Shown: piece by piece, positions 1-38,201 of the stretch
How the letters are laid out: each line of letters begins with the position of its first letter
How positions within the stretch are numbered: position 1 is the stretch's first letter
Assembly: GCA_900299305.1 (NCBI GenBank)
Contig: OMJJ01000275.1
Span: 1 to 38,201, forward strand
DNA length: 38,201 nucleotides
Direction: 5' to 3'
From: a bacterium
Lineage (GTDB): Bacteria > Armatimonadota > Chthonomonadetes > Chthonomonadales > Chthonomonadaceae
Program-made: the position numbers and the translations under genes
Notes under the pieces: generated by a model
The model's input: the letters and a program-made list of their open reading frames with translations, nothing else
What the model was told of the DNA's origin: nothing
Database searches by the model: none

Positions 1-117
1 AAGGGCAAGGCGGCATCAGGCACGGCGCAGCAGATTGAGGAGCGGTTTGCAGCAGCGCGTGCGCGGTGGCCATCGCCGCCTGTGCAGGGGGAGCTGGGGC
101 TGCCGATCCTCATCCGA
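1..117 (+). other. GC-rich foreign-looking end segment, possible partial coding sequence
   Basis: The first ~117 bases are about 70% GC by eye, clearly above the following DNA. Frame 1 of the plus strand is open and protein-like (Lys-Gly-Lys, then an Ile-Glu-Glu-Arg helix and a Leu-Pro-Ile-Leu-Ile-Arg end). It stops making sense where the sequence becomes the antisense of actB. I do not recognise the encoded fragment. It may be the tail of a gene from another locus or organism joined here by rearrangement or by assembly error. No inverted repeat or target duplication is visible at the joint. Confidence 0.4.
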
Positions 118-3100
118 TGGCAGACTTGGGGTCGTTCATGTCGCCGAAGGAGATGGATTTTGTGGGACACGCCTGCTGGCACGCGGTCACGACATCGCCA
201 TCTTTAATGGGTCTGCCCTCTTTTTTGGCTTCGATACGTGCCGCGCTAATGCGCTGTACGCAGTAGGTACATTTTTCCATAACTCCCCTAGAGCGCATGG
301 TTACGTTGGGGTTTCTTGCCAACGTAAGAACGGTGTAGGGTTCTTCCGTGCGGTCTGTGTAGTTTAGGAAGTTGAAGCGGCGCACTTTGTAGGGGCAGTT
401 GTTAGAACAGTATTTGGTTCCTACACAGCGGTTATATATCATCTGGTTCAGACCGTCGTGGCTATGCACGGTGGCGGCGACGGGGCAGACGGGTTCGCAG
501 GGCGCGAGTTCGCACATCTGACACGCCATCGGCTGGAAGTAGGTCTGTGGGTTATCGAGGCTACCTTTGTAGTAGCGATCCATACGAATCCAGTGCATTT
601 CGCGTCCGCGCATCACGAGGTCTTTTCCGACTACAGCGATGTTGTTTTCGGATTGGCACGCGATGGTACAGGTGTTACAGCCAGTACAGGTATTGAGGTC
701 GATAACCATAGCCCAAGCATTGTAGTCTTTGTAGTCGTAGTCCATTCCGAAGTGTCCTGCCTCTTCGGAACCACCGACGACTTTGGGATACATCGAGATT
801 GGCTCTTCCTTCTTTTCGCCCTCTTTGTGCTCACCCTCTTTATGCTCTCCACCTTCACCTTCGGGTTCGCCATACTTACCCTTTTTGTACTCGTCGAGAG
901 TGGTTAGGCGGATAATATCGCGTCCAAACTGACTATCTATCTGTTTGCCGTTGGTGTCTGAGATGAGGTTGTGGTTTTCGGTGGTCGCGATTTGCCACGT
1001 TCCCCCTGCCCTACGAACGTTGCACCCAGTTTTAGACCAGAGCGCGTCGGAGGTACGGATTTGGTTGGCATCGAAACCTGCGCCGTCCCAACCGTTTACG
1101 GGCATAACTCCTTTACCACCTGATGCGATTGCACCGCCTTGCGTGCGTCCATAACCGAGGTGAACCGTAACGGAGTGGTCGGCATGACCGAAGGCGATGA
1201 GTGTTGCACCTTTTACGCGGCGGTTGCCTACCTCTACCTCTACAATATCGTCGTTCGAGACGTTGAGGGCTTGCGCGGTGCGAACGCTCATAAGTACTGC
1301 GTTGTCCCACGTAATTTTGGTATTTGGCTTGGGCAGCTCTTGCATCCAGCCGTTATTCGCAAAGCGTCCATCCCAGATAGTGGGGTCGGGCGCAAACACG
1401 ACTTCGATATTGTCTTTGCTTCCCTCGGTAACGGGGGTGAGGCTAATTCCCGTAGCGAAATCGGTTTTGAGCATGACGGTAATGGGTGCTTCCGCCGTTC
1501 CGGGTAGAAGTCCGTCGTTTAGGAACTTGCGCCATGCTTTATCGAAGTTAGAGAGGTTTAGGCGAGCCTTCCAATAGGTGCGAACTGCCTCTTCACTGGT
1601 TGCGGGTCTGCCGATAAGCGCGGATAGCACTTCTAGCGGGGACTTCGCGCCGTCGTAGAGAGGGTTGATAAGCGGTTGTACAATGGAGATGGTTCCATCG
1701 TAGGCACGAGCATCACCCCAAGCCTCTAGGAAGTGGGTTTCGGGGATGTGCCATTCCGAGATGAAGCCCGTCTCATCGCGGTGCAAGCCTACGTGCGCCG
1801 AGAAGGCTACATTGGAGAGGTTTGCGCCGAACTGTAGGTCGATGGGGGCATGGTAGGCGGGATTTGCGCCGAGTGCCAGCAGAAACTCTACTTTACCACC
1901 TTGAATATCGGCGGTAAGAGTACGGAGGTCTTCTACCTGTTGGCGCGGCTGTACCTCTATGGGGTTGGTGTAGACAACGGTACTACCCACGGCGTTGAGT
2001 TGGACGTTTATCGCATGGACGAGGGCTTGGGTTGCGGGGCTGAGGTGTTCACCCGCGATTACTAGGGAGCGTCCTCGGTTCTCTTGCAGGTCGGCGACTA
2101 CTTCGTCAAGCCATGGGGCATTGACTGCGGGAGCGGTAATACCGGTCACACCGACTTTTGCCGCAACTGCCGCGGCAATCGCCTCCATGTCGCTTACTCT
2201 GGTCGGGAAGCGGTGGTCTGCCATTGCGCCCGTAAGTTTAGGAGTACACTCCACCGCATAGAGGCGGTTCATCTCTTTTTTCTCTTCGTCTACGCGCCGC
2301 TTGTCACTGAAGTCACGGCTAAAGCGGACACTAGCGGGGTGATTCGAGAAGAAGTCGCTGTCGAGGGAGAGGATACGATCTGCTTTGTCGAACTGGTAAA
2401 TCGTGTTGACGACCTGCCCAAACGCGATAAGAGAGCCTTGCCGCACGTTGTCTTGAGATACGGGGTCGTACTGCACCCACTGCGCTTTGGGGTAGAGCTT
2501 TAGAAACTCTTGTATCTTGGCATAGAGCGTGGGAGAGGTGACAGTTTCGGTGAGAATACGAATACCTGCACCCTCTTTGTCTTTCTGCTTGGCAAGAGCG
2601 GCTCTTGCGGCAGTTAGGAAGGCATCATAGGAGCTAGGTTGCCCTTTTCCGAACACGGTTTTCGAGCGGTCTGCATCGTAGAGGTTGAGTATCTCTGCTT
2701 GCATAAAGGCATCGGTAGAGCCGAGTACAGCGGGGTGTTCGGGGTTGCCCTCGATTTTGGTAGGTCGCCCCTCATGGCTCTCTACGATAATACCTCGCGC
2801 ATAGCCCTGAAAGAGCGAAGCGGAAGCGTAGTAGAGGGCTTTTCCCGGAATGGTGTTTTCGGGGGCTTTTACGTAGGGAACGATGCGGTCTTGGGGCAGG
2901 AAGCGGCAACCCGACAGCCCTGCGAGTGCAAGCGATGCCCCCGATAGTATCATAAACTGTCGGCGATCCATCTGCAAGCGCAGGGGGCGGGCGATTTGTG
3001 GAAACTCATCATCTAGGAACTGCTGAAACTCATCGGTTTCGGCGAGTTCTCCCAGACCGCGCCACATCTCTTGCCCTTTTTTGTTGGCAAGGCGTTCGCG

Positions 3101-3142
3101 TATCTGGTCGATATTGAGTTTTGTCTTCTGCGGATTCTCCAT
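110..3142 (-). CDS. actB: Alternative complex III subunit ActB (molybdopterin-like + 4Fe-4S protein), 3'-truncated
   Basis: This is the large iron-sulfur subunit of alternative complex III, a menaquinol oxidase that replaces cytochrome bc1. A twin-arginine motif (RRQFM, residues 60-64) precedes a hydrophobic stretch. A molybdopterin-oxidoreductase-like domain, which in this family carries no cofactor, fills the next ~700 residues. An acidic/lysine linker (EGEHKEG repeats, ~760-785) leads to a four-cluster ferredoxin-like domain from residue ~817 (CTGCNTC, CQMC, CVGTKYC, CTYC groups). I chose ATG at 3142 because AGGTG lies 9 bases upstream; a GTG at 3154 is in frame. The frame stops just after FGDMNDPKS. 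Family members normally continue for several tens of residues past this motif, so the true C-terminus appears to be missing at the junction near base 117. It follows actA by 48 bases. Confidence 0.93.
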   Translation of the reverse strand: MENPQKTKLNIDQIRERLANKKGQEMWRGLGELAETDEFQQFLDDEFPQIARPLRLQMDRRQFMILSGASLALAGLSGCRFLPQDRIVPYVKAPENTIPGKALYYASASLFQGYARGIIVESHEGRPTKIEGNPEHPAVLGSTDAFMQAEILNLYDADRSKTVFGKGQPSSYDAFLTAARAALAKQKDKEGAGIRILTETVTSPTLYAKIQEFLKLYPKAQWVQYDPVSQDNVRQGSLIAFGQVVNTIYQFDKADRILSLDSDFFSNHPASVRFSRDFSDKRRVDEEKKEMNRLYAVECTPKLTGAMADHRFPTRVSDMEAIAAAVAAKVGVTGITAPAVNAPWLDEVVADLQENRGRSLVIAGEHLSPATQALVHAINVQLNAVGSTVVYTNPIEVQPRQQVEDLRTLTADIQGGKVEFLLALGANPAYHAPIDLQFGANLSNVAFSAHVGLHRDETGFISEWHIPETHFLEAWGDARAYDGTISIVQPLINPLYDGAKSPLEVLSALIGRPATSEEAVRTYWKARLNLSNFDKAWRKFLNDGLLPGTAEAPITVMLKTDFATGISLTPVTEGSKDNIEVVFAPDPTIWDGRFANNGWMQELPKPNTKITWDNAVLMSVRTAQALNVSNDDIVEVEVGNRRVKGATLIAFGHADHSVTVHLGYGRTQGGAIASGGKGVMPVNGWDGAGFDANQIRTSDALWSKTGCNVRRAGGTWQIATTENHNLISDTNGKQIDSQFGRDIIRLTTLDEYKKGKYGEPEGEGGEHKEGEHKEGEKKEEPISMYPKVVGGSEEAGHFGMDYDYKDYNAWAMVIDLNTCTGCNTCTIACQSENNIAVVGKDLVMRGREMHWIRMDRYYKGSLDNPQTYFQPMACQMCELAPCEPVCPVAATVHSHDGLNQMIYNRCVGTKYCSNNCPYKVRRFNFLNYTDRTEEPYTVLTLARNPNVTMRSRGVMEKCTYCVQRISAARIEAKKEGRPIKDGDVVTACQQACPTKSISFGDMNDPKSAIG

Positions 3143-3190
3143 AGTGTGCGGCACCTAAATCGTAGGACGTTGTACGGTGTTATTTTGCGT

Positions 3191-3925
3191 TTAGCGGTGG
3201 CATATCCAACAGTCTGCCAACTGCTTTTTCTTAATTCCAAACTTTTTGACGAGCGCTTCGCCTTTGGCGAGTTCTTCGGGACTACGGACGTGTTCGCCGC
3301 TGTTAAGAATGTCTCGCTCTTCGGGGGTAGCACTGGAATACTCGCGGTCTGTCCCCTTCTGCCCGATTTCATAGAGACTGAACACCTTGTCGGGGTCGTT
3401 CACATACTTTTCGGGGTTGCGGTGGCAGTTGAGACACCACACCATGAAGAAGGGCTTGCCTTTGAAGGCGAGTTGCATCTGCTGGACGGAGCCGTGACAG
3501 ATATTACAGTTTAGCCCGCGCTTAATGTGAATACTGTGGTTGAAGTAGACAAATTCGGGGACTTTGTTGACCTGCGCCCATTTGATGGGGGTATTGGTCT
3601 TGTAGCTCTGGCGCACGGGTTCCAGTAGCGGACTGTTTGTCCATATCTGCGAGTGGCAGGACATACAGGTCTCGGTAGCGGGAACGGTGGCGTGTGCCGA
3701 GTTCTCTACGTTCGAGTGGCAGTAGCGGCAATCTATCCCTAGTTCGCTTACGTGGTGTTCGTGGCTAAAAGGGACGGGTTGGTCGGCAACAATGCCCGCT
3801 TTGGTGTTGTAGGAAGCGCGACTAACTCCTGTACCGATAAGAAGGAGAATTAGAGGACCCGTCAACAGAAGGATGAGGCTTAATTTCGCGAGGACATTCG
3901 CCTTTGGATGAAAGACTTGAGCCAT
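3191..3925 (-). CDS. actA: Alternative complex III pentaheme cytochrome c subunit ActA
   Basis: The 244-residue protein has one N-terminal membrane anchor (residues ~12-35) and five CxxCH haem-binding motifs: CRYCH, CMSCH, CNICH, CLNCH and the C-terminal CWICH. Five haems with an N-terminal anchor is the ActA pattern, and actB directly follows. It should sit on the periplasmic side and receive electrons from quinol oxidation for transfer to an oxidase or soluble cytochrome. ATG at 3925 is preceded by GGAG at a spacing of 8. A sigma70-type promoter lies about 100 bases upstream at 4021-4050, so actA is probably the first gene of the operon. Confidence 0.93.
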   Translation of the reverse strand: MAQVFHPKANVLAKLSLILLLTGPLILLLIGTGVSRASYNTKAGIVADQPVPFSHEHHVSELGIDCRYCHSNVENSAHATVPATETCMSCHSQIWTNSPLLEPVRQSYKTNTPIKWAQVNKVPEFVYFNHSIHIKRGLNCNICHGSVQQMQLAFKGKPFFMVWCLNCHRNPEKYVNDPDKVFSLYEIGQKGTDREYSSATPEERDILNSGEHVRSPEELAKGEALVKKFGIKKKQLADCWICHR

Positions 3926-4020
3926 ACAGGCAACTCCATGTAGGTTCGAGCGGTTCTACAAACCTCCGCTCCACGTCCGTATGTGTTTCGGTCTAGTTCG
4001 TTTTCACACGGTTATCTTAG

Positions 4021-4050
4021 AGTATAGCCAATAGCAGGGGGGCAAGTCAA
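4021..4050 (-). promoter_or_regulatory. Sigma70-type promoter of the act operon
   Basis: On the minus strand TTGACT (4045-4050) is followed after 18 bases by TATACT (4021-4026), five of six matches to each consensus box. Transcription would start near 4014, giving a leader of about 90 bases before actA. The rest of 3926-4192 holds no convincing ORF. Confidence 0.6.
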
Positions 4051-4192
4051 GAGGAATTTTACTATCTTGTGCATTTTTTCACGATGTTAGTCTGCACGAT
4101 ACATTCCAATTAGGTAAGGCTAAACCTTGCGCAGTGCCTCCCCTAGTCAGTGGCACGCATAAGCAGAATCGCACTTTTAGTCCTCTTCTCGA

Positions 4193-5197
4193 CTAAAGAT
4201 GCTTCCAGTCGTAACGCTTGAGGGTGAAGAGGCGGTCTTTGGTAACAGAGACAATTCGGGAAAGGTCGATGTCTTTGGGAACAATGGGCCAGCCACTCAT
4301 GGCAAATAGGTTTGCCTCTATCTGCTTCCAAACTGCGCCCTGCTCATGGGGTGTAATGTTGTGGTGTGGAATGGGGGCAAGCAGTTGGTTCATTTGGCGG
4401 ATGGTGCGTATCTCTACACCGGGAACGCTTTTCACGGTCTGGATAGCGAGTCGGAAGTTGCTAATGGCGCGTTCAAGGTCGGCTTCTGATTTTCGGGGCG
4501 CGGGTTGCCATTGGGCTTTGGGGGTCTCTTTTCCCCCTCCAAAGTTGGCTAAATCCCAAAAGGCTTCGTGTAGGATACGGGTTGGGTGTCCCAAGAAAAC
4601 CTCTTGCCAAAACTCCCCTTTGTCTCTTTGCGCTATCAGGTGCGCCGCTACCCTGTCTCTGTCGGCTTGGGACTTTACGTCGTCTGGGTAGTTTCCATCG
4701 CTAAACCCACCGCCCCAAGGATAGGCTATCAGCCCATTAAAACGGTGGATACCGCCCTCTGGTATGCGTGTATGGGCGTATACAAAGGCGTGGATACCAA
4801 GATGCTCCATCGCCCCGCAGATTTGTGCGCCCCACGTATTGCCGGGTCCGGCAAAGCAGGAGGGCATGAGGTCGAAAGCATCTTGTATCGCTTGCACACC
4901 AGGCTTTTCACGGCGAATTGCCTCCGCGACCCCTGCCTCCCAGTCTTTATCTTTTAGGTATTCAGTGATGGTGGGGTGTACGGAGTGGGTAGCGGTATGG
5001 AATCCGATGTCGTGCTGTGCTAATGCGCGAATAACGTCGGTACGCCCCCGCTCTTTTAGCAGCCGCGCCTTCTCGCCTACCACGCACATCGTAGCCCGAA
5101 CCTCTTCTTCCGCCAGAATATCAGAACAGGTTTTTGCGATGTCGTCTGCCTCTAGTGCTACGAGGTCTTCTACATCCATAAACAGCGTAACGTACAT
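4193..5197 (-). CDS. Polysaccharide deacetylase (NodB-like) family protein
   Basis: The 334-residue protein begins directly with the first NodB strand (FMDVED, residues 6-11), where the Asp residues match the catalytic/metal Asp pair of carbohydrate esterase 4. The metal-binding histidine motif follows as HTATHSVHP (~67-75). A late Leu/Gly/His segment (VFLGHP, ~200) may complete the site. No signal peptide is seen, so a cytoplasmic or unusual substrate is possible. It starts 17 bases after the hsp70-like gene with AGGGAG 7-8 bases before ATG, so the two are likely cotranscribed. Substrate cannot be predicted. A 7-bp stem (4176-4182 / 4191-4197) spans its stop codon but lacks a T-run. Confidence 0.75.
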   Translation of the reverse strand: MYVTLFMDVEDLVALEADDIAKTCSDILAEEEVRATMCVVGEKARLLKERGRTDVIRALAQHDIGFHTATHSVHPTITEYLKDKDWEAGVAEAIRREKPGVQAIQDAFDLMPSCFAGPGNTWGAQICGAMEHLGIHAFVYAHTRIPEGGIHRFNGLIAYPWGGGFSDGNYPDDVKSQADRDRVAAHLIAQRDKGEFWQEVFLGHPTRILHEAFWDLANFGGGKETPKAQWQPAPRKSEADLERAISNFRLAIQTVKSVPGVEIRTIRQMNQLLAPIPHHNITPHEQGAVWKQIEANLFAMSGWPIVPKDIDLSRIVSVTKDRLFTLKRYDWKHL

Positions 5198-5214
5198 GGC
5201 TCTTCTCCCTACTC

Positions 5215-6852
5215 TTAGCGCAACTGCACCACCCGGTTATCGGTACTAATGTCCTTCTGTTTGAGGAGGTCATGTATCGTGGCACAGAGGAAGCGGTTTT
5301 CGTCGATAAAGAAGTCGATGCGTAGACGTGCTTGCGCCCCCGCCCCCGCCGCAGGAAGCCGCACGGTATCGCCGGGGTTTAGCGTGATAACACACTCGTC
5401 CTCTTCTGCGCCGGTGGGTATCCAGTACTCGTTACCATTGGAGCGGCGTTGCCATGGGAGGCTAAGTCGTCCTGCGTACCCTACCTCACATACGGGAAGG
5501 CGAAACTGCGACTGTCCCTCTGCAACCGCGTAGTAGCGGGTCTCGAAGGGTTTTGGGGTGGGATAGGGTGTACCACGTCGCACAAGCCTCTCGTACTCTG
5601 GGCGGTTCTGGCTATCGCTATAGACCCGTATGGAGTAGTCGTGGTGAACGATTTGGTCTACACTATATCCTGCGCCGAAGATAGCGGCTCCCTTTGCCAC
5701 TGCCTCGAACGGCTCCCAGTAGTGTACGCGCTGAGAGCCAAAGATTCGCTCGAACAGGTCTCGTACACCGGGAAGCAGGGTAGAGCCGCCCACCAAGAGA
5801 ACTGCATCAAGTTCGGTTTCGTTTACTTCGTGGCGGCAGTCGTCTAAAATGGCTTCGGTAATCGTTTCGAGGGTTTTGTATAGCCCACGCTGTTCGAGGA
5901 GTTCTAGGAATTCGGGGCGCGTTATCTCTATGCGTCCGCCTTGCAGTAAAAAGAAACTGCTATCGGCGATACTGGCTTTATTGCTAAGGTCTTTTTTAAT
6001 GGCTTCGGCTTGTTCGGCGAGTTTGGGGCGTAGCACGTTTTGATGGGCGCGAAGGCGTTCACAACCGAAGTCGGTTATCCACGAGTCGATGGTCTCTCCG
6101 CCGTAGGTGATACCGCGCCCTGCAATGAGAGTAGCACGCCGCGCCGCCCCCTGTGCCGAACGCCCCGTCGCACTAAAGGGGTGGGTTCTCACAAGAGCAA
6201 GGTCGAGAGTTCCTCCGCCGAAGTCCACCACGAGGATATGCTTCTGTTCCGAGAGATCTAAGCCGTAGCCTAGCGCGGCGGCGACGGGTTCGTCGAGGGT
6301 TCGGAAGCGCGATACCCCTAGTTTTCGGGCTATCTGTCCTAGTTCGGCGCGGTAGGGTTCAAAACTGTCTATCGGAACGGTCATGGTGAGGTCAGTGACT
6401 TGCCCCTCTTTACGCCAAAAGTAGAGGAGGCGCATTAGCCGTTTTTTGAGGGAGGGGTCGGGGGCGGCATGGCTTCGTTCGTAGTCTGCCATGTTCTCAA
6501 ACAGGTTTTCCAGAAATACGGAGGCGCACTGTCGAGCGGAGATGGTCTCCATTCCGACCTGCGCTACCGCTTGCTGACTAGAGCGGGCAAGTGTCTTCTT
6601 GAAGGAGCGGGCGAACGGAGAGAGTATCTGTATATCACCGGAAGGCAGTATCTCTCGTGCCGAGAGTGCGGGTCTGCCTATTATCGCTTTGTTGGCATCT
6701 TGAAAGTAGATAACCGAAGGGATAAGCGGCGTTTGCCATGCGGGTTCATAGTCTGCGAGTTCCTCAATGGGAACCACAATGGCATGAGTGCCAATCCATT
6801 TTGCCAGTATGGTGTTTGTCGTTCCAAAGTCTATCGCCCAGCTGGTATCCAT
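5215..6852 (-). CDS. Hsp70 family protein, short divergent form without lid
   Basis: The 545-residue protein has the actin-fold ATPase signature of Hsp70: phosphate 1 loop IDFGTTNT (residues 7-14), phosphate 2 loop VVDFGGGTLD (~215), and adenosine motif LLVGGSTLLPGV (~350). The remaining ~150 residues look like a beta-rich substrate domain (ending near IDFFIDENRF) with no helical lid and no EEVD-type tail. It is shorter than DnaK (~640), and no dnaJ or grpE is adjacent, so it is not the housekeeping chaperone. The start has AGGG about 8 bases upstream. It sits 53 bases after the isomerase-like gene and 17 bases before the deacetylase gene, suggesting one transcript. The client is unknown. Confidence 0.85.
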   Translation of the reverse strand: MDTSWAIDFGTTNTILAKWIGTHAIVVPIEELADYEPAWQTPLIPSVIYFQDANKAIIGRPALSAREILPSGDIQILSPFARSFKKTLARSSQQAVAQVGMETISARQCASVFLENLFENMADYERSHAAPDPSLKKRLMRLLYFWRKEGQVTDLTMTVPIDSFEPYRAELGQIARKLGVSRFRTLDEPVAAALGYGLDLSEQKHILVVDFGGGTLDLALVRTHPFSATGRSAQGAARRATLIAGRGITYGGETIDSWITDFGCERLRAHQNVLRPKLAEQAEAIKKDLSNKASIADSSFFLLQGGRIEITRPEFLELLEQRGLYKTLETITEAILDDCRHEVNETELDAVLLVGGSTLLPGVRDLFERIFGSQRVHYWEPFEAVAKGAAIFGAGYSVDQIVHHDYSIRVYSDSQNRPEYERLVRRGTPYPTPKPFETRYYAVAEGQSQFRLPVCEVGYAGRLSLPWQRRSNGNEYWIPTGAEEDECVITLNPGDTVRLPAAGAGAQARLRIDFFIDENRFLCATIHDLLKQKDISTDNRVVQLR

Positions 6853-6905
6853 CGCTTACCCTATCGTTTCTTTAATTTTCTTACTTCAACCTTACCGCAC
6901 GAAAC

Positions 6906-7772
6906 TCACACATCGCAGATACGGATGGCTTTCGCCAGCGAATCCAGTTTGTTTTTGGGTCCGAACTCATGTGCGAGATAGCCTTTGTATTTGGTGCTTG
7001 CTATCGCCTGACAGACGCGGGTGTAGTTCAGTTCTTGGGTCTCGTCGATGTCGCGCCGTCCGGGTACGCCGCCCGTGTGGAAGTGCGCGATATACTCGAT
7101 ATTCTCCGTCACCGTCGCGCATACGTCGCCTTCCATTATCTGCATATGGTAGATGTCGTACAGCAGTTTGAAGCGGGGCGAGTTGATACGCTTACAGAGT
7201 TCCACACCCCACTTAGTATGGTCGCACTGATAGTCGGGGTGGTCGCGTTTGCTGTTCAGAAGTTCCATACAGATGGTTACTCCTGCATCTTCTGCCACTT
7301 TGATAATGCGCTTTATCCCTTTTTCGCAGTTGTCCATGCCTTGCGGATCGGAAAGCCCTCGTCGGTTCCCAGAGAAGGTGATGATATTGGGTAGCCCCGC
7401 CTTTGCCGCTTTGGGCAGAATGTCTTCAGACTGTTTTACAAGGTTTTCGTGGTTGGCGAGGGTGTTCCAGCCGTCGGGCAGAGAGCCGATACCGTAGCCC
7501 ATCGAAACCACCATCCCATGCCGCTTCACCGTCTCCCACTCGTTTTCGCCTAGCAAATCAATGCCCACAATGCCCATGGGCTTAACCTTTTGGCAGAGGG
7601 TATCGAGGTCTAGGAAGCCGTAGCATCCTCTACAGATAGACTGTTTAATGCGTCCTTTCAGGGCAACGGGGGCGGCTTCTTGCGGGGTCGCGCCTGCCCT
7701 CTCCGTCCCCAAAACAACGGCGGAACTTGCCATAAGAGTAAGTGCCGAACGGCGGTTAAGTGTACCAGACAT
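6906..7772 (-). CDS. Sugar phosphate isomerase/epimerase, hydroxypyruvate-isomerase-like, Tat-exported
   Basis: The 288-residue protein is a xylose-isomerase-like TIM barrel. A Tat-type leader (NRRSALTLM, residues 6-14, then a hydrophobic Ala/Val stretch ending near AGA) precedes the barrel. Family acidic and histidine metal ligands appear as ICMELLNSK (Glu, ~168), LLYDIYHMQ (Asp and His, ~205) and AHFHTGG (~230), with a late YLAHEF Glu. Overall it resembles Hyi-type hydroxypyruvate isomerases, but the exported form is typical of uncharacterised Planctomycetes/Armatimonadetes-like paralogues and its substrate is open. AAAGGAG lies 8 bases before ATG. It follows the lyxose-isomerase-type gene by 123 bases. 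Confidence 0.8.
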   Translation of the reverse strand: MSGTLNRRSALTLMASSAVVLGTERAGATPQEAAPVALKGRIKQSICRGCYGFLDLDTLCQKVKPMGIVGIDLLGENEWETVKRHGMVVSMGYGIGSLPDGWNTLANHENLVKQSEDILPKAAKAGLPNIITFSGNRRGLSDPQGMDNCEKGIKRIIKVAEDAGVTICMELLNSKRDHPDYQCDHTKWGVELCKRINSPRFKLLYDIYHMQIMEGDVCATVTENIEYIAHFHTGGVPGRRDIDETQELNYTRVCQAIASTKYKGYLAHEFGPKNKLDSLAKAIRICDV

Positions 7773-7895
7773 TGCAAAACTCCTTTGTAGTCAAAACAGG
7801 TTCTCGTTCTCTGCGAGTAGTTTCGCTATCTCAGCCGCAGAATCCTGCCTAACCGCAGTGCTTCCTGCAACTATTGACGGGGTTTGGGCAGAGAA

Positions 7896-8531
<636 letters not shown>

Positions 8532-8552
8532 TCACTTAGAAAGACCAATAAC

Positions 8553-8582
8553 ACTATAGGCAGTTTGTCTGCCTTTTGTCAA
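8553..8582 (-). promoter_or_regulatory. Promoter of the lyxose-isomerase gene with palindromic spacer
   Basis: On the minus strand TTGACA (8577-8582) and TATAGT (8553-8558) are 18 bases apart. The spacer holds the inverted repeat GGCAG-TTTGT-CTGCC (8559-8573), a likely operator overlapping the polymerase site. The same bases could be read as a small hairpin followed by TTTT on the plus strand, but no plus-strand gene ends there, so the promoter reading is preferred. Confidence 0.6.
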
Positions 8583-8632
8583 GCGTCCTTCTAACTTTTA
8601 CGCAAGGAACCCAAATCCTGTGGTTTGCTTGC

Positions 8633-8661
8633 TTGACAGCAGGGTGAGATTATTCTATAAT
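8633..8661 (+). promoter_or_regulatory. Consensus sigma70 promoter of the PQQ-propeller gene
   Basis: TTGACA (8633-8638) and TATAAT (8656-8661) are separated by exactly 17 bases, a full match to the bacterial housekeeping consensus. Transcription should start near 8668, giving a leader of about 110 bases before the ATG at 8779. It predicts strong constitutive expression unless repressed from the neighbouring operator-like sites. Confidence 0.8.
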
Positions 8662-8778
8662 CTCCCTAGAGTGATGATTAAAATAGAAAATACGTCTGTG
8701 TAACGATTGTGTTGCTCAGGTCGTCTTATACCTTAAATGTCCTTGTGTACCGAATTCTCTCTCAAGGAGTTCTCAACT

Positions 8779-10449
8779 ATGACGCTATCGCGTTTTCGCT
8801 TGCACGGCTTGTCTGTACTCTCTGTTCTGCTCTCTGCCGTTGCGATTTGTGGAGTTGCTTCCTCTTCCCACGCAGGAAAGCCAAAGCCCAAAGCCGCAGG
8901 AGCAGGGCTTTCTGCACCATTCGCAGTAAGTTGGAAGTTTACAGGCACTCAGTTCACCAACAACCCTGCCCACCCCGTAGTAGCCGATAACACCATCTAC
9001 TACGCTACCGGAGTTCGTATCTACGCAATGGATGCGAAGTCGGGTGCGCTAAAGTGGAAGTATCCCACCGATACCACCCTAACCTCCAACATCCTAAACA
9101 CCCCTGCCGTCAGCGGCGGAACGGTCTTTTTTGGAACAGGTGACGGTCTTTATGCCTTAGATGCATCCAACGGAAAACAGAAGTGGCCCCACTACAACGC
9201 AAAGGCAGGTGTTGTCACCTCCCCAAGCGTCATTGGGAACGTGGTCTACTTTGGTAGCGGAGACCAAAAGGTCTACGCTCTCGACACCACAACCGGCGAA
9301 CCCCTAACTAGTATCTGGGGAACTGGCAGAAAAGCGGGGCGCGTTGTCGGTGGCGACTTCGTTAGTAATATGGTCGCATCTGGAGATGGGCTGTACTTTG
9401 TCTCGGCAGACCAAGCCCTTCGTTGTGTAAGCGCAAGCAGTGCTACTCCCCGCTGGGCAGTACGCATAAACAGTGCCTCTGCCTCTGCCACTCCTACCGT
9501 TGCCGGTGAGAACCTCTACCTCACCGCAGGAGACCTTATCTACTGCTTCCGGGCACAAAACGGTCAGACACGCTACACCATGAACATCGGCTCCGAATCT
9601 GCCAGTGGTGTGGGTGTAGACGACGAGGGTAACGCTTACGTAGTAAACGGTGACAGGATGCTGGTAGCGGTCTCGCCACGAGGTCGCCCTCTCTGGAAAA
9701 CCCCTCCTCAGTTAGAGCATGAGGCTATTAGTGCGCCTACCGTCTCAGGAAACACGATTATTGTAGGAACGGTACTTGGTGGGGTGTACGCTTTCGATAA
9801 AAGTTCCGGTGCGCTACAGTGGCACTATGTCATTCAGCCCTCCGCTACAAAAAATGATGTCGTACCGACCTCTACGAACGTATCGACTGCCCCCCTCGTT
9901 ATTGGCGACACGCTCTACGTACCTACCGATGACGGTACTCTCACCGCTTTCCAAAATGCGGCACTGGATTCGCTACCCCCCAAAGTCACTATCGTAGAGC
10001 CGACACAAGGGGACTATCTGAGCGGTAGACCTCCCTTCTACATTGAAGCGAAGGTGGTGGATGAAGGTTCTGGACTGGTTCCGTCCTCCATTACGCTCCA
10101 AATCGACCTACAGCAGATTCCCCGACGTGCCTCTTCCCGCACGTTCTCGGAAAAGCCCGGCTTTAGTTTCGATAGCGACACCGGCGAACTGACCTATGTC
10201 CAGACAGACAACGACTCTGGTCAACGCACCACACTCGCAGATGGACACCATACAATTACTATCACAGCAAAGGACTGGATGGGGAACGCCGTAAACAAAA
10301 CATGGTCGTTTACGGTAGATGACACCATTCGCCCCAAACCCCGCAAGAACTCCAAAAACACCACAGGTAACGGACGCAATCAGCCCGGTGGTGGAACGGG
10401 TAAAGGCGGCGGTGGTGGAAGCGGCGGTCCTGGAGGCGGTGGCGGCTAA
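8779..10449 (+). CDS. Exported PQQ-like beta-propeller protein with Ig-like domain and Gly-rich tail
   Basis: The 556-residue protein starts with a signal peptide (hydrophobic LSVLSVLLSAVAICGVA, cleavage near SHA-GK). Residues ~45-400 are a beta-propeller made of PQQ-type blades, recognisable by repeats such as GALKWKYP, YALDASNGKQKW, VYALDTTTG and VYAFDKSSGALQW. A BamB-like fold is implied, but no BAM-partner feature is seen. Residues ~410-520 look like a bacterial Ig/cadherin-like domain (PKVTIVEPTQG to WSFTVDD). The tail is almost pure glycine. ATG at 8779 has AAGGAG with a 9-base gap; a preceding in-frame ATG at 8737 has none. It is a single-gene unit between a consensus promoter and a hairpin. 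Function unknown; likely periplasmic or cell-surface scaffold. Confidence 0.85.
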   Translation: MTLSRFRLHGLSVLSVLLSAVAICGVASSSHAGKPKPKAAGAGLSAPFAVSWKFTGTQFTNNPAHPVVADNTIYYATGVRIYAMDAKSGALKWKYPTDTTLTSNILNTPAVSGGTVFFGTGDGLYALDASNGKQKWPHYNAKAGVVTSPSVIGNVVYFGSGDQKVYALDTTTGEPLTSIWGTGRKAGRVVGGDFVSNMVASGDGLYFVSADQALRCVSASSATPRWAVRINSASASATPTVAGENLYLTAGDLIYCFRAQNGQTRYTMNIGSESASGVGVDDEGNAYVVNGDRMLVAVSPRGRPLWKTPPQLEHEAISAPTVSGNTIIVGTVLGGVYAFDKSSGALQWHYVIQPSATKNDVVPTSTNVSTAPLVIGDTLYVPTDDGTLTAFQNAALDSLPPKVTIVEPTQGDYLSGRPPFYIEAKVVDEGSGLVPSSITLQIDLQQIPRRASSRTFSEKPGFSFDSDTGELTYVQTDNDSGQRTTLADGHHTITITAKDWMGNAVNKTWSFTVDDTIRPKPRKNSKNTTGNGRNQPGGGTGKGGGGGSGGPGGGGG

Positions 10450-10480
10450 TCCCTCCCCTCCCTCTACCGTGTTGACACTA

Positions 10481-10511
10481 AGACCCGGAGCAGAAAGTTT
10501 GTTCCGGGTCT
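10481..10511 (+). terminator. Hairpin terminator after the PQQ-propeller gene
   Basis: A perfect 9-bp stem AGACCCGGA / TCCGGGTCT encloses a 13-base loop. It lies 32 bases after the stop codon. The following sequence (CCCCTTTAT) has only a short T-run, so termination may be partial and allow readthrough into dprA. Confidence 0.55.
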
Positions 10512-10580
10512 CCCCTTTATAGAGGACATTTTTGCACGTCTTTTTGACTATCATTCTCCTATAACGTAAAGAAACACCCA

Positions 10581-11735
10581 ATGGCAGAAACACAATCCCC
10601 CGAAGAGATAACGGCATGGATGGCTCTCGCGAACCTCCAGTTCAGTTCGCGCCTTCAAACTGCCCTCCTCCAACGCTTTCAGAATAGCCCCCAGTTGGCA
10701 CTTGCCGCCTCCGATGCCGAACGCGAAGATATTCCCGGCTGGCTCTCTCGGCATACCACTCGCCTCCATGACCCCACCTTCGCTGTTACCGCCAAACAGC
10801 GACACTGGCTACAAGAACACCCAATACAGGTGCTACGCCTACAAGATAGCGACTTCCCTCCCCTACTCCGAGAAATCCCCGACTCACCTCCCTACCTCTT
10901 TGTGTATGGAGAGTACACCACCCAGCACCATCTCTCGGTAGCAGTTGTCGGGTCGCGACGAGCTACTCCGTATGGGCGCGGCATCGCCGAAAAGTTGGCA
11001 CGAGAACTCGCAGAGAAGGGGGTGACGATTGTAAGCGGGGGTGCGGCAGGGATAGATACCTCTGCACACCGGGGCGCACTGGCAGGTGCAGGGCAGACCA
11101 TTGCGGTGCTAGGTTGTGGACTAGATGTCTGCTATCCCCCCGACAACGCCAACCTCTTCAAACAGATTCGTACTCAGGGCGCACTGATGTCAGAGTACCC
11201 CTTAGGGGCACAACCAGAGCATTGGCGGTTCCCCCAGCGCAACCGCATCGTGAGCGGAATGTCGCAAGGCTTAATCATTGTAGAAGCACCCAAAAGTAGC
11301 GGGGCGTTGATAACTGCTCGACTTGCCGCAGAACAGGGTCATCCGCTTATGGTCGTACCCGGCAACATAGACCGCCCCCTCTCCATCGGTTCCAACGAAC
11401 TACTACGGGAGGGAGCCGTACCCATACTCGGCACAGAGGACGTACTCTATACTCTTAACCTGCTATCTGTCCCTACAAAAAAACCGACACAGATGCAACT
11501 CGGCTTTGACGAGAGCGTACCCTCCTCTCCTGCTTTCACCCCTCCCAATACCGCCGACCTCTCTCCCATCACTATACAGATACTAGAACGCCTCTCCACT
11601 ACCCCCAAACATATCGAAACACTGGCGCAAGAGTGCGGTATCGAAAGCGCACAGATAGGTGTAGAACTTACCCTAATGGAGTTATCGGGGCTGGTAAGCC
11701 GACTACCGGGGAACAGTTGGATTTGCGTTCCTTAA
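10581..11735 (+). CDS. dprA: DNA-processing protein DprA (Smf)
   Basis: The 384-residue protein has the complete DprA core. The extended Rossmann fold carries VVGSRRATPYG (~120), SGGAAGIDTSAHRGAL (~152), LGCGLDVCYPPDN (~178), SEYPLG, FPQRNRIVSG, and the SGALITARLAAEQG to VVPGNID segment. A SAM-like N-terminal helical region and a C-terminal winged-helix (residues ~320-380, ILERLSTTPKHIETLAQECG) frame it. DprA loads RecA on incoming single-stranded DNA during natural transformation. No strong Shine-Dalgarno site precedes ATG. It is 141 bases upstream of kdsC. Confidence 0.95.
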   Translation: MAETQSPEEITAWMALANLQFSSRLQTALLQRFQNSPQLALAASDAEREDIPGWLSRHTTRLHDPTFAVTAKQRHWLQEHPIQVLRLQDSDFPPLLREIPDSPPYLFVYGEYTTQHHLSVAVVGSRRATPYGRGIAEKLARELAEKGVTIVSGGAAGIDTSAHRGALAGAGQTIAVLGCGLDVCYPPDNANLFKQIRTQGALMSEYPLGAQPEHWRFPQRNRIVSGMSQGLIIVEAPKSSGALITARLAAEQGHPLMVVPGNIDRPLSIGSNELLREGAVPILGTEDVLYTLNLLSVPTKKPTQMQLGFDESVPSSPAFTPPNTADLSPITIQILERLSTTPKHIETLAQECGIESAQIGVELTLMELSGLVSRLPGNSWICVP

Positions 11736-11761
11736 TCGGAATGCTGGAATTACGCAAACCC

Positions 11762-11809
11762 ACCCGTATCCAACCTTTCCCTTTCACAAGGGGCAGGGCG
11801 AATGCACTA
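11762..11809 (+). repeat. Single REP-like repeat unit between dprA and kdsC
   Basis: The stretch from ACCCGTATCC to AATGCACTA resembles bases 19532-19586. Both share the order CC(G)TATCC, AACC(C)TTTCCC, a small hairpin loop, then GGGC(A/G)AATGCACTA. Here the hairpin is CCCTT-TCAC-AAGGG. The likeness at two unlinked intergenic sites suggests a dispersed repeat family in this genome. Confidence 0.5.
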
Positions 11810-11850
11810 CTGACAAAAGGCTTTCTTAATCTCAAAAAGGTTATAGAAAG

Positions 11851-11859
11851 TGCTATAAT
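11851..11859 (+). promoter_or_regulatory. Extended -10 promoter before kdsC
   Basis: TGC-TATAAT (11851-11859) forms an extended -10 element. No good -35 box lies 16-18 bases upstream. Transcription would start at about 11866, right at the GGAGGAG ribosome site (11865-11871), so the leader would be extremely short. This could start the seven-gene envelope operon. Confidence 0.5.
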
Positions 11860-11876
11860 AGAATGGAGGAGCGGGT

Positions 11877-12452
11877 ATGCAGATTTCGCAATCGGCGACA
11901 GAGTTTTGGGAACGCTTGGCGCAGGTACGCCTCGTGGTGATGGATGTAGACGGGGTTATGACCGACGGAACCCTCACCTATGACGATACCAACAACGAGA
12001 TGAAGCGGTTTCACGTGATGGACGGGGTGGGAATTACCCTGCTTAGACTGTGCGGTATACCCGTTATCTGGATGTCTGGGCGCAAAAGCCATGCCGTTAC
12101 CAAACGCGCCCACGAACTCAAAGTCGTAAGGCTTTATGAAGCGGCGAGAGATAAGCGCGTGATGCTGGCAGAGGTGTGCCGCGACTTTGAACTTGAGCCG
12201 AACGAACTCGCATTTGTTGCAGACGACCTAAACGACCTACTTTCATATCAAGCGGTTGGGGTACGCTTTGCCGTTGCGAACGCCGCTAACGAGGTAAAAG
12301 TGGTTGCCGATGCGGTAACGGAACGCTTTGGGGGTAACGGGGCAGTGCGTGAGGTGTGCGAGGCGGTTTTAGAGGCGAAGGGGCTACGCGAAAAGGCGAT
12401 AGAGCGGTATCTCACCATGCTCATCGAGGAGCAAGAGAGCGCGGGACAGTAA
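11877..12452 (+). CDS. kdsC: 3-deoxy-D-manno-octulosonate 8-phosphate phosphatase (KdsC-like HAD)
   Basis: The 191-residue HAD-IIIA protein matches KdsC, which releases phosphate from KDO-8-phosphate to make KDO for the lipid A core. Motif I is DVDGVMTDG (residues ~23-31), motif II the Ser of WMSGRKS, motif III the Lys of EAARDKR, and motif IV ADDLNDL, with the family-typical GGNGAVREV near the C-terminus. GGAGGAG lies 5-6 bases before ATG. A YrbI-like phosphatase of a related nonulosonate is the main alternative. It leads the tightly packed operon, 10 bases before the next gene. No kdsA, kdsB or kdsD is nearby. Confidence 0.85.
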   Translation: MQISQSATEFWERLAQVRLVVMDVDGVMTDGTLTYDDTNNEMKRFHVMDGVGITLLRLCGIPVIWMSGRKSHAVTKRAHELKVVRLYEAARDKRVMLAEVCRDFELEPNELAFVADDLNDLLSYQAVGVRFAVANAANEVKVVADAVTERFGGNGAVREVCEAVLEAKGLREKAIERYLTMLIEEQESAGQ

Positions 12453-12462
12453 AGGGCAAGCG

Positions 12463-13251
12463 GTGTTCACTATTTGGCATACCAACGATTTTCACAACCA
12501 CTTGACGGAGGCGCAGGCAGAACGCTTGCGCCATTTGCGTGAGTCGGTGGAGGGTGCGGGACTACTGGTCGATGCAGGGGATGCGGTGGCTTCGGGTAAT
12601 ATCACCTTCCGTTCGGGCGGTGAACTGATTCACGACCTTATGAACGGGGCAAAGTACGACGTGGGGGCGGTGGGGAACCGTGAGTTTCATTTCTCGCGTA
12701 TCGGATTTAAGTCCAAACTCTCCCGCGCCCACCATGTCAAAATCTGTGCTAATGTCCGCGCCATAAAAGCCCCCCTTCCCAACTGGGCAGAGAGTGACGA
12801 GAAAGAGATTTTCGGGAATGAGAACGCGGAACTACCCACCACTCCCTTCTGGATACACGAATCGCCTTCGGGTTGGAAGGTCGCTTTTGTGGGTCTTACG
12901 GTTCCCATGATAACCGAGCGGATGCTCTCTCGCAAGGTGTCGGCATACCTGTTTACCGACCCGATAAAGACCGCCCAAGAGGTGGTTCCCATGCTACAAG
13001 AGCGGTATCAACCAGATACTATCGTCGCTCTCACCCATATCGGACTATCGCGGGATAGGGTTTTGGCAGAGCGGGTTCCGGGAATTCACCTCATTATTGG
13101 GGGGCACTCGCACGACTGCCTAGAACACGGTGAGCGCGTGGGCAATACGCTGATTGTACAGACCGGATGCTACGGCAAGTTTGTAGGACGGGTACAGATA
13201 GAACGCGAAGGAGTGGGGCTTCGTATGGAAGCAGGATTAGAAGCACTATGA
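12463..13251 (+). CDS. 5'-nucleotidase/UshA-like metallophosphatase with altered catalytic motif
   Basis: The 262-residue protein is a calcineurin-like phosphoesterase close to the N-terminal domain of UshA-type 5'-nucleotidases. Metal motifs are TNDFHNH (residues 6-12), DAGDAV (~37), GNREF (~71), ALTHIG (~192) and GGHSHD (~213). In UshA the corresponding signature is GNHEFD; here the conserved His becomes Arg and the following Asp becomes His. No signal peptide and no C-terminal nucleotide-specificity domain are present, so it should act in the cytoplasm on an unknown phosphoester. A GTG start is supported by AAAGGG upstream. Its end overlaps the next gene by ATGA. Confidence 0.8.
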   Translation: MFTIWHTNDFHNHLTEAQAERLRHLRESVEGAGLLVDAGDAVASGNITFRSGGELIHDLMNGAKYDVGAVGNREFHFSRIGFKSKLSRAHHVKICANVRAIKAPLPNWAESDEKEIFGNENAELPTTPFWIHESPSGWKVAFVGLTVPMITERMLSRKVSAYLFTDPIKTAQEVVPMLQERYQPDTIVALTHIGLSRDRVLAERVPGIHLIIGGHSHDCLEHGERVGNTLIVQTGCYGKFVGRVQIEREGVGLRMEAGLEAL

Positions 13252-15254
13252 TAGCGGTTCTCTTGGCGATACTGGCTCTGTGGATAGCCTCCGGTTTTGG
13301 GCGTACCCTGCTCTCTCGTATCAAAGGTTGGGAACCCAACCCCGCGGAGCGTTTCGCCTATTCTGGTGCGTTGGGACTAGGGGTTGCCGCGTATGGGGTC
13401 TATCTCTTGGGGCTTTTGGGTCTGCTGGGTAAGGTGCAGATAGCCGTCTGGTGGCTAGTTCTGGGGGTGGTAGGCGCGAAGGGGATGCGCGAAAGCCTAT
13501 CAGATGCAGTAAGCGGGGTTCGTAACCTGCTTAAAACCGAGAACCGTAACGAAAAGATAGTAGGCATTACGATTTGGGTGGTGCTTATTCTGCTGGGTTT
13601 GGTAACGATGATTGCCGCCTTCCTCGCACCTACAGGGATGCAGTGGGACGCAGTAGCATACCACCTTGCCGACCCCAAACTGTTTTTACAGCAGGGCAGA
13701 GTTGGCACGCTCCCCACCGAACACCATAGCAACTTCCCCTTTATAATGGAGATGCTCTTTCTCACAGGGCTACTCTATGCCGATTTCCCTCTCGCAAACC
13801 TCTTCCACTTTCTTACCGAGATACTCACCTTTTCTGCTCTGCTTGGCTTTACCCGCAGACACCTCGTACCGCAAGTAGGCTGGATCGCCGCTCTGCTTTT
13901 TGCGACTACGCCGGTAGTCTTTTGGGAGGCGGGAGTCTCTTATATCGACATTGGTTTGGGGCTATACGTTGCGCTTAGTGCGTTTGCCGTAATCTCCGCC
14001 GTGCAAGAGACCTCTTCCGAAAAACAGCAACCCTGGATACTGCTCGCGGGGCTAACGATGGGCTTCGCGCTCGGTGTAAAGTACCTTGCGCTACTCCCCT
14101 TCTTGTGTGTGGGTGGGCTACTGCTTATCAAGCGAATCCCTCTAAAGCAGTTAGTGGTTTTTGCCGTCGTTGCGGGGCTTATCGCCTCCCCTTGGTACGC
14201 AAAAAACGCCGTCGTGATGAAGAACCCCGTCTATCCCTACCTCTACAAAGTCTTTACGCAGAGTAAGTACTGGAGCGCAGACAGGGGAGCCACCTACGAT
14301 TCGGAACAGCAGGGCTTTGGGTACTCGCATAGCCTGAAAAACCATTCTGAGACCCTACGCAACCTGCTAATGACCCCCTGGAACCTAATGGCAAACGCCG
14401 ACAAGTACTCCAATCGAGGAGAGTTTACATTTTTGGCTCTGTACGGAGGGCTTTGGGCAGGGTTTGCGTTTGCGTTCTTGGGGTTGCGGCGGGTTCCTTC
14501 TGCGGTTAAGATGGCGATGGGGCTAGGGTGTTTACAGGTGTTGGCGTGGTTCTTTGTGGCACAGGTCAGCCGCTACCTTATCTCCTTTTTGCCGCTCCTG
14601 GCTATCGGTTGTGCCTATACCGCCCACAGGCTTTGCGACACACCCTTAAAGCGTGGCATCGTTGCTTCTGTACTTGGGGGGCAGACCCTACTTCTTATGT
14701 TCAGCCTTGTTGCGATACCTACGAGCGGAAAGGCTGCCAATGAGTATGGGGTACTCCCTACCGTTCTTAACCTCCCTACCATGTTACAGAACCTGACCTC
14801 CGCCGAGGGTCAAGAGGCACGGCTACAACGCGAAATGGAGACCTATCCCGCGATTCAATATATCCACGCGCACAGCCGTCCCGAAGAGGGAGTTCTACTC
14901 TACGAGGAGACGCGGGGATTCTATCTCAACCGTCCATACCTGTGGGCAAACGGCGAACACTCTAGTTTTATTCCCTACGCAGATATGAAAGATGGCACCG
15001 ATTTTCTAAAATGGTGTCAGACTAACAAGATACGCTACGCGCTTATCAACATGAACTATTCGCCCCGTATCGGCGACCCCGAACTGCCGGAAGCACCGCG
15101 CCATCAAGAGGTGGAGGCTTTGCAAAAGTGGTATGTAGAGAAGTCGGGTAAGCCCGGCTCATGGCGGTATCTGCTAGGAGATGCGATAAAGCGAGGACTG
15201 CTACACTCTGCGTTTGCCGAACGCGGCGTAGTGGTGCTAGAGGTAGGAGGCTAG
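13248..15254 (+). CDS. GT-C fold integral membrane glycosyltransferase (large)
   Basis: The 668-residue protein has about a dozen membrane segments, beginning with the N-terminal LLAILALWIASGF. A first periplasmic loop with an acidic motif (PTGMQWDAVAYHLADP, residues ~126-141) resembles the catalytic Asp site of ArnT/PMT-type enzymes. A soluble C-terminal domain (~540-668) follows the last helix. Such enzymes move sugars from lipid carriers to lipids or proteins in the periplasm. ATG at 13248 overlaps the previous stop. Placement after kdsC suggests surface glycolipid work. Donor and acceptor are unknown. Confidence 0.75.
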   Translation: MIAVLLAILALWIASGFGRTLLSRIKGWEPNPAERFAYSGALGLGVAAYGVYLLGLLGLLGKVQIAVWWLVLGVVGAKGMRESLSDAVSGVRNLLKTENRNEKIVGITIWVVLILLGLVTMIAAFLAPTGMQWDAVAYHLADPKLFLQQGRVGTLPTEHHSNFPFIMEMLFLTGLLYADFPLANLFHFLTEILTFSALLGFTRRHLVPQVGWIAALLFATTPVVFWEAGVSYIDIGLGLYVALSAFAVISAVQETSSEKQQPWILLAGLTMGFALGVKYLALLPFLCVGGLLLIKRIPLKQLVVFAVVAGLIASPWYAKNAVVMKNPVYPYLYKVFTQSKYWSADRGATYDSEQQGFGYSHSLKNHSETLRNLLMTPWNLMANADKYSNRGEFTFLALYGGLWAGFAFAFLGLRRVPSAVKMAMGLGCLQVLAWFFVAQVSRYLISFLPLLAIGCAYTAHRLCDTPLKRGIVASVLGGQTLLLMFSLVAIPTSGKAANEYGVLPTVLNLPTMLQNLTSAEGQEARLQREMETYPAIQYIHAHSRPEEGVLLYEETRGFYLNRPYLWANGEHSSFIPYADMKDGTDFLKWCQTNKIRYALINMNYSPRIGDPELPEAPRHQEVEALQKWYVEKSGKPGSWRYLLGDAIKRGLLHSAFAERGVVVLEVGG

Positions 15255-15256
15255 TT

Positions 15257-16585
15257 GTGAGTAAAGACACCCCCAAAGAAGACCCGGCAGTGGCGGCGGG
15301 CGCACCGCTCTCTCCTCTCACTCCCGAGCCCACTCCATTAGAGGGGGCTTGGCGGTACGCGCTCTCTATTTTAATGGCTCTGTACCTCTGCTTTGCGAGT
15401 ATCCACGCGCTCACTACTCCCACTGGGCTTACAGGGCTACAGAACGCCCCCGACGAGGCGGCACACGTCTTCTATGCCAAAGAACTCCATGCGGGACGCT
15501 ACCCTACCCAACAGAGTGTAGGTAGCAATCCCCTAGGGTACGAATGGCATCAGCCGCCGCTCTACTACTTTGCTATAGCGCAACTGACTCCCCTCGGTGA
15601 AAAGCCCATGCGCTTTGTCTCGATAGGGTTAGGGCTACTGTCGTTATGGCTAATTTTTCAAGTAGGGCGAAGACTTTTCCCTACCGACCCACTTATTCCT
15701 ACCATAGCGACAGGTTTTGCGGCACTGCTCCCGACTCATATCGCCATCACCTCTACCGTAAACAACGACGCACCCACCGAAGTACTCTTTAGTTGTGTAC
15801 TGCTGATACTCGTCACGTCGTTTCGAGGAGGGTTCACGGCTAACCGCGCCCTCTATTTGGGGCTTGCGGTAGGCTTGGCACTGCTGGTAAAAGCGACGGC
15901 TCTCTTGCTGATACTCATTACTCTGTTCGCCCTCGTTCTTCTCAAAAAGAATGGACAAGAGACCCGCCAACTGCTCTCTTACGCGCTTCTCTCTATGGGA
16001 GTGGTGCTAATACTATCCGGGTGGTGGTTTGTACGCAACGGAATGCTTTACGGAGAGGTACTGCCGCTTCAGTCGTTTAAGCGTGCCTTCGCAGGAACGG
16101 CAAAAGCCTCTGACTTCGTGCAGGGAATGGGTTGGGGCGGCTACCTGAGTTGGGTGGGACAGTGGACATTCCAAAGTTTCTTTGCGGTGTTCGGAACCCC
16201 CAAGTCCGCAGAAAAAGGCGGCATCCCTATCTTCCTTCCCACACCGATATATGGTATCTTTGCAGTGTGGGTTTTGGCAGTGTTTGCAGGGATAACACGG
16301 CTCCACTTCAAACGCTACCAACTCTTCTCACTGCTACAGTTGCATGGGATATGGACGTTTTTGGCGACTATCGGGCTAGTGCTTGCCTCCTTTGTCTTTT
16401 TTATTTTGACCTATTTTCAAGCGCAAGGACGCTACCTCTACCCGGCTCTGCTCCCCATTTCGCTAATGACTACGTTGGGGTGGCTTGCCCTCTTTCCCGA
16501 AAAGAGCAAAAAGGCGGCAGGATTGGGGTGGCTCGTGTTTCTGGGATTGATAGCGGTACTCTACCTATTCATGGCAGTACCCTAA
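15257..16585 (+). CDS. GT-C/DUF2142-like integral membrane glycosyltransferase
   Basis: The 442-residue protein has about ten membrane segments. Its first outer loop bears NAPDEAAHVFYAKELHAG (residues ~60-77), close to the PDExAH motif of DUF2142 and GT39-type enzymes, where the acidic pair is catalytic. A further loop carries VNNDAPTEV. The start is GTG at 15257 with GGAGG six bases before it, two bases after the previous stop; a longer in-frame ATG at 15161 would overlap the previous gene by ~95 bases and lacks support. Together with its neighbour it forms a pair of polyprenyl-sugar-dependent transferases. Confidence 0.75.
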   Translation: MSKDTPKEDPAVAAGAPLSPLTPEPTPLEGAWRYALSILMALYLCFASIHALTTPTGLTGLQNAPDEAAHVFYAKELHAGRYPTQQSVGSNPLGYEWHQPPLYYFAIAQLTPLGEKPMRFVSIGLGLLSLWLIFQVGRRLFPTDPLIPTIATGFAALLPTHIAITSTVNNDAPTEVLFSCVLLILVTSFRGGFTANRALYLGLAVGLALLVKATALLLILITLFALVLLKKNGQETRQLLSYALLSMGVVLILSGWWFVRNGMLYGEVLPLQSFKRAFAGTAKASDFVQGMGWGGYLSWVGQWTFQSFFAVFGTPKSAEKGGIPIFLPTPIYGIFAVWVLAVFAGITRLHFKRYQLFSLLQLHGIWTFLATIGLVLASFVFFILTYFQAQGRYLYPALLPISLMTTLGWLALFPEKSKKAAGLGWLVFLGLIAVLYLFMAVP

Positions 16586-16627
16586 TCTGAAAACTAATTC
16601 TGTTTTGATTTTTTGAGGTTCGAGATT

Positions 16628-17332
16628 ATGATTGAACTCCGAGAGGTCGGTGTGACCTACTCTAACGGCTGGCGTGCCTTGTCGAACGTTCGGCTAACAA
16701 TCGAAAAAGGGGAGTTTGTTTTTGTGGTAGGACCTACCGGTGCAGGAAAGTCTACCCTTCTCAAACTACTCTCTAGGGAGGAACGTGCCACCACCGGAAC
16801 CGTTAAGGTAAACGGACAGGACATCGCACAACTCTTCCCGCGTGATCTTCCTGCCTACCGCCGTACTATCGGCATTGTGTTTCAGGATTTTGGGCTACTG
16901 CCCAACAAAACGGTCTACGAGAACGTCGCTTTTGCGATGCAGGTGACAGGCGCGACCCGAAAGCAGATGCGCCGTCAGGTTCCGCATATCCTCGAACTGG
17001 TGGGTATGGCGCACCGCCCGGATGCCTTCCCCAATCAACTCTCTGGCGGAGAGCAACAGCGTATCGCCATCGCCCGTGCCCTCGTAAATGAGCCTTTCCT
17101 CCTACTTGCCGACGAACCTACTGGCAACCTCGACCCCGAAACCTCACTCGGAATTATCGAACTGCTGAACCATATCAACGTGCGCGGAACCACCGTCCTT
17201 GTTGCTACTCACGACCATGCCGTTGTGGACTACCTCCAGAGGCGCGTTATCGGGTTTGAGCAGGGGGAACTGGTACGCGATGAGAAGGTTGGGGCGTACC
17301 GCGCCTCCGAAACACAGGAGGCAACCGAATGA
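16628..17332 (+). CDS. ftsE: Cell division ATP-binding protein FtsE
   Basis: The 234-residue ABC ATPase has Walker [10 protein letters not shown] (~36), Q-loop [19 protein letters not shown] (~83), signature LSGGEQQR (~138) and Walker [14 protein letters not shown] (~158), then the H-loop VATHDH. The order with ftsX and an EnvC-like gene makes FtsE certain. FtsE hydrolyses ATP to drive FtsX conformations that activate peptidoglycan hydrolysis at the septum. I chose ATG at 16628 (MIELREV); GAGG lies 9 bases upstream. It overlaps ftsX by ATGA. Confidence 0.95.
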
Positions 17333-18222
17333 TTTTGGGAAGTTTAGTATTTCTGGTTGGTGAGGCGGGGCGCAACATACGGCGCAACGGTCTCATGTCG
17401 CTTGCCGCCCTGGGTACGGTGACGGTTGCCCTCACGGTACTGGGTGGCTCATTGTGGACAACCTTCCGACTTAGCGAGTTCGCCCGATCTCAGCCCGACA
17501 AGTTCAACCGCATAGATGTCTTTCTTCCTCCTAAAGCCGAGCGTAGCAAAGCCGAAGATTTGATGGAGCAACTCCAGAAAATGCCCGAAGTGAAGGGGGT
17601 AAAACTGGTAACGAAAGAGGAGGCTTGGAAGACCATTGAGCAGAGTCAACCGGTGCTGAACGAGGCACTGGAAGAGAACCCTCTGATGGACAAGATAGAG
17701 GTGGAGATGCAGGAGGCAGGAAAAATCAGCCCGTTCGCCGAACACCTTCGCAATAAGGATACCTTCCCCGACATCGCCTCCGTGACGGATGCAGGGGAGG
17801 AGGTACGTAGCCTTATCAACCTCTCGCGAGTGATTAAGGTGATTGGGGGCGGACTTGCGGTGGGTCTCTTTATCGCAACTCTCTTTATCATCCACAACAC
17901 CATTCGCCTCACGGTGTTTGCCCGTCGGCGCGAAATACGGATAATGCAGATGGTGGGCGCGACGGCTTGGTTTATTCGTATTCCTCTCCTTCTGGAAGGC
18001 GTTTTTCATGGGGTCGTAGGGGGAACGATTGCGGGATTGCTTATCCTGTTTGCGGGGCGAGAGGTCTCGCAGTTTGTAACGTCGGTGAGGTCGCCCTTGC
18101 TTGGCAACCTGCCCTCACAACTCAGTGCATTAAATATCTTTGGGCTAATGATACTACTCGGAGGCGTGTTGGGTCTTGTGGGAAGCCACCTCGCCATTCG
18201 CCGATTCTTGAAACAACTATGA
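17329..18222 (+). CDS. ftsX: Cell division permease FtsX
   Basis: The 297-residue protein has the FtsX layout: a cytoplasmic N-terminal helix, membrane segment 1 (LAALGTVTVALTVLGGSLW), an extracytoplasmic domain of ~115 residues with the FPDIASV motif, and three C-terminal membrane segments. The segment ARRREIRIMQMVGAT between helices 2 and 3 is diagnostic. The periplasmic domain recruits the coiled-coil hydrolase encoded next, with which it overlaps by ATGA. Length matches the family. Confidence 0.95.
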   Translation: MILGSLVFLVGEAGRNIRRNGLMSLAALGTVTVALTVLGGSLWTTFRLSEFARSQPDKFNRIDVFLPPKAERSKAEDLMEQLQKMPEVKGVKLVTKEEAWKTIEQSQPVLNEALEENPLMDKIEVEMQEAGKISPFAEHLRNKDTFPDIASVTDAGEEVRSLINLSRVIKVIGGGLAVGLFIATLFIIHNTIRLTVFARRREIRIMQMVGATAWFIRIPLLLEGVFHGVVGGTIAGLLILFAGREVSQFVTSVRSPLLGNLPSQLSALNIFGLMILLGGVLGLVGSHLAIRRFLKQL

Positions 18223-19466
18223 AAACTCGTAACCTTATCTTTTCTATTTTGCTTGGCACACTCCCCCTCGCTTCTGCCTGGGCGAATCCACCCAAGCCCC
18301 CCAAATCCGTCTCAGCGGCAGAGGCGAAAGCGGCTCAGGATAAGTTGGGGCAGATTGGCAGTAAACTCAAAACCGTAAAGAAGCAGATGAGTACCATCCG
18401 CCAGAAAATCCGCGCCACCAAAGCCAAAGAGCAGGAGTACCACGAGACCATAGAAGAGTTGGAGGCACGTATCCAGAAGACGAAAGCCCGCCTCAACACG
18501 ACGAAGGTAAAGATGCGGAAACTCGGCGCGGAGCACGATGTGGTGGTCTCTCGCCTTAGCGATACGGAGATACGCCTAAAGCAACGCAAAGAGGTACTGG
18601 CAAGCCGATTACGGCAGAACTATACACGGGGTAACGCGACCTACACGCAGGTACTTATCCAGTCTCGTTCGCTAAACGACCTGCTCTCGCGGGGGCAGTA
18701 TGTGCGCCAAATCGTGACGAGCGACACCGAACTGATTGAGAGCGTGAAGCAGGATATTAGTCAGATAAAGGTAGATAAGCAGGCACTAGAGGCGCAACAG
18801 GTACGCCAAAAGGCTTTGGCAAACGAGTACGAAGAGCAGAAACAGCAGTATCTTGCAGATACCAAAGAGCAGAAGGTACTGCTTGCGGGGGCAGAAGAGG
18901 TTCGTCAAGAGGCACAGGACGAACTGGACGAACTGGAAGAGGCGGCGAACGAGATGACCGATAGGGTGCGCCAACTCTCTGCGGTACTGCACCGCCGCCG
19001 CGAAATCGAACGCCAAGCCCTGCTCGCCGCACGCCGTAAACAGAAGTCCGGCGACACGACTCCCCTACCCCAAGCGGAACTCCCCGAATGGCATGGTGCG
19101 TTACGTATGCCCGTGAATGGGAGGATTATGTCGGGCTTCGGTACGCGCTTCCACCCTATTCTGCACCGCCGTAAGATGCACACGGGCGTAGACATTGCGG
19201 CTTCATCGGGAACCCCCATTCGTGCCGCAGGTTCGGGGGTCGTAATTCTCTCCGCCTACTATCGAGGCTATGGCAACGCGGTGATTATCGACCATGGCAA
19301 TAACGTTACCACTCTCTACGGACACTGCTCGGCTCTGCTGGTCTCGGAAGGACAGAGCGTAAAAGTGGGGCAGGTGATTGCAAAGGTAGGTATGACGGGG
19401 CTTGCTACCGGTCCACACCTTCATTGGGAGGTACGTAGGAATGGCACTCCTGTTTCGCCTTTGTAG
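18219..19466 (+). CDS. envC: EnvC-like murein hydrolase activator / M23 peptidase
   Basis: The 415-residue protein has a signal peptide (residues 1-22, ending ASAWA), a long periplasmic coiled coil (~28-255) and a LytM/M23 domain (~285-415). Unlike E. coli EnvC, which is degenerate, the M23 zinc ligands look intact: HTGVD (H and D) and GPHLHWE. It could therefore cut peptidoglycan itself instead of only activating amidases. The coiled coil should bind FtsX. ATG overlaps the ftsX stop. It ends the operon. A weak 6-bp hairpin follows at once (AGGTGA / TCACCT, 19465-19483). Confidence 0.9.
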   Translation: MKTRNLIFSILLGTLPLASAWANPPKPPKSVSAAEAKAAQDKLGQIGSKLKTVKKQMSTIRQKIRATKAKEQEYHETIEELEARIQKTKARLNTTKVKMRKLGAEHDVVVSRLSDTEIRLKQRKEVLASRLRQNYTRGNATYTQVLIQSRSLNDLLSRGQYVRQIVTSDTELIESVKQDISQIKVDKQALEAQQVRQKALANEYEEQKQQYLADTKEQKVLLAGAEEVRQEAQDELDELEEAANEMTDRVRQLSAVLHRRREIERQALLAARRKQKSGDTTPLPQAELPEWHGALRMPVNGRIMSGFGTRFHPILHRRKMHTGVDIAASSGTPIRAAGSGVVILSAYYRGYGNAVIIDHGNNVTTLYGHCSALLVSEGQSVKVGQVIAKVGMTGLATGPHLHWEVRRNGTPVSPL

Positions 19467-19766
19467 GTGATAGTAACTCACCTTACGCAGAGGTTTGTGC
19501 GTTTGCTGAAAGGGGTTCTTGTACTGCTTCCGCCCCCTATCCCAACCCTTTCCCCCGCTACACGCAGGAGAAAGGGCAAATGCACTAAACATAAAGCCTT
19601 GCGCCTTCTTACTGCCTATAATCAAACAGAACACCTTGTACCCTAGCACTCCTTTCTCCCGTGTCAAACGGGGGAAAGGAGACGGAGAATAGGGGGCGTA
19701 AGCAGTACGGTGGGCATTTTAGTCACTAAAACAACCTACCAGTGCCTAACATGAGATAGTAAATAC
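19467..19766. other. Convergent intergenic region with a REP/MITE-like element
   Basis: These 300 bases between envC and the WD40 gene are occupied mostly by the 188-base inverted-repeat element described separately. A further exact palindrome TTTTAGT-C-ACTAAAA sits at 19717-19731, 36 bases past the WD40 stop, and might help end that transcript. No coding potential was seen. Confidence 0.7.
19521..19708. repeat. Paired inverted repeat (BIME- or MITE-like), 188 bp
   Basis: The ends are 20-base inverted repeats, GTACTGCTTCCGCCCCCTAT (19521-19540) and its complement at 19689-19708 with one mismatch. Inside each arm is a second hairpin: CCCTTTC to GAAAGGG on the left (about 19546-19576), and a 14-bp stem (19649-19662 / 19668-19681) on the right. 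Each arm of ~60 bases thus resembles one REP-like unit, and the two face each other across a ~70-base centre. No transposase and no obvious target duplication is present. Confidence 0.7.
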
Positions 19767-22700
19767 CTAGTTTCGTGCCGTCCGTGTACTCTCCACGCGC
19801 AGTAAAATGGGAGGCGCGGAGTTGCCAACTCCCCCTTCCACCTCACCCGTTACGTAGATGGAGCGCGTTTGCGGCTTTACCCAAGGCTCACAGTAGAGAG
19901 TAAACTTCCGCTTGGTCTCATCCTCCGTTATCAGTACCCCGTTCAAGCCCACATCGATGACCCGCACCCCAAACGGCAGATTACGCACATCCACCGGTAC
20001 GCGCTTTCCATACTTGCCTTTCCGTGAGACCGTTACCTCTATCGTCACCTCACCATTGGGGCGTATGCTTGCCTCTTGGTGGTCAGTGGTGACAGAGAGG
20101 TCGGGGTTGGGTAGCATGGTAAAGAGGGGGGTGCGTACAAATGAGGTGAGCGTCTTTACACGCTCTTTGCCGTCTATGTTCGCTTTGGTTACTAGCACAG
20201 TGGAGTCCGCACAGAGGTTGGTAGCGCGTTTTGCCATGTTCTGCGCCGCCGAGATAAGGATACGTGCACTAGTCTCACCGGGTTCGATGGTCGTTTCGGT
20301 AGCGGTGTAGCCTGTGGGTAGATTAAGCAGTTTCACCTCGATAGCCCCCTCGAAACCGTCGTAGCGTTCGCAGTCTACATTCACCACCGTTGCGCCCCCT
20401 TGAGGTACATTGGGATGGAACGGCGATAGGTAGACCTTATAGTCGGGGCGGGGGGTACGAAGCATAAGGCGATAAGGGTAGTCCTCTCCCTGTTGTCCCC
20501 GCGCATCAGTAAGGCGCACAATATAGTCATCATCGGCAGGAGGCGTAAATTCGAGGTAGGAGTCTTTGTCGTAGAGGGCGTTACCGTCGTCGTTTTGGCA
20601 GGTAAGGCGCGTTAGGGGGTAGCCGTTGGGTGAAAACTGACTGCCAGCAGGATGTACCTCTACCTTATACACCGAAGAGCCTACCGTATGGTACTCCGGT
20701 GTGGTTCCAAAGTAGCCTAGCCTACGCCCTCGAATACTGCGATACTGGAGGTCGTTGTCGGGACCTTCGGGGAGAGCCAGTATCCGTATCACCTCGCGCC
20801 CTACCATCATGTAGTCGCCGATATGGAAGTCGTCCCAGTTGATAAGCCGTAGCCCCGTACTAAACGAGTCGCGGTCATTCAGGGTGATTTCGGTCTGCCC
20901 AACGGCGCGAAGCACCACCTGCTCTATCGGCTTCCCGTTCTTATCTAGCACCTCAATCATGGAGTCGAGGGCGGAGCCTCTGCGCCGTGCCAGTGTCTCC
21001 AGCACGATTTTCTGCCCCTTCTTTGCGGAGAAACGGAAGTAGTGAGAGAGGGGTCGCCCTTTTGTACCGCTTTTACCATCCCAAAGTGTGCCGTTTATGG
21101 TAACAGGGAACGGAACGCTCTGCGCGTTTGAAAGGCTTTCGTTGCCCTGCTTTTGAAGTACTTCGGCTTCGTCTCCGAGTGCGAGTAGGTTGTCGCCAAA
21201 CACCTGCGCGGACTTGCCGTCCACTTGAGAGAGGGTGTAGAACTTATCTTCACTCTCTTTTGGGGGAGCCTGTATCTTTAGGGTGCGATTTGCCCCTAAA
21301 TTGAACCCTTCCAGATGGACTTCGGAGGTGGTTCCCTTTCCAACACCCAGCGGGAACGCCTTTGTAACAAAAGGGAAGTGCCCCGCGTTAATCCGATACG
21401 TCACGTCTCCCCCCGACTGGTTCTGGAAGTCTTTTACCCGCAAGTAGTAGGTTCCGTTTGCGGTAAAGCGGTAGCCCAGATAGGTGTCGGTTTTGCCAGC
21501 GCGGAGAGTGCTTTCGGTGAGTACTTTCTCTTGTACGTCCATGAGGGTTAGGACAGGTTTTAGGCGTGAGCGTAGGGGTTGCGCCATCACATCAAAAACT
21601 ATCTCCTCCCCTGCTTTCGCCTCAAATTTGTAGACATCGGTATCACCGGGCTTATCTATCGCGCCAATGAGGGTAGTTGGCAACGTGATGGGTTGTGCCG
21701 TTGGAAGGGTGTCGTTCGGCTCGCTTTGCATCACCTCTTGCCAGTCGCCAACGGCAAAGGTCAGGCTTCCTGTGGTTCCGTTGGGGGTCTGAATAAGGAG
21801 ACTATGGAGACCTACGCGCACCTGCGGGGTACTCGTCACATCTACTCTAAGTATCCCCTCATTGGGGTCGGGCGGGGTAACGATTTTGCCCGTAAGCCCC
21901 GTATCATCGAACCAAACGGCAGTGGCTCTGTTCAGTTTGTCCCCGAAAAAGGTGTAGCGCACCGTTTTACCGCGTTGCATTCCTGCCGGTGACATCGCAC
22001 CGAGCGACGCGGCGAAGAGGGTGGCTCCCCCAGTGGGCTTCTCTTTCAGTTCGTTACCCTGTTGGCAGTAAGGGCGGCGAGTACGAAGAGTAAGTGTACT
22101 CCCTTTAAGGGGTTCTGCAATGGGTGTCCCTGTAGCGGTGTTATAGAGTACTAGGGAACCGTTATGCCTCCCTACCGCCAACGCCTGCCCATTCATGCTG
22201 AGGGCTATGGCGTGAGGGGTGTCGGGTTGAGGTGGATAGACTCGTGCTTCGGACAGGGTGGGTGCGTTCCAACTCTTCACCGCCGAGTCCTCTCCGGTAG
22301 TGAGCAGGGTGTTACCGTCGGGAGTGTAGAGAACGCGGAGAATCGCGGCTTGGTGTGCGAAGGCGGATTTGGTTAGTCGTCCAGAGGTAGGTGTGAGGCT
22401 CCAAGTGCGTAGGGTTTTGTCTGCGCCCCCTGCGGCTATCTGCTTTCCATCGGGGCGAAACGCAACGCAAAACAGTTCCCCCGTAGATTCGCTGAGGGTG
22501 AAGAGGCGTTTTCCGCTCTCTGCATCCCAGATTTTGAGGGTTCTGTCTCCGGCTACCGAGGCAATACGGGTTCCATCGGGGCTATACGCAACTCCATACA
22601 CCGCGTCGGTATGGTCTTTAAGCATCTTGGGCGAGCCGCCCTGTGGGTTCCAAACCGATACGAGCCTATCGTAACTCCCCGCCGCAAGCCTCTGCCCATC

Positions 22701-23096
22701 GGGTCGAAACGCAACACTATAGATAACGTCCGCGTGTCCTGTTAGCGTTTTGAGGGGCTTGTTGGTAGCCATGCTCCACAGCCGAATCTCGCCAAACTTA
22801 CCCGGAGAGCCTCCTGCTACTGCAAGTACCTTTCCATCCGCACGAAATGCAAGTGACGTTACTGCCCCCGCGTGTCCGCTAAGGAGAGCAAGTTGCTTGC
22901 CAGTTTTGGCATCCAAAAGGAGAACTGTTCGGAGGGTTCCTACGGCAAGTCGGCTCCCGTCTGGGCTAAAAGCGAGCGCAGTAACGGGAGTCGTGAGCAG
23001 GGTGGGCGCAGGGTTTAGAGGGAGAGAAGAGGCGGTAAACCGCCCCCCAAAGAGCAGGGCAAAGCCTACAAGAAGCGCAGAGAGATGCTTTTGCAT
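19767..23096 (-). CDS. Exported WD40-repeat protein with PPC-type domains
   Basis: The 1109-residue protein starts with a signal peptide (HLSALLVGFALLFGGRFTASS). Residues ~35-330 hold about seven WD40 blades, seen as repeated AFSPDG/AFRPDG and IRLW/SVWN/KIWD ends. A linker with an IPT/TIG-like fold precedes a bacterial pre-peptidase C-type domain (QSEPNDTLPTAQPI to YYLRVKDF, ~450-560). A second PPC-like block (~650-870, with NDDGNALYDKDSYLEF) and a C-terminal beta-rich region (to EVEGGVGNSAPP) follow. No catalytic domain is seen. WD40+PPC giants are common in Planctomycetes-like genomes, with unknown roles. The gene is 43 bases after the BY-kinase-like gene, so may share its transcript. Confidence 0.85.
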   Translation of the reverse strand: MQKHLSALLVGFALLFGGRFTASSLPLNPAPTLLTTPVTALAFSPDGSRLAVGTLRTVLLLDAKTGKQLALLSGHAGAVTSLAFRADGKVLAVAGGSPGKFGEIRLWSMATNKPLKTLTGHADVIYSVAFRPDGQRLAAGSYDRLVSVWNPQGGSPKMLKDHTDAVYGVAYSPDGTRIASVAGDRTLKIWDAESGKRLFTLSESTGELFCVAFRPDGKQIAAGGADKTLRTWSLTPTSGRLTKSAFAHQAAILRVLYTPDGNTLLTTGEDSAVKSWNAPTLSEARVYPPQPDTPHAIALSMNGQALAVGRHNGSLVLYNTATGTPIAEPLKGSTLTLRTRRPYCQQGNELKEKPTGGATLFAASLGAMSPAGMQRGKTVRYTFFGDKLNRATAVWFDDTGLTGKIVTPPDPNEGILRVDVTSTPQVRVGLHSLLIQTPNGTTGSLTFAVGDWQEVMQSEPNDTLPTAQPITLPTTLIGAIDKPGDTDVYKFEAKAGEEIVFDVMAQPLRSRLKPVLTLMDVQEKVLTESTLRAGKTDTYLGYRFTANGTYYLRVKDFQNQSGGDVTYRINAGHFPFVTKAFPLGVGKGTTSEVHLEGFNLGANRTLKIQAPPKESEDKFYTLSQVDGKSAQVFGDNLLALGDEAEVLQKQGNESLSNAQSVPFPVTINGTLWDGKSGTKGRPLSHYFRFSAKKGQKIVLETLARRRGSALDSMIEVLDKNGKPIEQVVLRAVGQTEITLNDRDSFSTGLRLINWDDFHIGDYMMVGREVIRILALPEGPDNDLQYRSIRGRRLGYFGTTPEYHTVGSSVYKVEVHPAGSQFSPNGYPLTRLTCQNDDGNALYDKDSYLEFTPPADDDYIVRLTDARGQQGEDYPYRLMLRTPRPDYKVYLSPFHPNVPQGGATVVNVDCERYDGFEGAIEVKLLNLPTGYTATETTIEPGETSARILISAAQNMAKRATNLCADSTVLVTKANIDGKERVKTLTSFVRTPLFTMLPNPDLSVTTDHQEASIRPNGEVTIEVTVSRKGKYGKRVPVDVRNLPFGVRVIDVGLNGVLITEDETKRKFTLYCEPWVKPQTRSIYVTGEVEGGVGNSAPPILLRVESTRTARN

Positions 23097-23139
23097 GGTA
23101 TGGGTTCCCGAAATCGGCAGAGAGGCGCGTGATGTGCGC

Positions 23140-24294
23140 TTACAAGAAATACCGCTGTAGCCAGCGCGGCATGGAAATCTCTGTACCGTTCAGAACCACT
23201 CCCAAAACGCGGTCACTGCCTATCGTTTCGATAGCGCGGGAGACCACCTCTCTGGGAGTAACTCCCGCCCTCACCACCACGATAACACCGTCTACTACTC
23301 TCGAAAGCACACGGGCATCGGCGACGGGCAGAATGGGAGCCATATCCAGAATCACAAAGTCGTGTTGCATCCGCATCTCGGTCATAAACTCCATAAGGCG
23401 CGGAGAACGCGAGAGGCGCGAAGGATTGATAGCGGCACGTCCCGCAGGAATCAGTACAAAGTTTTCCAGTTCCGTATGCTGAACAATAGTCTCTAGTTCC
23501 TCTTCTTTTCCCTCAAGGAAGTCCACCAGTCCTGCACACGGAGGCATATTCAAGCGCAGTTGCAAGTCCCAGTTACGGAGGTTCCCATCTATAAGAGCGA
23601 CCCGTTGGGAGGAGTTTTGTGCCATTGTACCCGCGAGGTTCATGGCAATAGTGGTTTTACCCTCTCCATAAACCGCACTGGTCACACCGACCACAAAACA
23701 TCGCGAAGGGCTAGAGGCACGTTCAATCTCCGCGTGCATTCCTGCATACTCTTCGGGTAGCAGTACACGCCCGCGCCCTTTGTCTTTTCTACGCTTTAGA
23801 CCTTGTAGTTCTACGGTGTTGGCGATATTTCCTTCTGGTTCTCTGGATTGGGGTGCAATATCGGGGTCTACGTGCAGACGGGTAAGACGGCGTTTGCGCC
23901 TCTCCTCATTTCCACTAGGTAGAACAATCTCTACCCCTTCGGCAATGGGGTTCCCGCTCTCTGTTGAGGCATCGGTCTCGGTACGACGGCGCGAAGCACG
24001 GCGGCTAGGCTCTGTAGTGTCGGCAGTAGGCGATTCTACAGGTTCGGAGGCTTGGAAAGCAGTCTCTGCCCGGCGACGGGCGGCACGACGCGCCGATTCG
24101 GGAGTAGCCGTTTCGGAGGGGGTAGGTGTGTTCGCCCCTTCGGCTTCGGCTTGGCGTTGTGCGCGGCGGGCGGCACGACGCTCCGAAGCATCGGTGGGAG
24201 TAAACTCTGCCTGAATAATCTCTCCTTCGCCCTCACGGATGCGGCGGAAAGGGTTATTCTGTGGGATGGGGTCTGGCTTTTGTTCTTCGTCCAT
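23140..24294 (-). CDS. CpsD/CapB-type tyrosine-kinase-like ATPase with Arg/Ala repeat head
   Basis: The 384-residue protein has a C-terminal BY-kinase P-loop domain (~185-384): Walker A SAVYGEGKTT, Walker A' VALIDGNLRNW and Walker B FVILDMAP. The normal A' motif has Asp-x-Asp; here the second Asp is Asn. The C-terminus (WLQRYFL) has one Tyr and not a Tyr cluster. Residues ~25-105 hold three Arg/Ala blocks (SERRAARRAQR, SARRAARRRAE, SRRASRRRTE). Its Wzz-like partner is encoded just upstream, separated by a terminator. It likely regulates exopolysaccharide chain length. The start is uncertain: ATG 24294 lacks a clear ribosome site and a GTG at 24321 is also in frame. Confidence 0.82.
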   Translation of the reverse strand: MDEEQKPDPIPQNNPFRRIREGEGEIIQAEFTPTDASERRAARRAQRQAEAEGANTPTPSETATPESARRAARRRAETAFQASEPVESPTADTTEPSRRASRRRTETDASTESGNPIAEGVEIVLPSGNEERRKRRLTRLHVDPDIAPQSREPEGNIANTVELQGLKRRKDKGRGRVLLPEEYAGMHAEIERASSPSRCFVVGVTSAVYGEGKTTIAMNLAGTMAQNSSQRVALIDGNLRNWDLQLRLNMPPCAGLVDFLEGKEEELETIVQHTELENFVLIPAGRAAINPSRLSRSPRLMEFMTEMRMQHDFVILDMAPILPVADARVLSRVVDGVIVVVRAGVTPREVVSRAIETIGSDRVLGVVLNGTEISMPRWLQRYFL

Positions 24295-24336
24295 GATAAA
24301 CGTTTGGTATAGGATACGCACTCAACAGGAAGCGCA

Positions 24337-24353
24337 CACCGCAGGTTGCGGTG
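24337..24353. other. Small hairpin upstream of the BY-kinase gene
   Basis: CACCGCA-GGT-TGCGGTG forms a 7-bp stem with a 3-base loop, about 43 bases before the chosen kinase start and only 16 before the alternative GTG. It may affect translation or be fortuitous. Confidence 0.35.
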
Positions 24354-24412
24354 GAGATACCTAGTACTATTATCGGCATAGAAAAGGAGTTTCTACACCT
24401 CTATTGTATCCG

Positions 24413-24447
24413 AAAAAAGAGGGAATAGGTGCGCCTATCCCCTCTTT
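24413..24447 (-). terminator. Rho-independent terminator after the Wzz-like gene
   Basis: On the minus strand a 14-bp stem with one mismatch (24416-24429 pairing with 24434-24447, loop CGCA) is followed by TTTTTT. It begins 11 bases after the Wzz-like stop codon. It would separate the Wzz-like gene from the kinase gene, or act as a partial attenuator between them. Confidence 0.8.
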
Positions 24448-24457
24448 CTTGGTTGCC

Positions 24458-26014
24458 CTAAGTGTCGCGTCGGGATACTCTACCGCCCGGTGGAAGGGCA
24501 GGAGGCGCGTCTTTCCAGTCTCCTTTTACCGCGATGCGAATGAGTTCTGTTACCTTCTTAGCGGGGCGCATATTGGGCAGTACCGCCAAAACGGGCTTAC
24601 TTAAATACCTCTCCACATCGGAGGGAGTACGGATAGAGTGGTCTAGTGTTTCGGTTAGTAGCGAGAAGGCGAACGCAATCACCAGCCCCAAAACGGGACC
24701 TGCTATGAGAAGGATAGCCTGTTTTTTTCCGGTGGTATCGAGTTCGGCGGTGGGAGCCACCACGAGACGGATACCTTGTTTAATACGCTCGAAGTCGGTA
24801 TCGTACTGCACTCGCATACGCTGATACTCGTTATCGAGGTTATCGCGTAGAGTACGGTACTGTGCATGTCGGGTGCTCAGCTCCCCATACTGAGAGCGGT
24901 ACTGGGGAATGAGGTATATCTTGGAGCGTGCCGTGTCTAGTTGCTTAATGACACCCTTGAGTTGTGCCGCAGACATCGCATAGTGGTTTTGAGACGATAC
25001 GAGGTAACTTTGTAGTTGAGTATACTGCGGGTTTAGTTGTTTGCGCCGTGTGGTTTTACCACGCTTCGGTCCTGTTTTTGCATCGGTAAGGGCTTTGAGT
25101 TGTGTATTCAACTTTTCTAGCTGATTCTTCGCATCTACTACTTTGATGTTGTCGTCTGTGTAGGTCGCACTTAGTTTTGCGAGTGTCTCCGTCAAGCGTC
25201 CTTGCTCACTCAACAACACTTTGTACTCTGCCGTCTCGGTAACGGGAATCTCTTCGGTGGTGCTATCCAGTTCCAACTCTTTGGGGGTCGTCTCTAAGTT
25301 AGTGGTGTAGGTATTGATTTCTGCTTGGTAGGCATCCATTTGGGTTTGGAGTGCCGTTACCTGTGCCTTAAAGCCGTTTATCTCTTGAAGAATACTGGTT
25401 GGGTCAGGGGTTCCTTGCTTGATAAAACCATCTTCAAACTTATGCAGTTTCTCCTCTGCTTTTTTTGCTTGGTCTGTATAGAGCGCAACAATACTTCCCA
25501 TTTGGCTTAGGTAAGCCACTTGCCGCTTGGTACTGGCACCAAAAACGGCGTTGGAGTACTGTGCAATAACGGCACTTAGCACAGGTACGCAGAACTGCGT
25601 GGGAGATTTGCAGGTGATTTCGAGAAACGACATATTGTTCGAGGAGAAGTTGATGTTGCTTTGCGCGTCCTTTATCATCTTATCCAGTTCGGCTTCGGTA
25701 CGGTCTTTGTCTAGCCCTGCCGCCTCAAACGCCTTTTTGAAAAACTCTCTGTCCTTTAGGTGGATGGAGAGCAGGTTTACCTTTGCTTGGATAGAGCCGA
25801 CCTTGCTTCTCTGCTCTTCGTCCGAGTTACCGCCTCCGTTCACGCCATCATCGTACAACTGAAGGATAGCGGTAGCGGTATAACTCTTGGGCTTCATCAG
25901 CACCACCGCAAGCATCGCCATAGTACAGACTGCCATGGAGATGATGAACAGTTTCCGGGTTCGGAATATCAGTTCGAGGTAGGTATATAAAGCGGACGTG
26001 GTATAGACTCGCAT
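24458..26014 (-). CDS. Wzz/GumC-like polysaccharide chain-length determinant
   Basis: The 518-residue protein has the Wzz topology: membrane segment 1 (FIISMAVCTMAMLAVVLM, ~19-36), a long periplasmic helix-rich domain (~60-435, coiled coils with many Gln/Lys/Glu), and membrane segment 2 (AILLIAGPVLGLVIAFAF, ~447-464), then a short cytoplasmic tail including RYLSKPVLAVLP. It controls length of a surface polysaccharide and normally works with a BY-kinase, encoded next. AAGGAG lies 9-10 bases before ATG. No glycosyltransferase or flippase of a capsule locus is adjacent. Confidence 0.88.
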   Translation of the reverse strand: MRVYTTSALYTYLELIFRTRKLFIISMAVCTMAMLAVVLMKPKSYTATAILQLYDDGVNGGGNSDEEQRSKVGSIQAKVNLLSIHLKDREFFKKAFEAAGLDKDRTEAELDKMIKDAQSNINFSSNNMSFLEITCKSPTQFCVPVLSAVIAQYSNAVFGASTKRQVAYLSQMGSIVALYTDQAKKAEEKLHKFEDGFIKQGTPDPTSILQEINGFKAQVTALQTQMDAYQAEINTYTTNLETTPKELELDSTTEEIPVTETAEYKVLLSEQGRLTETLAKLSATYTDDNIKVVDAKNQLEKLNTQLKALTDAKTGPKRGKTTRRKQLNPQYTQLQSYLVSSQNHYAMSAAQLKGVIKQLDTARSKIYLIPQYRSQYGELSTRHAQYRTLRDNLDNEYQRMRVQYDTDFERIKQGIRLVVAPTAELDTTGKKQAILLIAGPVLGLVIAFAFSLLTETLDHSIRTPSDVERYLSKPVLAVLPNMRPAKKVTELIRIAVKGDWKDAPPALPPGGRVSRRDT

Positions 26015-26368
26015 CGTTTCTCAACTCTCCTTACAAAACACATAAGGGGCTTGCCCATTTGGGAACTAAGAATACAGGCATACATTAGGCGCAAAAAACG
26101 CCCTTACTCTATTATACACGGTAAAATCGCGTTTTGTCGGTACGCTTCCTGCCGTACAGGTCGGTATTTCTACTAGAATCTGTGTTCCTATCCTCTCTCT
26201 TCGCACAGTGCTATTTTCGGCTGATTGATACTATTTCTTCGCAAGAAGTGCCAAGAATACTCAAATAGTGCGTAAAAATTCTGACTTTCAACTATTTCTA
26301 CGATGGGTAATGTACCCCTGCCCCCGTATCGGCTATACTTTAGTAGGTAACATTGTAGGTTGGAGAAG
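26015..26368. other. Divergent intergenic region between Wzz-like and CARDB-like genes
   Basis: The 354 bases hold a likely promoter for the Wzz-like gene at 26111-26140. Facing the plus strand, TATACT (26334-26339) is a possible -10 with no good -35. Three ACTATTT elements occur (26230-26236, inverted 26263-26269, 26291-26297); the first and third extend to ACTATTTCT(T/A)CG. A short palindrome GGGTA-ATG-TACCC lies at 26305-26317. No gene is visible. Confidence 0.5.
26111..26140 (-). promoter_or_regulatory. Probable promoter of the Wzz-like gene
   Basis: On the minus strand CCGACA (26135-26140) precedes TATAAT (26111-26116) by 18 bases. The -10 box is perfect and the -35 box matches in four positions. 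The leader would be about 90 bases. Confidence 0.55.
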
Positions 26369-27616
26369 ATGCTGGTGATGTCTGTGCTTGTCGTGGTTCG
26401 TGCGAAATGGCTTAGGTTGGGATTGGTTTTTGCGCTTCTGTTTGCCTCTAGGGTAGGTTATGCTCAAGAGCGTCCCGATGTGCGCGTAGAGTATTTCGGA
26501 ATGGAGAACGGCTATACCGTTGGGGGTAATCCCGTTACTCTCCTTTGTGTGGTACGGAATCGGGGGAGAGGGGTGCTTGCCCCTAACACGCTACGCCTAC
26601 GCCTTAATACCATGCAAGGATTAGATTATACTCAGGGCGAACTGCGCCCCCTACTCCCCGAAATGACCGAAGGGCAAGCAATTGCCTATCGCTGGGTACT
26701 CTCTCCCCTCTCGTTACAGATAAACCTTATGGTCGGGGTGGTTCTTGAAAAGGCTCCTGCCCCCTTAGAGGTAAACACCAAAGAGCCGCCAATAGAGCCT
26801 CAAGTTGTGGTCTCTCTGCTTCCGCGATTTATAAACAGCCCTGCCCTCTTTACCCCCAACCTACGCTCTACCGACCCACCCCGTGCCCGCGCGGGGAATG
26901 GAGTAACATGGGTAGGCAATGACCGCGTGGGAGTACAGATTCTCGCGACTACTAATCGGAACTCTACACTCTTTTTGCAGGGACGTGTGGGTAAAGAGTG
27001 GCAGACCGTAGCGTTTGCGCCGTTCTTGGCGGAGGTCTCTGCGGCAGAAGAGGGGCAGGTGGCTTGGACAGAGAGTTTTCGATTGGGAACTGCCTACGTC
27101 TCTAATGAGAGTGATGGAGCTGCTTTGAATCTACAGGGGGCTATAGGGAAACGCTGGACAGCAGAGATTTTGCTCACAGCCCCCTCCTCTACAGGTGCGA
27201 TACAGGGGCGTTTGCGCCTTACCGCAAAGCGCAACTTGCGCGTCTTCCAGATTCGCCCTCCCCTCCTCATCGGCACTCGCGACCCCCTCACCCCAGAATC
27301 GAAGGCGAACGGCACTCCAATCGCGGTCAACCCTTTTGTTAGCCCGATAGAGGAGCGTACCCCTGTATCTGCACTGCTTGCGAATAGCGTGGCTTACGGG
27401 GTTGCGTGGACAAATACCGCCCCCATTTCCGACTGGCACTGGCAACGTACTCCGATTGGAGATGCTCAACGTGCCCCCCTACTGGGTGTAGCGTGGATTG
27501 CCCCCGAAAAGGGCGACATTATCGCTGTAGGAACTACCCTAGAGATACCTTTCCGACTTCTTGCGATTGGGGAGAGCCAGAGTGTGCAGTCTGCCGCCCC
27601 GTTCGCACTTCCCTAA
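26369..27616 (+). CDS. Exported protein with N-terminal CARDB-like domain, function unknown
   Basis: The 415-residue protein begins with a signal peptide (VFALLFASRVGYA-QE, after a basic start). Residues ~35-125 resemble a CARDB or archaeal-type adhesion domain (DVRVEYFG then CVVRNRGRGVL). The rest is beta-rich and Pro/Arg-rich, with no catalytic motif I recognise. The start could be TTG 26360, ATG 26369 or ATG 26378; ATG 26369 is a compromise. It lies 11 bases before ispE, so the two may be cotranscribed, but no functional link is obvious. Confidence 0.65.
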   Translation: MLVMSVLVVVRAKWLRLGLVFALLFASRVGYAQERPDVRVEYFGMENGYTVGGNPVTLLCVVRNRGRGVLAPNTLRLRLNTMQGLDYTQGELRPLLPEMTEGQAIAYRWVLSPLSLQINLMVGVVLEKAPAPLEVNTKEPPIEPQVVVSLLPRFINSPALFTPNLRSTDPPRARAGNGVTWVGNDRVGVQILATTNRNSTLFLQGRVGKEWQTVAFAPFLAEVSAAEEGQVAWTESFRLGTAYVSNESDGAALNLQGAIGKRWTAEILLTAPSSTGAIQGRLRLTAKRNLRVFQIRPPLLIGTRDPLTPESKANGTPIAVNPFVSPIEERTPVSALLANSVAYGVAWTNTAPISDWHWQRTPIGDAQRAPLLGVAWIAPEKGDIIAVGTTLEIPFRLLAIGESQSVQSAAPFALP

Positions 27617-27627
27617 CTCACCAAACG

Positions 27628-28533
27628 ATGATTTCAAATAACCTAACACTCCGCGCCCACGCCAAAATAAATCTTACCCTCGACGTGTTTAGCAAACGCG
27701 CCGACGGCTATCATGGTATCGCTTCGGTGATGCAGACCATTGGTCTATACGACACCCTGCACCTTGCTACCTGTGAGGAGGAGGGTATTCACTTCTCCTG
27801 CGACTCCCCTTCTGCCATTCCCGTTCCCAACGACCCCACCAATCTCGTCTATCGGGCGGCGCAGATTTTGCTAGAGGCGAGTAAGGCACACGGCAAACCT
27901 GTACCAACGGGGGTCGCTATTCACTTAGAGAAACAGATTCCCTCTCAGGCGGGGCTAGGTGGTGGGAGTAGCGATGCCGCCGCAACACTGGTGGGCTTAA
28001 ATCGCCTGTGTGGTTGGGAGTGGAGCGAGAAGGAGCTGCTTGCGTTTGCGGCACAACTTGGCTCGGATGTCCCCTTCTTTGTTTTAGGGGGGACGGCGGT
28101 AGCGCGGGGGCGTGGTGAAATACTCACTGCCTTACCGGACGCGCCTCTGCTCTGGTTGGTGGTGGTAAAGCCAGAGGTGGGAGTCTCTACAGGGTGGGCA
28201 TATAACACCCTAGACAGCCTACCAGATAGGGCTTCGCACCGCGCCACAAAACGCATGGAGGAGGCTCTTGCGGAGAACGACTTGGGACGCTTTCTTGCAT
28301 GGCAGAGCAACGATTTCGAGAGTGTGGTCTTTGAACATCACAAGGAGCTGGCTTGGCTTCACGATGAACTGATGATGGCGGGAGCACAGGTAGCACACCT
28401 CTGCGGTAGCGGCTCTGCTCTCTACGGGGTAGCACTTAATGAGGAGCAGGCGCACAAAATCGCCGCTTTGCTTCAGAAAAAGTATCCGCTCACTTTTGCA
28501 ACGCGCACCCTACCACGTGAAGGGTATCCATAG
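27628..28533 (+). CDS. ispE: 4-diphosphocytidyl-2-C-methyl-D-erythritol kinase
   Basis: The 301-residue GHMP kinase catalyses ATP-dependent phosphorylation of CDP-methylerythritol in the MEP isoprenoid pathway. It shows AHAKINLTLDV (residues ~9-19), the catalytic-Lys/substrate region RADGYH, the ATP-binding glycine loop PSQAGLGGGSSDAAATL (~110-126), GSDVPFF (catalytic Asp region, ~148) and the C-terminal CGSGSALYGV. I start at ATG 27628 because the MEP-kinase N-terminus fits there; no strong ribosome site is seen. Length is normal for the family. Confidence 0.95.
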   Translation: MISNNLTLRAHAKINLTLDVFSKRADGYHGIASVMQTIGLYDTLHLATCEEEGIHFSCDSPSAIPVPNDPTNLVYRAAQILLEASKAHGKPVPTGVAIHLEKQIPSQAGLGGGSSDAAATLVGLNRLCGWEWSEKELLAFAAQLGSDVPFFVLGGTAVARGRGEILTALPDAPLLWLVVVKPEVGVSTGWAYNTLDSLPDRASHRATKRMEEALAENDLGRFLAWQSNDFESVVFEHHKELAWLHDELMMAGAQVAHLCGSGSALYGVALNEEQAHKIAALLQKKYPLTFATRTLPREGYP

Positions 28534-28549
28534 AGTAATCTTTTACTCT
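28532..28549. terminator. Weak hairpin between convergent ispE and VOC genes
   Basis: AGAGTA-ATCTTT-TACTCT forms a 6-bp stem that includes the last bases of the ispE stop codon. It is AT-rich with no T-run of note, so termination here is only possible. Confidence 0.3.
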
Positions 28550-28550
28550 G

Positions 28551-28931
28551 TTACTCGGTTATCGGCTCTCCAAAGCAGAAGCAGACCCCGTAAGGCTCTT
28601 GCGTAAAAAAGATGCGCTGTTTCCCGTGAGAGGTGTCTAGTATCAACCCAGAAGGCTCTAGCAGTTTGGCGGTATACTCCGCGTGTAGCCCTTCTATGTT
28701 CTCTACCCGAAAATAGCAACTCGCTTGCTCTGGGTCGCTCTTGTTCTCTTCTAACCCGATCGTTACGTCGTCTCTTTTTAGGAGGGCAAGGTTGCCGTCT
28801 CTTTCCACGACCTCAAACCCCATAACGGCGGTATAGAAGGCGATTGCCGGACCGAGTTTTCGGATGGGAAGGGCTTGGGGGTTAGTGTCCCCTATAGGGA
28901 ACACCCCTTTGAATACTACCTGTTCGCTCAT
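28551..28931 (-). CDS. VOC (glyoxalase/bleomycin-resistance) superfamily protein
   Basis: The 126-residue protein has the beta-alpha-beta-beta-beta modules of a vicinal-oxygen-chelate domain: IRKLGPAIAFYTAVMGFEVVERDG (residues ~23 on), then LLKRDDVTIGLEENK, YFRVENIEGLHAEY and IFFTQEPYGVCFCFGEP. Substrate is unknown and metal ligands are not clearly conserved. GAGG lies 6-7 bases before ATG. The upstream region is occupied by repeated TATTCTA palindromes. Confidence 0.8.
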   Translation of the reverse strand: MSEQVVFKGVFPIGDTNPQALPIRKLGPAIAFYTAVMGFEVVERDGNLALLKRDDVTIGLEENKSDPEQASCYFRVENIEGLHAEYTAKLLEPSGLILDTSHGKQRIFFTQEPYGVCFCFGEPITE

Positions 28932-28945
28932 GCTGTACCTCTTCT

Positions 28946-29011
28946 CTTATTCTAAAAAATAGAATTAGCAACCCCCTTATTCTATTTTAGAGCCTCAAAA
29001 TAGAATAAGGG
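28946..29011. promoter_or_regulatory. Two related palindromes sharing CTTATTCTA, upstream of the VOC gene
   Basis: The nonamer CTTATTCTA appears at 28946-28954 and 28976-28984. Each is followed by its complement: TAGAATTAG at 28960-28968 (one mismatch) and TAGAATAAG at 29001-29009. The right-hand element is a perfect 15-bp stem (28974-28988 / 28997-29011) with an 8-base loop. The region lies between the FGGY kinase stop and the VOC start. No T-run follows the large hairpin on the minus strand, so operator or mRNA processing sites fit better than a simple terminator. Confidence 0.55.
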
Positions 29012-29051
29012 ATGTAAATTCACTCCAAAAGCACTCCCAAAAGCGGAAAAG

Positions 29052-30698
29052 TTAGTAGTTACCCATGATATTTCTGCGTAGCATCTGCTCTCGGTACATC
29101 TCTCGGAACGCGGTGAACTTTGCGTTGTGGTAGGCGTGGGTTGCGGGGTTGGGGGTAACGACCTGCCCACGCCCTCCCATTCCCTGCATGGCGGCATAGA
29201 TGTCTGGGTAGGCATTTGCGGCAGTAGCGGCAAGGATAGCAGAGCCAAGTAGAACAGCCTCCGGCTCTTTGGGCAGAATGAGCGTTAGCCCCGTCGCATC
29301 GGCGTGTTCTTGTAGCCAGACGGGATTTTTGGTTCCGCCTCCCGTTACGAACATTGTGTCTATACGGTATCCCGATTCGTTCATGGCTCTTACGATGTCG
29401 CGAGTACCATACGCCACTCCTTGTATCGTGGCGTAGTAACGTAACGCTTGCGAGGTGATACTATCGTCCAAAGAGATACCGTCGATAATGCCGCGAATAT
29501 GTGGGTCGGCATAGGGAGAGCGGTTGCCAATAAAATCGGGGAGGACGTGGATATGCTTGGTGAGGGTTGCGAGTTCTTCTAGCCCTGCCTCTTTTCGGAG
29601 GCGTTCTAGTTCTGCGTTTAGCAGTTGGTAGACGGTTACTCCCTGCTCTTGGGCGGCGGTATGAAGGCGCGTGGCGTTGGCATGGTCGTTAATGCTGTGG
29701 TCGATGGCACTACCTGCCGCGCTCTGTCCACCTTCTGTAAGCCAGAGACCGGGAACCATTGCGCTAAAGTAAGGTCCCCAAATTCCGTCGATGTAGATGG
29801 CGTTACGAGAAACTGCCATGTGGCAGTTGCTGGTTCCGCCAATCAGGGCGAGAGCGGTCTCTAGTTGGGAGAGGTCACGTTCGGAATCCTCCTCCCATAT
29901 CGCGCCCAGTAGCCCTAAGCCCCCCGCGTGCGCGTCGATAATACCCACTCCCACAGCGCACTCTGTGGTCAGTCCCAACTCGGCGGCAGAGGATGCGGTC
30001 AAGTTACCGATGTAGTTTCCCATTGGGCGCACATCGTCTACTACACGCCCGTTTTCAAATACATCTTCTAAGCCAATCGCCTTGAAGTAGTCTCTATCCC
30101 AACGCCCCGTACTGCCCTCATGCCCCAGATACGTCCATTTACAGACGACGGTGCAGAGGCTACGGCAGTCTATCCCAGTAGAGCGATAGGTAAGGAAATC
30201 AGCGAGGTCGAGGAACTTACCCGCTTGCGCCCATGTTTGCGGCAGGTGTGTTTTCAGCCACTTGAGTTTGGGGGTCTCCATCTCTGGTGAGAGGCGACCC
30301 CCTACGTACTTGAGTACCTCGTAGCCACCCGCGTTTATCTCTTCGGTCTCTGCTATCGCCCGATGATCCATCCAAACGATGATATTGCGGTTGCTATCCC
30401 CCTCATCATTTACAGGCAGGGGGCTATCTTGTGCATCTAGTACCACGAGTGAGCAGGTCGCATCGAAACTGATACCCACTATCTGCTCTGGGGGAATCTG
30501 GGTAGTGCTTAGCGTTTGGCGCACTGTTTTGCCGATAGCACTCCAAATATCTTGCGAAGACTGCTCTACAAAATCGGGCTTGGGCTTCCATGTCTGGATA
30601 GGCTCTACCGCCGAAGCGAGAAGTTTACCAGTAAGGTCGAACAGCCCCGCTCTCGCGCTTCCCGTTCCCACGTCCACACCAATAACATAGTTACTCAC
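29052..30698 (-). CDS. FGGY-family pentulose kinase (D-ribulokinase-like)
   Basis: The 548-residue protein has the FGGY fold: IGVDVGTGSARAGLFD (residues 5-20, phosphate loop), catalytic region VWMDHRA (~108), GGTSNCHMAV, EGGQSAAGSAIDH (~325) and VTGGGTKNPVWLQ (adenosine motif, ~451). It is closest to the FGGY/YDR109c-type ribulokinases, which phosphorylate D-ribulose; xylulose is an alternative. The start is GTG with AAAGGAG seven bases upstream. It begins 12 bases after dapF, so shares its transcript. A lyxose isomerase at 7896-8441 makes a compatible ketopentose. Confidence 0.88.
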   Translation of the reverse strand: MSNYVIGVDVGTGSARAGLFDLTGKLLASAVEPIQTWKPKPDFVEQSSQDIWSAIGKTVRQTLSTTQIPPEQIVGISFDATCSLVVLDAQDSPLPVNDEGDSNRNIIVWMDHRAIAETEEINAGGYEVLKYVGGRLSPEMETPKLKWLKTHLPQTWAQAGKFLDLADFLTYRSTGIDCRSLCTVVCKWTYLGHEGSTGRWDRDYFKAIGLEDVFENGRVVDDVRPMGNYIGNLTASSAAELGLTTECAVGVGIIDAHAGGLGLLGAIWEEDSERDLSQLETALALIGGTSNCHMAVSRNAIYIDGIWGPYFSAMVPGLWLTEGGQSAAGSAIDHSINDHANATRLHTAAQEQGVTVYQLLNAELERLRKEAGLEELATLTKHIHVLPDFIGNRSPYADPHIRGIIDGISLDDSITSQALRYYATIQGVAYGTRDIVRAMNESGYRIDTMFVTGGGTKNPVWLQEHADATGLTLILPKEPEAVLLGSAILAATAANAYPDIYAAMQGMGGRGQVVTPNPATHAYHNAKFTAFREMYREQMLRRNIMGNY

Positions 30699-30710
30699 GG
30701 TACTTCTCCT

Positions 30711-31550
30711 TTAGAGGCTCACATCTCCCGAAAAGACCTCTGTGGCGGAACCCGTCATCACGACGCGGTTATCGCCAAGCCACTCGATACGAAGGTCGCC
30801 TCCGGGCAGGTGTGCTAGCACGTTGCGTGAAGTTTTGTTGTTTAGAATACAGGCGACTACCGTTGCACAGGCTCCCGTGCCACACGCCAGAGTCTCCCCT
30901 GCCCCACGCTCCCATGTCCGCATTGTCACCTCTCCCATGCTATGCACTTTCACAAAGTGGACGTTGGTGCGCTTTGGGAACGATTTATGGTTTTCGATAG
31001 CCGGACCAAAACGAGAGAGTGGCAGAGTGTCCAAGTTATCCTCAAAAATTACGACGTGTGGGTTTCCCATAGAGACCGCCGTTATCTCAAACTTCTGACC
31101 TTCCGCTTTTAGGCTCTCCCCGATTACGCGCCCATTGTCTTCTCCGCGCATGGGTATCTCTGAGCGTAGCAGGTGAGGCGTTCCCATATCGACACGAACG
31201 GTATCTACACTCCCGCTTCTCAGGTTGAGTTTGAGTATCTTCACCCCGTCACCGGTCTCTACTTTCACTTGGGTATCACCGTGCAGTTTGTGGTCGTAAA
31301 TGTATTTGGCAAAGCAACGTATACCGTTGCCGCACATCTCTGCCTCGCTTCCGTCGGGGTTAAACATCCGCATACGGAAATCAGCGACCTTAGACGGCAG
31401 TACCATAATAAGCCCATCGCCCCCAATCCCAAATTTACGGTGGTTGAGTTTTTGGCTCATGTCACTAAGAGCGGGTTCTGTAAAGGTCTGCTGGATGCTC
31501 TCGACGATAATAAAGTCGTTACCAATGCCGTGCATTTTTGTAAACTTCAA
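30711..31550 (-). CDS. dapF: Diaminopimelate epimerase
   Basis: The 279-residue enzyme converts LL- to meso-diaminopimelate for lysine and peptidoglycan. It has KMHGIGNDF (residues ~5-13), the catalytic Cys in MCGNGIRC (~72-79), GNPHVVIF and the second catalytic Cys in LACGTGACA (~222-230). The start is TTG at 31550; GAGGAG at 31560-31565 stands nine bases before it, and the N-terminus then matches the family start. The next ATG would remove the conserved KFTK segment. It is 87 bases downstream of hfq, with a long hairpin between. Confidence 0.95.
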   Translation of the reverse strand: MKFTKMHGIGNDFIIVESIQQTFTEPALSDMSQKLNHRKFGIGGDGLIMVLPSKVADFRMRMFNPDGSEAEMCGNGIRCFAKYIYDHKLHGDTQVKVETGDGVKILKLNLRSGSVDTVRVDMGTPHLLRSEIPMRGEDNGRVIGESLKAEGQKFEITAVSMGNPHVVIFEDNLDTLPLSRFGPAIENHKSFPKRTNVHFVKVHSMGEVTMRTWERGAGETLACGTGACATVVACILNNKTSRNVLAHLPGGDLRIEWLGDNRVVMTGSATEVFSGDVSL

Positions 31551-31571
31551 CGCAAATTACTCCTCAAAGTA

Positions 31572-31615
31572 GTAATGAGGGAGGGAGGGGTATGCCCCTC
31601 TCCTTCCCTCATTAC
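31572..31615. terminator. Long GC-rich hairpin between hfq and dapF
   Basis: The outer 11-bp stem GTAATGAGGGA / TCCCTCATTAC (31572-31582, 31605-31615) is perfect. An inner stem GAGGGG / CCCCTC (31585-31590, 31595-31600) caps it with a TATG loop. It could cut hfq expression from dapF or stabilise mRNA 3' ends. T-runs are short on both sides. Confidence 0.55.
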
Positions 31616-31637
31616 AGTGGTATCTTTTAATAGACAA

Positions 31638-31958
31638 CTACGCGGGTTCGGCGTTAGGGCGGTTCTCACGGTTTTCGCGCATATCGCGGTTTTCTCTATC
31701 GGGTGCGTGCTCTCGGTCACGGTTCTGGTCTTGGTAGAAACTAGAGACGGCACGCGCCGGCACGATAGAGGTAACGGCGTGTTTATAGACTAACTGGGTA
31801 GGTTTCCCAATGGAATCGAGCAAAATGGTAAAGGCATCGAACCCGCGCACATGACCGCGCAACTGCACTCCGCCAATAAGGTAGATGGTCACGCCGATAT
31901 TCTCTTTACGAACCTGATTCAAGAAGATATCTTGTAGGTTCAACTGCGATTTGTTCAT
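31638..31958 (-). CDS. hfq: RNA chaperone Hfq with charged C-terminal tail
   Basis: The first ~72 residues are the Sm fold: [21 protein letters not shown] (Sm1), [11 protein letters not shown] and the [10 protein letters not shown] (Sm2, with the Lys-His pair). The last ~32 residues are a disordered tail of Arg/Asp/Glu/Asn repeats (RDRE, RENRD, RENREN). Hfq hexamers bind small RNAs and mRNAs. AAGGAG lies 9-10 bases before ATG. miaA is 72 bases upstream, the miaA-hfq order also known in Proteobacteria. A weak promoter may lie between. Confidence 0.95.
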
Positions 31959-31983
31959 CTGTAGGTGTCTCCTTCCCCTCTTG

Positions 31984-32013
31984 AAAGTATGAGGGACAAC
32001 AAAATAAAGTCAA
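31984..32013 (-). promoter_or_regulatory. Candidate hfq promoter
   Basis: On the minus strand TTGACT (32008-32013) is followed after 17-18 bases by ATACTT or TACTTT, a poor -10. It lies in the miaA-hfq gap. Readthrough from miaA may be the main source. Confidence 0.3.
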
Positions 32014-32030
32014 ACAGTACGGAACGCCCC

Positions 32031-33005
32031 CTAGTTGCTTAATAGTCTGTTTTGTATTAGTAGGGCGACCTCTTGGGAACGCAATGCACTCACATCTATC
32101 CACTGAATGAGTGGGTCAGCACGAAACCAAGTCTGCTGACGCTTCGCAAACAGCCGTGTATTTCTCTGTATAGCCTCCACTGCGGTTGGATAGTCCATCT
32201 CTCCCTTGAGAAAGGCTACCAACTCCTTATACCCCAAACTTTTGAGAGCAGAGAGGTCGGTGGGATACCCCTTTTCGAGTAGGGTACGCACCTCTGCTTC
32301 AAAGCCCGCTTGCATCATCTGTAGTACTCTGGCATCAATCCGCGCATAGAGTTCGGGGCGCGGAACCTCTAACCCAAATCGGTATGCGGGTCGTTTTCGT
32401 TTTGCATCTTCGTCTTGCGCTTGCCATTCGGAGATGGGCTTGCCTGTAATCTGAAACACCTCTAAAGCACGAACGATACGTACTCCATCGTTTGGGTGGA
32501 GCCTTTGGGCGGTACTTGGGTCTACCTCTTGTAGCCGTGCATGAAGCACATTCGCCCCTACCTCACTCAGCGCGTTACGGAGTGCGTTGCGAACCTCTGG
32601 ATCTTGGGGCGTTTGCGCCAGTGTCCAGTTATCTAGCAGGGCGCGAATATAGAGACCGGTTCCTCCGCACACGATGGCGTTTTTGCCGCGGCTTACAATG
32701 TCGAGGTACGCCGTTTCTGCTCTCTGCTTCCACTCTGCCACGCTAAACTGTACGCTTGGCTCTACGATGTCTAGTAGGTGGAAGGGGGCGCGTTGCCGCT
32801 CTTCTTGGGTAGGCTTCGCGGTTCCAATATCCATCCCGACGTAGATTTGCATCGAGTCGGCGTTGATGATTTCCGCATTCCACCGCTCTGCAAGTGCGAT
32901 AGCGGTAGCCGTCTTGCCCACCGCGGTAGACCCCACAATGACCACAGGTGGGTGGGCGTTCCAAAGCGCGGTAAAATCGTTCGGGTTTGCCTCTTGAGTT
33001 GGCAC
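32031..33005 (-). CDS. miaA: tRNA dimethylallyltransferase MiaA
   Basis: The 324-residue enzyme adds dimethylallyl to A37 of tRNAs reading U-starting codons. Visible are Walker A VGSTAVGKTATAI (~24-36), NADSMQIYVGMDIGTAKP (~49-66), CGGTGLYIRALL (~114-125) and the C-terminal SLGYKELVAFLKG and RNTRLFAKRQQTWFR motifs. GTG start is preceded by AGGGA at about seven bases; no nearby ATG is in frame. It follows mtaB by 54 bases and precedes hfq by 72. Confidence 0.95.
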   Translation of the reverse strand: MPTQEANPNDFTALWNAHPPVVIVGSTAVGKTATAIALAERWNAEIINADSMQIYVGMDIGTAKPTQEERQRAPFHLLDIVEPSVQFSVAEWKQRAETAYLDIVSRGKNAIVCGGTGLYIRALLDNWTLAQTPQDPEVRNALRNALSEVGANVLHARLQEVDPSTAQRLHPNDGVRIVRALEVFQITGKPISEWQAQDEDAKRKRPAYRFGLEVPRPELYARIDARVLQMMQAGFEAEVRTLLEKGYPTDLSALKSLGYKELVAFLKGEMDYPTAVEAIQRNTRLFAKRQQTWFRADPLIQWIDVSALRSQEVALLIQNRLLSN

Positions 33006-33059
33006 AGTATATTCCCTACTTACGGCTTTGTCAAGCGTTGCGTTCCCCTAACTCACACC

Positions 33060-34538
33060 TTATTTAAGTACGGCGGTAAGTGTTGCGAGGGGGATAAAAT
33101 CGGCATCAGGGGGAGCCTCGTGGTCGGAGAAGTGTGCCCCTCCTACCTCTCCGATAGCCCCGTCACTGGTCGGCTCTAGGAGTTGTACGGGAACCACCTT
33201 CCCAATAAGGTGCGACCCACCCGTAAACTGTACCCGAATATAGTTGCTAGTATAGCCGCCGAGTAGCCCCATAGTACCCTCTGGGTTTCCCGCTACAGGG
33301 GTATGCTCGTCGTTGCCAGAGGCGATGTGTTCGGTTTCGGCGTGGGTTTTTCCCTCTACCAGTACGGGGAGGGTTCTGCCTAGGTAGTGTTGTATAAAGG
33401 CTTTTTGGGTCTCTTTACAGGCGGCGGCGAGTACTTTGCTTCGCGCCTCTTTCACCTCTTCGGGTACTTGGTCTTTTACCTCTGCGGCGGGGGTGTTTGG
33501 GCGGGGCGAGTAGCGGAAGATGTGGGCGCGGGCAAACCCAACGGTTCTCACTACGTGCAGAGTACTCTCGAATTCGCGCTCGCCTTCACCGGGGTAGCCT
33601 ACCATAATGTCGCTAGTAAGGGCGAGATGAGGTATCCGCCGATACGCCTCTCTACAGCGTTCGAGATAAAAATCTTGGTCGTAGGGGCGGTTCATGGCGT
33701 TGAGTATGGTGGTGTCGCCGCTCTGTAGGGGGATGTGCATATGGGGACACAGTTTCGGTTCGGTTGCGAAGGCATCTAGGAGGCTATCGGTTACTTGTGT
33801 CGGCTCAATAGAGGAGAGGCGCACCCTCTCTATTCCGTCTACATTTGCGATTCTGCGGAGTATTTCGGCGAGATCTACTTCGAGGGCGGGTTGCTGGTGA
33901 AGATAGGCGCGAGGCATATCCTTACCGGGTGTCGCTCGAAAGCCGTCTTGCCCATACGCCCCCACCAGTACCCCCGTCACCACGACCTCTTTATAGCCTT
34001 GCTCTACTTTGCGCCGTACTTCGCTTAGAATATCTTCGGGGGTACGCGAGAGCATCTGGCTACGAGTAAAGGGAATAGAGCAGAACGAGCAGAAGACGTT
34101 ACAGCCGTCTTGTACTTTGAGGGTGGCACGGGTACGGCGTTGGAAGGGGCGTTCCGGACGGGAATCGGCACTGGCTTCGAGGGACTGCGTGAGTTCTGGG
34201 AACCGCTCTAAGACGTGCTGGAGAGTGTTGAGTTTTTCGGGATTGGGAACAATGAGGTGCGCTTCGTCTACGATTTCGCCTTTGATGTGCGCCATCTCAC
34301 CGTAACAACCGGTCATAACGACGACGGCGGCGGGGTTCAACCGCGCTACACGTCGTACCATCTGCCTCGACTTGCGCTCTGCGGCTTGTGTTACGGAACA
34401 GGTGTTGATCACATAGACATCGGCGGAGGTGTTGAACTCGGTAATGCCAAAGCCGCGCTCCTCGAACGATTCGAGAATACGTTGTGTTTCGTACTGATTG
34501 ACCTTACACCCTAGCGTGGTAAATGCGGCGGTAGGCAC
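33060..34538 (-). CDS. mtaB: tRNA-t6A37 methylthiotransferase MtaB
   Basis: The 492-residue radical-SAM enzyme adds a methylthio group to t6A37. The N-terminal UPF0004 domain begins TLGCKVNQYETQR, the MtaB hallmark, with further cluster cysteines in NTCSV and MTGCYG. The radical-SAM motif is DGCNVFCSFCSIP (~144), with TRS in place of the usual RG after it. A ~20-residue insert (YGQDGFRATPGKD and on) separates GAYG from DLAEILRRI. A TRAM-like C-terminal domain follows ~410. The start is GTG with AGGGA nine bases upstream. It heads the minus-strand run mtaB-miaA-hfq-dapF. Confidence 0.93.
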   Translation of the reverse strand: MPTAAFTTLGCKVNQYETQRILESFEERGFGITEFNTSADVYVINTCSVTQAAERKSRQMVRRVARLNPAAVVVMTGCYGEMAHIKGEIVDEAHLIVPNPEKLNTLQHVLERFPELTQSLEASADSRPERPFQRRTRATLKVQDGCNVFCSFCSIPFTRSQMLSRTPEDILSEVRRKVEQGYKEVVVTGVLVGAYGQDGFRATPGKDMPRAYLHQQPALEVDLAEILRRIANVDGIERVRLSSIEPTQVTDSLLDAFATEPKLCPHMHIPLQSGDTTILNAMNRPYDQDFYLERCREAYRRIPHLALTSDIMVGYPGEGEREFESTLHVVRTVGFARAHIFRYSPRPNTPAAEVKDQVPEEVKEARSKVLAAACKETQKAFIQHYLGRTLPVLVEGKTHAETEHIASGNDEHTPVAGNPEGTMGLLGGYTSNYIRVQFTGGSHLIGKVVPVQLLEPTSDGAIGEVGGAHFSDHEAPPDADFIPLATLTAVLK

Positions 34539-34723
34539 TGCAATCGTTCCCTCTCACTTGCTAAAACTATTGTACCCCAATTTTGGAGCGGGAGAGGAAT
34601 CTGATTCTTTAGTGAACTCCCCTCAAGACAAAAGCAACTAATCTATTAGGGCGTAGTAAGGCTACCATCTAAGCCGTATAAAAGTAAATCGACCTGTGCC
34701 CTTAGTACAACGAGGTGATTCCT
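34539..34723. other. Divergent intergenic region
   Basis: It separates mtaB (minus) from the next gene (plus). TACAAT on the minus strand (34568-34573) and TATAAA on the plus strand (34678-34683) are possible -10 boxes, neither with a good -35. A small palindrome CTAAT-CT-ATTAG occurs in the middle. Nothing else is evident. Confidence 0.35.
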
Positions 34724-35725
34724 ATGAGCATCTACCCTCTCCTAAATCTGCTTGGACTTCTTTTATTCGCACAAACCTCGCCTCCCTCTGGTGAGACCCT
34801 AATCTACCGCTTTGCAAAGACCGCGCATCCCCTTGAGTGGCGGGAGTGGAACCCTTGGTACGATTGGCTCTCCCAACACGAAATCCTGTATTGGGACAGT
34901 GAGAACTGCCTACAGAAAATAGACTTAACGACGGGAAAGGCGCAGAGATGGCTAGAACTAAAAACCTTGCACGCCCCTAAGTACCCTTATACCCACTTTA
35001 CGTTTCCTGTTCTCTCTCCCAACAGGCGTACTCTGCACTTTACCATGGCAGTAGGCGGAGCGACGTTTGGAGACAGGGAGATGGGCATTATCTCTATCAC
35101 AACGCGACAAGCCCGCTGGATACAGCCGGAACACATGGGCGGAGTTGGCGGTATCTGGTCTTTGGATAACCAGCACTGGGTATACCTTGAGCAGAACATG
35201 AACCCATCCCATAGGGAGAAGTACCCTGCACTCCCCCTGATTAGCCACGACACGCATCATCCGCATACCCCTCCGTGCACGTTCGCAGTTCAGGGGTGGA
35301 GTGAAGACTCTACAGAGTCTCGTCCTTACATAAGACTACTTGGTTACCGCTCTCCCAAAGAGGCAGTAACCTTTGCGTTTCGTGGGGAAGAGAGTTGGAT
35401 CGGTCTGATACAGGAAAAAGAGGGGAAACTCGTACTGTCCCAACAACAGCGGGTTCTTTGCCCAGAGGGGCTATCTTCGCACACTCCAGTGCTGTCGAAC
35501 AACGGTAAACAGATTGCTTGGATTTTCTCCTCTTCCACTGTTTCGCCTCTCCATTTAGATTACGAGATATGGGTGAGCGATTCGGAGGGCGGCGCACTGC
35601 ATCGGGTTTGGAAGATGGATAGCCTTGTAACGGATAGATACATTCAGTGCTTGCGTTGGCTCCCCGATGATTCGGCACTGTCGTTTCTCATTAAAGACAC
35701 TCTGTTCCAGTGTCCTGTTAGGTAG
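34724..35725 (+). CDS. Exported beta-propeller-like protein (TolB-type), function unknown
   Basis: The 333-residue protein starts with a signal peptide (LLNLLGLLLFAQ). Repeated blade-like motifs suggest a TolB/WD-like propeller: PVLSPNRRTLHFTM, GIWSLDNQHWVYLEQ, PVLSNNGKQIAWIF and LRWLPDDSALSFLI. There is no enzyme motif. ATG at 34724 has GAGGTGA five bases upstream; a GTG at 34715 is in frame but lies within that ribosome site. It is a lone gene between divergent and convergent neighbours. A partner for a Tol-like system is not present in the window. Confidence 0.65.
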   Translation: MSIYPLLNLLGLLLFAQTSPPSGETLIYRFAKTAHPLEWREWNPWYDWLSQHEILYWDSENCLQKIDLTTGKAQRWLELKTLHAPKYPYTHFTFPVLSPNRRTLHFTMAVGGATFGDREMGIISITTRQARWIQPEHMGGVGGIWSLDNQHWVYLEQNMNPSHREKYPALPLISHDTHHPHTPPCTFAVQGWSEDSTESRPYIRLLGYRSPKEAVTFAFRGEESWIGLIQEKEGKLVLSQQQRVLCPEGLSSHTPVLSNNGKQIAWIFSSSTVSPLHLDYEIWVSDSEGGALHRVWKMDSLVTDRYIQCLRWLPDDSALSFLIKDTLFQCPVR

Positions 35726-35751
35726 GTCTTCAGGTCTGCTATACTCCACTG

Positions 35752-36330
35752 CTATTCTAGTAGAATACACCATTCGGGGTACTTTTCTGAAAACTCTTCG
35801 CGGGTCATGCCCATACGTACCTCATCGTGGTACTGCCCAGCGGAGAAGTAGGCGCGTCTTATACGCCCCTCTTCCACAAATCCGATATGACGGTAGGCGG
35901 CGATTGCCCGTGTGTTGAAAGCATATACCCCTAAGTTACACTTCTGGTAGTTCGCTTCGTGGAACATATAGCGCAAAGCGAGCAGTATCGCCTCTTTTGC
36001 ATAGCCTTTCCCCCATTCCGAGCGTTCTGGCAAGCCTAACCCTATAGAGAAAGTGCCGTAACGAGAATTGGTCTCTCCAATGGCAAGCCCTCCTATCAAG
36101 GTTCCTTCTAGCGTTTCGATGACTAACTGGCGGTTATCGCTATCGGGTTCCGCTTTTTTTGCGATGCTCTTCTCGAAAGCGATACGTGAGTAGGGCAGTT
36201 CTATCATGTAGTCTCGCCGTGCGATTTCGGTATCTTGCTGGTGACGGAACATGGTCTCTAAATCTGCCATTTCATAGGCGCGGAGGCGCACCTTGCGCCC
36301 TTCCCAGATGTTTGTACTCCACTTCTCCAA
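35752..36330 (-). CDS. GNAT-family N-acetyltransferase (RimJ/RimL type)
   Basis: The 192-residue protein has the GNAT layout: RKVRLRAYEMADLETMFRH at the start, IGGLAIGETNSRYGTFSIGLG (strands 4-5), the acetyl-CoA loop RSEWGKGYAKEAI (~109, Q/RxxGxG/A) and NTRAIAAYRHIGFVEEGR near the end. Substrate is open. The start is TTG at 36330, with AAAGGAG ten bases before it; the nearest ATG (36340) is out of frame. It is 15 bases after the methyltransferase gene. Its stop codon lies within a TATTCTA-G-TAGAATA palindrome (35753-35767). Confidence 0.82.
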   Translation of the reverse strand: MEKWSTNIWEGRKVRLRAYEMADLETMFRHQQDTEIARRDYMIELPYSRIAFEKSIAKKAEPDSDNRQLVIETLEGTLIGGLAIGETNSRYGTFSIGLGLPERSEWGKGYAKEAILLALRYMFHEANYQKCNLGVYAFNTRAIAAYRHIGFVEEGRIRRAYFSAGQYHDEVRMGMTREEFSEKYPEWCILLE

Positions 36331-36345
36331 TGCTACACATCTCCT

Positions 36346-37146
36346 TTATAACAAGCCCTGCCGTATCGCCTCGTAGAGTAGTACCCCCGCGGCAACCGTT
36401 ACGTTAAGAGAGGACGCACCGTTGGGAGCCATAGGCAATTTTACAAAGTGGGTCGCCTCTTGGCGTAGTGCGTCGGTGATGCCATTTGTCTCGTTTCCGA
36501 CAGTGAGAACAAGGGGGCGCCCTGCGAGATTCGCTTGGTACGCTAACTCTTCTGCTCGTGCGGAACTGGCTACTATCGGAAAGCCTTCGTTTCGTAACCG
36601 TGCCATGCTTTGCGGTAGGTTGGGGCAGAGACAGAGAGGGAGGCGCAGAATGGAGCCGGTGGTGGAGCGCACTGCCGCCCGTGAGTAGGGTTCGGCGGAG
36701 TCTGTAGAGAGTAGGAGGGCGGTACAACCTGCCGCTTCTGCGGTTCGGACGAGTACCCCTACATTGCGCGGGTCTTGTATCGCCTCTCCTGCAAGGTACA
36801 AGCCACTCTTTTGGGCAACTATCTCGTCTAGGGTGATACGCCGCTTCTCTGTTATCGCGATTGCGGTGACTGCTGTCTCGTAGCCTGTACCTACGAGTTT
36901 CTGCATTAAGCCTTGCCGTAGAAGGTAGAGAGGTATTCCCTGCTGTTTGCAGGTTTCTCGGAGGGTGTCGCGCTCTTCGGGGAGGGCAAACACTTTGCGT
37001 ACAACAGAGGGGGAAGCAAGAGCCTGTTGGACGAAGTTGAGGCTCTCCACCAGATAACACCCCGTAGCCTCCCGAACAGAGGGTTTGAGAAGTTCTTGCG
37101 CCTCGCGGAACGCCTCGTGCTTAATACCGTGGATCTCTTCTAACAC
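36346..37146 (-). CDS. SpoU/TrmH-family RNA methyltransferase
   Basis: The 266-residue protein has the knotted SPOUT domain with motif 1 IQDPRNVGVLVRTAEAAG (~147-164), motif 2 LTVGNETNGI and motif 3 LPMAPNGASSLNVTVAAG. A substrate-binding L30-like N-terminal domain (~1-100) precedes it. 2'-O-methylation of 23S rRNA or tRNA is likely; the exact nucleotide cannot be told. I start at GTG 37146, which overlaps the previous gene's stop by seven bases; the longer open frame upstream is read-through of that gene in another frame. Confidence 0.85.
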   Translation of the reverse strand: MLEEIHGIKHEAFREAQELLKPSVREATGCYLVESLNFVQQALASPSVVRKVFALPEERDTLRETCKQQGIPLYLLRQGLMQKLVGTGYETAVTAIAITEKRRITLDEIVAQKSGLYLAGEAIQDPRNVGVLVRTAEAAGCTALLLSTDSAEPYSRAAVRSTTGSILRLPLCLCPNLPQSMARLRNEGFPIVASSARAEELAYQANLAGRPLVLTVGNETNGITDALRQEATHFVKLPMAPNGASSLNVTVAAGVLLYEAIRQGLL

Positions 37147-38075
37147 CGTTTGAGTACCTTTTCTGTAGCCTGTGTTACCGCCACCAAGTCGTCGGGACGG
37201 TTGGAGAAAATGCAGTAGGCGATATGCTCTAGCCCGATTTGAAGTTCGTAGCAGGTAAGCCTCTGCTCGAAGTTCTCCACGTTCAAGCCGATACTGCGGT
37301 AGTATTCGGGAACGGCTTGACGCAAGTTCAGGGTCTGTATTGCGGGGTGCCATAGCGACCAGAAGGTGAACCATGCGATTTCGTACACAAAATCCCCCGC
37401 AAGAGAGCATCCCCAATCGAAAACCGCCTCTAACCGTGTGGCATCGTAAGAGACGAGAGCGTTACGATTGAGCAGGTCACGGTGGATGATATGGCGGATT
37501 TCGGGGCAGAGGGGAAGCAGATTTTTTAGTACCTTCTCTCCCTCTGTAAATATCCTATCGGAGTAGGAGATGCGCTTGAGGGGTTCCCGCCAACCGCTTA
37601 CCCTCTCTCCTGCATGGTCTTCGAGGGAGGAGTTCAGCCAGCCATGCCAGTTCATTGGGGGGTCGGCGTGAGGATTTGACCAGTCGATACCACCCTCTAC
37701 CTGTATCTCACGCAAGGCAGATAGCCCCCGTAGCAAGGCGGGAAGCACTTTATGCCACTGTTTTTCATCCAGCGACTCCAGAAAGAGACCTTCAAACCGC
37801 TCAGAGATGGCGTAGTAGCCCTCGTTCGTGGTTCCAACCTCTAGTACGTTGGGTACAGGGAGGTCGGGACTTGCAAAGCGCATGGCTTGCCTATCCTTCT
37901 CGAAATCCTCGACATGGTTTCCGAAACGTGCTACCAGTGGCTTCCCCTCACACGAAAACGAGTAGGCACGCGACCAGTCCCCTCCTCCCAACTCCGCAAC
38001 GCTCTGCCCTGCCTGTTCTCCGTACTTCTCGGTAAGAAGTTGCACTGCCGCCGACTTTTCGTATCTTTTGAGCAT
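37140..38075 (-). CDS. Aminoglycoside-phosphotransferase-like kinase
   Basis: The 311-residue protein has an APH-type protein-kinase-like fold. The catalytic loop is HRDLLNRNAL (~197-206), with a metal-binding Asp in VFDWG (~217). The N-lobe Gly-rich region is LGGGDWSRAYSF, and ARFG could carry the ATP-contacting region (the usual VLK Lys is Arg or absent). Such proteins act on small molecules such as sugars, amino acids or thiamine-type compounds more often than antibiotics. AAAGGA is seven bases before ATG, right after a terminator. It leads the operon with the methyltransferase and acetyltransferase genes. Confidence 0.82.
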   Translation of the reverse strand: MLKRYEKSAAVQLLTEKYGEQAGQSVAELGGGDWSRAYSFSCEGKPLVARFGNHVEDFEKDRQAMRFASPDLPVPNVLEVGTTNEGYYAISERFEGLFLESLDEKQWHKVLPALLRGLSALREIQVEGGIDWSNPHADPPMNWHGWLNSSLEDHAGERVSGWREPLKRISYSDRIFTEGEKVLKNLLPLCPEIRHIIHRDLLNRNALVSYDATRLEAVFDWGCSLAGDFVYEIAWFTFWSLWHPAIQTLNLRQAVPEYYRSIGLNVENFEQRLTCYELQIGLEHIAYCIFSNRPDDLVAVTQATEKVLKRC

Positions 38076-38095
38076 ATCTGCGTCCTTTTAGGTAC

Positions 38096-38128
38096 AAAAA
38101 AAGCCAGTACGCCCGGAGCGTATCGGCT
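38096..38128 (-). terminator. Rho-independent terminator following tRNA-His
   Basis: On the minus strand AGCC-GA-TACGC pairs with GCGTA-CT-GGCT around loop TCCGG (38102-38128) and is followed by TTTTTTT (38096-38102). It terminates the tRNA-His transcript ~25 bases past the tRNA end. Only ~20 bases separate it from the next gene's start. Confidence 0.85.
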
Positions 38129-38151
38129 GATGATGGGGGAAGTTTAAGAAG

Positions 38152-38201
38152 GGCGACTGAGCGGAATTGAACCGCCGACCTCTAGGGCCACAACCTAGCA
38201 C
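38152..38201 (-). tRNA. tRNA-His (GTG), 5' part beyond the window
   Basis: The 3' half of a tRNA is present. The anticodon stem CTAGG / CCTAG encloses loop TTGTGGC with anticodon GTG (38189-38191). The variable loop is AGGTC and the T-arm is GGCGG-TTCAATT-CCGCT. The acceptor strand CAGTCGC is followed by C at the discriminator position, the C73 that pairs with G-1 in bacterial tRNA-His. CCA is not encoded. The acceptor 5' strand and D-arm lie beyond the right edge. Confidence 0.93.

Follow-up and report, generated by a model that had tools for sequence, protein, structure and literature searches.

For the UDP-2,3-diacylglucosamine (UDP-DAGn) hydrolase step of lipid A synthesis at least three solutions are known, namely LpxH, LpxI and LpxG. 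LpxH acts on the cytoplasmic side, where it converts UDP-DAGn into UMP and lipid X, and active sites of the UshA type cleave UDP-sugars into UMP and sugar-1-phosphate; NCBIfam likewise names UshA a UDP-sugar hydrolase. The nucleoside is held by the C-terminal domain of UshA, and the catalytic dyad, which we take to be His117 and Asp120, is part of the GNHEFD motif. According to passages of PMC5016852, a change of this His to Arg occurs only in LpxH, whose Arg80 forms a bidentate salt bridge to the phosphate of lipid X, and a more distant relative, PaLpxH2, is described there as without concrete evidence of activity. We read GNRD at this site in three LpxH chains of the PDB. LpxG was found by complementation as the UDP-DAGn hydrolase of Chlamydia (passages of PMC4807358), and the four core LPS genes are described in Armatimonadetes in the excerpted text of PMC5007114.

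The window (the whole stretch of DNA analysed, 38,201 nucleotides) carries a short metallophosphatase gene whose motifs and nearest neighbours are these:

11877..12452, forward strand: gene for a KdsC-type Kdo-8-phosphate phosphatase, directly upstream of the metallophosphatase gene (TIGR01670, 139.2 bits, cut-off 106.95)
12463..13251, forward strand: gene for a single-domain UshA-like metallophosphatase of 262 aa (open reading frame with GTG start; PF00149; AlphaFold model)
12484..12495, forward strand: NDFH metal motif (D9, H11; from alignments)
12574..12585, forward strand: AGDA metal motif (D40), with a clade-specific GN after it (residues 45-46)
12673..12690, forward strand: GNREFH, with N72 a metal ligand and R73 and H76 replacing the His/Asp dyad; conserved in the clade
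12901..12924, forward strand: VPMITERM, residues 147-154, a segment specific to the clade (from specificity positions)
13030..13044, forward strand: LTHIG metal motif (H192; from alignments)
13099..13113, forward strand: GGHSH metal motif (H215, H217; from alignments)
13248..15254, forward strand: gene for a PMT-type (GT-C) glycosyltransferase (PF02366 above cut-off)
15161..16585, forward strand: gene for a second, PMT_2-type glycosyltransferase (PF13231 above cut-off), which recurs in relatives

The start given for the first PMT gene is a chosen ATG, the mechanical open reading frame beginning at 13167, and this likely start at 13248 overlaps the stop of the metallophosphatase gene. The upstream KdsC-type protein lies under the cut-off of the KdsC equivalog model NF007019 (133.8 of 208). 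Elsewhere in the window, the minus strand encodes a large 4Fe-4S protein and, next to it, a multihaem protein of the cytochrome c7 type (110-3925), a pair that is possibly part of an alternative complex III, and a 1109-aa protein with WD40 repeats is encoded at 19767-23096.

The original prediction held that GNREFH stands where GNHEFD is expected, at the dyad position of the UshA type, and that the other metal motifs are intact. Residues 71-76 of the open reading frame 12463-13251 do read GNREFH (GGGAACCGTGAGTTTCAT, 12673-12690, forward strand), and in our alignments R73 and H76 lie opposite the His and Asp of GNHEFD; the ligands D9, H11, D40, N72, H192, H215 and H217 are all kept in the window protein. 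The His-Asp dyad of the UshA type is absent from it, and no dyad shifted to another place was seen in the alignments of the short proteins. An alignment of homologues, the check suggested at the time, places GNREFH in a conserved clade: all 60 short copies read (52 from our 61-genome sample and eight further loci) keep the Arg, and three residues beyond it 58 of them have His and two have Phe. Invariance of the Arg across 60 relatives argues for more than chance or sequencing error, and a pseudogene or a sequencing error is ruled out by it. The accompanying idea of a different chemistry is plausible, LpxH being active with Arg at this site in passages of PMC5016852; its alternative, binding of nucleotides without cutting, fared less well, as set out below.

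The fold class of the protein is established. PF00149 matches residues 2-218 above its cut-off and is the sole domain found. An AlphaFold2 model of the window protein (pLDDT 94.3, pTM 0.93) has YunD as its top structural match (9a7h_A, an integrative model; Z 29.5). In E. coli UshA (1ho5_A) it is the N-terminal domain that matches, at Z 28.0 and with an rmsd of 2.4 across 238 residues; CD73 matches at Z up to 27.1 and SoxB at Z up to 26.7. Matches of our profile A1 include UshA (E 2e-30) and venom 5'-nucleotidase (E 1e-31), and among NCBIfam models the protein is nearest the UshA/YfkN/SoxB group, always far under the cut-offs (47 bits against 600 for the UshA model). Model confidence is lowest in an insert near residues 99-128, whose length varies among relatives, and no lipid-binding cap resembling that of LpxH was identified in the short protein. 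The C-terminal substrate-binding domain of UshA is absent from the 262 residues, and no signal peptide was seen. Since residue 2 already opens the first strand and the 19-residue hydropathy peaks at 0.89, the protein should remain in the cell, and it is probably cytoplasmic. The window protein has the UshA fold and, without the dyad and the second domain, is not a UshA-type nucleotidase. Nor is it a member of the LpxH lineage, though it may act in a similar way: no LpxH chain appeared among the profile A1 matches up to E 1, and TIGR01854 was absent from the NCBIfam matches up to E 1, where HMMER filters drop weak matches. LpxH was also absent from the best 50 structural matches of either fold comparison, which we do not count against a likeness.

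To place the motif in its clade, we used 61 genomes, a sample of relatives that includes the window's own genome and is not the whole phylum. Some match to the window protein is present in 56 of them and a short member in 52; the nine genomes without the short gene are G009, G027, G028, G030, G034, G039, G048, G053 and G055, of which G048 has a long GNHEFD protein only. Short relatives are 37-79% identical to the window protein in a 29-row alignment that left out the truncated L003. Two loci, L008 and L023, read GNRDFH. Two others, L189 and L190, read GNREFF, with the Arg kept and the second residue Phe, which makes the Arg the invariant part of the motif. Nine long UshA-type proteins from the same genomes read GNHEFD (five), GNHEFS, GNHEYS, GNHDFN and GNNEFK; among four extra matches fetched, one of 347 aa (G035) reads GNHEFE and three gave no usable reading, and second copies are possible among them.

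Beyond this sample, contigs from the genomes of 84,980 species were scanned and the best 80 loci taken. Eight close loci (L033-L040) read GNRE; seven are titled Armatimonadota or Armatimonadetes, Chthonomonadaceae or Fimbriimonadaceae, one is titled 'bacterium' only, and some may be the same species as genomes in the sample. The other 72 comprise 63 with GNH or GNN, none with GNR, and nine without a usable reading. The short Arg clade thus appears, from sequence, in Armatimonadota alone so far, a confinement that rests on the ranking of these 80 loci. In a tree of 102 rows (L003, L006, L039 and L186 left out, motif columns retained), the 56 short rows form one side of a branch with an SH-aLRT of 95. 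Rows from families f2, f3, f4, f5, f6, f14, f16 and f17 cluster together, and the f1 rows are resolved only in part. Compared with 37 outgroup rows (32 with His, five with Asn; L006 and L039, which both carry the motif, left out), the clade differs most at R73, H76, M149, K85, A41, N46, S160, G45, M154, V147 and T151, so that Lys85 and VPMITxxM are further signatures. Co-ordinated change of this kind suggests selection for a new substrate or a new chemistry.

The neighbourhood of the short gene is rich in LPS genes. The gene immediately upstream is a KdsC homologue at 23 of the 58 loci with enough flank, and the one immediately downstream is a PMT homologue at 35 of 57; both counts come from stop-to-stop frames, some of which overlap on paper. 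A set of 44 loci with wider flanks, 37 taken from the 52 genomes with the short gene and seven being named loci other than L034, was searched to 8 kb, several loci having less than 8 kb on a side and LptB being required to reach 40% identity to a reference. KdsC was found at 19 of these, KdsD at seven and LptB at seven; at least one of the three is present at 23, always on the same strand, and these same-strand neighbours recur across many families of the phylum. The remaining 21 loci, including those of the complete genome G005 and the window's congener G003, have no KdsC, KdsD or LptB nearby. The commonest neighbour in the 44 loci is a PMT glycosyltransferase; G043 and G056 instead have KdsC and LptB as the neighbours found. 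NCBIfam cut-offs are exceeded by KdsD in L134, L136 and L139 and by LptB in L141, L246, L250, L254, L255 and L260, and Pfam cut-offs by LptA- or LptC-type domains in L246, L250 and L260. The order of these genes in E. coli is kdsD-kdsC-lptC-lptA-lptB, and the pieces found around the short gene recall it.

Further observations concern the same flanks. The two PMT-type genes of the window (13248-16585) recur beside the short gene in many relatives. A DUF1385-type protein lies near it in L037, L038 and L040 (by Pfam) and in L245 (by blastp), with an ABC ATPase in L040 and L245; no KdsC was found near the short gene in these four loci.

Genes of the lipid A pathway are widely kept in the sample. 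LpxB is present in 59 of the 61 genomes and LpxD in 54 (49 above cut-off); no LpxD match was found in the window's own genome, though all three of its congeners did match. LpxI was found in none of the 61, the control search being positive in Caulobacter alone among 14 genomes. Almost no LpxH was found either: the model TIGR01854 exceeds its cut-off in none of the 61 genomes, with weaker matches in eight, seven of which read GNHD. These weak matches do not supply an LpxH for the window's genome, whose one match has GNHD, and they are not complementary to the short gene, which all eight genomes also carry. In the complete genome G005, the lipid A genes form a cluster lpxD-lpxC-fabZ-lpxA-lpxB with nothing else between lpxD and lpxB, LpxC, FabZ and LpxA being recognised by eye.

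The nine genomes without the short gene keep LpxB (9/9) and LpxD (8/9) and gave no LpxI and no LpxH match, which implies that something else is used there. A crude motif scan found no substitute metallophosphatase beside kdsC in the seven of the nine in which kdsC was found, and three scan matches in gene-less genomes have no GHxH and are taken as chance. YkuE-type proteins, which we take to be LpxG-like, occur in 58 of the 61 genomes, including all nine without the short gene. No YkuE match at 1e-15 was found in G044 or G049, where a more distant YkuE protein is possible; LpxD, LpxB and the short gene are all present in both G044 (93% complete, LpxD under cut-off) and G049 (99% complete), and G049 has 14 PF00149 matches.

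One genome, G016, also yielded a fragment of 106 residues at a contig edge (L115, G016:C188, 1-318). It matches true LpxH chains best (E 7e-15) and shares 40-44% identity with its enterobacterial matches (the five listed of 19). Its metallophosphatase motif falls off the contig. By its sequence, the fragment is a piece of a true LpxH; chimera, transfer and contamination are alike possible, the pilin-like gene on the same contig speaking somewhat against plain contamination. The two congeners of G016, G004 and G014, gave no LpxH match of this kind, and G016 carries the short gene too (L186). The fragment slightly lowers the odds that the short protein is a UDP-DAGn hydrolase, and likewise those of its being a fourth class of such enzyme.

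Taken together, the conserved Arg clade, the frequent LPS neighbours and the near absence of the usual enzymes of the lipid A step suggest that the short protein may perform this step. Our first-ranked reading, put forward tentatively, is that it could be an independently evolved UDP-DAGn hydrolase of the Armatimonadota LPS pathway. A metal site of the UshA type would then be applied to the LpxH substrate, giving lipid X and UMP from UDP-DAGn. By analogy with LpxH, a metal-bound hydroxide would attack the alpha-phosphate. The beta-phosphate of the lipid sugar would be held by Arg73, perhaps together with Lys85, which the clade conserves, and His76 would orient either Arg73 or the leaving group. 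The general-acid His of the UshA type would have been replaced by Arg, as in LpxH, and the UshA C-terminal domain would have gone. We infer an active two-metal hydrolase, and by the same reasoning this substrate and the roles suggested for Arg73, Lys85 and His76. We count for a UDP-DAGn hydrolase the Arg in 60 of 60 copies and their shared side of a tree branch (SH-aLRT 95), LPS neighbours at 23 of 44 loci, the retention of LpxD and LpxB, the negative searches for LpxI and for an LpxH above cut-off, the lack of a visible signal peptide, the report of the Arg switch for LpxH only (passages of PMC5016852), and the lpxD-lpxB interval of G005, which holds LpxC, FabZ and LpxA only. Against it stand the nine LpxB genomes without the short gene, the spread of YkuE-type proteins (58 of 61 genomes), the LpxH fragment in G016, the 21 of 44 loci without an LPS neighbour, PMT as the commonest neighbour and two negative findings, no LpxH-like cap having been identified in the protein and no LpxD match in the window's genome. 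The evidence speaks more strongly for a part in making LPS than for this particular substrate.

Ranked second, and a serious if tentative possibility, is a hydrolase of the LPS pathway acting on another substrate, such as a nucleotide-sugar or polyprenyl-linked intermediate for the adjacent PMT-type glycosyltransferases, which would decorate lipid A, Kdo or core while UDP-DAGn is cleaved by a YkuE/LpxG-type enzyme. With the PMT glycosyltransferase as the commonest neighbour, a role in decorating LPS with sugars must be taken seriously as an alternative: PMT lies directly downstream (35/57) more often than KdsC lies directly upstream (23/58), the window's PMT start overlaps the metallophosphatase stop, YkuE-type proteins are nearly everywhere in the sample (58/61), and nine LpxB genomes do without the short gene. 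However, many loci have no PMT neighbour, as in G043 and G056 with their KdsC and LptB, G044 and G049 gave no YkuE match at 1e-15, and passages of PMC5016852 report the Arg switch for LpxH only. It is improbable that we are dealing with a common small phosphatase or nucleotidase in which Arg and His are tolerated, with no special tie to LPS and a neighbourhood reflecting ancestral gene order only. The families it matches best are nucleotidases (UshA, YfkN, CD73), but all 60 copies read have the Arg together with further clade-specific positions, and LPS genes on the same strand lie near it again and again in many Armatimonadota families. Very improbable is a pseudo-enzyme to which nucleotides or nucleotide-sugars bind without being cleaved, the other half of the original prediction and one without support here, for although the usual general-acid residue is replaced in all members read, every metal ligand is kept, LpxH is active with Arg at the same site (passages of PMC5016852), and the second UshA domain is missing.

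Were the short protein a UDP-DAGn hydrolase, it would fill a gap in the LPS pathway for most of a phylum and offer a clean convergent active-site change, testable by a known complementation assay. If not, it would remain a conserved hydrolase that is linked to LPS and has a rare active site, and of which our searches found no description; annotation would probably name it a nucleotidase. No paper with GNREFH was found in the open-access literature, and none naming an LpxH substitute in Armatimonadota was found in open-access titles, abstract starts and passages.

Set against known systems, the short protein shares fold, metal motifs and sequence with the N-terminal domain of UshA, CD73, YfkN and SoxB, yet it has no C-terminal domain and no visible signal peptide, and in place of the GNHEFD of the UshA group its clade has GNR[ED]x[HF] with its own VPMITxxM and Lys85. 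YunD shares the fold of the catalytic domain. In eight Firmicutes rows that we take for YunD-like, the His is also absent (GNNEGI), but it is replaced by Asn rather than Arg, and these proteins are long (open frames of 465-500 aa) against the 262 aa of the short protein; their hosts are presumably without LPS. LpxG and YkuE-type proteins belong, like the short protein, to the metallophosphatase superfamily; unlike it, they have a GNHD motif and a predicted transmembrane helix, as described in passages of PMC4807358. LpxH comes from a different metallophosphatase branch, and yet it places an Arg directly after the metal-binding Asn (GNRD), as the short protein does (GNRE), in genomes that carry lipid A genes. 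More guardedly than the substrate itself, we suggest that the short protein might represent a fourth class of UDP-DAGn hydrolase, a one-domain enzyme of the UshA branch that reached an LpxH-like His-to-Arg switch independently.
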